From NCBI GenBank assembly GCA_030532905.1, contig JAUNKE010000011.1, positions 1 to 45,182 of the forward strand: 45,182 nt of DNA, in the 5' to 3' direction. Source of the DNA: Peptostreptococcaceae bacterium. Its GTDB lineage: Bacteria > Bacillota > Clostridia > Peptostreptococcales > Filifactoraceae. Made by a program: the position numbers and the translations under genes. The notes under the pieces were generated by a model. The model was given only the letters and a program-made list of their open reading frames with translations, made no database searches and was not told the origin of the DNA. Shown here in pieces: positions 1 to 45,182 of the stretch (positions within the stretch are counted from its first letter, which is position 1; every line of letters starts with the position of its first letter).

Positions 1-428
1 ATCCATTATTCCGACAATTTTAGGGAATGGTATAAAATTATTTAGCCAAAATGATTCGGAACATAAATTGAAATTAATCAACACGATAACAAATAATGGA
101 ATAATTGAATTGAATTATATTCGTAGATAAAATTAAGCTGTAAATGATAATAATACTTACATCTAACACCTGGTTCATCTAATTGAATATAACAATTGTA
201 GAAGCAGTAAATCAAAAGGTTTACTGTTTTTTGTTGCTCATTTTTCAATAAAAGCGTCAACAAATCAAAAAAGGTACTTGTCAAAGCGCTCTCTGCTTTG
301 CGCATCCGGATTTTATTTTGAAAATCAAAATATACTTTGTCAATCGCTCGCTCGGTTTTCAACACAAAAACATTTTCGAAATATCCGATACAAACCTAAA
401 TGATTATTGTTTTTCGATAAAAAAATAT
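1..428. other. AT-rich stretch without a supported gene
   Basis: No open frame here has a convincing ribosome binding site and recognisable product. The longest candidate is a 95-codon minus-strand frame at 78-365. It starts with GTG, lacks a clear Shine-Dalgarno sequence and encodes a sequence I do not recognise. The stretch is AT-rich and probably holds the end of the preceding intergenic region plus the upstream part of the promoter for the gene at 477. Confidence 0.5.
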
Positions 429-456
429 TGCCTTTCGCTAATGGTTGTGTTATATT
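429..456 (+). promoter_or_regulatory. Predicted sigma-A promoter for the DUF2975/HTH pair
   Basis: A -35-like TTGCCT at 429-434 and a -10-like TATATT at 451-456 are 16 nt apart. The start codon at 477 follows a strong AAAGGAGG at 461-468. This leaves a very short leader. Confidence 0.5.
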
Positions 457-476
457 GAGCAAAGGAGGACATTCAA

Positions 477-956
477 ATGAGTCAAAAAGAACTTTCAAGA
501 TGCTTAAAAGGCTTGGTGGCGGTTTCCGCAATTTTGGGGCTGATGTTATGCTTCGGTCTGGCACCGATTGTAGGCTCGGATTTGGCGGAAGCGAATCCGA
601 AGCGGGCATTTATGTTTTGGCCATGCCTTATTTTTATCTGGGCGGCTTGCATACCCGTCTATATGGCATTGTATCAGGCTTGGTTGATATTTACGAATAT
701 CGGAGCGGACAATTCTTTCTGCGAGGACAATGTGTTGCGCTTAAAAAAAGTCAGCCGTCTCTCTATCATCGTTGTGATTTGGTACTCCTTTGCGGCAGCT
801 TTTTTGTTACTGATGAAAATGGTGAACCTGCTTATTTTTATGGTAATTTTTATAATTTTATTTGCATCGATTTTTATGGCGACATCCTCGGCGGTTCTTT
901 CGCACTTGGTAAACAAAGCGGTCGAGTTGCAAAAAGAAAATGATTTGACGATATAG
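477..956 (+). CDS. DUF2975 family membrane protein
   Basis: This 159-residue integral membrane protein has four hydrophobic segments, at roughly residues 10-32, 45-67, 90-113 and 115-140, with short polar connections. The hydrophobic pattern, the length and the immediately following 71-aa HTH regulator match the widespread DUF2975 plus XRE-regulator pairs of Firmicutes (YoaS/YozG type). The family's molecular role is unknown to me; it is thought of as a membrane partner of the small regulator. The start is set by the strong AAAGGAGG 8 nt upstream of the ATG. A second frame (407-943) overlaps it almost completely but lacks this ribosome binding site. The regulator begins 9 nt downstream, so the two are surely co-transcribed. 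Confidence 0.75.
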   Translation: MSQKELSRCLKGLVAVSAILGLMLCFGLAPIVGSDLAEANPKRAFMFWPCLIFIWAACIPVYMALYQAWLIFTNIGADNSFCEDNVLRLKKVSRLSIIVVIWYSFAAAFLLLMKMVNLLIFMVIFIILFASIFMATSSAVLSHLVNKAVELQKENDLTI

Positions 957-965
957 GGGGTTGAC

Positions 966-1181
966 ATGGCAATCAAAGTCAACTTGGATGTAATGATGGC
1001 AATCCGAAAAATGTCCGTCACCGAACTTTCGGAGCGAGTGGGTATTACAATGGCGAATATGTCGATTTTGAAAAACGGAAAAGCAAAGGCGATTCGTTTT
1101 TCGACACTGGAAAAGATTTGCGAGGCACTCGATTGCCAAGTAGGTGACATCATCGTCTATGAAAAGGACGAAGAGAAGTAA
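966..1181 (+). CDS. Small Cro/CI-type HTH transcriptional regulator (YozG-like)
   Basis: This 71-residue protein consists almost entirely of one XRE-family helix-turn-helix domain. The recognisable core is residues 17-58, with the VTELSERVGIT helix-turn, the ISxLKNGKAKAIRFSTL recognition region and the closing helix EKICEALDCQVGDII. This compact form is typical of regulators paired with DUF2975 membrane proteins. It follows that gene by 9 nt and has its own GGGGG-type ribosome binding site. It probably autoregulates the pair or controls it in response to a membrane signal. That is inferred from the family pairing and not shown by the sequence. ispD starts 13 nt after its stop, so the isoprenoid genes may be read from the same transcript. 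Confidence 0.85.
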   Translation: MAIKVNLDVMMAIRKMSVTELSERVGITMANMSILKNGKAKAIRFSTLEKICEALDCQVGDIIVYEKDEEK

Positions 1182-1194
1182 AAGGACGGTTAAT

Positions 1195-1899
1195 ATGACA
1201 AGTGCGGTTATTGTTGCGGCGGGCAGAGGAACTCGGATGAAATACAATCCTCATGTGAGCAAGCAGCATATTGATATACTCGGCAAATCGGTCGTGCTTC
1301 GGACGATTGAAAAATTTGTCGAAAATGATTCAATCGACGAAATCATTTTGGTCATTATCAAGGAAGAAGAAAAGTATTTTAACGAAAATGTGTTGAATAA
1401 AATTCAAACGAGCAAGCCCGTCAAGCTGGTCTATGGCGGAGCGGAGCGTGTGGATTCCTGCTACAACGGAATTTTGGCGACGGATGAGCGCTCGGATGTC
1501 GTGCTGATTCATGACGGGGTGCGCCCTTTTGTAAAGGAATCCGAAATTCGCGCGGTGATTGAAGCGACGAGGGAAAAAGGAGCGGCGGTGCTGGCGGTGA
1601 AATCCAAAGATACAATCAAGATTGCATCAAGGAATGTGATTGAGCATACACCGGACAGAGAGCATTTGTATCTCATTCAAACGCCACAGGGTTTTGAGCG
1701 CAAAACGCTGATTAAAGCATACGAGCATTTGAAAACGGAAGATAATTTTATGCCGACGGATGATGCATCGGTGGTTGAAAAATACGGAAAGCCGGTGCAT
1801 ATTGTCGAAGGCAGTTATGAAAATATAAAGATAACGACGGTATCGGATATTATTTTGGCGGAGGCTTTGTTGAGAGCGGAGGGCGAATGTTTAGAGTAG
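1195..1899 (+). CDS. ispD: 2-C-methyl-D-erythritol 4-phosphate cytidylyltransferase
   Basis: IspD transfers CMP from CTP to methylerythritol 4-phosphate, the third step of the non-mevalonate (MEP) isoprenoid pathway, in the cytosol. The 234-residue protein opens with the nucleotide-binding signature AGRGTRM. It continues with the conserved [19 protein letters not shown] segment, the [11 protein letters not shown] motif near residue 105 and TPQGFE in the second half. The length is normal. I chose the ATG at 1195 because the N-terminal [11 protein letters not shown] core begins there; the longer frame from 1144 adds only a non-conserved basic tail that overlaps the HTH gene. The 3' end overlaps ispF by 13 nt, so the two are translationally coupled. 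Confidence 0.93.
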
Positions 1900-2372
1900 G
1901 AATCGGCTATGATGTGCATCGTTTTGCACAAGAGCGCAAATTGATAATCGGCGGGGTGGACATTCCTTATGACAAAGGCTTGTTGGGGCATTCGGATGCG
2001 GATGTGCTGTTGCATGCGATTATGGATGCGATTTTAGGAGCGATGGGACTCGGCGATATCGGTCGGCATTTTCCGGACAATGATATGGCGTTTAAGGATA
2101 TCAGCTCGCGCGTTTTACTCAAAAAAGTGGCGAGTCTTTTGGCGGACAAAGGATATGCCGTTGAGAATATCGACGGAGTGATTATTGCACAGGCACCGAA
2201 GATGTTGCCCTATGCTGAAGCGATGAAACAAAATATCGCGGAGGATTTGGGCATTTCAATTGAGCGGGTCAATGTCAAAGCGACTACAACCGAGCGATTG
2301 GGATTCGAAGGTCGTGAGGAAGGAATTTCATCGCAGGCGGTCGTGCTCTTGAAAAAATTACAGAGCGAGTAG
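1887..2372 (+). CDS. ispF: 2-C-methyl-D-erythritol 2,4-cyclodiphosphate synthase
   Basis: IspF cyclises CDP-methylerythritol 2-phosphate with release of CMP, the fifth MEP-pathway step. It acts as a homotrimer with a zinc and a Mg/Mn ion. The 161-residue sequence has the metal-binding GIGYDVHRF start (Asp and His ligands), the [18 protein letters not shown] motif around residues 32-50 with further His ligands, and the C-terminal [17 protein letters not shown] motif that binds the cytidine diphosphate. All catalytic features look intact. Its start codon lies inside the end of ispD. ispE, the step in between, is not in the window; ispG is at 9203. Confidence 0.95.
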
Positions 2373-2591
2373 GAAGTCGATGTCAAAATCCGAAATGAAT
2401 CTAAAACCGAAATTGAGATTGATATTTCAAATCGAATACAAAAATCGGGAATGACATATCGGCATTTGAATTTGTAAAAAGAACAGAAGCGGAAATTTTT
2501 CGCCTGAATTTGCCTATATAATAGGAAGCTTTACATTTTTTGTTGTCGTTTTTTGCTACTTTACCAAGAGGCGTTACAAAAATATTTTCGA
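2373..2591. other. Intergenic stretch with degenerate AT-rich repeats
   Basis: No gene is apparent. From about 2381 to 2470 the sequence repeats loosely a unit resembling AAATCnGAAAT with variable spacing. A similar looking stretch occurs at about 18520-18660. The rest is AT-rich leader upstream of the glyoxalase-like gene. Confidence 0.4.
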
Positions 2592-2620
2592 TTCATTATT
2601 CTTTCGGATTATGATACAAT
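2592..2620 (+). promoter_or_regulatory. Predicted promoter for the glyoxalase-like gene
   Basis: The -10 hexamer TACAAT at 2615-2620 is preceded by TGA, giving an extended -10. A weak -35 TTCATT lies at 2592-2597 with a 17-nt spacer. The gene starts 46 nt downstream. Confidence 0.45.
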
Positions 2621-2666
2621 GAATTATGGGAAAAATCCAATCGGTTTTCGTGAGAAAGGAAAAAAT

Positions 2667-3035
2667 ATGAAATTCAAGATGATACACAACAATTTTAATG
2701 TATTTGATTTGGACAAGAGTCTGAAGTTCTACAAAGAGGCGCTCGACTTGACCGAAAAGCGAAGAAAGGTTGCTGACGACGGCAGCTTTATCATCGTATA
2801 TATCGGTAACGAAGAATCCGAGCATGAGCTTGAGCTCACTTGGCTTCGTGATTGGGACAGAGCGTACAATTTGGGCGACAATGAATTTCATCTTGCCTTC
2901 CGTACGGACGATTATGATGCCGCGCACAAAAAGCATGAAGAGATGGGCTGCATCGTCTATGAAAATCCGAAGATGGGAATTTATTTCATAGCCGACCCGG
3001 ATAATTATTGGTTGGAAATTCTACCGAAACGATAA
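2667..3035 (+). CDS. Glyoxalase I-like VOC superfamily protein
   Basis: This 122-residue protein has the two beta-alpha-beta-beta-beta modules of the vicinal oxygen chelate fold. The four metal ligands expected for glyoxalase I can be placed. They are His in MIHNNFNV near the start, Glu in HELELTW, His in NEFHLAFR and Glu in YWLEILPKR at the end. That H-E-H-E set is typical of nickel- or cobalt-dependent lactoylglutathione lyases. The likely job is isomerising the methylglyoxal-thiol adduct, but VOC proteins are diverse and the thiol substrate is unknown in this lineage. I chose the start at 2667 because homology begins there and AGAAAGGA lies 7-14 nt upstream; the longer frame from 2553 would read through the promoter. 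It stands alone between two promoters. Confidence 0.8.
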   Translation: MKFKMIHNNFNVFDLDKSLKFYKEALDLTEKRRKVADDGSFIIVYIGNEESEHELELTWLRDWDRAYNLGDNEFHLAFRTDDYDAAHKKHEEMGCIVYENPKMGIYFIADPDNYWLEILPKR

Positions 3036-3042
3036 AAAAACC

Positions 3043-3071
3043 TTGCATTGTTTTGAATAATAGTGTAAAAT
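3043..3071 (+). promoter_or_regulatory. Promoter of the rpsB-tsf operon
   Basis: TTGCAT at 3043-3048 and TAAAAT at 3066-3071 are separated by an ideal 17 nt. They lie just after the glyoxalase-like gene and leave a leader of roughly 100 nt before rpsB. Confidence 0.65.
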
Positions 3072-3101
3072 ATTACAGATGCAGAAATGCAAATAACACA
3101 T

Positions 3102-3149
3102 GACCTGTGTTTACGACAAGGTGCCAACGGTATGTCGCTCAAACAGGTC
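3102..3149 (+). promoter_or_regulatory. Structured leader of rpsB, candidate S2 autoregulatory site
   Basis: The leader can fold into two nested stems. The outer one pairs GACCTGT (3102-3108) with ACAGGTC (3143-3149). The inner one pairs CGACA (3114-3118) with TGTCG (3133-3137) around a GGTGCCAACGG loop. The outer stem ends 26 nt before the start codon. Ribosomal-protein operons often carry such leaders, to which the encoded protein binds when rRNA is limiting. Binding by S2 here is inference. Confidence 0.5.
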
Positions 3150-3175
3150 AGAGGAAAAAACCTAAAGGAGATATT

Positions 3176-3925
3176 ATGGCTGTAGTAAGTATGAAACAAC
3201 TACTTGAGGCTGGTGTACACTTTGGTCACCAGACCAGAAGATGGAATCCTAAAATGGCAAAGTACATCTTCACTGAAAGAAATGGAATTTACATTATCGA
3301 CCTTCAAAAAACCGTGAAGAAAATTGAAGAAGCGTATGACTTCATCAAAGGTGTAGCGGAAGAAGGCAAACCGATCCTGTTTGTAGGAACAAAGAAACAA
3401 GCACAGGATGCAATCAAAGAAGAAGCTGAGCGTTCAGGAATGTTCTATGTGAACGAAAGATGGCTTGGCGGAATGTTGACCAACTACAAAACAATCAAAG
3501 CGAGAATCGAAAGACTTCGCAAGTTGGAAGAAATGGAAGAGAACGGAACTTTTGCTCTGCTTCCTAAAAAAGAAGTTATCAAGCTGAATGCTGAAAAAGA
3601 AAAATTGGAAAAATATCTAAACGGAATCAAAGAAATGCCGGAGCTTCCGGGGGCACTTTTTGTTGTTGACCCTAGAAAAGAAAGAATTGCGATTCTTGAA
3701 GCGCACAAACTTGGAATTCCTGTAGTAGGTATTATCGATACAAACTGCGATCCGGATGACATCGACTTCCCGATTCCGGGAAATGACGATGCGATTCGTG
3801 CGGTCAAATTGATTACAAGCGCAATTTCTCAAGCAATCATCGAAGTGAAGCAGGGAGAGATCGGCGAAGTGAGCGTTGAAGAAGACGCGGAAGTTGAAGA
3901 AGTACAAGAAGAAATTGAACAATAA
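3176..3925 (+). CDS. rpsB: 30S ribosomal protein S2
   Basis: S2 is a late-binding protein of the small ribosomal subunit, located between head and body near the anti-Shine-Dalgarno end of 16S rRNA. The 249-residue sequence starts with the family signature [20 protein letters not shown]. It also has [11 protein letters not shown], the [11 protein letters not shown] motif, the coiled coil at about residues 110-160 and [12 protein letters not shown] followed by [15 protein letters not shown]. The last ~20 residues are an acidic Glu/Val tail, common in Firmicutes. The start at 3176 has AAAGGAG just upstream; the longer frame from 3107 would translate the structured leader. It is co-oriented with tsf, with a hairpin between them. 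Confidence 0.97.
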
Positions 3926-3932
3926 TTTTGTA

Positions 3933-3984
3933 AAGGTATCCAAAACTTTGCACAACCATTGTAGCTAAGGTTGGATGCCTTTTT
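3933..3984 (+). terminator. Intrinsic terminator/attenuator between rpsB and tsf
   Basis: AAGGTATCCAA (3933-3943) pairs with TTGGATGCCTT (3971-3981) and is followed by a short T run, TTTT. The tsf start is only ~17 nt further on. Partial termination would lower EF-Ts relative to S2 output, because no clear second promoter is visible. Confidence 0.65.
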
Positions 3985-4000
3985 CAGTATGGAGGATAAT

Positions 4001-4915
4001 ATGGAAATAACAGCAAGTATGGTTAAAGAGCTTAGAGAAAAAACTCAAGCCGGAATGATGGATGTAAAAAGAGCGCTTCAGGAAGCTGACGGCGATATGG
4101 ATAGAGCGGCGGATATTTTGAGAGAGAAAGGTCTTTCAAAAGCTGCGAAAAAAGCGGACAGAATTGCTGCTGAAGGATTGGTAAAAATTGCAATTTCCGA
4201 TGATGCGAAAACCGGAGCAATCATCGAGGTAAACTCCGAAACGGATTTCGTTGCAAAGAACGAAGAATTTATCGGATTCGTAAAAAATGTTGCGGATGCG
4301 GTACTTGCGAAATTGCCTCAAAATGTTGAGGAGCTTAAAGCGCTTCCTTTTGCGGGAACAAGTGAAGATATCGGAACAAAATTGAATGCATTGATTGCAA
4401 AAATCGGAGAGAATATGAATCTCAGAAGATTGGCAACTGAAAAAGCAAACGGTGCGGTTGTCGGATACACTCACGGAACAGGAAAAATTGCCGTATTGGT
4501 AAATTTTGACTCGGAAGCATCTCCTGCCGATTTGGAAGAACTCGGAAAAGATGTTGCAATGCAAATCGCAGCGATGAATCCGATGTATATTTCCAGAGAT
4601 GATGTTGACCAAGCATACATCGCGCACGAAAGAGAAATTTTGACTGCTCAGGCTATGAACGAAGGCAAGCCGGAAGAAATTGCAAAGAAAATGGTTGAAG
4701 GAAGATTGAACAAACAGTTGAAAGAAGTTTGCTTGCTTGACCAAACATTTGTAAAAGACAGTGACCTAACAATTTCGCAAGTGATTGACAATAGAGCAAA
4801 AGCACTTGGCAAATCAATTAAAATCGCATCGATTCAGCGTTTTGAAGTTGGTGAAGGAATTGAGAAAAAAGAAGAAGATTTTGCAGCAGAGGTTGCTAAG
4901 CAGCTAGGCAATTAA
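4001..4915 (+). CDS. tsf: Translation elongation factor Ts
   Basis: EF-Ts is the nucleotide exchange factor that releases GDP from EF-Tu. The 304-residue protein has an N-terminal UBA-like domain with VKELREKTQAGMMDVKRAL (residues ~5-23) and GLSKAAKKADRIAAEGLV at ~46-63. The core signature EVNSETDFVAKNEEF follows at ~78-92. Two subdomains come next, then a C-terminal EGRLNKQLKEVCLLDQTFVKD motif. The length is normal. The ATG at 4001 follows TGGAGG at a proper distance, and the domain begins there. It follows rpsB as in most bacteria, and a terminator closes the pair at 4925. Confidence 0.97.
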   Translation: MEITASMVKELREKTQAGMMDVKRALQEADGDMDRAADILREKGLSKAAKKADRIAAEGLVKIAISDDAKTGAIIEVNSETDFVAKNEEFIGFVKNVADAVLAKLPQNVEELKALPFAGTSEDIGTKLNALIAKIGENMNLRRLATEKANGAVVGYTHGTGKIAVLVNFDSEASPADLEELGKDVAMQIAAMNPMYISRDDVDQAYIAHEREILTAQAMNEGKPEEIAKKMVEGRLNKQLKEVCLLDQTFVKDSDLTISQVIDNRAKALGKSIKIASIQRFEVGEGIEKKEEDFAAEVAKQLGN

Positions 4916-4924
4916 CAGAACCAT

Positions 4925-4958
4925 GAGAGAACATACGCAATCGCTGTGTTCTCTTTTT
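4925..4958 (+). terminator. Rho-independent terminator after tsf
   Basis: AGAGAACA (4926-4933) pairs with TGTTCTCT (4947-4954), followed by TTTT. It closes the rpsB-tsf unit 29 nt before pyrH. It may leak, since no strong separate pyrH promoter is visible in the short gap. Confidence 0.8.
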
Positions 4959-4986
4959 ATAGCAATGAAAAGTCAAAGGAGGCATT

Positions 4987-5691
4987 ATGGGATTAAAAAA
5001 CAAAAGAGTGTTGTTGAAACTCAGCGGAGAAGCTTTAGCGGGAGATAAAGGATTCGGAATCGACAATGAAACGGTACTTTCGATTGCCAATGCGATTAAA
5101 AAAGCGCATGCGCTCGGTGCGGAGATTGCCATCGTCGTCGGCGGCGGAAATATTTTCCGAGGACGCAGCGGAGAGAATATGGACCGTACGACAGCGGACC
5201 ACATGGGAATGTTGGCGACGGTAATCAATTCGCTCGCGCTTCAATCGACGCTTGAAAATTTGGATGTTGTAACTCGTGTTCAAACCGGAATTGACATGCA
5301 TGCGGTTGCGGAGCCTTATATCAGACGCCGCGCGATGCGTCACTTGGAAAAAGGTCGTGTCGTAATCTTCGGCGCGGGCTCGGGTAATCCGTATTTTTCA
5401 ACCGACACCGCAGCGGCACTTCGAGCGGCGGAAATTGATGCGGAAATCATCCTGCTTGCTAAAAAAGTGGACGGCGTCTATGACTGCGACCCGGTCATGA
5501 ATCCAAATGCCAAAAAATATGACTATCTGACTTACTTGGATGTGCTGAATCAGGATTTGAAAGTGATGGATGCGACGGCTATCACACTTTGCCGAGACAA
5601 TAATATTCCGATTCGCGTATTCTCTTTGGAAGAGCCGGACAATATTATCAAGGTGCTCCAAGGAGAAGAAATCGGAACCATCGTCGAATAA
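4987..5691 (+). CDS. pyrH: UMP kinase
   Basis: PyrH phosphorylates UMP to UDP with ATP as a hexamer of the amino acid kinase fold, feeding pyrimidine nucleotide synthesis. The 234-residue sequence shows the phosphate-binding KLSGEAL near residue 11, the [11 protein letters not shown] loop (~51-61), GMLATVINS and the [20 protein letters not shown] segment (~131-151). It ends with the uridine-side region [13 protein letters not shown]. Its length is standard. AAAGGAGG lies close to the start codon. The order rpsB-tsf-pyrH-frr is one of the most conserved in bacteria. Confidence 0.97.
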
Positions 5692-5798
5692 GCAACTTGT
5701 ATTTGGTTTGATGACGCAGACTCTGCAAAATGAAATTGTAAAATATTTGTTGAAAAAGGTTTTTGTTTCGTGAAAAGCAAGAACAAAATCCAAAAATA

Positions 5799-5807
5799 TG
5801 ATATAAT
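5799..5807 (+). promoter_or_regulatory. Extended -10 promoter element before frr
   Basis: A consensus TATAAT at 5802-5807 preceded by TGA makes a good extended -10. I see no good -35 at the right distance. frr starts 25 nt downstream. Confidence 0.5.
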
Positions 5808-5832
5808 ATGAAAAAAATCGAGGAGAAATTCT

Positions 5833-6390
5833 ATGAAAAATGAAGTCCATGCAAAATTAGAAGAAAAAATGGAGAAGACGCTGAATGTTTTAAAAGAAGA
5901 ACTTGCGGTAATTCGAGCAGGAAGAGCGAATCCGACACTTTTGGATAAAATCGTCGTAGATTATTACGGAACGCCAACTCCACTCAAGCAAATGGCGGGC
6001 GTTTCCGCACCGGAGCCTAGAATGCTTGTGGTTCAACCATGGGATAAATCGGCGCTTAAAGATATAGAAAAGGCGATTCAAACATCGGATATGGGCTTTA
6101 ACCCGAGCAATGACGGAAACCAAATTCGCATTGCGATTCCGCAGCTTACGGAAGAACGCAGAAAAGAGCTCACTAAATTGGTCTCAAAAACCGGAGAAAA
6201 TGCAAAGGTCGCTCTTCGTAATGAAAGACGCGAGGCGAATGACAAGCTCAAGAAGATGGAAAAAGACGGCGAATTGACTGAAGACGATGCAAAAAAAGCA
6301 ACGGATGAAGTCCAGAAGATTATCGACAAATATACCAAGACAGTGGATGAAATGGTAGCTAAAAAAGAAAAAGAGATTATGGAAGTTTAA
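5833..6390 (+). CDS. frr: Ribosome recycling factor
   Basis: RRF works with EF-G to split the post-termination ribosome. At 185 residues it has the usual size. The three-helix-bundle domain carries [21 protein letters not shown], and the small beta domain carries [23 protein letters not shown]. The C-terminal helices hold the [22 protein letters not shown] motif, with an acidic coiled C-terminus. A GAGGAGAAA ribosome binding site precedes the start. Its stop codon overlaps the start of the next small gene (TAATG), so they are translationally coupled. Confidence 0.97.
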
Positions 6391-6584
6391 TGGAACATAG
6401 TTTGATTGGGATGCCTCTGGCGAAAGCAAAAATGCTTTTGGAAGAAAGCAAACTGGATTATGAGGTTCAAACAATAGCAGGTGGAAAAGACAAAGAGATT
6501 CTGACGGAGCCTTATGTACTTCGTGTGCGAAATATCGGGGAGAAGTTGGAACTAATAGTGACGAAATTTAAAACCACCATATAA
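6390..6584 (+). CDS. Small conserved-looking protein of unknown function
   Basis: This 64-residue soluble protein starts within the stop codon of frr, so it is almost certainly translated. The pattern LIGMPLAKAKMLLEESKLDY followed by three short beta segments (VQTIAG, YVLRVRNIG, KLELIVTKFK) resembles the small alpha/beta fold of I78-type inhibitor-like or PASTA-like domains. That is a resemblance from memory and I would not assign a function. It lacks a signal peptide and membrane segment. A terminator follows immediately, so it is the last gene of the frr unit. Confidence 0.65.
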   Translation: MEHSLIGMPLAKAKMLLEESKLDYEVQTIAGGKDKEILTEPYVLRVRNIGEKLELIVTKFKTTI

Positions 6585-6587
6585 ATT

Positions 6588-6619
6588 GGGGCTGTCATGG
6601 TGTTTGACAGCCTTTGTTT
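6588..6619 (+). terminator. Hairpin terminator before uppS
   Basis: GGCTGTCA (6590-6597) pairs with TGACAGCC (6605-6612), followed by the imperfect T run TTTGTTTT. It ends the frr unit. uppS begins 34 nt later. Confidence 0.7.
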
Positions 6620-6652
6620 TACGCATAAATATTTAGATGAAATAGAGGGAAA

Positions 6653-7369
6653 ATGGAACAAAAACTGGAAAAAATCCCGGTGCACATCGGCGTTATCATG
6701 GACGGAAACGGACGATGGGCGAAGTCGCGGGGACTTTTGAGAACACAGGGACATAAAATGGGTGTTGAGGCGCTCAAGACGATTGTGGAGGCATGCTCCG
6801 ACCTCGGCGTCAAATACTTGACCGCCTATGCATTTTCAACGGAGAATTGGAAAAGAGAAGCGAGTGAAGTGTCAGCAATCATGAAATTGATTGAAGTATA
6901 TCTTCGCAGTGAGCTCAAAAAAATGATGCAAAATAGGGTGCGATTCAAAACCATCGGCGATCTTTCGGCTCTACCGGAGAATATTCAGAAGGTATTGTAT
7001 GAGTCGATGGAAGAAACGAAAAACAACCGGGGACTGACATTGACGATTGCACTCAACTACGGTGGTCGTGACGATATCAAGAGAGCCGTACAAAAAATTT
7101 GTCAAAGAGTTCAGGACGGCGAACTGAAAATTGAAGATATTGACCAGGAATTGATTTCACAATCATTGGACACCGGTTTTATGCCCGATCCGGATTTGGT
7201 TATTCGACCAAGCGGCGAGCTGCGACTATCCAATTTTTTACTTTGGGAATCCGCATACAGTGAATTCTGGTATTCGGATATCAACTGGCCGGATTTTTCA
7301 CCGGAGGATTTAAAAAAAGCGATTCAAAGTTATGCACAACGGGATAGACGATTTGGCAATGCAAGATAA
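6653..7369 (+). CDS. uppS: Isoprenyl transferase (undecaprenyl diphosphate synthase)
   Basis: UppS adds isopentenyl units to farnesyl diphosphate with cis geometry, giving the C55 lipid carrier for peptidoglycan and teichoic acid synthesis. The 238-residue sequence has the catalytic HIGVIMDGNGRWAKSRG block at ~11-27 and GHKMGVE. It also has YAFSTENWKR, LTIALNYGGRDDI and the C-terminal PDLVIRPSGELRLSNFLLWE motif that binds Mg and substrate. All expected residues are present. cdsA follows 11 nt downstream, placing lipid-carrier and phospholipid synthesis in one unit. Confidence 0.96.
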   Translation: MEQKLEKIPVHIGVIMDGNGRWAKSRGLLRTQGHKMGVEALKTIVEACSDLGVKYLTAYAFSTENWKREASEVSAIMKLIEVYLRSELKKMMQNRVRFKTIGDLSALPENIQKVLYESMEETKNNRGLTLTIALNYGGRDDIKRAVQKICQRVQDGELKIEDIDQELISQSLDTGFMPDPDLVIRPSGELRLSNFLLWESAYSEFWYSDINWPDFSPEDLKKAIQSYAQRDRRFGNAR

Positions 7370-7380
7370 TAGGGGGAAAT

Positions 7381-8181
7381 ATGTTAGTTAGAATTATTTC
7401 AAGTATAGCACTTTTACCTTTGTTGTTTTTGGTGATTCTAAAAGGAGGAGTGTTCATCTATATCGGCGGAACAATTTGCTCGCTGATGGCTTTGTATGAA
7501 TATTTTCGGGTGTTTGAGAAAAACAATTACAAGCCGATGACCTTCATCAGCTATCTGCTCACCATCATCATGTATTCGATGATTTCTTTGTCGAGTCTGC
7601 AATTTTCGCATATCGTCATCAATATGTTGTATCTGTTGGTGGCTTCGGGTGCTTATCTGATTATTACGCGTAAAATTCGAATCGAAGATTTGATGGTCAG
7701 TGTACTGGGTTTTGTCTATATTCCGGTTTTCTTGTCCCATATCAATCTGCTCAGTCAAATGGGGACGATTTATATTTGGCTCGTGTTTATTTTTGCATGG
7801 GTCAGCGATATTTCGGCCTATTTTTCCGGGATGTTTTTTGGAAAACACAAATTGATTCCGGAAATCAGTCCGAAGAAAACGGTGGAAGGAGCCATCGGGG
7901 GAATTGCCGGAACGGTCATTTTCACCGTCGGCTTTGCGATGTTTTTCAAAGAGCCGAGTCCGATGCATTTCGTACCGCTTGCGATTGTGGGCAGCGTTGT
8001 GTCGCAGCTGGGTGACTTGTTCGCATCCGCCATCAAAAGAGCACTTCAAATCAAAGATTACGGAAATATCATTCCGGGTCATGGCGGTGTGCTCGACCGT
8101 TTTGATAGTATTTTATTTACAGCACCGCTGACATATTATGGAATCACGCTTATTGAGTTTATGAAGCATTTGTCGGCGTAG
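7381..8181 (+). CDS. cdsA: Phosphatidate cytidylyltransferase
   Basis: CdsA makes CDP-diacylglycerol from phosphatidic acid and CTP in the membrane, the branch point for phospholipids. The 266-residue protein has about eight hydrophobic segments. The family signature sits in the C-terminal third: the metal-binding WVSDISAYFSGMFFGKHKL, then ISPKKTVEGAIGG, and finally QLGDLFASAIKRALQIKDYGNIIPGHGGVLDRFDS. The ribosome binding site is a purine-rich GGGGGAA. It lies between uppS and rseP; in many Firmicutes dxr sits after cdsA but here it is absent. Confidence 0.95.
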   Translation: MLVRIISSIALLPLLFLVILKGGVFIYIGGTICSLMALYEYFRVFEKNNYKPMTFISYLLTIIMYSMISLSSLQFSHIVINMLYLLVASGAYLIITRKIRIEDLMVSVLGFVYIPVFLSHINLLSQMGTIYIWLVFIFAWVSDISAYFSGMFFGKHKLIPEISPKKTVEGAIGGIAGTVIFTVGFAMFFKEPSPMHFVPLAIVGSVVSQLGDLFASAIKRALQIKDYGNIIPGHGGVLDRFDSILFTAPLTYYGITLIEFMKHLSA

Positions 8182-8189
8182 GAGAAAAT

Positions 8190-9197
8190 ATGAAAATAAT
8201 AATTGCAATTTTAGTTTTTTCTTTTCTGATGATTATCCATGAGCTGGGTCATTTTTTGATGGCGAGAAAATTGGGAATTCGTGCATACGAATTGTCAATC
8301 GGCATGGGACCCAAACTCTTCGGAAAAGAAGTCAACGGAACTCATTATAATGTAAGACTCATTCCTTTCGGCGCCTATGTTCGATTCGGAGATGAAGAGG
8401 ATGAATTTTTTGCCGAGCCGGATAATTTTATGAATCAGAGTCCGCTCAACCGTATCAAAGTCATTATCATGGGGCCGCTTGTCAATATCGTCGCCGCTTT
8501 GTTGTTGATGATAGGTGTCGTTTATTTTGCAGGATTCCCAAGCACCACGATTGATGAAGTGAGCAGCGGTTTTCCGGCAGCGAAGGCAGGTGTTGAAATT
8601 GGTGATATCGTGCTTAAAGTAAACGGCACCGATACTTCAAGCTGGGAAGATGTGGTTAAGGCGCTCAGCGTTGTTCCGGAAGATAAGAAGGTGACATTGC
8701 TCGTGCAAAAACCGGACGGCGATCAAAAAGAATTGACGATGATTATGGAAGAGCACGAAGGAAGATATATGGTCGGAATCCGTCCGTATTTTGAAAAAGA
8801 TTTTTTGAAATCGATAAAATACGGAGCGATTGCAACGGCGAAACAAAGTACCATGATGATAAATACGATTAAACAACTCTTTATCGGAAAGGCGAATATC
8901 AATGAATTTGCCGGACCGGTGGGCATTGTTGCGGTTGTGGGTGAAGCGACCGAGGCGGGTTTTTCAAGCGTCGTCATTCTGACTGCTCTGTTGAGTTTGA
9001 ATTTGGGAATCTTAAATCTCGTTCCGATACCGGGACTCGACGGAAGCAAAATTTTATTTTACGGTTACGAATTAGTGGCCAAAAAACAGATGAATCGAGA
9101 TTTAGAAATGAAACTGACAATGGCGGGCTTTATCCTTATCATTGCTTTTAGCGTGTTCATCACCTATAAGGATATTGTAAGACTGGCATTCAAATAA
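8190..9197 (+). CDS. rseP: RIP metalloprotease RseP (site-2 protease)
   Basis: RseP cleaves membrane-spanning segments of anti-sigma factors and leftover signal peptides inside the membrane. The 335-residue protein shows the zinc-binding [11 protein letters not shown] in its first transmembrane helix (residues 18-28). A PDZ domain lies at ~115-190, with [16 protein letters not shown]. The second zinc-ligand region is [18 protein letters not shown] near residue 275. There are four membrane segments. It is slightly short because it has a single PDZ domain, the usual Gram-positive form. It lies 8 nt after cdsA and 5 nt before ispG. Confidence 0.94.
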
Positions 9198-9202
9198 GGA
9201 TT

Positions 9203-10249
9203 ATGATTAGAAAAAAAACAAAGGAAGTGCGAATCGGCAATCTGAAAATCGGCAACGACCATCCCATCATCATTCAGTCGATGACCAATACGGATACCCG
9301 AGATGTCAAGGCGACGGTTGAGCAAATCAAACGATTGGAAGAGGCGGGCTGTCAGTTGGTCAGAGCGTCGATTCCGGATGTGGAATCCGCCGAAGCGATA
9401 AAGTCCATCATCAAAAAAATAAATATTCCGCTCGTGGCGGATATTCATTTCGACTATCGATTGGCATTGCTGTCGATTGAAAACGGCGTGGACGGACTGC
9501 GGCTCAATCCGGGCAATATCGGCTCCGAGGAGCGGGTTCGCGCGGTCGTTCAAAAAGCGAAAGAAAGAAATATCAAAATGCGAATCGGCGTCAACGGCGG
9601 CTCCTTGGAAAAATCCATTGTCGCAGACTATGGAAACGGTGCCGACGCGATGGTGCAAAGCGCTTTGAAGCATATTAAAATTTTAGAAGAACTGGATTTT
9701 TACAATACGGTGGTATCGCTTAAAGCAAGCGATATTTTTCGTACGATTGAAGCCTACGAAGAATTCTCGAAAATATCGGACTACCCTTTGCATTTGGGCA
9801 TAACCGAATCGGGAACGATGCAAAAAGGTACGGTGAAATCGGCAATCGGCATCGGACATCTTCTGCTCAAAGGCATCGGCGATACGATTCGCGTGTCGTT
9901 GACGGCGGATCCGGTCGAAGAAATTTATGTTGCCAAAAATATTTTGAGTGCCCTTGATTTGGATAGGGAGAGCATTCAAATCGTCTCCTGCCCGACCTGC
10001 GCAAGAACCAAAATCAATCTGATTGAATTGGCGGAGCGCATGGAAAAGAAGATGGAGGGGATCAAAAAACCGCTCAAGGTTGCCATCATGGGTTGCGCGG
10101 TAAACGGTCCCGGCGAGGCGAAAGAGGCGGATATCGGAATCGCCGGCGGAAACGGCGAAGCGATTCTGTTCAAAAAAGGGCAGATTGTTCGAAAGCTCAA
10201 AGAAGAGGAAATAGAAGAAGTTTTGTTATCGGAAATACAAAAAATGTAG
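9203..10249 (+). CDS. ispG: 4-hydroxy-3-methylbut-2-enyl-diphosphate synthase (HMBPP synthase)
   Basis: IspG is a [4Fe-4S] enzyme that reduces methylerythritol cyclodiphosphate to HMBPP, the sixth MEP-pathway step. The 348-residue protein starts with [12 protein letters not shown] and SMTNTDTRD. It has the TIM-barrel segments [12 protein letters not shown] and [10 protein letters not shown], and ends with the cluster-binding region. The cluster Cys ligands are visible in [12 protein letters not shown] and in [17 protein letters not shown]. The length is normal for the bacterial form. With ispD and ispF it shows that this organism makes isoprenoids by the MEP route. The start codon lies 5 nt after rseP. 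Confidence 0.96.
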
Positions 10250-10258
10250 TGAGGCTCT

Positions 10259-13200
10259 ATGCGGGTTATCAAAGAATATTTACAAAACAACAATATAAAA
10301 ATCAACAGCATTCGCTTATACAAAAAAGAAGCGAGACTTGAATTTTGCATACAATCGGATGAGGTGATTCGCTATGAATTGTTGCATGGGCTGGAAGAGG
10401 AATGTAAAAATAGAAATCCTCTGCTGAGCAAAGTGACGATTTTGACAAAATGCTCTTGCGAAGAAAAAGGAGCTGCGTCGATAGAAGAATACATTCCGAA
10501 TGTCGAATATATTTTGGAAAAATATTGTCCGGCGAGCAAAAAAATCGACAGTTGCATCTCGATTGACTGCAATTGCACCGGCGATGAGCATAAAATCACG
10601 CTCAATGTTCATGACAAGGTGGTTAAAAACAGCATCGAAAGCAAGAAGCTGGATCAACAGATTAAAAAATCGGCGGCGATGAGCTTAGGGCTGGATGTTC
10701 AGGTTCATGTCAACGACATGTCGAGCGATATCGACTTGGACAGCTACTTTGAAGAGAGCAACAAAATTATAGCTGAAAAAATGAAAGAGATGACAACGCC
10801 GACTAAAACCGTTTCAAAACCTGCGTCGAGTGACGGCGAGGTGCTTTACGGTAAAAAGATTTTATCGGAGAGCATCACTTTGGCGGAACTGAGCGACCTT
10901 GAAAAATCCGTAGTGGTGCAAGGTCGAGTTTTTGCGTCCGATATTCGAAAAACCAACGGCAAAACCAATATACAAACTTTTGCAATCACCGACGGAACCG
11001 CATCCGTCAACTGCAAATTGTTTTTCAAAGGGGAGGATGCGCCACTCAAAGACGGCAGCTATGTCAAACTCAAAGGCGATTACATGCTCGACACATACAG
11101 TCGCGAGTTGACCTTCTCCGTCAAAGACATCAACAAAGCCGAGATGGTCAAAAGAGAGGATAAGGCGGAGAAGAAAAGAGTCGAGCTTCATCTGCACACC
11201 AATATGTCCTCGATGGATGCGATTGAAAGTGTCAAAGACCTTGTCAAACAGGCGGCGGACTTCGGGCATCCGGCGATTGCGATTACCGACCATGGCGTCG
11301 TGCAGGCATTTCCGGAAGCGATGGAGCAGGGCAAAAAGCATGGTGTCAAAATCATTTACGGAGTCGAAGGCTATCTGGTCGATGATACGATGAATGTGCT
11401 TAAAGAATACAATGATCTTCCGCTCAGTCAGGATTTTGTCGTTTTTGACATCGAGACGACGGGGCTTTCTTCGTCACAGGATAGAATTACGGAAATCGGT
11501 GCGGTCAAAATCTCCGACGGGAAAATCGTGGACAGCTTCAGCAGACTCATCAATCCGGAGAGAAAACTGTCGGCGAAAATCATCGAATTGACCGGAATTA
11601 CCGACGAGATGCTTGCGGACAAACCGACCATCGATGTCGTATTGCCGGAGTTTATGAATTTTATCGGTGATGCGATGTTGGTGGCACACAACAGCGATTT
11701 CGACACGGGTTTCATACGCGAAAATTGCAATCGGCTGAATTTGCCGTACGAATCCAAGGCGATTGACACCGTTGCGGTTTCGCGCGCGCTTTTGACCGAT
11801 ATGAAAAGCCATAAATTGAATCTGGTTGCGAAAAAACTCGGTATCAGTTTGGAAAATCATCACCGTGCGGTCGATGACGCTCAAGCCACCGCTGAGATAT
11901 TTTTGAAATTTTTGGAGATGTTCAAAGAGCGCGGCATTGAAACGCTGGAGCAGGTCAATCAGAAAATCGTCGATAATGATTACAAATCCAAAAGAGCGTC
12001 TCATATCGTAATTTTGGCACAGAATCTGAGCGGATTGAAAAATCTGTATAAAATTATTTCCGATTCTCATGTCAACCATTTCTACAAAACGCCTAGAATT
12101 TTGAAGAGCGTACTCGCTGCACATCGGGAAGGATTGCTTTTGGGAAGCGCCTGCGAATCGGGTGAATTGTATTCGGCGGTGCTCAAAAACCGACCGGAAA
12201 ACGAGCTTGCGTCCATCGTTCGATACTATGATTATTTGGAAATCATGCCATGGGACAACAATGAATTTTTGATTAAAAAAGGACTTGTCGGAGGAGTGGG
12301 CGAGCTGCAGGGAATCAACAAAAGAATTTTTGAACTTGGAAAAAAATACAACAAAACGGTGGTTGCCACCGGTGATGTGCATTATATCAACAAGGCGGAT
12401 TCCGTCGTTCGCGATGTGCTCAAAGCGGCGCAAAAGTTCTCCAAGGATTTGGATAACGGAGCATTGTACTATCGATCGACCGATGAGATGCTGGAAGAAT
12501 TTTCCTATTTGGGCGAAGAAAATGCATACGAAGTCGTCGTGGAGAACACCAACAAAATCGCGGAGCTCATCGAAGAGTTCAAGCCGATTCCCGACGGAAC
12601 TTATCCACCGGAAATCGAGGGCTCGGATACGGAGCTTCGTGAAATGTGTTTTGCAAAGGCAAAAAGAATCTATGGCGATGAATTGCCGGAAATCGTGGAG
12701 AAGCGGCTGGAGAGAGAACTGGGCTCAATTATCGGAAACGGCTATGCCGTCATGTATATCATCGCACAAAAACTCGTTACCAAGTCGATTGCGGACGGCT
12801 ATCTCGTCGGCTCGCGAGGCTCGGTCGGTTCTTCCTTTGCAGCGACGATGAGCGACATTACGGAGGTCAATCCGCTGCCGCCGCACTATATTTGCAGCAA
12901 ATGCAAATACAGCGAATTTATCGATGACGGCAGTGTGGCATCGGGAATGGATTTGCCGGATAAAATGTGTCCGAAATGCAACAATGAACTGACGAAGGAA
13001 GGACATGATATTCCGTTTGAAGTTTTCTTGGGATTCGAAGGGGACAAGGAGCCTGATATCGACCTGAACTTTGCCGGAGAATATCAGAGCAGAGCGCATA
13101 AATATACCGAGGAATTGTTCGGGAAGGACTATGTATTTCGTGCGGGAACCATCGGCACGATCGCGGAGAAAACCGCTTACGGCTATGTCCAAAAATATAT

Positions 13201-14470
13201 TGAAGATTACGGCATCAAAGTAAATTCGGCGGAGGCTCTCCGACTGAGAGATAAAACGACGGGCATCAAACGGACGACCGGACAGCATCCGGGCGGGGTT
13301 ATGGTCGTGCCGAATTACAAAGATATTTATGATTTTACACCGATTCAGCATCCGGCGAATGATTCCAAATCCGGCGTGCTGACAACGCATTTCGACTATC
13401 ATTCCATCAGCGGTCGAATTTTGAAACTCGATATTCTCGGACACGATGTGCCGACGATTATCAAAATGTTGGAAGACTTTACGGGAATCGATGCGACGAG
13501 TATCCATTTGGACGACAGCACGACGATGGGGATTTTTACATCGTCAAAGCCGCTTCAATGCAATCTGTCCGCAATCGGTTGCGATACGGGAACTTTGGGT
13601 ATTCCGGAATTCGGAACGAAATTCGTTCGTCAGATGCTGATGGATACCAAGCCGACCACCTTTGCCGAGCTTTTACAAATTTCCGGTCTTTCACATGGTA
13701 CGGATGTTTGGCTCAACAATGCGCAGGAGCTGATTCGAAAAAATATCGTAACGCTCAAGGATGTCATTTCCACGCGAGACGACATTATGAATTTTTTGAT
13801 TCAAAAAGGATTGGAGCCGCTGACTTCGTTCAAAATCATGGAGAATGTGCGAAAGGGAAAAGGGCTGACCGATGCGCATATCGACGCGATGAGGGAGCAG
13901 GATGTGCCGGATTGGTATATCGAATCCTGTCAAAAAATCAAATATATGTTCCCGAAGGCGCATGCCGCCGCCTATGTGATGATGTCGTTTCGAATCGCAT
14001 ATTTCAAAGTGTTTCATAAAGAAGCATTCTACGCGACCTTTTTCACGACCAAGGCGGAGGATTTTGATGTGGACATCATTTCAAAAGGTAAAAAAGAAGT
14101 GTTGGCGAATATCAAAGAAATCGAAGCCCAAGGGCAGGATGCTTCGGCAAAAGAAAAGGGCGTGTTGACCGTACTCGAGCTTGCATACGAAATGTACGAG
14201 CGCGGAGTTGAGCTTTTGAATGTCGATATTTATCAATCGGACGCGAAGAAGTTTAAGATTATAGATAATAAATTGTTGCCGCCGCTCATTTCCATTCAAG
14301 GTTTGGGTGAGACCGTGGCGGAAAAAATAGCGGAAGAATCCGTCAAAGAATTTATTTCATTGGAGGATTTCCGCAAAAGAACCAAGGCTAGTAAGACGGT
14401 AATCGACACCTTGTTGGCACATGGCTGTCTGAACGGATTACCGGAGAGCAATCAACTAAGTTTGTTTTAA
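10259..14470 (+). CDS. polC: DNA polymerase III alpha subunit, Gram-positive PolC type
   Basis: PolC is the main replicative polymerase of low-GC Gram-positives, with built-in proofreading. The 1403-residue protein contains, in order, a divergent N-terminal domain, an OB-fold domain (~210-300) and the first part of the PHP domain with VELHLHTNMSSMDAI near residue 308. Then comes an inserted DEDDh 3'-5' exonuclease with FDIETTGL near 395 and HHRAVDDA near 534. The rest of PHP follows. A zinc site with CSKC (~878) and CPKC (~904) precedes the palm, where PDIDLNF (~930) carries catalytic aspartates. The thumb/fingers and the C-terminal helix-hairpin-helix follow. It ends with a probable sliding-clamp binding tail, NQLSLF. 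No truncation or frameshift is visible. Confidence 0.98.
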   Translation: MRVIKEYLQNNNIKINSIRLYKKEARLEFCIQSDEVIRYELLHGLEEECKNRNPLLSKVTILTKCSCEEKGAASIEEYIPNVEYILEKYCPASKKIDSCISIDCNCTGDEHKITLNVHDKVVKNSIESKKLDQQIKKSAAMSLGLDVQVHVNDMSSDIDLDSYFEESNKIIAEKMKEMTTPTKTVSKPASSDGEVLYGKKILSESITLAELSDLEKSVVVQGRVFASDIRKTNGKTNIQTFAITDGTASVNCKLFFKGEDAPLKDGSYVKLKGDYMLDTYSRELTFSVKDINKAEMVKREDKAEKKRVELHLHTNMSSMDAIESVKDLVKQAADFGHPAIAITDHGVVQAFPEAMEQGKKHGVKIIYGVEGYLVDDTMNVLKEYNDLPLSQDFVVFDIETTGLSSSQDRITEIGAVKISDGKIVDSFSRLINPERKLSAKIIELTGITDEMLADKPTIDVVLPEFMNFIGDAMLVAHNSDFDTGFIRENCNRLNLPYESKAIDTVAVSRALLTDMKSHKLNLVAKKLGISLENHHRAVDDAQATAEIFLKFLEMFKERGIETLEQVNQKIVDNDYKSKRASHIVILAQNLSGLKNLYKIISDSHVNHFYKTPRILKSVLAAHREGLLLGSACESGELYSAVLKNRPENELASIVRYYDYLEIMPWDNNEFLIKKGLVGGVGELQGINKRIFELGKKYNKTVVATGDVHYINKADSVVRDVLKAAQKFSKDLDNGALYYRSTDEMLEEFSYLGEENAYEVVVENTNKIAELIEEFKPIPDGTYPPEIEGSDTELREMCFAKAKRIYGDELPEIVEKRLERELGSIIGNGYAVMYIIAQKLVTKSIADGYLVGSRGSVGSSFAATMSDITEVNPLPPHYICSKCKYSEFIDDGSVASGMDLPDKMCPKCNNELTKEGHDIPFEVFLGFEGDKEPDIDLNFAGEYQSRAHKYTEELFGKDYVFRAGTIGTIAEKTAYGYVQKYIEDYGIKVNSAEALRLRDKTTGIKRTTGQHPGGVMVVPNYKDIYDFTPIQHPANDSKSGVLTTHFDYHSISGRILKLDILGHDVPTIIKMLEDFTGIDATSIHLDDSTTMGIFTSSKPLQCNLSAIGCDTGTLGIPEFGTKFVRQMLMDTKPTTFAELLQISGLSHGTDVWLNNAQELIRKNIVTLKDVISTRDDIMNFLIQKGLEPLTSFKIMENVRKGKGLTDAHIDAMREQDVPDWYIESCQKIKYMFPKAHAAAYVMMSFRIAYFKVFHKEAFYATFFTTKAEDFDVDIISKGKKEVLANIKEIEAQGQDASAKEKGVLTVLELAYEMYERGVELLNVDIYQSDAKKFKIIDNKLLPPLISIQGLGETVAEKIAEESVKEFISLEDFRKRTKASKTVIDTLLAHGCLNGLPESNQLSLF

Positions 14471-14479
14471 AGGAGAATT

Positions 14480-15202
14480 ATGGCGAAGTTAAGAGTAAAA
14501 TTGATTGCCCATTCGAGTGAGCCGGACAAAGTGGCGACGATGGCGGCAAAACTTTGTTATTCACCGGTGGGGGTTGAAGAAATCGGAAATAATTTGAGCG
14601 ATGAGCAGGTCGATAAATTTTTGAATATGCTCGTCAGCATCGGACATGAGAGTCCGATTGAGCATGCGAGTTTCACTTTTGCAATCGAAGGAATTTCAAG
14701 AGCCTGTTCGCATCAATTGGTAAGACATCGAATCGCATCGTATTCTCAGCAGTCGCAGCGATATGTTCGACTTGACAAAATGGAATATATTATTCCGCCG
14801 TCGATTGAAGCGATTCCGTCGGCAAAAGAAAAATATATTCGGGCGATGGAGCAGTCGCAAAAAGATTATTCGGATTTGGTGGATTTGCTGATGGAAGCGG
14901 GAAGAACGGAAAAAGAAGCGATTGAAGATGCTCGATATGTTTTTCCGAATGCCTGCGAAACGAAAATTGTCGTCACGATGAATGCGCGCACATTGCTTAA
15001 CTTTTTTGCCAAGCGATGCTGCGAGCGTGCACAATGGGAAATCAAGGAGCTGGCATACGAAATGCTCAGAGAATGTAAAAAAGTGGCGCCGATTCTGTTC
15101 CGAAAAGCGGGGCCGAGCTGTTATACCGGAAAATGTAAGGAAGGAAAGATGACTTGCGGTCGTCCGGACATCCCGAAAAAGCGAATCGAATCGCTGATTT
15201 AG
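14480..15202 (+). CDS. thyX: FAD-dependent thymidylate synthase
   Basis: ThyX methylates dUMP to dTMP using methylene-tetrahydrofolate, NADPH and FAD, and replaces ThyA in many anaerobes. The 240-residue sequence has the defining RHR-x7-S motif in [13 protein letters not shown] (residues ~75-87). It also has [16 protein letters not shown] before it, and [20 protein letters not shown] toward the end, where flavin and dUMP contacts lie. A short Cys-containing tail follows ([13 protein letters not shown]). AAAGGAG precedes the ATG. It sits 9 nt after polC, giving a DNA-synthesis pair. Confidence 0.96.
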
Positions 15203-15213
15203 AAAGGGAACGC

Positions 15214-15930
15214 ATGCAGATTGAAGGAAGAAATGCCGTCTTGGAGGCGCTGAAAAATCGTCGCGAGTTGGATGTGATTTATATCAAAAAAGGCGAAGTT
15301 GACGGCTCGTTGCAAAAAATCGTCGGCATGGCGAAGGCGGCGAGAGTGATTGTCAAAACCGTCGATAAAGCCAAGCTGGATGAAATGAGCGAAAGTCATA
15401 ATCATCAAGGAGTTATCGCGTCGGTTTCGGGGTATAAATACTACGATTTGGATGAAGTGTTGTCCGATTTTTCGCAAGGCAACGGATTTTTTTTGATATT
15501 GGACGAAATCGAAGACCCGCATAATTTCGGAGCGATTATCCGTACTGCCGAGACAGCCGGCGTCGATGCGATTATCATTCCGAAAAGACGAGCGATACAG
15601 GTCAATGCCACCGTCGAAAAAACATCGGCGGGCGCGACGAGCTATGTCAAAATCGTTCGCGTTTCAAATTTGGCGCAGACGGTGGAGAAGCTCCAAAAAA
15701 ACAATGTTTGGATATACAGTTTGGATATGGATGGTCAATGTTATACCGAAGCGGATTTGCGCGGCAATGTCGCGCTGATCGTCGGCAATGAAGGAAGAGG
15801 GATTTCGAGAATTCTGAGGGAGAAAAGCGACTTTATTCTTTCGATTCCGATGAAGGGCGCCATCAGCTCGCTGAATGCATCCGTCGCCGCTTCGATATTG
15901 ATGTATGAAGTCGTAAGGCAGAGAAAATGA
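15214..15930 (+). CDS. rlmB: 23S rRNA (guanosine-2'-O-)-methyltransferase RlmB
   Basis: RlmB is a SPOUT (TrmH-family) enzyme that 2'-O-methylates G2251 in the peptidyl-transferase region of 23S rRNA. The 238-residue protein has an N-terminal substrate-binding domain, QIEGRNAVLEAL onward. The catalytic domain contains LDEIEDPHNFGAIIRTAE, then ALIVGNEGRGIS and IPMKGAISSLNASVAASILMYEV, which together form the knotted AdoMet site. I start it at 15214, where the RlmB domain begins after AAAGGGAA. The frame can be extended to 15154, but that would overlap thyX. The stop overlaps the rae1 start. Confidence 0.92.
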   Translation: MQIEGRNAVLEALKNRRELDVIYIKKGEVDGSLQKIVGMAKAARVIVKTVDKAKLDEMSESHNHQGVIASVSGYKYYDLDEVLSDFSQGNGFFLILDEIEDPHNFGAIIRTAETAGVDAIIIPKRRAIQVNATVEKTSAGATSYVKIVRVSNLAQTVEKLQKNNVWIYSLDMDGQCYTEADLRGNVALIVGNEGRGISRILREKSDFILSIPMKGAISSLNASVAASILMYEVVRQRK

Positions 15931-16451
15931 AGCAGATAAGAAATAATGTACTTTTGATAGATGGCTACAATATCATCAACGCATGGGGCGACTTGGTAAA
16001 AATTGCCGGCGAAAATTTGGAAGACGCCAGACACAAACTTAATAACCGAATTTCCGAATATGCCGATTACAATGGAATAGAAACTTACATTGTATATGAT
16101 GCCTATCGGGTTAAAGGGACGAACAATCGCGTGGAGAAAATCAAAAACCTTACGATTGTTTTCACGAAGGAGAATCAAACGGCTGACCATTATATCGAAA
16201 AATTCATCCATGATTACAAATACAAACGCCATGCGATTATTCGAGTTGCCACCAATGATATGGTGGAGCAAAATATGGTGCTCGGCAAAGGAGCCGTTCG
16301 CCTGACCGCGCGCGAGTTGCTTTTGGAAGTGAATAAAAGCAAAGAGGACATTCGCCACACCATCAAAGAAAATTTGGACGGAAGATACACATTGGGGCAA
16401 CATATTGACAAAGAAACATTGGAAAAGCTGGAGAAAATTAGAAGGAGCTGA
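15927..16451 (+). CDS. rae1: NYN-domain ribonuclease Rae1 (YacP family)
   Basis: Rae1 is a ribosome-associated endonuclease that cuts certain mRNAs in the A site during translation. The 174-residue protein shows the PIN-like NYN fold. It has the acidic LLIDGYNIINAWGDL start, YIVYDAYRVKG, TKENQTADHYIEKFI and IRVATNDMVEQNMVLGKGA, which supply the conserved Asp/Asn metal ligands. It begins inside the rlmB stop (ATGA). Its last codons hold the ribosome binding site for sigH, so expression of the three is tightly linked. The order thyX-rlmB-yacP-sigH is common in Clostridia and Bacilli. Confidence 0.88.
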   Translation: MKQIRNNVLLIDGYNIINAWGDLVKIAGENLEDARHKLNNRISEYADYNGIETYIVYDAYRVKGTNNRVEKIKNLTIVFTKENQTADHYIEKFIHDYKYKRHAIIRVATNDMVEQNMVLGKGAVRLTARELLLEVNKSKEDIRHTIKENLDGRYTLGQHIDKETLEKLEKIRRS

Positions 16452-16464
16452 TATTATCGAGAAA

Positions 16465-17085
16465 ATGATGACCGCATCGGAGCAAGTGAACGCGCAGGAT
16501 GATGTGATAGCGGAAAAAGCCGGACATGGAGACAGAGAGAGTCAGGATTATCTTTTGCACAAATATAAAAATCTGGTAAAGAAAATCGCCATGCCGTACA
16601 ATATTGTCGGCGGTGATGCGCAGGATATTTTGCAGGAAGGGATGATTGGACTGTATAAAGCGATTCGGGATTTCGACCGCTCCAAAGGGATATATTTTCA
16701 TGTATTTGCAAAAACCTGCATCAATCGACAAATTATCAATGCGATTCGAAGCGCCAACCGAAAAAAACATGGCCCGCTGAACAATTCCATCTCATTGGAT
16801 GCGGAAAAGGACGAGAAAGAAGAATTGGGTCAAATCGCTTTTACAAAAACTTTTGAATCAAAAGATCCGGAAACAATTTTTTTGCTGAAAGAGCGCTCGG
16901 AATTGCTGGAGAAAAAACTCAAAGAAATTCTTACAGAGAAGGAATTGCAAGTGTTATATCTATATGTTGAAGGATATTCCTATGCAGAAATGGCAACAAA
17001 AGTTGGGATTACCGCCAAAGGTATTAGCAGCACAATCCAAAGAATAAAAAGAAAACTATTGACAAGTTGCTCTAATATTTTATAA
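16465..17085 (+). CDS. sigH: RNA polymerase sigma factor, SigH type
   Basis: This sigma-70 family factor resembles SigH, which directs early stationary-phase and, in spore formers, sporulation genes. The 206-residue form has region 2 with AGHGDRESQDYLLHKYKNLV, DAQDILQEGMIGLYKAIRDF and FAKTCINRQIINAIRSANRK. Region 4 has LTEKELQVLYLYVEGYSYAEM and the recognition helix GISSTIQRIKRKL. The start is uncertain. The ATG at 16465 is the first standard one, but the AAGGAG at 16442-16447 lies 17 nt away. It fits better to in-frame ATT (16453) or ATC (16456). A TTG at 16405 would overlap rae1. Confidence 0.9.
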   Translation: MMTASEQVNAQDDVIAEKAGHGDRESQDYLLHKYKNLVKKIAMPYNIVGGDAQDILQEGMIGLYKAIRDFDRSKGIYFHVFAKTCINRQIINAIRSANRKKHGPLNNSISLDAEKDEKEELGQIAFTKTFESKDPETIFLLKERSELLEKKLKEILTEKELQVLYLYVEGYSYAEMATKVGITAKGISSTIQRIKRKLLTSCSNIL

Positions 17086-17088
17086 AAT
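17059..17088 (+). promoter_or_regulatory. Strong promoter for tRNA-Thr and tuf
   Basis: A perfect TTGACA at 17059-17064 lies inside the last codons of sigH. TATAAA at 17081-17086 (16-nt spacer) or TAAAAT at 17083-17088 (18-nt spacer) serves as -10. The tRNA starts 15-20 nt further on. This is the best -35 element I found in the window, as fits the abundant EF-Tu. Confidence 0.8.
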
Positions 17089-17102
17089 AAGGAAGGTAAC
17101 TT

Positions 17103-17178
17103 GCTCACGTGGCTCAGTCGGTAGAGCACGTCCTTGGTAAGGACGAGGTCGGCGGTTCAAGTCCGCTCGTGAGCTCCA
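17103..17178 (+). tRNA. tRNA-Thr (anticodon GGT)
   Basis: The 76-nt cloverleaf has an acceptor stem of GCTCACG (17103-17109) with CGTGAGC (17168-17174) and discriminator T. CCA is encoded at 17176-17178. The anticodon stem CGTCC/GGACG encloses the loop TTGGTAA with anticodon GGT. The T-loop GGTTCAAGTCC is present. The D-arm reads GGCTCAGTCGGTAGAGC. It lies 41 nt upstream of tuf and is probably processed from a shared transcript. Confidence 0.97.
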
Positions 17179-17219
17179 ACATAAAATATTACTCTACTTA
17201 AAATTTAGGAGGGATAGAA

Positions 17220-18413
17220 ATGGCTAAGGCTAAATTTGAAAGAACCAAACCACATGTTAACATCGGAACCATCGGACACGTTGACCACGGAAAAACAACA
17301 TTGACGGCGGCAATCACAAAAACATTGCACCAAAGATACGGATTGGGTTCCGCGGTAGATTTCGACAAAATCGATAAAGCACCGGAAGAAAGAGAAAGAG
17401 GAATCACAATCTCAACTTCCCACGTAGAATACGAAACACCAAACAGACACTACGCACACGTAGACTGTCCGGGCCATGCCGACTATGTAAAAAACATGAT
17501 TACCGGAGCGGCACAGATGGACGGAGCGATTTTGGTATGTTCCGCAGCAGACGGACCGATGCCGCAAACAAGAGAGCACATCCTACTATCCAGACAGGTA
17601 GGGGTACCATACATCGTCGTATTCCTAAACAAATGCGACATGGTAGATGACGAAGAGCTGCTTGAGTTGGTAGAAATGGAAGTAAGAGAACTACTAAACG
17701 AGTACGAATTCCCTGGAGACGATACACCAATCGTAAGAGGATCCGCACTAAAAGCATTGGAAGATCCGACAAGCCCATGGGGAGACAAAATCGTAGAATT
17801 GTTTGAGCAAATCGACGCATACATTCCGGAGCCTGAGCGAGATGTAGACAAAGCATTCTTGATGCCGGTAGAGGATGTATTCTCCATTTCCGGACGAGGA
17901 ACCGTAGCAACCGGAAGAGTAGAGCGAGGAGTATTGAAAGTATCCGACGAAGTAGAAGTAGTAGGACTTACAGACGAGCCGAGAAAAGTAGTTGTAACCG
18001 GAGTAGAGATGTTTAGAAAACTACTTGACCAAGCACAAGCGGGAGACAACATCGGAGCATTGCTACGAGGAGTGGCGAGAGACGAAATCGAAAGAGGACA
18101 AGTAATGGCGAAGCCGGGATCGATTAAGCCACACACCAAATTCGAAGCACAAGTATATGTATTGAAGAAAGAAGAGGGAGGAAGACATACTCCATTCTTC
18201 AAAGGATATAGACCACAGTTCTACTTCAGAACAACCGATGTAACAGGAGACATTTCACTACCGGAAGGAGTAGAGATGGTAATGCCTGGAGACGACATCA
18301 ACATGAAAGTGGAGCTAATCACACCGATTGCGATCGAAGAAGGACTACGCTTCGCGATTCGTGAAGGTGGAAGAACGGTAGGATCCGGAGTAGTAGTATC
18401 CATTATGGACTAA
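17220..18413 (+). CDS. tuf: Elongation factor Tu
   Basis: EF-Tu brings aminoacyl-tRNA to the ribosome as a GTP complex. The 397-residue protein has all G motifs: GHVDHGKT (P-loop), ERGITI (switch I), DCPGH (switch II), NKCD and SALK. These are followed by beta-barrel domains 2 and 3, ending in [18 protein letters not shown] lies at the right distance from the ATG. Codon choice visibly differs from its neighbours, with many GTA, GGA, CTA and ACA codons. This fits selection in a very highly expressed gene. It is followed by a strong terminator and not by rpmG-secE-nusG, which often come next in Firmicutes. Confidence 0.98.
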
Positions 18414-18449
18414 TCCGGTTTGAGCAACCGATATCGAAAAAAAGAAACA

Positions 18450-18478
18450 AAAAGGGACAGCCGACGGCTGTCCTTTTT
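18450..18478 (+). terminator. Rho-independent terminator after tuf
   Basis: GGACAGCC (18455-18462) pairs with GGCTGTCC (18466-18473) around a GAC loop, flanked by AAAA on the left and TTTTT on the right. This is a near-ideal intrinsic terminator. Confidence 0.93.
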
Positions 18479-18519
18479 GATGCGCAAAAAATTTGCGATA
18501 ACGAAAGAAGCTTTGACAT

Positions 18520-18662
18520 ACAAAACAAAACTTGAAATCGAATTTTGAAAATGCAAAATATAAAATGAAACCGACAACCCAAAAATAAAAAATGAAATCC
18601 AAAATGGAATTGGCAAGCCGAAATCCAAAATAGAAATTTTTATCTGATTTTTCATTTCGGGC
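18520..18662. repeat. Degenerate AT-rich direct repeats in an intergenic region
   Basis: Units resembling AAATCCAAAAT and AAAATGAAA recur with variable spacing. Examples are at about 18590-18606 and 18627-18640. They make no sense as a gene on either strand. A looser relative is at 2381-2470. They could be remnants of a decayed repeat or simple low-complexity drift. Confidence 0.35.
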
Positions 18663-18690
18663 ATAAAAAAAGAACGGTTGTCCCGTTCTT
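18663..18690 (-). terminator. Terminator of the minus-strand phospholipase C-like gene
   Basis: On the minus strand AGAACGG (18689-18683) pairs with CCGTTCT (18677-18671), followed by a run of seven T residues. The stem overlaps the stop codon of the gene it ends. Confidence 0.85.
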
Positions 18691-19327
18691 ATACTGCAAA
18701 TGCAGCCTGCAATGATTCAAGTTCGCTTGCGAGCGGCTCCAATTCAACAATTTTGATGGAAGCCAACACAATAACCGATGCGATGATGGATGTAACTGTT
18801 ATCGCATAAGTCGCATCCGTATAAAATGACGGAGTTTCGGACATATAATCTCGATGGAATTCCTCAATCATCGACAAAAGATCAAATTTTGAATTACTTT
18901 TTTGATCCATTATCTCGTTGAAATAATACTGCGGCAAATAATCCGACTGCTTAAACTTCTTGATGATTTTGTGCAAATCTTTTTCATAAGCGAGATGCTC
19001 CCCGAGTTTGTCGTGAAAATATCGGCGGTTATGATGCGGAAAGCAAAAATAATCGCAAATATAGTGACAAATCACGCCGAGACGATACGAATAATTTTTG
19101 AGCGTACCGACATTGGTATTGGGATTGGTTCTTGAAAGCTCATATATCATATTTAAAATATACTCAAAGTTTTGATGCTTATAATGTTTTAGGTGACTGT
19201 GATACAATGGCAAGTCGGGACTCATGTTCCCTGCTCTAAAACGCAACAAATTGAGAGACACATCCGTGTGTTCTTCAACAAAATTATAAATCCAATCCGC
19301 CATAACCTTGTGGGATTGTACAAACAT
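18689..19327 (-). CDS. Zinc-dependent phospholipase C family protein
   Basis: The 212-residue protein carries the metal-ligand pattern of the zinc-dependent phospholipase C/alpha-toxin fold. It has H6, D38 in NMSPDLPLYHSH, H43/H45, H88 and D92 in CHYICDYFCFPHH, H98/H99, then H111 and E115 in EHLAYE. Such enzymes hydrolyse phospholipid head groups. Secreted members have a signal peptide, but none is visible here. Instead there is a hydrophobic segment at about 170-192 that could anchor the C-terminus. It may therefore be an intracellular or membrane-bound housekeeping member; the substrate is unknown. It stands alone, with its own promoter and terminator, between plus-strand genes. Confidence 0.8.
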   Translation of the reverse strand: MFVQSHKVMADWIYNFVEEHTDVSLNLLRFRAGNMSPDLPLYHSHLKHYKHQNFEYILNMIYELSRTNPNTNVGTLKNYSYRLGVICHYICDYFCFPHHNRRYFHDKLGEHLAYEKDLHKIIKKFKQSDYLPQYYFNEIMDQKSNSKFDLLSMIEEFHRDYMSETPSFYTDATYAITVTSIIASVIVLASIKIVELEPLASELESLQAAFAV

Positions 19328-19347
19328 AATAAACTCCTTCCAGATTT

Positions 19348-19376
19348 ATTGTAAACCGAAATATAGAAATTTACAA
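19348..19376 (-). promoter_or_regulatory. Promoter of the phospholipase C-like gene
   Basis: Read on the minus strand, TTGTAA (19376-19371) and TACAAT (19353-19348) are spaced by 17 nt. The start codon follows ~20 nt on, after GGAAGGAG. Confidence 0.6.
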
Positions 19377-19530
19377 TACAAAGTAAAAATAAAACAAAAT
19401 AGATTATTAGTTTGAATTTCTTACGGATAAGAAAACCTTCTCTAATGTTATTCGGATAAAATTCAAAAAAGCTAAGTGTAAAAAGTATGTAAAATTCAGC
19501 GGCTCATCCAAAAAAGAATGTCATAAAACA

Positions 19531-19559
19531 TTGATATATTGACATTGTTATTGTATAAT
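19531..19559 (+). promoter_or_regulatory. Promoter of the RNase P RNA gene
   Basis: TTGATA (19531-19536) and the consensus TATAAT (19554-19559) have a 17-nt spacer. Transcription would begin at about 19565, the predicted 5' end of the RNA. A TTGACA at 19539 is too close to be the partner. Confidence 0.8.
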
Positions 19560-19564
19560 GAATG

Positions 19565-19897
19565 GAGTATATCGAATAGTCGCATGAGAAATCATGAGGA
19601 AAGTCCGAGCTCCATAGGGCAAGGGTGCTAGGTAACACCTAGTGGAGGCGACTCCAAGGAAAGTGCAACAGAGAGATACCGCCGGCAACGGTAAGGGTGG
19701 AAAGGCGAGGTAAGAGCTCACCAGCAATCAGGAGACTGATTTGGCTATGTAAACCCCACTCGGAGCAAGACCAAATAGGATCGAGAAAGAGGGCTGCCCG
19801 TCCTTATCCGTAGGTAGGTCGCTTGAGCTTCTTGGTGACAAGGAGCCTAGATAGATGGCTATTCAAGACAGAACTCGGCTTATAGATATACTCTTTT
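19565..19897 (+). ncRNA. rnpB: RNase P RNA (bacterial)
   Basis: This is the catalytic RNA that trims the 5' ends of tRNAs. Conserved blocks are in order: GAGGAAAGTCCGAGCTCC near 19590, GTGCAACAGAGAGATACCGCC near 19665 and GGTAAGGGTGGAAAGGCGAGG near 19690. GTAAGAGCTCACCAGC follows, and AGACAGAACTCGGCTTA lies near 19867. The ends pair as GAGTATAT (19565-19572) with ATATACTC (19886-19893), forming helix P1 with a following TTTTATT run. The ends are therefore approximate to a few bases. The gene for RNase M5 follows ~20 nt later. Confidence 0.95.
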
Positions 19898-19916
19898 ATT
19901 GAATTAGGGAGAATCC

Positions 19917-20459
19917 ATGATAAAAGAAATTATTGTAGTGGAAGGCAAGGATGATATCTCGGCAGTCAAAAAAGCAGTGGATGCGGAATTGATTGCGACC
20001 AACGGATACGGATTGCCGAAGCATATTCGAGAGAGAATAAAAAAAGCCGGTGAATCGCGGGGCATTATTATATTGACCGACCCCGACTATGCCGGTGAAA
20101 AAATACGAAAAGAAGTGCAAAAGCTGACAAAAAATTGTAAGCACGCTTATATTCCGCGGGATTTGGCAACCAAAGGTCAGGACATCGGAGTTGAAAACGC
20201 ATCTCCCGAGGCGATTATGGACGCACTGAAAAAAGCACATTGCTTGGTGGTGAAAAAGCGAAATGAATTCACAATTGCCGACATGGTGGAAAATGATTTG
20301 ACCATTTCCGACAACGCAAGTGAAAAACGCGATGCCATCGGTGCAATTCTCGGCATCGGATATGGAAATACCAAACAATTTATATCCAGACTCAACAATT
20401 TCGGAATAACCAGAGAGGAATTTAATCGAGCGGTGCAACAATATGATGGTGGAAGATGA
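19917..20459 (+). CDS. rnmV: Ribonuclease M5
   Basis: RNase M5 matures 5S rRNA in low-GC Gram-positives by cutting its precursor on both strands. The 180-residue protein has an N-terminal TOPRIM domain with the catalytic Glu in IIVVEGKDD (residues 4-12) and the DxD in ILTDPDYAGEK (~52-62). The M5 C-terminal part has RDLATKGQDIGVENA and the DUF4093-like tail. The start follows AGGGAG. The stop overlaps rsmA by 4 nt (ATGA), the standard rnmV-rsmA arrangement. Confidence 0.95.
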   Translation: MIKEIIVVEGKDDISAVKKAVDAELIATNGYGLPKHIRERIKKAGESRGIIILTDPDYAGEKIRKEVQKLTKNCKHAYIPRDLATKGQDIGVENASPEAIMDALKKAHCLVVKKRNEFTIADMVENDLTISDNASEKRDAIGAILGIGYGNTKQFISRLNNFGITREEFNRAVQQYDGGR

Positions 20460-21313
20460 GTAAATTAGCAACACGAAGCAGAGCCAAAGAAATTATGAGC
20501 AATTATGATTTTCGTTTGACCAAATCATTGGGACAGAATTTTTTGGTGGACGAAAATATATTGGGCAAAATCGTCGATGCTGCGGAGTTAACCGATGAAG
20601 ATATCGTGTTTGAAATCGGAACGGGCATCGGAACGCTGACCTATGAATTGGCGACGAGAGCAAAAAAAGTGATTGCGGTCGAGATTGACCGTTCGCTCAT
20701 TCCCATTTTGGAGGAAACGCTGTCGGAATTTGACAATATCCATATCGTGAATCAGGATATTCTAAAGACCGACATCAAAGAGCTGGTGGAGCAAAATGCA
20801 GTTGGCAAATCGGTCAAAGTGGTTGCGAATCTTCCATACTATATTACAACAGCAATTATTATGAAATTTTTAGAAAGTGAAGTTGCACTCGATTCTTTCG
20901 TATTGATGATACAAAAGGAAGTGGCGCAGCGGATTACGGCAAAGCCATCAAGCAAAGATTACGGCAGCCTTACCGTAGCCATCCAATACTATGCGAGCGC
21001 CGAGACGATTGCAAAAGTTCCAAAATCCGCTTTTATTCCGGAACCGAATGTGGACTCGACGGTTATTCGATTGAAAATGAAAGAGAAAAAAGCGGTCGAA
21101 GTCTTTGACGAGTCTCTTTTCTTTAAAGTAGTGAGAGGTTCTTTTTCCAAAAGAAGAAAAACAATACTCAATGCGCTTTCGACTTATGAGGATTTTGATA
21201 AGGAGAGAGTGCTTGTTGCGTTGGAGAAGTCGAATATCGACCCGAAACGCCGAGGAGAGACATTGACGATTGATGAGTTTGCAGTATTAACTAATAATAT
21301 GCTAAGAGAGTAA
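20456..21313 (+). CDS. rsmA: 16S rRNA (adenine1518-N6/adenine1519-N6)-dimethyltransferase
   Basis: RsmA (KsgA) dimethylates two adjacent adenines in helix 45 of 16S rRNA late in 30S assembly. The 285-residue protein has the N-terminal SLGQNFLVDENIL. The AdoMet-binding VFEIGTGIGTLTYEL is at ~54-68, the acidic VIAVEIDRSLIPIL follows, and the catalytic NLPYYITTAIIMKF is near residue 125. Its C-terminal helical rRNA-binding domain includes VVRGSFSKRRKTILNAL. It overlaps rnmV by 4 nt and is separated from ftsE by 25 nt. Confidence 0.96.
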   Translation: MSKLATRSRAKEIMSNYDFRLTKSLGQNFLVDENILGKIVDAAELTDEDIVFEIGTGIGTLTYELATRAKKVIAVEIDRSLIPILEETLSEFDNIHIVNQDILKTDIKELVEQNAVGKSVKVVANLPYYITTAIIMKFLESEVALDSFVLMIQKEVAQRITAKPSSKDYGSLTVAIQYYASAETIAKVPKSAFIPEPNVDSTVIRLKMKEKKAVEVFDESLFFKVVRGSFSKRRKTILNALSTYEDFDKERVLVALEKSNIDPKRRGETLTIDEFAVLTNNMLRE

Positions 21314-21338
21314 CTATCCTTAGGGTAGGAGGCAAAGT

Positions 21339-22028
21339 TTGATTAGATTTGAAAATGTTTATAAACAATATGAAAAGAAAGATAAATACGCATTGGAAGA
21401 TGTGAATCTTTATATCGGTAAAGGGGAATTTGTTTTTCTTGTGGGAAGTTCCGGAGCGGGAAAGTCAACCTTTATTCGATTATTACTTAGGGAGCAACAG
21501 ATTACGCAAGGCAGATTGACCATTAACGATATCGATGTGAGCGATTTGACGCAGCGAACGATTCCGAAATTTCGCCGAAATATCGGCGTGGTTTTTCAGG
21601 ACTTTAAGTTGCTCGCCAACAAAACCGTTTATGAGAATGTCGCCTATGCGATGGAGATTACCCAAAACAACAAAAAGAGCATTCGCCGAAAAGTACCGGT
21701 CGCACTTTCGCTGGTCGGCTTGAGTCACAAAGCGAAAAGCTATCCTTCGCAGCTTTCCGGCGGAGAGCAGCAAAGGGTGGGTATCGCCCGAGCGATTATC
21801 AACAATCCGATGCTGTTGATTGCGGACGAGCCGACGGGAAATCTCGACCCGCACAATGCGGATGAGATTATGAGATTGCTTTTGGACATCAATCGTCGCG
21901 GCACGACGGTAATCGTTGCGACCCATGCCAAAGAAATTGTGGATAAACTTCAAAAGCGTGTAATCACGATTGACGAAGGAAAAATACTGAGTGATATGCA
22001 AAGGGGGAATTATACTTATGTTAAATAG
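21339..22028 (+). CDS. ftsE: Cell division ATP-binding protein FtsE
   Basis: FtsE is the ATPase of the FtsEX complex, which controls peptidoglycan hydrolases at the division site or sidewall. The 229-residue protein has Walker A GSSGAGKST (~35-43), the Q-loop VFQDFKLL, signature LSGGEQQRVGIARA and Walker B LLIADEPTGNLDP. The start codon is TTG at 21339, supported by GTAGGAGG just upstream and the conserved IRFENVYKQY start. The 3' end overlaps ftsX by 11 nt. Confidence 0.95.
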   Translation: MIRFENVYKQYEKKDKYALEDVNLYIGKGEFVFLVGSSGAGKSTFIRLLLREQQITQGRLTINDIDVSDLTQRTIPKFRRNIGVVFQDFKLLANKTVYENVAYAMEITQNNKKSIRRKVPVALSLVGLSHKAKSYPSQLSGGEQQRVGIARAIINNPMLLIADEPTGNLDPHNADEIMRLLLDINRRGTTVIVATHAKEIVDKLQKRVITIDEGKILSDMQRGNYTYVK

Positions 22029-22908
22029 CTTCCTTTATAATATCAAAGAGGCATTTTACGGAATGGTGCGCAATCGCTCGATGGCGATTGCATCGGTGGC
22101 GTCGGTGGCATCTTCGCTGTTTGTATTCGGCGTCATGCTCTGCATCGTTTTGAATCTCAACAATATTACTTCAAAAACGCAGGATCAATTCAATGCGGTC
22201 AATGTGTATATGAATGATGCATTGGATGAGGCGAAGCAACAGGAAATCGGAGCGAAGCTGAAAGCGATGCCCAATGTAGCCGCGGTTCATTACGAGTCGA
22301 AAGAAGAAGCGCTGCTTAAACTCAAAGAGCGTTGGGGAGACAAAGCTTATTTGCTCGACGGCATCAAAAACCCTTTACAAAATTCATATGTTGTCGAAAT
22401 AAAGAATGCAAAGCAAGCGGACACCTTGGTCAAAAATATCAATGAGATTAAAGGAGTCGAAGAAACTCGATACTACAAAGATATTATCGAGCAGCTTTCA
22501 AAAATGGTCAACACCATCAATCGTTTCGGTTTGATTTTGATGGTCGTGCTGGTCTTTGTGTCGATATTCATTATTTCAACGACGATTCGATTGACGATTA
22601 ACGCCAGAAAAAATGAAATTTTTATTATGAAATACATGGGAGCGACCAACTGGTTCGTGCGTTGGCCTTTCATCATTGAAGGATTGATACTCGGATTTAT
22701 CGGAGCATTGATTGCCATCGGACTGACTCATGTCATGTATCATGTGATGTATGATTTCTTCACGACGGATAATGTAAGTTTTATCAACGGATATATCTTG
22801 CATATTGAAGATATCTTTATGAATATCGTAGCCGTTTTCTTGGCTATGGGAATCGGAATCGGAACGGTGGGTTCCGTCACATCGGTGAGACAGTATTTGG
22901 AGGTGTAG
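22018..22908 (+). CDS. ftsX: Cell division protein FtsX, permease-like
   Basis: FtsX is the membrane part of FtsEX and passes the ATPase signal to an external hydrolase activator. The 296-residue protein has one N-terminal helix (residues ~22-45) and an extracytoplasmic domain (~46-165) with the usual KEEALLKLKERWGD segment. Three C-terminal helices follow at ~170-290. I start it at 22018, where the conserved N-terminal region LNSFLYNIKEAFYGMVRNRSM begins after GGGGGAA; the longer frame from 21991 lies inside ftsE. It ends 1 nt before the start of the M23 hydrolase gene. Confidence 0.93.
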   Translation: MLNSFLYNIKEAFYGMVRNRSMAIASVASVASSLFVFGVMLCIVLNLNNITSKTQDQFNAVNVYMNDALDEAKQQEIGAKLKAMPNVAAVHYESKEEALLKLKERWGDKAYLLDGIKNPLQNSYVVEIKNAKQADTLVKNINEIKGVEETRYYKDIIEQLSKMVNTINRFGLILMVVLVFVSIFIISTTIRLTINARKNEIFIMKYMGATNWFVRWPFIIEGLILGFIGALIAIGLTHVMYHVMYDFFTTDNVSFINGYILHIEDIFMNIVAVFLAMGIGIGTVGSVTSVRQYLEV

Positions 22909-22909
22909 T

Positions 22910-24043
22910 ATGAACCTTAAAAAAGTCATAGCATGTGCTCTTATCGCTACGATGGCGACCTCGACATTTTCCTTCGCCGCAAAAAAGAGCGACAGGGACA
23001 AGTTAAAGTCAACGAATGCACAAAGGCGAGAGGTTCGTCGCGAAATCAACGAAAAAAATAAAGAGATGAAGAATCTTTCTTCAAAAATATACCAGTTGGA
23101 CGGTCAAATTGCCGGCGTGGAAGCTCGTTTGGCGCAATTGCAGAAGCAGATGAAGAATCTGAATATCAATATCAAAGCGACCAAAGAGCAGATTGCATCG
23201 ACGGAAAATGAAATTGTGGAAAATGAAGAATTGCTCAAAGAGCGCATTCGAGCGATGTATAAAACTTCCGATATGACTTATTTCCAACTGCTGCTTGAAT
23301 CCAAAAGCATTCCCGATTTGGTTTCCAATGCATACAATGTGCAACAGATTGTAAATGCCGACCGTGAAATGCTGGAAGAACTCGAGAACAATCGTAAGCG
23401 ATTGGAAGAACAAAAAACAAAATTGCTCGCGGAAAAAGATAGAATGACCGCGGTGCAACAGCAGATAAAAAGTGAGCAGGCGCAGCTGGAAGGCTATCGC
23501 TCCTCGCAGGAAGCCGCAAAAAATGAAGTGGCGAAGGATATCAATTTGCTCAAGAGACGAGAAGCGGAATTGCAGAAGCAGTCCAATATTATAGAGCAAC
23601 GAATTTTGGCGGCGATGCGCCAGAGCGGAAGTAACACGAGACCATATACCGGCGGAGCGTTGATGTGGCCGCTTGCGATTCGAGGAACGCTTACCTCCGG
23701 CTACGGAAGACGATCGGATCCGATTTCGGGAATCAGCAGCTTCCATCAAGGACAGGATATCGCGGCGCCGAGAGGAACTTCGGTACTTGCAGCGGCAGCC
23801 GGAACGGTAATCACTTCGCGTTATCAAAACAGCTACGGCAATGTTGTGGCGATTGATCATGGCGGCGGAATCGTGACGGTCTATGCGCACAATTCGGCAT
23901 TGCTCGTCAGCGAAGGCTCTACCGTTGCAAAAGGTCAGGTGATTGCACAGGTGGGCTCGACAGGATATTCGACCGGGAATCACCTGCATTTTGAAGTGCG
24001 CATCAATGGTAAAACAGTAAATCCGATGGGATACTATCGATAA
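22910..24043 (+). CDS. EnvC/PcsB-like murein hydrolase with coiled coil and M23 peptidase domain
   Basis: The 377-residue secreted protein starts with a signal peptide (residues 1-24, ending SFAA). A long coiled coil with heptad-like Leu/Gln/Lys/Glu runs from ~27 to 235. It ends with a LytM/M23 domain (~255-375). The zinc ligands are the His and Asp of SFHQGQDIAAP and the HLHFE motif near the end. YAHNSALLV supplies the other expected His. Since HxxxD and HxH are intact, it may be an active endopeptidase, not only an activator. Placement 1 nt after ftsX strongly suggests that it is the hydrolase controlled by FtsEX, as for PcsB, CwlO or EnvC. Confidence 0.9.
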   Translation: MNLKKVIACALIATMATSTFSFAAKKSDRDKLKSTNAQRREVRREINEKNKEMKNLSSKIYQLDGQIAGVEARLAQLQKQMKNLNINIKATKEQIASTENEIVENEELLKERIRAMYKTSDMTYFQLLLESKSIPDLVSNAYNVQQIVNADREMLEELENNRKRLEEQKTKLLAEKDRMTAVQQQIKSEQAQLEGYRSSQEAAKNEVAKDINLLKRREAELQKQSNIIEQRILAAMRQSGSNTRPYTGGALMWPLAIRGTLTSGYGRRSDPISGISSFHQGQDIAAPRGTSVLAAAAGTVITSRYQNSYGNVVAIDHGGGIVTVYAHNSALLVSEGSTVAKGQVIAQVGSTGYSTGNHLHFEVRINGKTVNPMGYYR

Positions 24044-24058
24044 TAGGATGGACAAGAG

Positions 24059-25450
24059 ATGAAAAAAACCGATATCAAAGAATTGTTTAGAAAAACGGAT
24101 GTATATAAAGGAAGCGAAATTTTAGTTGAGGGATGGATTAGAACTTTGCGTGACCAAAAAAGCTTTGGCTTTATCGAGCTCAACGATGGGACTTTCTTCA
24201 AGAATTTACAAGTCGTATTTGAAGACGGCGTTGTGGAAAATTTCAAAGAGATTGCAAAGCTGCCGATTGCGACCGCGGTTCGTGTCAAAGGCGAACTGGT
24301 GGAAACGCCGGGGGCGAAGCAGCCTTTTGAGCTGAAAGCGAAAGAAATTACAGTAGAGGCGACATCCGATGCGAGCTTTCCGCTTCAAAAGAAACGCCAC
24401 ACTTTTGAATATTTACGAACGATTGCACATCTTCGCCCGAGAGCGAATGCGTTCAATGCGGTTTTCAGAGTGCGCTCATTGGCGGCGTATGCAATCCACA
24501 AATTTTTTCAGGAAAATGGATTTGTCTATGTCAACACACCGATAATTACGGGCTCCGATGCGGAAGGCGCCGGAGAAATGTTCAAGGTGACGACTTTGGA
24601 CTTGCTCAATCCGCCGAAAGAAAACGACGAAATCGATTATACGCAGGATTTCTTCAAAAGAAGTACGAATTTGACGGTAAGCGGTCAGCTCAACGGTGAA
24701 GCTTTTGCGCTCGCGTACAAAAATATTTATACTTTCGGGCCGACTTTCCGATCCGAAAATTCCAATACCGCTCGTCATGCTGCGGAATTTTGGATGATGG
24801 AGCCGGAGATGGCGTTCGCGGATTTGACCGACTATCTGGACAATGCTGAAGCGATGCTAAAATTCGTCATCAACTATGTTCGTGAAAATGCACCGGAGGA
24901 AATGGAGTTTTTCAATTCAATTATCGATAAAGAGCTGTTCAGCCGTTTGGACAATGTGGTAAATTCGGATTTTGGAAGAATCACTTACACCGAAGCGGTA
25001 AAACTTTTGCAGGAGTCCGGACAGAAATTTGAATACAAAGTGGAATGGGGAGCGGATTTGCAAACCGAGCATGAGCGCTATCTCGCGGAAACGGTATTCA
25101 AAAAGCCGGTCTTTGTGACGGATTATCCGAAAGCGATCAAGTCTTTCTACATGAAACAAAATCCGGACGGTAAAACCGTAGCGGCGGCGGATTTGTTGGT
25201 TCCGGGCGTCGGTGAGCTTATCGGCGGCTCGCAGCGGGAAGAAAATTACGATAAGCTCGTTGCGAGAATGAAAGAGTTGGATATGAATATCGATGATTAT
25301 TGGTGGTATTTGGAACTTCGAAAATACGGCGGAGTAAATCATGCGGGATACGGGCTCGGCTTCGAGCGACTTTTGATGTATATGACCGGCATCAATAATA
25401 TTCGAGATGTGATTCCATTCCCGAGAACCGTAGGGACTGCGGAATTTTAA
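24059..25450 (+). CDS. asnS: Asparaginyl-tRNA synthetase
   Basis: AsnRS charges tRNA-Asn. The 463-residue class IIb synthetase has an N-terminal OB-fold anticodon-binding domain with [20 protein letters not shown] (~22-41). The catalytic domain has motif 2 ([26 protein letters not shown]) and motif 3 ([28 protein letters not shown]) at the C-terminus. [14 protein letters not shown] and the overall length point to Asn and not Asp specificity. It starts 15 nt after the M23 gene, so it may share the ftsEX transcript. A long hairpin follows its stop. Confidence 0.95.
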
Positions 25451-25918
25451 ATTGGATGTTTTATTAAGCTGAATAGAAAAAATTTTGTTGCCGTCAAAAA
25501 ATTTTTGATGGCAACAAATGTATTGAAATCTAATTCGAATAGGAATATTTGATATCAATGCTTTGTGAGATTATTGCAGTGAAACCGTCTTATTTTATAG
25601 AGAAACAATAATCGAAATGAGTAAAAACTTGAACCGCAATTATAAAGTGGTTACAGACTGACGCTTTAATGATTTGATTTGTAGAAAAATAATTTTATTC
25701 TTTTCGTTTATCGTGATGTTTAACGCTCCAAAGGAATGGGTAATATGGATATCGAGCGGGAAAACTTTGGAAAAACTGTGGGAAAGGTTACAAAAGTTAC
25801 AAAGTGGATCCGTCATTACTTTCCTTTATTTATTAAGAGCGATTGTGTGTTTTCAAAGGTGAAAGTAATGAACAAGGCGATATTAGAAGCCTACGATTAG
25901 TTGCATACAGGGGGAAAC
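25451..25918. other. Leader/intergenic region upstream of the pilus cluster
   Basis: This 468-nt gap has no supported gene. A 62-codon frame at 25674-25862 starts with TTG and is not convincing. It holds the hairpin at 25484-25518, a possible promoter (TTGCAG near 25576 with TATAGA 16 nt on) and short AT-rich repeats such as TTACAAAAGTTACAAA near 25789. The length suggests a long regulatory leader for pilB, but I do not recognise a known riboswitch in it. Confidence 0.4.
25484..25518. terminator. Long hairpin after asnS
   Basis: A 17-nt arm at 25484-25500 pairs with 25502-25518, with a single G-T wobble; the centre is AAAAATTTTT. There is no T run on the plus side. On the minus strand the stem is followed by a T-rich stretch. 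It most likely ends or protects the asnS transcript. Confidence 0.5.
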
Positions 25919-27595
25919 ATGAGAAAGAAGCAAAGGCTTGGCGACATACTTGTAAATCACAATATGATAACACCGGAGCAACTGGAGAAGGCTTTAGCAG
26001 CACAAAAAGAATCAAAGAAAAAATTGGGTGAGGTTCTAATAGATTTAGGAATTATTGATGAGAATATTATATTGAAAACTTTGGAAGCCCAATTAAAGAT
26101 TCCTTATATTAACTTGAACGAATATATTATCAATCCGAATGCGGTCAAAATTATTTCTGAAAATATTGCCCGAAGATATAATATTATTCCCTTGAATGTG
26201 GAAGATGGAAAGATTCTACTTTCGATGTCCGACCCGCTGGATGTATTGGCGGTGGATGATGTTCAGGTTATCACCGGTTTGAGTGTTAAAGTGGTTATCA
26301 GTTCAAAATCGGATATCCAAAAGGCAATCAGCAAGTATTTTGATTCTTCGGAGAGTGCGCAAGAGGCTGTCAAAGAATTTGACTCTCAATTTCGTGAAAT
26401 TGAAGAAGACCAGGATGAAGAGGCGGATGATGTAGCCAATGCACCGATTGTACGACTTGTCAATTCGATGATATCACAGGCAGCAAGACTAAGAGCCAGC
26501 GATATTCATATTGAGCCGTTCGAAGATATGGTTCGGATTCGATTTAGAATTGACGGTGAGCTTGTGGAAAATATGGTTCTTCCTAGGAAAACTCACTCAG
26601 CATTAATCACCAGAATTAAAATTATCGGTAAGTTGGATATTGCGGAGCGAAGAATACCGCAGGACGGTCGTGTTGAAACGGTGGTGGATAGAATTCCAAT
26701 CGACTTGCGTATTTCCATCCTGCCGACAGTTTACGGTGAAAAAGTCGTAATGCGTTTGCTTTTCAGAAATGCAATTTCCGTTACGAAAGAACAACTTGGA
26801 TTTACCGCATACAACTTGGAACTTTTTGATAAAATCATCAAAGCGCCGGAAGGAATCATACTGGTTACCGGCCCAACGGGTTCCGGTAAATCCACAACAT
26901 TATATACAGTATTAAGAGAGTTAAATGATATTAAGAAAAATATTATAACAATAGAGGATCCTGTCGAATATAGACTTGAAGGGATAAATCAGGTACAGGT
27001 TAATACGAAAGCGGGTCTTACTTTTGCATCCGGATTGCGCTCAGTTCTTCGTCAAGACCCCGACATTGTCATGGTCGGTGAGATTCGAGATGCGGAGACG
27101 GCACAGATTGCAACAAGAGCCGCGATAACAGGTCACTTGGTTTTATCTACACTTCATACCAATGACACGGCGAGTACCATTTCGCGTTTTATCGACATGG
27201 GAGTCGAGTCCTACATGGTTTCTTCATCCGTAATCGGAGTTATCGCACAGCGATTGGTACGAAGAATTTGTACACGCTGTAAAGAAGTTCATGAGCTTAC
27301 CGATGAAGAAAAATTGATAACCAAAGACTTGGGAGTAAATGTTGCTTATAAAGGAAAAGGTTGTAATTACTGTTCCGGTTCGGGTTATGCAGGACGAATT
27401 GCGATTCATGAAATATTAGTAATGGACAGAGACATCCGTCGCATGATAGACAGAGGAAATGCAATTGACGAAATCAAAGAAGAAGCGATAAAAAAAGGAA
27501 TGAAGACTCTTAACAAAACCTGTGTAGATTTAATAAATGAGGGAATTACGACTATTGATGAGATGTTAAAAATAACTTATAGTGTTGACCAATAG
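25919..27595 (+). CDS. pilB: Type IV pilus assembly (extension) ATPase PilB
   Basis: PilB is the cytoplasmic hexameric ATPase that powers pilus polymerisation through PilC. The 558-residue protein has two MshEN-like motifs at residues 6-29 and 35-58. The T2SSE core follows, with Walker A GPTGSGKST near 320, an Asp box, Walker B VMVGEIRD and the His box LVLSTLHTNDTA. A zinc-binding tetra-cysteine site is formed by C451, C454, C482 and C485. I chose the ATG at 25919 after CAGGGGG; the frame could extend 6 codons. It opens the pilus cluster, and pilT follows after 8 nt. The motif repeats suggest control by cyclic di-GMP. Confidence 0.95.
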   Translation: MRKKQRLGDILVNHNMITPEQLEKALAAQKESKKKLGEVLIDLGIIDENIILKTLEAQLKIPYINLNEYIINPNAVKIISENIARRYNIIPLNVEDGKILLSMSDPLDVLAVDDVQVITGLSVKVVISSKSDIQKAISKYFDSSESAQEAVKEFDSQFREIEEDQDEEADDVANAPIVRLVNSMISQAARLRASDIHIEPFEDMVRIRFRIDGELVENMVLPRKTHSALITRIKIIGKLDIAERRIPQDGRVETVVDRIPIDLRISILPTVYGEKVVMRLLFRNAISVTKEQLGFTAYNLELFDKIIKAPEGIILVTGPTGSGKSTTLYTVLRELNDIKKNIITIEDPVEYRLEGINQVQVNTKAGLTFASGLRSVLRQDPDIVMVGEIRDAETAQIATRAAITGHLVLSTLHTNDTASTISRFIDMGVESYMVSSSVIGVIAQRLVRRICTRCKEVHELTDEEKLITKDLGVNVAYKGKGCNYCSGSGYAGRIAIHEILVMDRDIRRMIDRGNAIDEIKEEAIKKGMKTLNKTCVDLINEGITTIDEMLKITYSVDQ

Positions 27596-27603
27596 GAGAA
27601 GAA

Positions 27604-28665
27604 ATGAGAAAAATTGATACTGTATTAGACATAGCTTTTACAGAGGGGGCATCAGATGTTCACATTGCAACTCAAAGTCCGCCTATTATAAGAAAGCATG
27701 GTCGTTTGGAAAAATTACATGCCGAGCCGGTGACGCCGGAACAAAGCTTAGAGATCGTTCGATCCATTTTAGATGACAAGCAATGGGAAGTTTTGAAAAA
27801 TAAGGGACAAGTCGATTTTGCCTACGCTCTCAAGGGGAAAGCTCGATTCAGGGTGAATGCCTATCGACAAAGAGGTTCATACAATCTTGCCTTTCGTTTA
27901 ATCAATGACAAGATTCCATCGATGGAGCAACTGAGATTACCGAGTCTTCTCAAAGACTTATCAATGAAACAAAGAGGATTGATTTTGGTAACCGGACCGA
28001 CCGGTAGCGGTAAATCGACAACCTTGGCTGCAATGGTTGACCACATGAATCGTGTCAGAAATGATCATATTATTACAATTGAAGACCCGATAGAGTATTT
28101 ACATCGTCATGGCAACTGTGTTATCAACCAAAGAGAGCTTGGGGGAGATACATTAACTTTCGATGGAGCGCTTCGCGCAGCACTTCGTCAAGACCCGGAT
28201 GTTATACAGGTCGGAGAGATGCGAGATTTGGAGACGATCGCGACAGCACTCACTGCCGCAGAGACCGGTCACTTGGTAATGTCGACTCTACATACCGTCG
28301 GAGGAGCAAAATCCATCGACCGTATTGTGGATGCCTTTAATGCCGACCAACAAGGTCAGATAAGATTACAGCTTTCGACGGTATTGGAAGCAATTATTTC
28401 ACAGCAGATCATTCCAAGAGCGGATGGAAAAGGTCGTGTGGTGGCATTGGAAATCATGATTGCAACACCGGCTATTAGAAACCTGATAAGAGAGGCGAAG
28501 ACACCTCAGATTCAAACTCAAATTCAGACCGGCTCAAAATTTGGAATGAGAACGATGGATGCTTCATTAATAATGTTATACAGAAATGGAGATATATCGC
28601 TTGAGAATCTCAAACGATATGCAGTAGATCACGAGTATATAAGTAGAGAGATTGGAGTGATTTAA
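27604..28665 (+). CDS. pilT: Type IV pilus retraction ATPase PilT
   Basis: PilT depolymerises pili, enabling twitching motility and DNA uptake. The 353-residue protein has an N-terminal PAS-like domain with the SDVHIATQSPPIIRKHG signature. Walker A GPTGSGKST is near residue 131. DPIEYLHRHGNCVINQRELG follows, then Walker B IQVGEMRD and the His box LVMSTLHTVGGAKSIDRIV. The PilT-specific AIRNLIREAKTPQIQTQIQTG is near the C-terminus. It lacks the zinc cysteines of PilB, as expected. Its stop overlaps the pilC start (TAATG). A retraction motor inside the operon indicates dynamic pili. Confidence 0.96.
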   Translation: MRKIDTVLDIAFTEGASDVHIATQSPPIIRKHGRLEKLHAEPVTPEQSLEIVRSILDDKQWEVLKNKGQVDFAYALKGKARFRVNAYRQRGSYNLAFRLINDKIPSMEQLRLPSLLKDLSMKQRGLILVTGPTGSGKSTTLAAMVDHMNRVRNDHIITIEDPIEYLHRHGNCVINQRELGGDTLTFDGALRAALRQDPDVIQVGEMRDLETIATALTAAETGHLVMSTLHTVGGAKSIDRIVDAFNADQQGQIRLQLSTVLEAIISQQIIPRADGKGRVVALEIMIATPAIRNLIREAKTPQIQTQIQTGSKFGMRTMDASLIMLYRNGDISLENLKRYAVDHEYISREIGVI

Positions 28666-29882
28666 TGCCTAGTTTTAGATATAAAGAAGTCGATGCGAGC
28701 GGTACAACCGCTATAGGAACCGTTGTTGCGGGAAGTAAACAGGAAGTCGTAAGACTTATAAGAGAAAAGGGCAAACGCCCGATAATGATTCAAGAGCTTG
28801 AGGAAAAAAGCAAGGATATCAAGGAACTGGGAATATTTAACAAAAAACCGAATCTGAAGGATATTGCGATTTTTTGTAAACAGCTCAATATCATGTTGGC
28901 GGCAGGTATGCCGATTATCAATGCGCTTGAAGTGCTTGGCGCCCAAACGGAGAATAGAAGACTTCGTGAAGCGTTGATTGATATCTCTTTTGATGTCCAA
29001 AAAGGTACCGTATTCTCAAAATCCATGACAAAGTATGATGACATTTTTCCACCACTTATGATCAATATGGTGGTCGCGGGCGAGTTAACAGGTAAGCTGG
29101 ATGATGTTTTGGGAAAGCTTGCGGTTCACTATGAAAAAGAATATAAAATCAATAACAAAATGAAGTCGGCGATGATTTACCCGGCGGTACTTGCTGTAGT
29201 TTCAGTTGTTGTAGTTACCTTTATATTAGTTAAGGTAATGCCGATGTTTACGGATATGTTTACATCCGCCGGAGTGGAGTTGCCGATTACAACACGGATT
29301 TTGGTTACTATTAGTGAATTTTTACAGAAGAGATGGTATATCGTTTTAATATTCTTCGTTATATCGATATTCTTCGGTAGAAGTTATATAAAGAGTGAAA
29401 ACGGCAAGCGTAATTGGGATATTTTCTTATTGAGAATTCCTAAGATAAGTAAATATATAGCTATTATTGCTACAGCTCGATTCACAAGAACGATGTCTAC
29501 TTTGCTCTCCAGCGGTATTCCAATTATTCAAGCGATGGAATCCGCAGGAAAGGTTACGAATAACACTGTGATTATGGACTCCATGGGTGGAGCGGTGGAA
29601 GATGTTAAAAAAGGTGAGACATTGAGTTCGGTTTTGAGAAGGATTGAGATATTTCCTACGATGATGACATCGATGATTCATATCGGTGAAGAGTCCGGTT
29701 CTATTGAAGACATGCTCTCCAAGACGGCGGACTTCTACGATGAAGAATTTGAAACTGCTATCGCGCGAATGGTAGCGATGGTGGAACCCGCTATGATTAT
29801 TGTGATGGGTACAATCGTCGGATTCATAGTAATATCCATTATGATGCCGATGTTTGAAATGTCAAATGTTGTAGGTGGTTAA
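28665..29882 (+). CDS. pilC: Type IV pilus inner-membrane platform protein PilC
   Basis: PilC is the polytopic platform that couples PilB and PilT to pilin insertion in the cytoplasmic membrane. The 405-residue protein carries two T2SSF domains, at ~65-190 and ~265-395. Typical sequences are FCKQLNIMLAAGMPIINALEVL and FTRTMSTLLSSGIPIIQAMESA. There are hydrophobic segments near 165-190, 220-245 and 370-400. MIHIGEESGSIEDMLSKTADFYDEEFE is the second-domain hallmark. It is translationally coupled to pilT. The major pilin gene follows after 73 nt with its own strong ribosome binding site. Confidence 0.95.
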   Translation: MPSFRYKEVDASGTTAIGTVVAGSKQEVVRLIREKGKRPIMIQELEEKSKDIKELGIFNKKPNLKDIAIFCKQLNIMLAAGMPIINALEVLGAQTENRRLREALIDISFDVQKGTVFSKSMTKYDDIFPPLMINMVVAGELTGKLDDVLGKLAVHYEKEYKINNKMKSAMIYPAVLAVVSVVVVTFILVKVMPMFTDMFTSAGVELPITTRILVTISEFLQKRWYIVLIFFVISIFFGRSYIKSENGKRNWDIFLLRIPKISKYIAIIATARFTRTMSTLLSSGIPIIQAMESAGKVTNNTVIMDSMGGAVEDVKKGETLSSVLRRIEIFPTMMTSMIHIGEESGSIEDMLSKTADFYDEEFETAIARMVAMVEPAMIIVMGTIVGFIVISIMMPMFEMSNVVGG

Positions 29883-29955
29883 TTCGGTTTATCCGGCATT
29901 TGCCGATAAATATATTTCATTATTTTATTTATATTTTATAAGGAGGGTAATTTTT

Positions 29956-30384
29956 ATGAAAAAATTACAAAACAGAAAAGGTTTTACATTGGTAGAACTA
30001 CTAATCGTTATGGCAATCATTGCAATTTTAATTCTTATCGCACTTCCAAGATTTGCACAAAGCACAAGTACTGCAACTTACAGAACTTTGCAAGGTAATG
30101 CGAGAACATTGGCATCTGCTTGCCAGGTTTACTATGCGGACAACAATGCTTGGCCAACAAAAATTTCTGATTTAACTACAGCTTCAAAGTATGCGGATAT
30201 CACAATTTTTGGTGCAGATGGAACTACAAACACTAAGCCAACAGGTGCACAGTACACTATCGGTGGAACTGCAACAGATCAAATAGTTGCGACAATCGTA
30301 TTGGATGCTAAACCTGGTAAAATTGATGCAGCTGATTGGGCTGACGGAACAAAGACTGCTACTGCAAGAGTTGCATTCAAGTAA
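29956..30384 (+). CDS. pilA: Major type IV pilin
   Basis: The 142-residue prepilin has a 9-residue basic leader, cut by PilD between G9 and F10. The mature start FTLVELLIVMAIIAILILIA has the conserved Glu5 and forms the hydrophobic helix packed in the filament core. The globular part is small (133 residues mature), Thr/Ala-rich and has only one cysteine, so no disulfide loop. AGGAGGG precedes the ATG at 29956. Its leading place among the pilins, its compact size and the strong ribosome binding site make it the likely major subunit. A large hairpin separates it from the minor pilins, as expected for a highly produced subunit. Confidence 0.92.
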   Translation: MKKLQNRKGFTLVELLIVMAIIAILILIALPRFAQSTSTATYRTLQGNARTLASACQVYYADNNAWPTKISDLTTASKYADITIFGADGTTNTKPTGAQYTIGGTATDQIVATIVLDAKPGKIDAADWADGTKTATARVAFK

Positions 30385-30393
30385 TTCTAAAAA

Positions 30394-30456
30394 ATGCTAT
30401 AGCTTTTGCTATAGCATAATAAGGCAAACAACTTTGTTTGCCTTATTATGCTATAG
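30394..30456 (+). repeat. Three-armed inverted repeat with two competing hairpins after pilA
   Basis: ATGCTATAGC (30394-30403) can pair with GCTATAGCAT (30408-30417). Alternatively the segment 30409-30429 pairs perfectly over 21 bp with 30436-30456. The middle arm is shared, so only one hairpin forms at a time. Neither stem is followed by a T run, so a classical terminator is unlikely. It may protect the pilA transcript end or act as a processing site. Confidence 0.8.
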
Positions 30457-30490
30457 AAATGTGAATTATTATATAGAGAACGGGGGATTT

Positions 30491-30982
30491 ATGAAGACTT
30501 TTAAGAGAAAAAGAGCCTTTACTTCTATTGAACTGATTGCCGTTTTAGCAATTATGGGAATTATATTGTTAATTGCGATGCCGAAGATGAGCATTTATAT
30601 TGAAACATCAGAACAAACGCAAGTAAAGTACAATCATCAAACATTGATATATTGTATGCGAGAATGGTCATTAAACAATAAAAATAAAAATATTATTCCC
30701 GCCAGTTTCACAGTGAAAAATTCTCAGGGGAAGACCCTTGTCGATTATCTCCAATACTATAATAATGAGTTGTATAAAGATATATTTGAAGGGAAAATAA
30801 CAGCTCCTGTTGTTAAAGAAATTACTAATGGAAAGGTAAGATATTCCGTTAGCGGAGGAATTCTAAAATCCGAATACCTCGTTAAAAATAAAGTTACGAG
30901 TGTTACAACGGCTTATACTTGGACATATAATCCGGTAAGTGCAAAGAGTGATCTTACGGGTTTGACAATTGACAAAAATTAA
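30491..30982 (+). CDS. Minor type IV pilin
   Basis: The 163-residue prepilin has a 9-residue basic leader and the mature start FTSIELIAVLAIMGIILLIA with Glu5, followed by a mixed alpha/beta head. The residue before the cleavage site is Ala (KRA|FTSIE), not the usual Gly; Ala is tolerated by some prepilin peptidases. It has one cysteine. GGGGGA precedes the ATG. The following gene starts 10 nt after its stop. By position it resembles the small minor pilin that accompanies modular pilins in streptococcal pilus loci. I would place it in the initiation/tip complex, which is inference. Confidence 0.8.
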   Translation: MKTFKRKRAFTSIELIAVLAIMGIILLIAMPKMSIYIETSEQTQVKYNHQTLIYCMREWSLNNKNKNIIPASFTVKNSQGKTLVDYLQYYNNELYKDIFEGKITAPVVKEITNGKVRYSVSGGILKSEYLVKNKVTSVTTAYTWTYNPVSAKSDLTGLTIDKN

Positions 30983-30992
30983 GGGGGATTTT

Positions 30993-31586
30993 ATGAGATT
31001 TACCAAAAGAAAAGGTTCGCTGCTTCCTTTAATTGTTGTGATTTCAGTATTTGTTATGTTTGTTGGAGGAGTGGCGATTTCATTAGCAAACTCGGGTCAA
31101 AAAGTTGCCTTTGGAAATTCCGTGAAAATGCAATCATATTATTTATCCAAAGCGGGAATTGAAATGGGATTGGCTTTCTTGTACGCACCGGCAGACCCAA
31201 CCAAGCCGAATGATAATAATTGGTTTGAAATGGGCTCGGCTGATAACTCGGCTTTTACCGTAGCACTTATTAGGAATGCATTATCTACCAGATTGCAACC
31301 TTCCAATGAAGAAAATTTTTCGGTTTATTTGGAATCGACAGGAAAAGGAAATGCGCATGTAGTTACGAAGACCAATATTGTAAAAAAAGGGAATACGGCT
31401 GCGGGAACTTATTTAGGAGATATTAAAGTTAAAATTGAGTTTGTTCAAAATGGAAATAAAAAGGAAGATTGTTATTATAAAATTATTTCAACATCGAAAC
31501 TAAATGATAATGACTCCGTAAACTCGGAGCATATTTTGACTATGGAAGTAAATATATCAAATGAGTTTGATAGAAAATTATATTAG
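30993..31586 (+). CDS. Minor pilin-like protein without Glu5 (PilX/GspK-like)
   Basis: The 197-residue protein has a short basic leader MRFTKRKG and a hydrophobic segment SLLPLIVVISVFVMFVGGVA. It then has an amphipathic helix containing YYLSKAGIEMGLAFLY, the pattern seen in PilX/GspK-type subunits. The mature residue 5 is Leu instead of Glu, and residue 4 is Pro. In type II secretion the tip subunit GspK also lacks Glu5, because nothing sits above it in the filament. The cleavage site would be G8|S9. It lies between the first minor pilin and the vWA pilin, 8 nt before the latter. A tip-capping role is inference. Confidence 0.7.
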   Translation: MRFTKRKGSLLPLIVVISVFVMFVGGVAISLANSGQKVAFGNSVKMQSYYLSKAGIEMGLAFLYAPADPTKPNDNNWFEMGSADNSAFTVALIRNALSTRLQPSNEENFSVYLESTGKGNAHVVTKTNIVKKGNTAAGTYLGDIKVKIEFVQNGNKKEDCYYKIISTSKLNDNDSVNSEHILTMEVNISNEFDRKLY

Positions 31587-31594
31587 GAGGAATC

Positions 31595-33445
31595 ATGCAA
31601 AAAAAATATAAATATAACGGCTTCACTCTGGTTGAAATATTGATTGCAATTGCGATTCTTTCGATTTTGGTAGCTTCTCTGGTTTTTATTATGGGGGATT
31701 CAATCAAAACTCATAAAAACACGAGTGATCTATATACTATTCAGACGAATGTTGTATATACATCCAATTCTTTGAATGAAGCTGTGCGTGAATCTACTGC
31801 AATTTTCGTGCTTGCTGAAAACAAATACAATCCTGCAAATATTACGGAGGATAAAATTGCGGCCGATACATCTACTTTGGGATTGACCGAGCAGTGGAAT
31901 TATATCGGTCCGAATGCTGAAAAAACAAAGATTTACAATTTTGTATGGGATCCTGTAAAAAAGGTTCATATACCATTTGAGTTAACCGTGGGTGAGAATG
32001 TCAAGGGCAAACTATTGACAGATATCAGTACTCTTGCTCCGGGAAAGTACATGGATCCTAAAATCAGATATGGTTTTTCGATTACTGACCAAAAAACTAA
32101 TATCCAAAAGCAGTTGGATTATTACAAAACAAAATCTACTTTAACTGAAGCGGAGAAAAGAGAAGTTAAGCTTCTTAATGAGAGATTATCAGATCAGAGA
32201 AGTGTGTTGAATTATTCAATCGATGGTTATCGTGAACTTATTACAGTAAATACAGATGGAACAAATACGATTGAGAAGGATACGCTGACACAACATATTA
32301 CTAATGCATCCGTAGAAGCTTTAAACACAAAACAAATTATTGATATTTCCGAAGGCAGAACTCCGACGGCTATTGCTTACAGAACTACGCCGATAAAGGA
32401 TATTGAGAAAGCAAAAAAACCTGCGGTAGCTTTGGTACTTGATTTTTCTTCCAGTATGACGGATGATTTGGATGCGTATAATTATCGTTATAAGAATAAT
32501 AAATCGTTGAAAGTATCCGTTCATTGGAGTCATGTAGCATTGGATGCACAGTCTTATCAATGGACTCGTAATGGGCGAGATGTCAAGTATAGAGTGAGCG
32601 ACGGTACCCTATATTATATGAAGAGAACTTGGAATTCGGCAAAGGGCGATTATGATTATTATGCGGAAACCAACGATGGAACCGGTAGAAGACTTTCGCC
32701 GAGCCAACTTGAGCCGATTCCGCAAGACCAACGCCGACTGGCGATATTGAAGCGTCAATATAAAGATCTTGTGAAGCGTTTTGCTGCACTTGGAGATGTT
32801 AATTTATATGTTGTTCCTTTCGCAGAACATGGGGAGAATCCTCGTATATTCCGTAATATATCTCAATCAAACGGAACTTCTTGGGAAGTGGAGCGTGATA
32901 AGTTTATTGCCAATTTGCCTTTTACTTTAACTAGACCGGCAACGGCTACACAAGACCAGAAAAAAGAAAACTTAGCCGCTGAGAATGGAATTGAAAAGAT
33001 GACCTTTGATGATTGGACAAATTATGCTGATGGTGTAAGAATAGGTTTATCTTATTTAGAAAAAGAGAAAAGAACAAATAGCAATCCAAACGGTTATTTA
33101 CTAGTTCTATCAGATGGCCAACCAAACAAACCGGATAGAAATAATCTGAAAGATCCTGTGATTCGAGATAGATTTCCTGGTGCAACCGGAGCTATGACTG
33201 CTATTGATGCTGCCATAAAGAATGCCGGTTATACACCGAAATTAGTTCATTTGATAGGATTTTCAAATGTTGCCGAAGACAATAAGCAATTAGAAAAAAT
33301 TAAAGGATACTTTATTAATTCTACAGGACTGGATAATGCAAAGGTTGTTGTCTATAAAACGGGTACCGATGAAGAACTTGAAAAAGCATTTAAAAAATTT
33401 GTTGAGGATGTTGAGCACGATTTATGGTATTTTAACGGACCATAA
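31595..33445 (+). CDS. Modular type IV pilin with von Willebrand A domain, probable adhesin
   Basis: The 616-residue protein starts as a pilin: 9-residue leader, cut G9|F10, then FTLVEILIAIAILSILVASL with Glu5. A pilin-like region with a charged coiled segment (~165-205) follows. From ~275 to 610 there is a von Willebrand A domain. The MIDAS metal-site residues are D283-S285-S287 in VLDFSSSM, T475 in DWTNYADG and D507 in VLSDGQP. About 90 residues are inserted between the first MIDAS loop and the following helix RLAILKRQYKDLVKRF. The layout matches PilB of Streptococcus sanguinis, a vWA pilin with a role in adhesion. It is 15 nt before the lectin-like pilin gene. Confidence 0.9.
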   Translation: MQKKYKYNGFTLVEILIAIAILSILVASLVFIMGDSIKTHKNTSDLYTIQTNVVYTSNSLNEAVRESTAIFVLAENKYNPANITEDKIAADTSTLGLTEQWNYIGPNAEKTKIYNFVWDPVKKVHIPFELTVGENVKGKLLTDISTLAPGKYMDPKIRYGFSITDQKTNIQKQLDYYKTKSTLTEAEKREVKLLNERLSDQRSVLNYSIDGYRELITVNTDGTNTIEKDTLTQHITNASVEALNTKQIIDISEGRTPTAIAYRTTPIKDIEKAKKPAVALVLDFSSSMTDDLDAYNYRYKNNKSLKVSVHWSHVALDAQSYQWTRNGRDVKYRVSDGTLYYMKRTWNSAKGDYDYYAETNDGTGRRLSPSQLEPIPQDQRRLAILKRQYKDLVKRFAALGDVNLYVVPFAEHGENPRIFRNISQSNGTSWEVERDKFIANLPFTLTRPATATQDQKKENLAAENGIEKMTFDDWTNYADGVRIGLSYLEKEKRTNSNPNGYLLVLSDGQPNKPDRNNLKDPVIRDRFPGATGAMTAIDAAIKNAGYTPKLVHLIGFSNVAEDNKQLEKIKGYFINSTGLDNAKVVVYKTGTDEELEKAFKKFVEDVEHDLWYFNGP

Positions 33446-33460
33446 CGGAAGGAGGTTTGT

Positions 33461-35212
33461 ATGCAAAAAAGAAGAGGTTTCACTCTTAACGAAGCCATTA
33501 TAGCATTAGTTTTGTTTTCGCTTGTTGTGGGTTTTTTTGCTACAATATACTCAGCATCATATAAAACTACAAGACGAAGTAAGAGTGATATTAAACTTAC
33601 TTTTAAGGGGCAAGAACAAGTGGAGCAAGGTTTGGCAAGTCTCTCCGGTGAAGCTCAAAGGTGGGCGGATTACATCAATGCAAAGAAAAGTGACTCAAGT
33701 TTAGTGAAACCTGCTGATTTACAAGAACCGGACACAAAGCTGAATCTATGGGGTGGAGAGGTAAAAGGTTACTCTTATTACCACACTATAAAACCTGATA
33801 AACCAAATGAGCAGGGGTTGACTGCTGATGTATTCAGCTTTGTATATGCAAATGCCAGGCGTCCCGTTATTGCTTCGGTGGCATTTGTCTCTTCGATAAA
33901 ACCTGTTCCTAAGATTATATATCAGCAAAGCTATACAAGTACAAATGATTATTCTTACAAAATTAAAGTTGAAAACAGTGATGTACTATTAAGAGCGGTG
34001 GAGCGTGAATATCTTGGTAAGAAGCATTATGATGTTCAAGGTAAAAAATTTATAAGCAGACCGTATTCGAGTCGTAAATCAGCCGGTGAATTTGAACTTA
34101 CTCCTATATATGCATCACTATTTCCGGAGGCTTACAATATTATTTCGCCAAGGACAGGAAATGTTCTGTTCAAGCAGAATTCCATTCCTAAATTGGAAAG
34201 TGCAGTATCAATAGATATGTCTTCGTTTAAGAAAGATTCTTCGTTTAGTGATGTTGCACTATTAAAAACTGTACAGGCACAATCAATCAATGGATTTATT
34301 TCAGAAGAAATTGTAAATCCATATTCAGTAACTTGGTTAGTAGGCTTACCGGTTGTTGATAATTCCTTAATTGGACATTGGGATGCAAACTTGACTTTTG
34401 AGAGTAAATCTGATGAGAGTGTTGAGCAGTATCTATCCAACCAGGATCTTTCGGGAAAAACCTTAGACAACTTATTAACTGTTGCCGGGTATGCTAATAA
34501 AGATTCAAAGTTGAATGTTGTAGGACATCCTATTTTGAATGTTCGTGACACAAATGGAGATTACAGGCAATTTTCTAATGGAATTGCTATTCCATACTCT
34601 GACAATGCGAATAGCCGATTGCGGGTTGTTCCTTCCGTTACACAAGAACCTATAACTGTTATAATAAGAGCAAAACAATTAAATCCTAGCGGTAATTCTC
34701 CATTATTTTCTTTTAATATGGGGAATGACGGTAATGGAGTAGGAGGTGCTCTCGGTTTCCAATTTTATTTACATCCGAGTGCAACTCAAATTTCATATCG
34801 TTTAGACAGAGGAGCGACAACTCCAAATCCGACTCAAAGAATTATTGATATTCCATCTAACTTAACGGATGTATTCGCATATAACTCTATTACGCAGCAA
34901 GGTGATAGAGAAGGATATGCTATTTATGAGTTACAGATGATTCCAAGGCTTAACGGCTCGAATATAGAATATAATGCATCCGTGTTGGTTAATGGAAAGT
35001 ATAAGTATGATTTGATGTTAGCGGAGTATTTACCGTATAATGCGAGCACAAACGGAATTGAGATAGGATCTAATCTTGAAGTGTCGGATATAATATTATA
35101 TAATCGAATCTTGGCTATTGATGAATCAAAAGAAATTACGAAGTATCTATTGAATAAATATACTGTAGATGATAAAGAGAGAGATACAATTAAAACTAAT
35201 TTAGGATATTAG
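33461..35212 (+). CDS. Modular type IV pilin with lectin/LamG-like C-terminal domain, probable adhesin
   Basis: The 583-residue prepilin has a leader MQKRRG cut before FTLNEAIIALVLFSLVVGFF, with Glu5. The pilin head runs to about residue 290. Residues ~303-570 look like a concanavalin A-like jelly roll. The segment LIGHWDAN resembles the entry strand of LamG repeats. ITVIIRAKQL and LGFQFYLHP are typical inner strands, and VSDIILYNRIL near the end is a hallmark of LamG/lectin folds. It follows the vWA pilin, the same pairing as PilB and PilC of the Streptococcus sanguinis pilus. It probably binds glycans or a host or bacterial surface protein. The ligand cannot be read from the sequence. Confidence 0.85.
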   Translation: MQKRRGFTLNEAIIALVLFSLVVGFFATIYSASYKTTRRSKSDIKLTFKGQEQVEQGLASLSGEAQRWADYINAKKSDSSLVKPADLQEPDTKLNLWGGEVKGYSYYHTIKPDKPNEQGLTADVFSFVYANARRPVIASVAFVSSIKPVPKIIYQQSYTSTNDYSYKIKVENSDVLLRAVEREYLGKKHYDVQGKKFISRPYSSRKSAGEFELTPIYASLFPEAYNIISPRTGNVLFKQNSIPKLESAVSIDMSSFKKDSSFSDVALLKTVQAQSINGFISEEIVNPYSVTWLVGLPVVDNSLIGHWDANLTFESKSDESVEQYLSNQDLSGKTLDNLLTVAGYANKDSKLNVVGHPILNVRDTNGDYRQFSNGIAIPYSDNANSRLRVVPSVTQEPITVIIRAKQLNPSGNSPLFSFNMGNDGNGVGGALGFQFYLHPSATQISYRLDRGATTPNPTQRIIDIPSNLTDVFAYNSITQQGDREGYAIYELQMIPRLNGSNIEYNASVLVNGKYKYDLMLAEYLPYNASTNGIEIGSNLEVSDIILYNRILAIDESKEITKYLLNKYTVDDKERDTIKTNLGY

Positions 35213-35235
35213 TTTGTAAACAGAGGGGGAATCTT

Positions 35236-36426
35236 ATGTTTAAGAAAAAATCTAAAGATGCTAATCCGAACGGTTCCGGAACGAAAACGAAAGGTGAAAG
35301 CAAACCCTTATTTTCTTCAAAAAAAACAACGGTTGCTCGAACTAAAAAAGCAAACAGACCATTGTATAAGAAAAAAGGGAATCGTTTTGTAGCAATGGAT
35401 TTAGGAAACTATGCGATTAAATTTGCAGTTGGAAATCAACAAGGGAACCGGATAAAAGTAGATAAAGTTTTTCGTGCGACTTTACCGGAGCATTTGTATG
35501 TTGACAGTACAATCAATGATGACCGCAAGTTATTGGACATCATAAAATCTGAACTATCTTCTAATGGAGTTAAAGACACAGATATTATCGTTTCGTTTGA
35601 AAGTACATCAATAATTAAGCGTCGTTTAACAGTACCTGCTTTATCAGATGCTGAGACGAAAGACTTAATTGGATTTGAATTGGAAGAATATCTTGGTATT
35701 AATCCCGATGATTATATTATTCAATATAAAATTCTTTCAGAATATGATAGAGAAGGTAAGAAAAGGGATATACAAATCGATGCTGTACCGAAAGCTATCT
35801 CAAAAAAGTTATTTTCTCTTTTGAAGCAAGGTGGATATAATCCGTGTATATTAGGTATTCAGTCGAATTTTATTGAAAATATGACAAACACTTTAGAAAT
35901 CAACGGGAATCGACCACAGTCAGGGAATGCGATAGCGGTAGCTGATATTGGGAATAGCGGAATTGTGGTTAATATTTTCAAAGATGGGAAGAGTGAATTT
36001 AACAGAATTATTCGTTCTACATCATCCTTAAGATATGCACTTATGTCTGAGCTTAGAATGGATGAGAGCACAGCATTATCTACTGTCAGAAGCTACTTTA
36101 ATAAAAGTTTGACTGCTTTTGCCGAGCCTGATTCCAGTGATGAAAAAATACTAAGCACTATGAAATCTTGCATCAATGAATGGTCAACCGAAATTGATAG
36201 GGTTCTTGAATATTATCGTTCGAGAAGTGTTGACAATAAAATCAGTAAATTGTTTATCTATGGTGGAGAAGTCATGATTCCGGAAATGGATCGTTATATT
36301 GAAGGAAGAATTGCAGTTCCTACGGAGATTATACGAAATATAAGCAATCTTGATGTTTCAAAAGATATAAATATAATAGATTTGCCGATTTATGTAAACC
36401 CAATTAGTGCATTGATCAGATCATAG
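35236..36426 (+). CDS. pilM: Type IV pilus assembly protein PilM
   Basis: PilM is an actin-like cytoplasmic protein that binds the N-terminus of PilN and links the machinery to the ATPases. The 396-residue protein has the ATP-binding start FVAMDLGNYAIKFAVG at ~51-66. It continues with VSFESTSIIKRRLTVPALSDAE, IGFELEEYLGINPDDY and a second phosphate site, VADIGNSGIVVNIF. The first ~50 residues are an added Lys/Ser/Thr-rich basic tail not seen in classical PilM, which begins right before the IDIG motif. GAGGGGG supports the start at 35236, so the tail is translated. pilN follows after 10 nt. Confidence 0.92.
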   Translation: MFKKKSKDANPNGSGTKTKGESKPLFSSKKTTVARTKKANRPLYKKKGNRFVAMDLGNYAIKFAVGNQQGNRIKVDKVFRATLPEHLYVDSTINDDRKLLDIIKSELSSNGVKDTDIIVSFESTSIIKRRLTVPALSDAETKDLIGFELEEYLGINPDDYIIQYKILSEYDREGKKRDIQIDAVPKAISKKLFSLLKQGGYNPCILGIQSNFIENMTNTLEINGNRPQSGNAIAVADIGNSGIVVNIFKDGKSEFNRIIRSTSSLRYALMSELRMDESTALSTVRSYFNKSLTAFAEPDSSDEKILSTMKSCINEWSTEIDRVLEYYRSRSVDNKISKLFIYGGEVMIPEMDRYIEGRIAVPTEIIRNISNLDVSKDINIIDLPIYVNPISALIRS

Positions 36427-36436
36427 GAGGTTTAAT

Positions 36437-37006
36437 ATGGAATATAATTTTTTTGAACCCTTTTTAAAGGACTCTAAATCAGAAAAGAAGACTTCTGCTA
36501 AAAGTTCCGGTGGGAATAATTTAATTTATATTGCAGCAATGGTTTTAGTAGTCGGGTTAGTAGGAGCATCTTTTGGATACACCCTTGTTGAAAAAAGTAA
36601 ATTGAACAAAGAAATTGCAGAAATAGATGCTTATTTTGCAGATGAAAGTATTAAAGTTCAAATTGCTGAGGTTGATGCTAAACTTGCGGAGATTGCGGAT
36701 ATAAAATTAAAGCAACAATACCTGCAGTATTTGGAACAGGATATGAAAAATATTGATATCGTAAATGATCGTCTTCTCGATTTTATTAAGAAAGAAGTTG
36801 TAAAGGATTTGACGATCGAAACTTTGAATATTAACAAAGGTAAAGTGGAATTACAAGGTTTATCTTTAAAGAAACTTGGTATTGCACAATTTGAATATGA
36901 TTTGCGTAATAGCGGTAATTTTTATGAAGTGTTTGTACCTTCAATCCAAAAACAAGATTCTTACTTTAAATTTGATATGAATTTTGATACAGTAGTGGGA
37001 GGTTAG
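36437..37006 (+). CDS. pilN: Type IV pilus assembly protein PilN
   Basis: PilN is a bitopic membrane protein that bridges PilM and PilO. The 189-residue protein has a 30-residue cytoplasmic N-terminus with NFFEPFL near the start, then a transmembrane helix (LIYIAAMVLVVGLVGASFGY, ~31-50). A coiled coil (~55-105) and a small ferredoxin-like domain end the protein. The classical PilM-binding INLLP motif is replaced by YNFFEPF, which could serve the same role. Identification rests mainly on position and topology between pilM and pilO, since the family is poorly conserved. The pilO start is 1 nt after its stop. Confidence 0.82.
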   Translation: MEYNFFEPFLKDSKSEKKTSAKSSGGNNLIYIAAMVLVVGLVGASFGYTLVEKSKLNKEIAEIDAYFADESIKVQIAEVDAKLAEIADIKLKQQYLQYLEQDMKNIDIVNDRLLDFIKKEVVKDLTIETLNINKGKVELQGLSLKKLGIAQFEYDLRNSGNFYEVFVPSIQKQDSYFKFDMNFDTVVGG

Positions 37007-37007
37007 T

Positions 37008-38786
37008 ATGAAAGTTAGTACCCGAGAAAAAATGCTCATATCGATTGTTGCTTTGTTGCTATTAGCCGCTCTGTATTTTAATTATTATTTGCTTCCACAA
37101 AAAGAGGAGATCAATTCTTTGCGCGCTGAAAGAGACCAAAAGCAAGAGCGTAAAATAATGATGGAAGAAAAGTTAGCAGATAGTAGAACTTTGGATCAGG
37201 AGTACATTGCATCAAAAAATGGAATTCTAAAAATGTCTAACAAGTTTTTTTCTGAAGTTGAGCAAGAAGAATTTATTCTTCTTATCAACGATTTAGCTGA
37301 TGAAGCGAATGTTGTAGTCAATCAAATTGATTTTGAAGAAACTGCAGGTACTGATGCAATTACAAGTTTTCAAGAAGGTCGCGAAAAATTAGATAAGTAT
37401 ACGGAGTTGATTGCTCAAAATAAAATTAAGGGATATGTAAAAAAGGATCTTGCAGTAATACCGGGAGAGGAAGAGAAAAAAGAAGAAGATTCCGATTCGG
37501 TAAAAGTTTCTTCCAAGATGAAAAAAGCTTCTAAGCTAAGCTCTGAAACGGAACAAAACACAAACCGGGAATCTGAAAATACCGAACCGAACACATCTGA
37601 AAATCCGGATGGTCAAATTCAGGGAGATGAAGCTCAGAACCAGGATACAAATCGAACTCCTGAAAATATTCAGCAGTCGGAAGACCCGAATGCGGTTACC
37701 TATGCAAATAATATTCGTGCTTTAGTTGCAACAGTTCAAATGGACGGTAGTTATGATGAAATTCATGAATTTGTTTCATTAATTGCGCAGAGCGAAAGAA
37801 ATATTATTGTTGAGAATATAAAGATTTCAACTAAAGATAAAGGAACTACTTCTAAATCAAATGTCTCTGAATTGAGAATTGTTTTCTACAAAGTAGTGGG
37901 TTTGGAAGATTATTTCTCTCATAAAGACAGTGTTTTGGTAAACGCGGTGGTAACGAAGTCGCAAAAAGCTTCTCCATTTATGCAATACTCATGGAGCTTT
38001 AAGCCGACATCACCGACATCAAGTGTTGCGACAAATCAATTAGGAAACCAAATTACTTTGCCTCAGCAATCGCAAAGTGTGATTCCTCCATTTGTTGTAT
38101 ATCCTTCGACACCGTCATATTCGACACCGATGCCTGCGCCGACACCTGCACCGGGAGGAACTTATGTACCGTCTACGCCGACACCGAATTCGGTTCCGGG
38201 TGACATGTCTTATACACCGGAGTACGAGCGTCTGTCTTGGGGCGGCTATGTGAAGCGTGATAAGCCGAGTGTTACTCCGAATGTAACACCACAGCTTCCG
38301 GAAGTTGTACCGAGCAATGTTATTCCTTTTGACAACTTGAGCGGATTGAAGCTTCAGTTGAATTCAAACGGAACAAAGAATTCCGGTTCATTAAAACTAT
38401 CCGATAAGAGTGGTTTGAGTAAGGAAGTAATGTCTTTGGATTACCATTTGGGTGAAGTTGGATATTATGGTGCTATTCGAATTGATTTAACAGATAAAAA
38501 TATTAAACTGAACCAAAAGACAACAGATATTATTCTAAAGGTAAAATCTGAGATGATGTCAGGTCATGACATTGGATTGGAAATTTTGGATGCTGACAAT
38601 AACACGCATCGTGTCGTTCTTTATGAAGACATCGACTGGACGGATTGGAAAGATGTTCGCGTTTTGAATCTTCCTAGAATCAGCTATCCGGCAACTGTAA
38701 AGAGTATTTATGTTTCAAGAGTGGAAGATGCAAGAGTTACTGATGCAAAACTATACTTTGATTCATTATCATACACTTATAAGTAA
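37008..38786 (+). CDS. pilO: Enlarged PilO with C-terminal carbohydrate-binding-like domain
   Basis: PilO pairs with PilN in the cytoplasmic membrane and aligns the pilus machine. Here it is 592 residues instead of ~200. A transmembrane helix (~10-30) and coiled coil (~32-60) are followed by the first part of the extracytoplasmic domain. An acidic, Asn/Glu/Ser-rich insertion comes at ~150-228, then the ferredoxin-like core with VQMDGSYDEIHEFVSLIAQSERNIIVENI (~243-271). A Pro/Ser/Thr-rich stalk spans ~333-430. The C-terminal ~155 residues look like a beta-sandwich: LEILDADNNTHRVVLYEDI, WTDWKDVRVLNLP and KLYFDSLSYTY resemble the C-terminal domain of secreted phosphodiester glycosidases. The stalk and domain would face the cell wall. 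A terminator ends the unit. Confidence 0.85.
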   Translation: MKVSTREKMLISIVALLLLAALYFNYYLLPQKEEINSLRAERDQKQERKIMMEEKLADSRTLDQEYIASKNGILKMSNKFFSEVEQEEFILLINDLADEANVVVNQIDFEETAGTDAITSFQEGREKLDKYTELIAQNKIKGYVKKDLAVIPGEEEKKEEDSDSVKVSSKMKKASKLSSETEQNTNRESENTEPNTSENPDGQIQGDEAQNQDTNRTPENIQQSEDPNAVTYANNIRALVATVQMDGSYDEIHEFVSLIAQSERNIIVENIKISTKDKGTTSKSNVSELRIVFYKVVGLEDYFSHKDSVLVNAVVTKSQKASPFMQYSWSFKPTSPTSSVATNQLGNQITLPQQSQSVIPPFVVYPSTPSYSTPMPAPTPAPGGTYVPSTPTPNSVPGDMSYTPEYERLSWGGYVKRDKPSVTPNVTPQLPEVVPSNVIPFDNLSGLKLQLNSNGTKNSGSLKLSDKSGLSKEVMSLDYHLGEVGYYGAIRIDLTDKNIKLNQKTTDIILKVKSEMMSGHDIGLEILDADNNTHRVVLYEDIDWTDWKDVRVLNLPRISYPATVKSIYVSRVEDARVTDAKLYFDSLSYTYK

Positions 38787-38793
38787 GAATAAT

Positions 38794-38819
38794 TAGGGGC
38801 ATTTTGCCCCTATTTTATT
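38794..38819 (+). terminator. Rho-independent terminator after pilO
   Basis: TAGGGGCA (38794-38801) pairs with TGCCCCTA (38805-38812) around TTT, followed by TTTTATTG. It separates pilD from the rest of the cluster by a likely partial stop. Confidence 0.85.
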
Positions 38820-38839
38820 GTATTTTTTAGGGAGGAAGA

Positions 38840-39610
38840 ATGATAGGAGCCATATTTTTTATTTATGGATTATTGTTTGGGAGTTTTTACAATGTGCTCA
38901 TTTACAGACTTCCGTTGGATAAACCCGTCCACAAAGGACGATCCTATTGCCCGAATTGTAACACGAAATTAAAAGCATGGGACTTGATTCCTGTTTTCAG
39001 CTATGTATTTCTGGGAGGAAAGTGTCGCTATTGTAAAAATGAAATATCTTTTCGTTACCCGACAATTGAACTTATAACGGGGGCATTGTTCTTTTTATCG
39101 TATCGCCTTTACGGAGTAAGTCATCAGACCTTTTTATTCATTTCATTCTGGTCGATGCTGCTGATTGTAACGATGATTGACTGGGATCATCTGGTCATAA
39201 TGGATATCGTTTTGGGCGTTTTTTCCATTATCAATTTGGGAATTGTAGCTTTCGGGCTTCGATATGATTGGACGCATTATATCTACGGTGTCGCTATCGG
39301 AATGATTTTTTATTCCATTATCTATTTTGTTTCCAAGATGATTTATAAAAAGGAGGCTTTCGGCTCCGGGGATATTTTTCTGATTGGAGCGATAGGAATT
39401 GTTCTCGGTGGAAAAATGACATTGGTTACTTCGTTGTTGGCATTTTATGTAGCATTGTTTGGGATTTTGATTTTTAGATTGTTTGGCAAGAAAGTAGGGC
39501 GTCAAACTGAAATTCCGTTCGGACCGTCGGTCTGCATCGCCGCATTCGTCATGTCGATTTACGGTGAAGAGATTGTAGCGTTCTTATATCGATTGATGGG
39601 ATATCAGTAA
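38840..39610 (+). CDS. pilD: Prepilin peptidase / N-methyltransferase PilD
   Basis: PilD removes the basic leader of prepilins and methylates the new N-terminus. The 256-residue membrane protein has about eight hydrophobic segments and the N-terminal GSFYNVLIYRLP. A cytoplasmic methyltransferase loop carries two CxxC pairs (YCPNC and CRYC). The two catalytic aspartates of the aspartyl protease site lie in MIDWDHLVI and FGSGDIFLIGAIG. All required residues are present, so it is expected to be a bifunctional enzyme. AGGGAGG precedes the start. It must process the five pilin-like proteins encoded upstream, including one with Ala at -1. Confidence 0.96.
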   Translation: MIGAIFFIYGLLFGSFYNVLIYRLPLDKPVHKGRSYCPNCNTKLKAWDLIPVFSYVFLGGKCRYCKNEISFRYPTIELITGALFFLSYRLYGVSHQTFLFISFWSMLLIVTMIDWDHLVIMDIVLGVFSIINLGIVAFGLRYDWTHYIYGVAIGMIFYSIIYFVSKMIYKKEAFGSGDIFLIGAIGIVLGGKMTLVTSLLAFYVALFGILIFRLFGKKVGRQTEIPFGPSVCIAAFVMSIYGEEIVAFLYRLMGYQ

Positions 39611-39613
39611 ATA

Positions 39614-39658
39614 AAAAAATCACCTTCTGTCTGTTCATCAGACCGAAGGTGATTTTTT
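39614..39658. terminator. Bidirectional terminator between pilD and the PBP gene
   Basis: AAAAAATCACCTTC plus GTCTG (39614-39633) pairs with CAGAC plus GAAGGTGATTTTTT (39639-39658), with one mismatch. The A and T flanks make it functional in both directions for the convergent genes. Confidence 0.92.
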
Positions 39659-39679
39659 ACGCTTCTTATTTTATTGATT

Positions 39680-42130
39680 TTAGCCGCCATTGTTTCCGCC
39701 GCCGCTGCTTCCGCCGTCAAATATCGGGTCGTTGCTCGGTGGTTGTGTTTGCTCCGGTGGATTTCCTCCGGTGCCCGGGTCGGTGACCGGTGGGGTGATG
39801 TCGATGACATCGCCTTCTTCACCTTCCTCCGTAAGCAACGGATTCTCTTCCGGTGGTGGAGCGGTATGCAGATGGCAGGACTCTTTCGGAGTGGTTCCCG
39901 CGACAAAGTATTCTTTTCGAACATGCGTACAATATTCCGTTGCCTGCTCGCCGCTTTCGTCACAGATGGAGAGTCCGACGATGCCCGACGGCATGACAAA
40001 GTTTTTGGCGGCAAGTCCGCTATGAACTTTGTTCATGATTTTTCCCCAAAGTGCGGAAGGAACATCACTGGTCATATTCAAATCTTTCGGGATATCTTCG
40101 CCAATCCAAACGGCGCCGGTATAATAAGGGGTGAATCCGACAAACCAAACATCCTTTTCGTCGTTGGTCGTTCCGGTTTTTCCGGCGGTTGCCTGATTAC
40201 GAACCTTCGCTCTTGCGCCCGTTCCTTTGCTGACAACATCCTGCATCATGCTGGTCATCAGATAAGCAATCTGCGGGGATGCAATTTTTTTCGTTTCCGC
40301 CACTGCGTCATAGACGACGGTGCCGGTTGAAGTTTCTATTCGTTTTACAAAAATCGGTTTGGTATAGACTCCGTTGTTTGCGATTGTTGCATAAGCGGAA
40401 GTCATATCCATCGGTGTGGTACCGTAGGTCATACCGCCTAATGCAAGTGAAAGGTTCTCGTCATTGTGTGCACGATCCATATCACGAGTAACAACGGTGG
40501 AAAGTCCCAATTTCTGCAGCATGTCAATCATGACATTCGGTCCGACAATTTTTGCTACACGAACCGCACCGACATTCGATGATTTGATAATTAAATTTCG
40601 TATAGTGGTCGGGCCATCGTAATAGCTGCCGTAGTTTTTCGGTTTATAGCTTCCCTCGGTAATCGGTTTGTCATCAACCGGAGAGCCCGGTGTAAAACCA
40701 TGCAACAATGCCGGCAAATAAACGGCAATCGGCTTGATGGATGAGCCCGGCTGACGAGGGTTGAGTGCACGATTGTAAATTTTGCTTCCACCGATACCGC
40801 GACCGCCGATCAATCCGCGCACAAAACCGTTGGATTGTTGCATAACAACTGCAGCAACCTGTGGTTGAAGCACACCTTCTTCGGTCGTTCTCGTTCTCGG
40901 ATAGTTTGCGCTGTTGTTGACTTCATTTTCCAAAATCGCTTGGATTTTCGGATCCATTGTCGAGTAAATACGAAGTCCGCCGCCGACCATAATGTCCTGC
41001 GCTTCTTCGTCCTCATAGCCCAAGCCTTTCAATATTGATAAAGTCTCCACCTGAACTTTGTCGGCAAAGTAGGATGAGACATTGGTTTGCTTATTTTTTC
41101 CTATCTTCACGACGATTGGCTCCGCAGCTGCGGCATCTCGTTCCTGTTGAGTGATGAACTCATTTTTTACCATCATATCAAGAACCAGTTCCTGTCTTTC
41201 TTTTGCCGCCGGATTGAGCATGGCTTTTCGCGCGTACAATTCGCCGTTTTTGAGTTGAACATAATCGTATCGGGAAATCAATCCTTTGCCCAGCAATCGT
41301 CCGTAGAGTTTTTGGTCTTCGTCCGTCGGTGGCGGCACTTCCGAATTTTCATCGCGCACCAGAAGTCGTATTTGCGCTCCGTCCAAATTTTCGTCCGCCG
41401 CCATCGGTGCCGTTACATAGACCGAAAACTTCGAAGGGTTTTTCGGAATTGCGGCAAGCATTGCCGATTCCGCTAAAGTCAGTTTGGAAACATCTTTATT
41501 AAAATAATGACGCGATGCCGCTTGGACACCGTAATTTCCTCGTGCAAGGTTGATTTTGTTCAGATAGTAATACATAATCTGATCTTTGCTCAACACTTTT
41601 TCAATTTGGAGTGCATTATAAGCATCCGTAATTTTTCGGTCGAGACTTCTGTCGGGACCGGTATAAAGGTTTTTTGCAAGCTGCATCGTGATAGTGGATG
41701 CTCCTTGCTCAAGGCTTCGGGTTTTGATGTCATGCCACAATGCACCGAACACACGCTTGATATCCACGCCGTTATGTTGCTCGAAGCGCTCATCCTCGAT
41801 GGCGATAACCGCCTCTTGAAGATGTTTTGGGATTTGCTCTATCGGAACAACGATTCGAGTGATGTTGCGGCTGCTGGAAACTCGCTCCAGCAAATTGCCC
41901 TGTGAGTCATAGATAAAAGATGTATCTTCCAGTAAGTCGGAAATTTTTGTGGGGTCGATGGGGTCGGCATTTTTGACGACATATAATGTATAACCGCCCA
42001 GCGTTACGCCGCCTACAAAAATTGTGGTGAATACGAGTAGGAGTAAAACCTTAAATATACTTACTCTTTTTCTTCGTTTCTTTCGACTTTTTTTCTTTGG
42101 TTGATTTTCTTCGTTTGTTGTTAGAAACAT
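39680..42130 (-). CDS. Class A penicillin-binding protein (PBP1A family)
   Basis: This bifunctional peptidoglycan synthase polymerises glycan strands and cross-links peptides. The 816-residue form has a basic cytoplasmic tail, one transmembrane helix (~26-50) and a GT51 glycosyltransferase domain. The catalytic E112 sits in EDERFEQHNG, and GASTITMQLAKNLY follows. The transpeptidase domain has SxxK at S463-K466, SSN at 517-519 and KTGT at 651-654. The C-terminus holds several cysteines (~723-752), then an acidic, Pro/Gly/Asn-rich tail of ~60 residues. I chose the start at 42130 because AGGAGG lies 6 nt upstream; the frame extends 7 codons further. It is convergent with pilD. Confidence 0.95.
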   Translation of the reverse strand: MFLTTNEENQPKKKSRKKRRKRVSIFKVLLLLVFTTIFVGGVTLGGYTLYVVKNADPIDPTKISDLLEDTSFIYDSQGNLLERVSSSRNITRIVVPIEQIPKHLQEAVIAIEDERFEQHNGVDIKRVFGALWHDIKTRSLEQGASTITMQLAKNLYTGPDRSLDRKITDAYNALQIEKVLSKDQIMYYYLNKINLARGNYGVQAASRHYFNKDVSKLTLAESAMLAAIPKNPSKFSVYVTAPMAADENLDGAQIRLLVRDENSEVPPPTDEDQKLYGRLLGKGLISRYDYVQLKNGELYARKAMLNPAAKERQELVLDMMVKNEFITQQERDAAAAEPIVVKIGKNKQTNVSSYFADKVQVETLSILKGLGYEDEEAQDIMVGGGLRIYSTMDPKIQAILENEVNNSANYPRTRTTEEGVLQPQVAAVVMQQSNGFVRGLIGGRGIGGSKIYNRALNPRQPGSSIKPIAVYLPALLHGFTPGSPVDDKPITEGSYKPKNYGSYYDGPTTIRNLIIKSSNVGAVRVAKIVGPNVMIDMLQKLGLSTVVTRDMDRAHNDENLSLALGGMTYGTTPMDMTSAYATIANNGVYTKPIFVKRIETSTGTVVYDAVAETKKIASPQIAYLMTSMMQDVVSKGTGARAKVRNQATAGKTGTTNDEKDVWFVGFTPYYTGAVWIGEDIPKDLNMTSDVPSALWGKIMNKVHSGLAAKNFVMPSGIVGLSICDESGEQATEYCTHVRKEYFVAGTTPKESCHLHTAPPPEENPLLTEEGEEGDVIDITPPVTDPGTGGNPPEQTQPPSNDPIFDGGSSGGGNNGG

Positions 42131-42152
42131 AATTATCCTCCTAATCAGCAAT

Positions 42153-42161
42153 ATTATATCA
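42153..42161 (-). promoter_or_regulatory. Extended -10 promoter of the PBP gene
   Basis: On the minus strand TGATATAAT (42161-42153) is a consensus extended -10. The -35 is weak. It lies ~25 nt before the start codon. Confidence 0.55.
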
Positions 42162-42221
42162 CGACTAAGAGGATAATAATAGTTTTTTGTATGATTTTAG
42201 CGAAACTGTAATTTTTGTAAC

Positions 42222-43490
42222 TTATTTATAGACAATTTGCCTGTTGGATACGACTAATTCACCATCTTTATAGACATCCTGAACATGATTTTTTCCGAAA
42301 TGATAATAGACATAATCCAAATTCGGCGCATCCAAAATGACGATATCCGCTTTTTTGCCGACTTCCAGTGAGCCGATTCTCTGCGCCCGATGGATTGCGT
42401 AAGCGCCGTTGAGCGTCGTTGCGGTCAACACCTCGTACGGAGTCATCCTCAGATACAAACAGCCCAACTGCATGACGAATTGGAAATTGCTCGACGGACA
42501 GCTGCCCGGATTGTAGTCGCTGGATAGCGCAACGGCAACATTATGCTCAATCATTTTTCGTGCCGGAGCAAAAGTGTTTTTCATCAAACTGAAAGTAGTC
42601 GCCGGCAAGAGATTCGCGATGACATTTGATTTTCCCATCATTTCGATTCCTTTGTCACTTGCCGCCATCAGATGCTCTGCCGAAAGAGCGTGAACCTCCG
42701 CCGAAAGTTCCGCACCGCCCAAAGAAATGATTTCGTCCGCGTGGATTTTGATTTCAAATCCCAATTTTTTTGCTTCTTCCAAAATATATCTGGAATCTTC
42801 CACTTCAAAAATGCCGTCCTCGCAGAAGATATCGCAGAATTCCGCAAGATGAAGCTCTTTGATTTTCGGAAGCATTTCGCTGACAATCAAATCAATATAA
42901 CCTTTTTTGTTTTGCTTGTACTCCGGTGCGATGGCGTGAGCACCCATAAATGTGCTGACTACATCCATCGGATGATATGTGTTCAGTTTTTTGGAAACTT
43001 GAAGCTGTTTGATTTCCGTATCCAAATCCAATCCGTATCCGCTCTTTGCTTCAACGGTCGTCGTGCCGAGAGCGAGCATATCGTCAAGCGCTTTTTTCGC
43101 TTTATGATAGAGCTCGTCTTCCGTCGCGTTTCGAGTCGCTTTTACGGTGCTGATGATTCCGCCGCCCGCATTCAGTATTTCCAAATAGCTGACCCCGTTG
43201 AGTTTTTTTCCGAATTCATTTTCACGACTTCCGCCATGAACCAAATGCGTATGCGAATCAACAAATCCCGGAGTCGCAATTTTTCCTTTACATTCAATCA
43301 AGACGGATTCATCATCCGCAAAACGAAGATAGTCTTCGCCTGTTCCGACCTGAGTGATAATACCGTCCTTCATAACGATGAAAGCATCCGGCAACACCAA
43401 AATATCATTCATTTTGGCGCCTTTTACGGATTGCCCTTCATCTTTCGGACTGTAAAGAAAATCAATGTGGTATAGAATTTTTTTCTTCAT
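42222..43490 (-). CDS. hutI: Imidazolonepropionase
   Basis: HutI hydrolyses 4-imidazolone-5-propionate to N-formimino-L-glutamate, the third step of histidine breakdown. The 422-residue amidohydrolase-fold protein has the metal-binding DSHTHLVHGGSRENEF (~77-92). It also has TTTVEAKSGYGLDLDTE, ADEIISLGGAELSAEVHALSAEHL with further His ligands, and the late ALSSDYNPGSCPSSNFQF with the active-site Asp. The length is normal. It is the last gene of the ftcD-fchA-hutI unit and starts 9 nt after fchA ends. Its products feed directly into the two upstream genes' enzymes. Confidence 0.96.
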   Translation of the reverse strand: MKKKILYHIDFLYSPKDEGQSVKGAKMNDILVLPDAFIVMKDGIITQVGTGEDYLRFADDESVLIECKGKIATPGFVDSHTHLVHGGSRENEFGKKLNGVSYLEILNAGGGIISTVKATRNATEDELYHKAKKALDDMLALGTTTVEAKSGYGLDLDTEIKQLQVSKKLNTYHPMDVVSTFMGAHAIAPEYKQNKKGYIDLIVSEMLPKIKELHLAEFCDIFCEDGIFEVEDSRYILEEAKKLGFEIKIHADEIISLGGAELSAEVHALSAEHLMAASDKGIEMMGKSNVIANLLPATTFSLMKNTFAPARKMIEHNVAVALSSDYNPGSCPSSNFQFVMQLGCLYLRMTPYEVLTATTLNGAYAIHRAQRIGSLEVGKKADIVILDAPNLDYVYYHFGKNHVQDVYKDGELVVSNRQIVYK

Positions 43491-43499
43491 ATTTATTAC

Positions 43500-44135
43500 C
43501 TATAATTTTGAGTTGATTTGGGTGAGCAATGCAGCGGCAAGTTCGTCCGCCTTTTTTTCAAAAGCGTTGATTTGCGCAAGTGTTTGACTTGCTCTCTCCG
43601 CATCCTTCACGCTGCCGAGATTGATTTTGACATTCATATTGGCTCCTTTGAGTCCGGCTTGAAGAAGCAGCACACCGACGCCTAAATCCGAAATCGCATT
43701 TTGATTTCCCATTTCGATCAGAAGAGGCAAAATTTCGAGCGCTTCCACCGAAAGCTCGGACATACGATAAGGTGTGGCAATCGCCTCCCAAGTCGCTTCC
43801 TGAATAGCCGCCGAACGACGAGCCTTTTCATCGTCGGTTTCTTTCGGCATCTTGAATGCATCCATAATCAAATTGAATGCGGCGGTATCTTTGTCGATAA
43901 GATCCATCAGTTCTTTGGAATGATTTTGCAAGGTGGCGAGAGTCTGTTCGAATTTTGCACGCTTGCTTTCGTCAAACTCCTGATAGGCTTTTTTTCCAAT
44001 CGTGAGCTGACACATCATCGCCGCCAATCCTGCTCCCAACGAGCTCGCTAAGGATGAACAGGAGCCTCCGCCCGGAGCGGGGGAGGAAGAAGCGACGGTT
44101 TCCACAAATTCATTTAATTTCAGTTGAGTAAGCAT
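43500..44135 (-). CDS. fchA: Formimidoyltetrahydrofolate cyclodeaminase
   Basis: FchA releases ammonia from 5-formimino-tetrahydrofolate and closes the ring to 5,10-methenyl-THF. The 211-residue all-helical protein has the folate-binding glycine-rich SSSPAPGGGSCSSLASSLGAGLAAMM (~17-42) and LMDLIDKDTAAFNLIMDAF (~75-93), the hallmark motifs of the family. In mammals this activity is fused to the transferase; here the two are separate proteins in one operon, with 15 nt between them. The start has a good AAGGAGG. Confidence 0.92.
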   Translation of the reverse strand: MLTQLKLNEFVETVASSSPAPGGGSCSSLASSLGAGLAAMMCQLTIGKKAYQEFDESKRAKFEQTLATLQNHSKELMDLIDKDTAAFNLIMDAFKMPKETDDEKARRSAAIQEATWEAIATPYRMSELSVEALEILPLLIEMGNQNAISDLGVGVLLLQAGLKGANMNVKINLGSVKDAERASQTLAQINAFEKKADELAAALLTQINSKL

Positions 44136-44150
44136 TTTTCCTCCTTAGTC

Positions 44151-45041
44151 TTACAGATTTCTTTCAAGAATCTGATTCATTTCAAATCCTTTGAGTTTCA
44201 AATGATATTTTGCCGTATCGATCAGATTTTTCATCGGTACCAATCCGACGATTTCCGAATCGGTAACATAGGTTCCGTGAGCATGAGCTTCGCGCTCCAC
44301 CGTATCGAACACGCGATAGATGGTTGTAAAATCCGGATTGACGAGGTTCATCGAAACCTGTGCTCTGCCCGTTTCTTCAATTAAAAGTCCCATCGATTTG
44401 CAGTAACGGAATCCTCCTTTTGCAAAACGAATCGCGTTGGCAATTTCTTTTGCGATGGAAACATCCGAAGTGGCAAGGTTGATATTATATGCGATAAGCG
44501 GCGGACGAACACCGAGTGCAACCACACCGGTTTTCGGATTGAGATCCTTCGGTCCGAAGTCGGGAATCCACTCCGGCTGTTTAATCTTGGTTGCCATTTC
44601 TTCATATTGTCCGCGACGAATGTCCGCTAAATTTTCACGATGCGGTGCCGAAGCGGATTGCTCGTACAATGTCACCGAAATTTGCGCATCATTTCCGATT
44701 CGCTCGGCAAGCTGTTTGGACATTTCAATCGCTTCTTCCGTAGTAATGCCGTCGATTGGAATGAGCGGAATGACATCGATGGCGCCCATTCGCGGGTGAC
44801 CGCCGTGATGCTGTGTCATATCGATCAACTCGCAAGCTTTTTTAGCGAGTCGGTAAGTCGCTTCGACAACCGCTTCCGGCTCACCCAAATAAGTGATGAC
44901 GCTTCGGTTGTGGTCTTTGTCCGATGAGTAGTCAATCAGTTTGACACCTTCCACCATTCGCACTTCATTTACAATTTGTTCAACTTTTTCCAAGTCTGTT
45001 CCTTCGCTGATATTTGGAACACATTCAAGAATTCTAGGCAT
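44151..45041 (-). CDS. ftcD: Glutamate formimidoyltransferase
   Basis: This enzyme transfers the formimino group from N-formimino-L-glutamate to tetrahydrofolate, yielding glutamate. The 296-residue protein matches the transferase half of FTCD. It has the starting RILECVPNISEGTDLEKV, the folate site TQHHGGHPRMGAIDVIPLIP (~75-95) and GVRPPLIAYNINLAT. The C-terminal half has AQVSMNLVNPDFTTIYRVFD. I chose the start at 45041 because AAAGGAG lies just upstream and the family start is MPRILE; the longer frame adds a non-conserved tail. It is the first gene of the operon. Histidine thereby supplies one-carbon units. Confidence 0.95.
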   Translation of the reverse strand: MPRILECVPNISEGTDLEKVEQIVNEVRMVEGVKLIDYSSDKDHNRSVITYLGEPEAVVEATYRLAKKACELIDMTQHHGGHPRMGAIDVIPLIPIDGITTEEAIEMSKQLAERIGNDAQISVTLYEQSASAPHRENLADIRRGQYEEMATKIKQPEWIPDFGPKDLNPKTGVVALGVRPPLIAYNINLATSDVSIAKEIANAIRFAKGGFRYCKSMGLLIEETGRAQVSMNLVNPDFTTIYRVFDTVEREAHAHGTYVTDSEIVGLVPMKNLIDTAKYHLKLKGFEMNQILERNL

Positions 45042-45072
45042 AATTTGCTCCTTTATAAGTATTTTTAATGTC

Positions 45073-45101
45073 ACTTTACCATATATTGACGAAATAATAA
45101 A
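45073..45101 (-). promoter_or_regulatory. Candidate promoter of the ftcD-fchA-hutI operon
   Basis: On the minus strand TAAAGT (45078-45073) preceded by TGG forms an extended -10. A weak TTTATT (45101-45096) lies 17 nt upstream. The start codon is ~30 nt on. Confidence 0.4.
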
Positions 45102-45182
45102 GGGGGAAGAAAAAAGAAACAAAGATTGCTGAAGTGAAAAGTTTATTTCCACTTTTGCAAAGAGTGATTTAGGAGTGGCAAT

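Follow-up and report, generated by a model that had tools for sequence, protein, structure and literature searches.

A PilB-family pilin with a von Willebrand A domain in a candidate pilus tip cassette of clostridia

Results and discussion

The gene at 31595..33445 (+) of the window, the 45,182-nucleotide stretch of a Peptostreptococcaceae contig (JAUNKE010000011.1) analysed here, encodes a modular prepilin of 616 aa with a von Willebrand A (vWA) domain, which by its sequence is a distant relative of PilB from Streptococcus sanguinis; the family is known, and such a member is to be expected. The gene is the middle one of a PilA-PilB-PilC-like triplet that recurs across clostridia, and this membership of a conserved cassette is absent from the first-pass annotation of the same DNA. 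The best explanation, which I hold to be very probable, is that the protein is a modular minor pilin of the PilB family in a monoderm type IVa pilus, acting as a metal-binding tip adhesin in a PilABC-like complex.

The open reading frame has an AGGAGG site just 5' of its ATG, and the protein starts with MQKKYKYNG followed by FTLVE (in longer form, MQKKYKYNG followed by FTLVEILIAIAIL), a canonical class III signal in which the leader ends at the cleavage residue Gly9 and E14 is Glu5. Pfam recognises it as N_methyl (E=4.2e-8). In an alignment of 22 vWA pilins, taken from 21 genomes and 7 families, E14 is invariant (22/22), which bears out the N-terminal prepilin signal with Glu5 that had been claimed for this protein. 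One of the relatives belongs to the same genus (L009; 41-42% identical, and with an unchanged gene order as far as its contig reaches), and genome searches found members beyond it in further families. No relatives turned up when viral contigs were scanned. One genome (G081) carries two nearby vWA-pilin cassettes (L074, 2440-10680), which differ in their vWA pilins and in their downstream pilins.

The metal site of the vWA domain, the MIDAS, is complete, in agreement with the first-pass annotation. Its first loop, DFSSSM (residues 283-288; 32441..32458, +), holds D283, S285 and S287 and is aligned with DTSGSM of PilB, while T475 is encoded at 33017..33019 (+) and D507 at 33113..33115 (+); each of these five residues is invariant in 22/22 aligned family members, as are N476, D479, G508, W611 and G615-P616. 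D507 is equated with Asp319 of PilB because the residue aligned with it reads A in the structure of the D319A mutant (7ba2; PMC8179133), and mutation of D319 abolishes metal binding in PilB (PMC8179133). Pfam on the window protein alone gives a weak VWA_2 match (E=0.13), probably because an insertion of 92 aa after DFSSSM splits the domain; VWA_2 is found at E<=0.01 in 21 of the 22 family members. I rejected the score of 0.13 by itself as evidence of a vWA domain and used the matches to PilB instead. A single-sequence AlphaFold2 model of the protein, at a pLDDT of 35, was discarded.

A phmmer search of PDB sequences with the window protein puts the PilB structures 7b7p and 7ba2 on top (E=1.9e-14 and 4.9e-14), the third-best match being at E=0.16. 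The alignment spans residues 92-157, 237-304, 467-511 and 542-616 of the window protein. These stretches correspond to a portion of the pilin module, the beginning of the vWA domain, the second loop of the metal site and the C-terminus, where the tail reads DLWYFNGP against DLWFVSGP in PilB. The profile of the vWA-pilin family matches PilB at E=1.2e-71, with other vWA proteins at 4e-8 at best, and its alignment covers positions 48-481 in one stretch. As all MIDAS positions align as well, the proposed match to PilB of S. sanguinis is upheld, and the observation is confirmed as real and far beyond chance. Because the pilin module and the C-terminal tail are homologous too, the likeness to PilB reflects descent and goes beyond architecture. 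This homology, and the match of the neighbouring proteins to PilA and PilC, speaks against a prepilin signal and a vWA domain that were joined independently, with no relation to PilB. Such convergent grafting would have ample precedent, as modular pilins with grafted domains number over 1,200 proteins in 264 architectures (PMC8179133), but the alignments already point to one origin of both pilin modules, and I consider it the least probable of all readings weighed here.

With PilB of S. sanguinis the window protein shares the class III signal with Glu5, the pilin module with a C-terminal vWA domain and full MIDAS, the C-terminal motif, the location in a type IVa pilus locus and the PilA- and PilC-like partners. 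It differs in that its overall identity to PilB is low and it is matched piecewise by phmmer, and it is larger (616 aa vs. about 461 aa for the PilB precursor). RrgA of Streptococcus pneumoniae and SpaC are also vWA pilus adhesins, and RrgA also has arms around its MIDAS, but their pili are sortase-assembled, an unrelated assembly, and the likeness is convergent (PMC8179133). PilC/PilY1 of diderm type IVa pili is a tip-displayed adhesin too, in some cases with a vWA module; unlike the window vWA pilin it is not a pilin and has a beta-propeller domain. A PilY1 search of the genome gave no match, but the control search was equally silent.

The segments flanking the MIDAS are the variable part of the protein, and probably the part that chooses the ligand. 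Here, arm 1 denotes the residues that follow the DxSxS loop and arm 2 those that follow the Asp507 loop, a putative mapping onto the arms of PilB. With boundaries that depend on the alignment, arm 1 (residues 289-380 in the window, 32459..32734, +, from the alignment of relatives) has 92 aa in the window protein, 119 aa in L009 and 8-25 aa in the other 20 relatives, and the segment holding arm 2 has 42, 39 and 52-149 residues, respectively; arm 2 is short in the window protein and a four-stranded sheet in PilB. The greatly enlarged arm 1 together with a short arm 2 is a trait specific to the genus, and one that probably affects ligand choice. The enlarged arm 1 could also shield the MIDAS instead of aiding binding.

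Across the family, aromatic residues make up 17% of the larger arm vs. 9% of the vWA core, in sequences that are related and with boundaries that depend on the alignment, for which reasons the p-value of this comparison calls for caution. Arms that are hypervariable in length and richer in aromatics are as expected for ligand-contact loops and unlike a conserved docking surface, and direct binding to host proteins is reported for PilB, and for its vWA module, in purified form (PMC8179133). Both observations argue against a vWA minor pilin that serves mainly in pilus assembly or in the control of retraction, as a structural or mechanosensing component, with adhesion secondary or absent. This alternative draws on genetics in S. 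sanguinis, in which cells lacking pilB have no pili and the D319A mutant, whose metal site is dead, still makes pili but does not twitch (PMC8179133), and on the W..GP tail, whose invariance in 22/22 members suggests a structural role besides ligand binding. I regard it as unlikely and retain the metal-binding tip adhesin as the preferred explanation.

By its gene content, as reviewed in PMC6916266, the locus is a type IVa pilus operon of the monoderm kind, and a complete one. The order of the genes, all on the forward strand, is: an extension ATPase of the PilB/GspE type, the retraction ATPase PilT and the platform protein (25901..29882, read from translations); two small Glu5 prepilins (29950..30982, from translations and Pfam), the first of which (29950-30384) is the likely major pilin; a Glu5-less prepilin; the vWA pilin; a large modular prepilin; and PilM, PilN, PilO and the prepilin peptidase PilD (35236..39610). 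Pfam recognises PilM, PilN and PilD, and PilO weakly. The gaps flanking the vWA gene measure 8 and 15 bases. The presence of PilT with PilM, PilN and PilO, hallmarks of type IVa pili (PMC6916266), makes it very improbable that the filament capped by the vWA module is a pseudopilus or of the competence type, and not a twitching or adhesion pilus; some ComG and Gsp minor-pilin models do match the N-terminal helix, but these matches are N-terminal only and far below the cut-offs.

Several other features of the operon are recorded here. PilO (37008-38786) has 592 aa with a long C-terminal extension, its C-terminal domain being about 150 aa, and shares 57% overall identity with the L009 protein, which shows a weak likeness to the carbohydrate-binding family CBM_11 (E=0.019). 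Monoderm PilO proteins are oversized, and cell-wall anchoring has been speculated to be their second role (PMC6916266). A hairpin of 10 pairs at 30394-30417, directly behind the gene of the likely major pilin and ahead of those of the minor pilins, might contribute to the surplus of the major pilin over the minor ones, and a two-way terminator-like hairpin lies between pilO and pilD (38794-38812). No known RNA element was detected with Rfam between 25000 and 40000, and promoter-like sites are no more frequent than in shuffled sequences.

In all 22 vWA-pilin loci (21 genomes, 7 families), a small Glu5-less prepilin is encoded directly upstream of the vWA pilin and a large prepilin directly downstream. 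The upstream protein of the window (30993..31586, +) starts with KRKG followed by SLLPLIVV and has, by its translation and the family profile, Ser1, Pro4, no Glu5 and the motif YYLSKAGIE. Ser1, Pro4 and the lack of Glu5 are the oddities of PilA in S. sanguinis (PMC6497953), and the likeness to PilA (7o5y) extends to the matching gene set and to a Y..SG motif after the alpha-1 helix. The upstream family mostly matches PilA in the missing Glu5 alone, Pro4 occurring in a minority.

Similarity of the upstream protein to PilA (7o5y) is detectable only with a family profile (E=0.003). When this profile is compared with the PDB, PilA is the top match, though a weak one (E=0.0027). PilA scores 19.3 bits against the upstream-family profile, versus 8.6 bits for the best of 5000 shuffles, and 4.1 bits against a profile built from ordinary Glu5 prepilins. 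Some ordinary Glu5 prepilins score up to 20.8 bits against the upstream profile, about the level of PilA, which I tentatively attribute to the shared N-terminal helix that is absent from the crystallised PilA chain. PilA has been stated to be without sequence homologues outside S. sanguinis (PMC9934059); contrary to this, the present profile matches suggest that such homologues exist.

The downstream protein, in the position of PilC, is a large modular prepilin of 583 aa (33461..35212, +), which belongs to the cassette family with its pilin and middle part. In the PDB, the downstream-family profile finds PilC of S. sanguinis (7oa7) first (E=1.3e-11), and the window protein joins this family over residues 1-312 (hhalign, E=2.6e-14); searched alone against the PDB it gives no match to PilC, and its C-terminal half is unassigned. 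Like PilC, it is a large modular pilin with Glu5. PilC of S. sanguinis has an Ig-like and a ConA-like lectin module, whereas the C-terminal module of the window protein matched no lectin, and I rejected a reading of the downstream protein as a lectin since this module matches no family or structure. The protein in the PilC position is the variable member of the cassette, with about 380 to 1012 aa in L069-L088; among these downstream pilins Big_2 is found in 7, Big_4 in 7 (both Ig-like), Laminin_G_3 in 3 and Listeria-Bacteroides repeats in 1.

The function of PilB has been described in PMC8179133 and the PilABC tip in PMC9934059 and PMC10628169. From homology to PilB, 'metal-dependent tip adhesin' is the best inference for the window protein (PMC8179133, PMC9934059); metal binding, tip location, adhesion, ligand and force are all read across from homologues, the sequence itself providing the parts. 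PilD, encoded in the same operon, should cleave the vWA prepilin after Gly9, as one of three prepilins that it would process. The hydrophobic alpha-1 helix with Glu5 would let the pilin module pack into the pilus, with the vWA module and its complete MIDAS following the pilin module. By analogy with S. sanguinis, the three minor pilins would form a tip complex (PMC9934059, PMC10628169) in which the Glu5-less pilin would occupy the apex, with both modular pilins capping the tip, the only place where the bulky vWA module could be displayed. The MIDAS would bind Mg2+ or Mn2+ and, together with the flanking arms, grip a protein ligand (PMC8179133), which retraction by PilT would then pull, as proposed from S. 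sanguinis.

Conclusion

In the open-access literature that was searched, the PilB adhesin and the PilABC tip have been studied in one species, S. sanguinis; a description of the clostridial cassette elsewhere is possible. I find it fairly likely that PilA-PilB-PilC, rather than being peculiar to streptococci, is one instance of a tip cassette widespread among clostridia, in which a small Glu5-less pilin and a vWA pilin are joined by a modular pilin of variable make-up, that PilA is part of a broad family marked by a YYxAxSG-like motif, and that the range of ligands evolves by enlarging either arm around an unchanging MIDAS. PilA would gain a possible sequence family, and it is this family and the conserved cassette that seem worth the attention of specialists. 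The occurrence of the triplet in 21 genomes from 7 families suggests that the tip model from S. sanguinis may be tested as a general clostridial one.

Follow-up and report, generated by a model that had tools for sequence, protein, structure and literature searches.

The window, that is, the whole analysed stretch of 45,182 nt, contains a type IV pilus gene cluster in which pilO is preceded immediately by pilM and pilN and followed by pilD. Each of the three neighbours has Pfam support: pilM (35236–36426, plus strand) matches PilM_2 (E 3e-22), pilN (36437–37006, plus strand), encoding the partner of PilO, matches PilN (E 1e-8), and pilD (38840–39610, plus strand), encoding the prepilin peptidase, matches A24_N_bact (E 1e-32) as well as Peptidase_A24. 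Upstream of pilM-pilN-pilO lie several prepilin genes together with those for the extension ATPase PilB (25901–27595), the retraction ATPase PilT (27604–28665) and the membrane platform protein PilC (28665–29882), all three on the plus strand. These three were recognised in the sequence by eye and have homologues within the pil clusters L164 (pilB), L164 and L165 (pilT), and L163 and L164 (pilC). Since pilT is present, the pilus machine is expected to pull.

Two of the prepilins are very large (31595–33445 and 33461–35212, both on the plus strand). One has a von Willebrand-A-like stretch (a weak Pfam match) and the other a C-terminal part that looks lectin- or LamG-like by eye, and the pair is reminiscent of PilB and PilC, which are modular pilins in Streptococcus sanguinis. 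On the other side of the cluster, a gene for a class A penicillin-binding protein (identified by eye; 39680–42151, minus strand) is convergent to pilD.

The pilO gene (37008–38786, plus strand) starts with ATG, has no internal stop codons and encodes 592 aa including a C-terminal extension. It is the only match to Pfam PilO in the 2.48-Mb genome. Full-length orthologues occur in two genomes of the same genus (Peptostreptococcaceae MAGs), with 55–57% identity over residues 4–592. A frameshift or an assembly error could in principle have joined two genes here, as the original prediction had cautioned; we found nothing in favour of this, and the independent full-length orthologues, together with the same architecture across families, exclude such a mis-join for practical purposes.

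Taken alone, the window protein falls below the Pfam PilO cut-off of 22 bits (17.3 bits in the protein and 20.3 in the genome search). Its orthologues from loci L013 (24.2 bits) and L157 (27.7 bits) pass that cut-off unaided, and a profile built from 22 aligned PilO cores matches the Myxococcus xanthus PilO (3jc8) with an E of 8.3e-7 over both halves of the core. Because of these two results, and together with the gene order and the N-terminal topology, the identity of the window protein as PilO is secure.

A positively charged N-terminus precedes a transmembrane helix at residues ≈9–31 (37032–37100, plus strand), which was read from the sequence and is aligned in all 22 cores. A hydrophobic helix followed by an alignable core is what the alignment of these 22 PilO sequences displays, and by analogy the remainder of the protein would lie outside the membrane. 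The helix is followed by a probable coiled coil and the first part of the core at residues ≈32–115 (37101–37352, plus strand), as placed by the 22-core alignment, with a T2SSM-type Pfam match below the cut-off at residues 3–65. The second part of the core, residues ≈236–315 (37713–37952, plus strand), includes a Pfam PilO match below the cut-off (residues 241–282), is covered by the core profile aligned to 3jc8, and is probably ferredoxin-like by analogy. Between the two parts, residues ≈116–235 (37353–37712, plus strand) form a low-complexity, partly acidic insert, recognised from the composition of residues 150–232 and from a gap region in the core alignment.

Behind the core comes a stalk rich in Pro, Ser and Thr at residues ≈331–436 (37998–38315, plus strand), delimited by its composition (21% P, 25% S and T, 46% for the three together), and then a terminal domain at residues 437–592 (38316–38783, plus strand). 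The original prediction of a 592-residue PilO with such a stalk and a C-terminal domain of about 155 residues was therefore correct. It needs adjusting in that the core is also split by the insert, and in that the extension is common to the genus and also occurs more widely in its order and class. Compared with the same-genus orthologues, the terminal domain is 72–75% identical, the membrane helix and coil 49–56%, the ferredoxin-like part 52–56%, the core insert 48–49% and the stalk, which varies most between these proteins, 39–49%. Within the genus the terminal domain is thus by far the best conserved part of PilO, and this sequence conservation argues for a selected function rather than drift.

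The terminal domain was modelled with AlphaFold2 on a 30-sequence alignment. The model is a compact β-sandwich of 11 strands (pLDDT 92.5, pTM 0.88) with a jelly-roll fold, as had been anticipated. Its best fold match in the PDB is the spirochaete flagellar sheath protein FlaA1 (9cyn; Foldseek E 7e-8; VIA Z 16.1, rmsd 2.8 over 153 aligned residues), followed in Foldseek and VIA-align by the carbohydrate-binding modules CBM61, CBM11, CBM4, CBM22, CBM27, CBM28, CBM29 and CBM30. Further matches are the N-terminal domain of chondroitinases and NDUFAF1 (7zkq), an assembly factor. As the FlaA sheath and NDUFAF1 share the fold and have other roles, the fold alone is no proof of glycan binding.

At the sequence level, the domain itself matched neither a CBM nor any other Pfam family at an E of 0.1, and one of 30 relatives of the domain weakly matches CBM_11. 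A sequence search of the PDB with the domain profile gave weak matches to FlaA (E 2e-4) and to CBM61 (2xom, 0.42). The resemblance to the FlaA sheath is thus seen both in the sequence profile and in the structure (Z 16.1), which hints that the module at the pilus base and the protein of the flagellar sheath go back to a common ancestor.

The domain had also been said to recall the jelly roll of phosphodiester glycosidases, and this likeness turned out to be real homology. When the set of PilO tails was compared with the set of glycosidase-associated domains, hhalign gave a probability of 99.9% and an E of 1.6e-35 over 152 columns, and on this sequence comparison residues 437–592 are homologous to a domain of secreted NAGPA-type phosphodiester glycosidases (PF09992). 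Among 39 open reading frames bearing the domain, nine are PilO (including that of the window), 28 have the NAGPA catalytic domain upstream of it, one is cut off by the end of a contig, and the last encodes a PilN-like membrane protein (L008). The catalytic domain PF09992 is carried, for example, by L016 and L021, and some phosphodiester glycosidases, namely those of L191, L193 and L196, have two tandem copies of the jelly-roll domain. The window PilO was considered as such an enzyme and rejected, there being no match to PF09992 in the protein.

The PilN-like protein comes from a genome of the same family (G005; L162, identical to L008; 9084–9959, minus strand). Its 291 aa comprise a membrane helix, the jelly roll and, at the N-terminus, the PilN-type motif MRDFNFFS, and it is the only recognised pil gene on its 10-kb contig. 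A 512-aa PilO is also encoded in this genome, together with pilM and pilN in the pil cluster L166.

Other extended PilO proteins in Clostridia, which the original prediction proposed to look for, are common. A match to the PilO core was found in 143 of 392 Clostridia genomes, and about half of the matches listed (61/116) lie in reading frames of more than 330 aa. PilO genes were extracted from ≈160 loci, and 76 long PilO proteins were analysed for tail modules. The jelly roll is present in 24 of them, while 37 have a second all-β tail, here called C2 (both at ≥60 bits). Pfam additionally identified LysM in 13 (12 of which have the jelly roll too) and SLH, SPOR and NPCBM in one each; the examples of these four families that were checked individually score above the curated cut-offs and are C-terminal.

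The remaining Pfam matches on the long PilO proteins are the PilO core, plant-type LysM models that overlap LysM, and Lyase_N, a weak match to the jelly roll in one case. The families DUF6377, DUF6709 and Chordopox_G3 gave weak matches as well; in L107, the case in which the position is given, the match is to the N-terminal coiled coil. Every C-terminal PilO domain that Pfam recognises and that can be located belongs to a wall- or glycan-binding family. The tail variants are real PilO proteins, as pilM or pilN is found just upstream in 104 of the 111 PilO loci at ≥60 bits, including the SPOR, SLH and LysM variants, and likewise in the NPCBM locus L157.

The C2 tail is a conserved C-terminal region of ≈140 aa, predicted by AlphaFold2 to be all-β (pLDDT 93.8), and the loci bearing it include L019, L020, L028, L031, L038–L056, L124–L127 and L151. 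A fold search against the PDB gave no match (best Foldseek E 0.7, best VIA Z 3.2), and within the loci searched C2 occurs on no open reading frame other than PilO. It neither supports nor weakens a glycan-binding reading of the tails. One genus (G677, G697 and G717; L151/L153 and L152) has both PilO proteins that end in C2 (419–420 aa) and a short PilO of 214 aa, so that tailed and tailless forms can be compared between close relatives.

A maximum-likelihood tree of the PilO core requires at least 17 changes of architecture, a rough count because the deep branches are weak. Exchange at the same place is seen in two well-supported sister pairs, i.e., SPOR against jelly roll in L005/L010 (support 100/96) and jelly roll against LysM in L009/L048 (support 100/85).

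Monoderms are not known to have PilQ. A profile search of the window genome gave no secretin, and only one of the 392 Clostridia genomes has a secretin above the cut-off. The PilO reading frames were compared in a phylum-wide sample, measured from stop to stop among matches listed to an E of ≈6e-7, a few of which may be type II secretion proteins. Among these, all 22 secretin-bearing genomes have PilO frames of 179–226 aa, as against frames above 240 aa in 68 of 118 secretin-less genomes and above 330 aa in 21 of 118.

Counted once per family, PilO above 240 aa is found in 0 of 13 families with a secretin and in 32 of 52 without (p 6e-5); above 330 aa the figures are 0 of 13 and 9 of 52 (p 0.19), which is a weak contrast. 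This is a correlation between families that are not independent even when thinned to one value each, and it points the way expected if the tail takes the place of a function linked to the secretin. Many secretin-less Clostridia have a short PilO, and these presumably manage without such a tail.

The explanation we favour is that the jelly roll on the PilO tail binds a wall polymer and so anchors or positions the retractile pilus motor in the thick wall, which we consider probable on the basis of the sequence comparisons and structural models. The PilO core would lie alongside PilM and PilN where the pilus is rooted in the membrane, and the Pro/Ser/Thr stalk would let the jelly roll reach into the wall, where it most likely binds either the peptidoglycan glycan or a secondary wall glycan. 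A tail bound in this way could secure the motor when the pilus pulls and retain it beneath an opening in the wall. The binding of a wall glycan, the kind of glycan and the mechanical effect, be it anchoring or positioning, are all things we infer from homology, from replacement and from correlation. Anchoring is indirectly supported by the recognised wall- or glycan-binding domains that some relatives have at the same place in PilO. Of the original prediction, the PilO identity, the CBM-like β-sandwich and the likeness to the glycosidase domain stand as proposed, while the anchoring role gains indirect support from LysM, SLH, SPOR and NPCBM in relatives and from the lack of extended PilO in the secretin-bearing genomes listed.

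The main rival to wall anchoring is that the jelly roll is a protein–protein module with no glycan binding, which might form a collar above the PilM-PilN-PilO ring or hold a pilin or a surface-layer protein. The closest fold match being a flagellar sheath protein fits this, as does the fold shared with the assembly factor NDUFAF1, and the common C2 tail, likewise all-β and lacking a match to a glycan-binding fold, leaves room for it. We nevertheless consider it rather unlikely, since the modules that replace the jelly roll in sister proteins belong to wall- or glycan-binding families, and the domain is otherwise found in Clostridia on secreted enzymes whose targets are sugar-phosphodiester bonds.

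The tail might instead help the filament through the wall by guiding or recruiting wall-opening enzymes, and carry no load. Translocation across peptidoglycan is one of the two options named by Pelicic in 2019 (PMC6916266), and SPOR, which is found on one PilO, recognises denuded glycan (PMC5285504). The window PilO itself has no catalytic domain, however, and sequence can scarcely tell such a role apart from anchoring, with which it is compatible; as an alternative we find it improbable. Less credible still is a domain displayed outside the wall as an adhesin for host or environmental polysaccharides. A CBM-like domain would suit that function, but this one belongs to a protein at the machine's base, and a stalk of ≈100 residues is probably too short to pass far beyond a thick wall. 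Moreover, the LysM, SLH and SPOR domains that occupy this position in relatives bind to the wall of the cell itself, and the adhesive domains of the operon sit on the pilins.

Wall anchoring by the window PilO may be one case of a wider arrangement. In monoderm Clostridia PilO could be a general wall anchor of the type IV pilus, in which the C-terminal module can be swapped (for jelly roll, LysM, SLH, SPOR, NPCBM or C2), grips the wall polymer of the respective lineage and takes over the load-bearing and positioning task that PilQ, PilP and TsaP have in diderms. We lean only slightly towards this broader reading.

These results bear on the question of how a retractile pilus crosses a thick wall and pulls against it when there is no outer-membrane ring. 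A review from 2019 listed the non-canonical monoderm PilO as one possible answer; it pointed out that in monoderms PilO exceeds PilN in size and that its similarity to other PilO is limited to the N-terminal part, and called a role in crossing the wall or anchoring in it "entirely speculative" (PMC6916266). PilO-LysM was described in 2026 from three Chloroflexota, where it lies next to genes of the archaellum (PMC13319060). Neither the notion that monoderm PilO is bifunctional nor the PilO-LysM fusion in Chloroflexota is new. In searches of the open-licence literature, no title or abstract described a fusion of PilO with SLH or a carbohydrate-binding module, and we found no description in open-licence papers of jelly-roll, SLH, SPOR, NPCBM or C2 tails on PilO, or of their exchange within Clostridia. 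New here are the survey of modules, the identity of the jelly roll on the window PilO and the C2 tail without a match in the PDB. The exchange of modules at one place in PilO, together with the lack of long tails in the secretin-bearing genomes listed, makes a hypothesis of the earlier speculation, one for which the domain and its boundaries are defined and natural comparators exist.

Compared with the PilO of diderm type IVa systems (Pseudomonas aeruginosa and M. xanthus; PF04350), the window protein shares the pilM-pilN-pilO gene order and, judging by the core alignment, probably also the N-terminal membrane helix, the coiled coil and the two-part core. Diderm PilO has ≈200 aa and ends after the core, whereas the window PilO adds the core insert, the stalk and the jelly roll. 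The large PilO of S. sanguinis (formerly PilH) is likewise a monoderm PilO much larger than PilN and similar to other PilO proteins in its N-terminal part only; its extension is not assigned to a domain in that work, and the likeness drawn here is one of description, not of sequence (PMC6916266). Litorilinea aerophila and two other Chloroflexota share with the Clostridia a wall-binding module on PilO and the lack of PilQ and PilP (PMC13319060). Their fusions are reported as rare and lie beside archaellum genes without pilM, in contrast to those of Clostridia, which are common, lie in pilM-pilN-pilO operons and involve at least five kinds of module.

The NAGPA glycosidases (PF09992) have the homologous jelly roll behind their catalytic domain, which the window PilO lacks. 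CBM61, CBM11, CBM4, CBM27 and the FlaA sheath share the jelly-roll fold with the PilO tail at 7–17% sequence identity. As to function, the closest counterparts are the AMIN domains of PilQ and the LysM domains of TsaP and FimV, which are peptidoglycan-binding parts of the pilus machine that position or hold it (PMC5285504). The PilO of P. aeruginosa is positioned by the peptidoglycan-binding AMIN domains of PilQ together with the LysM domain of FimV, and anchoring against the pulling force has been proposed (PMC5285504). These domains differ from the PilO tail in that their folds are unrelated and that proteins other than PilO carry them, in cells that possess an outer membrane; the PilO tail might be the counterpart, in cells with one membrane, of the AMIN domains of PilQ and of the LysM proteins TsaP and FimV in cells with two.
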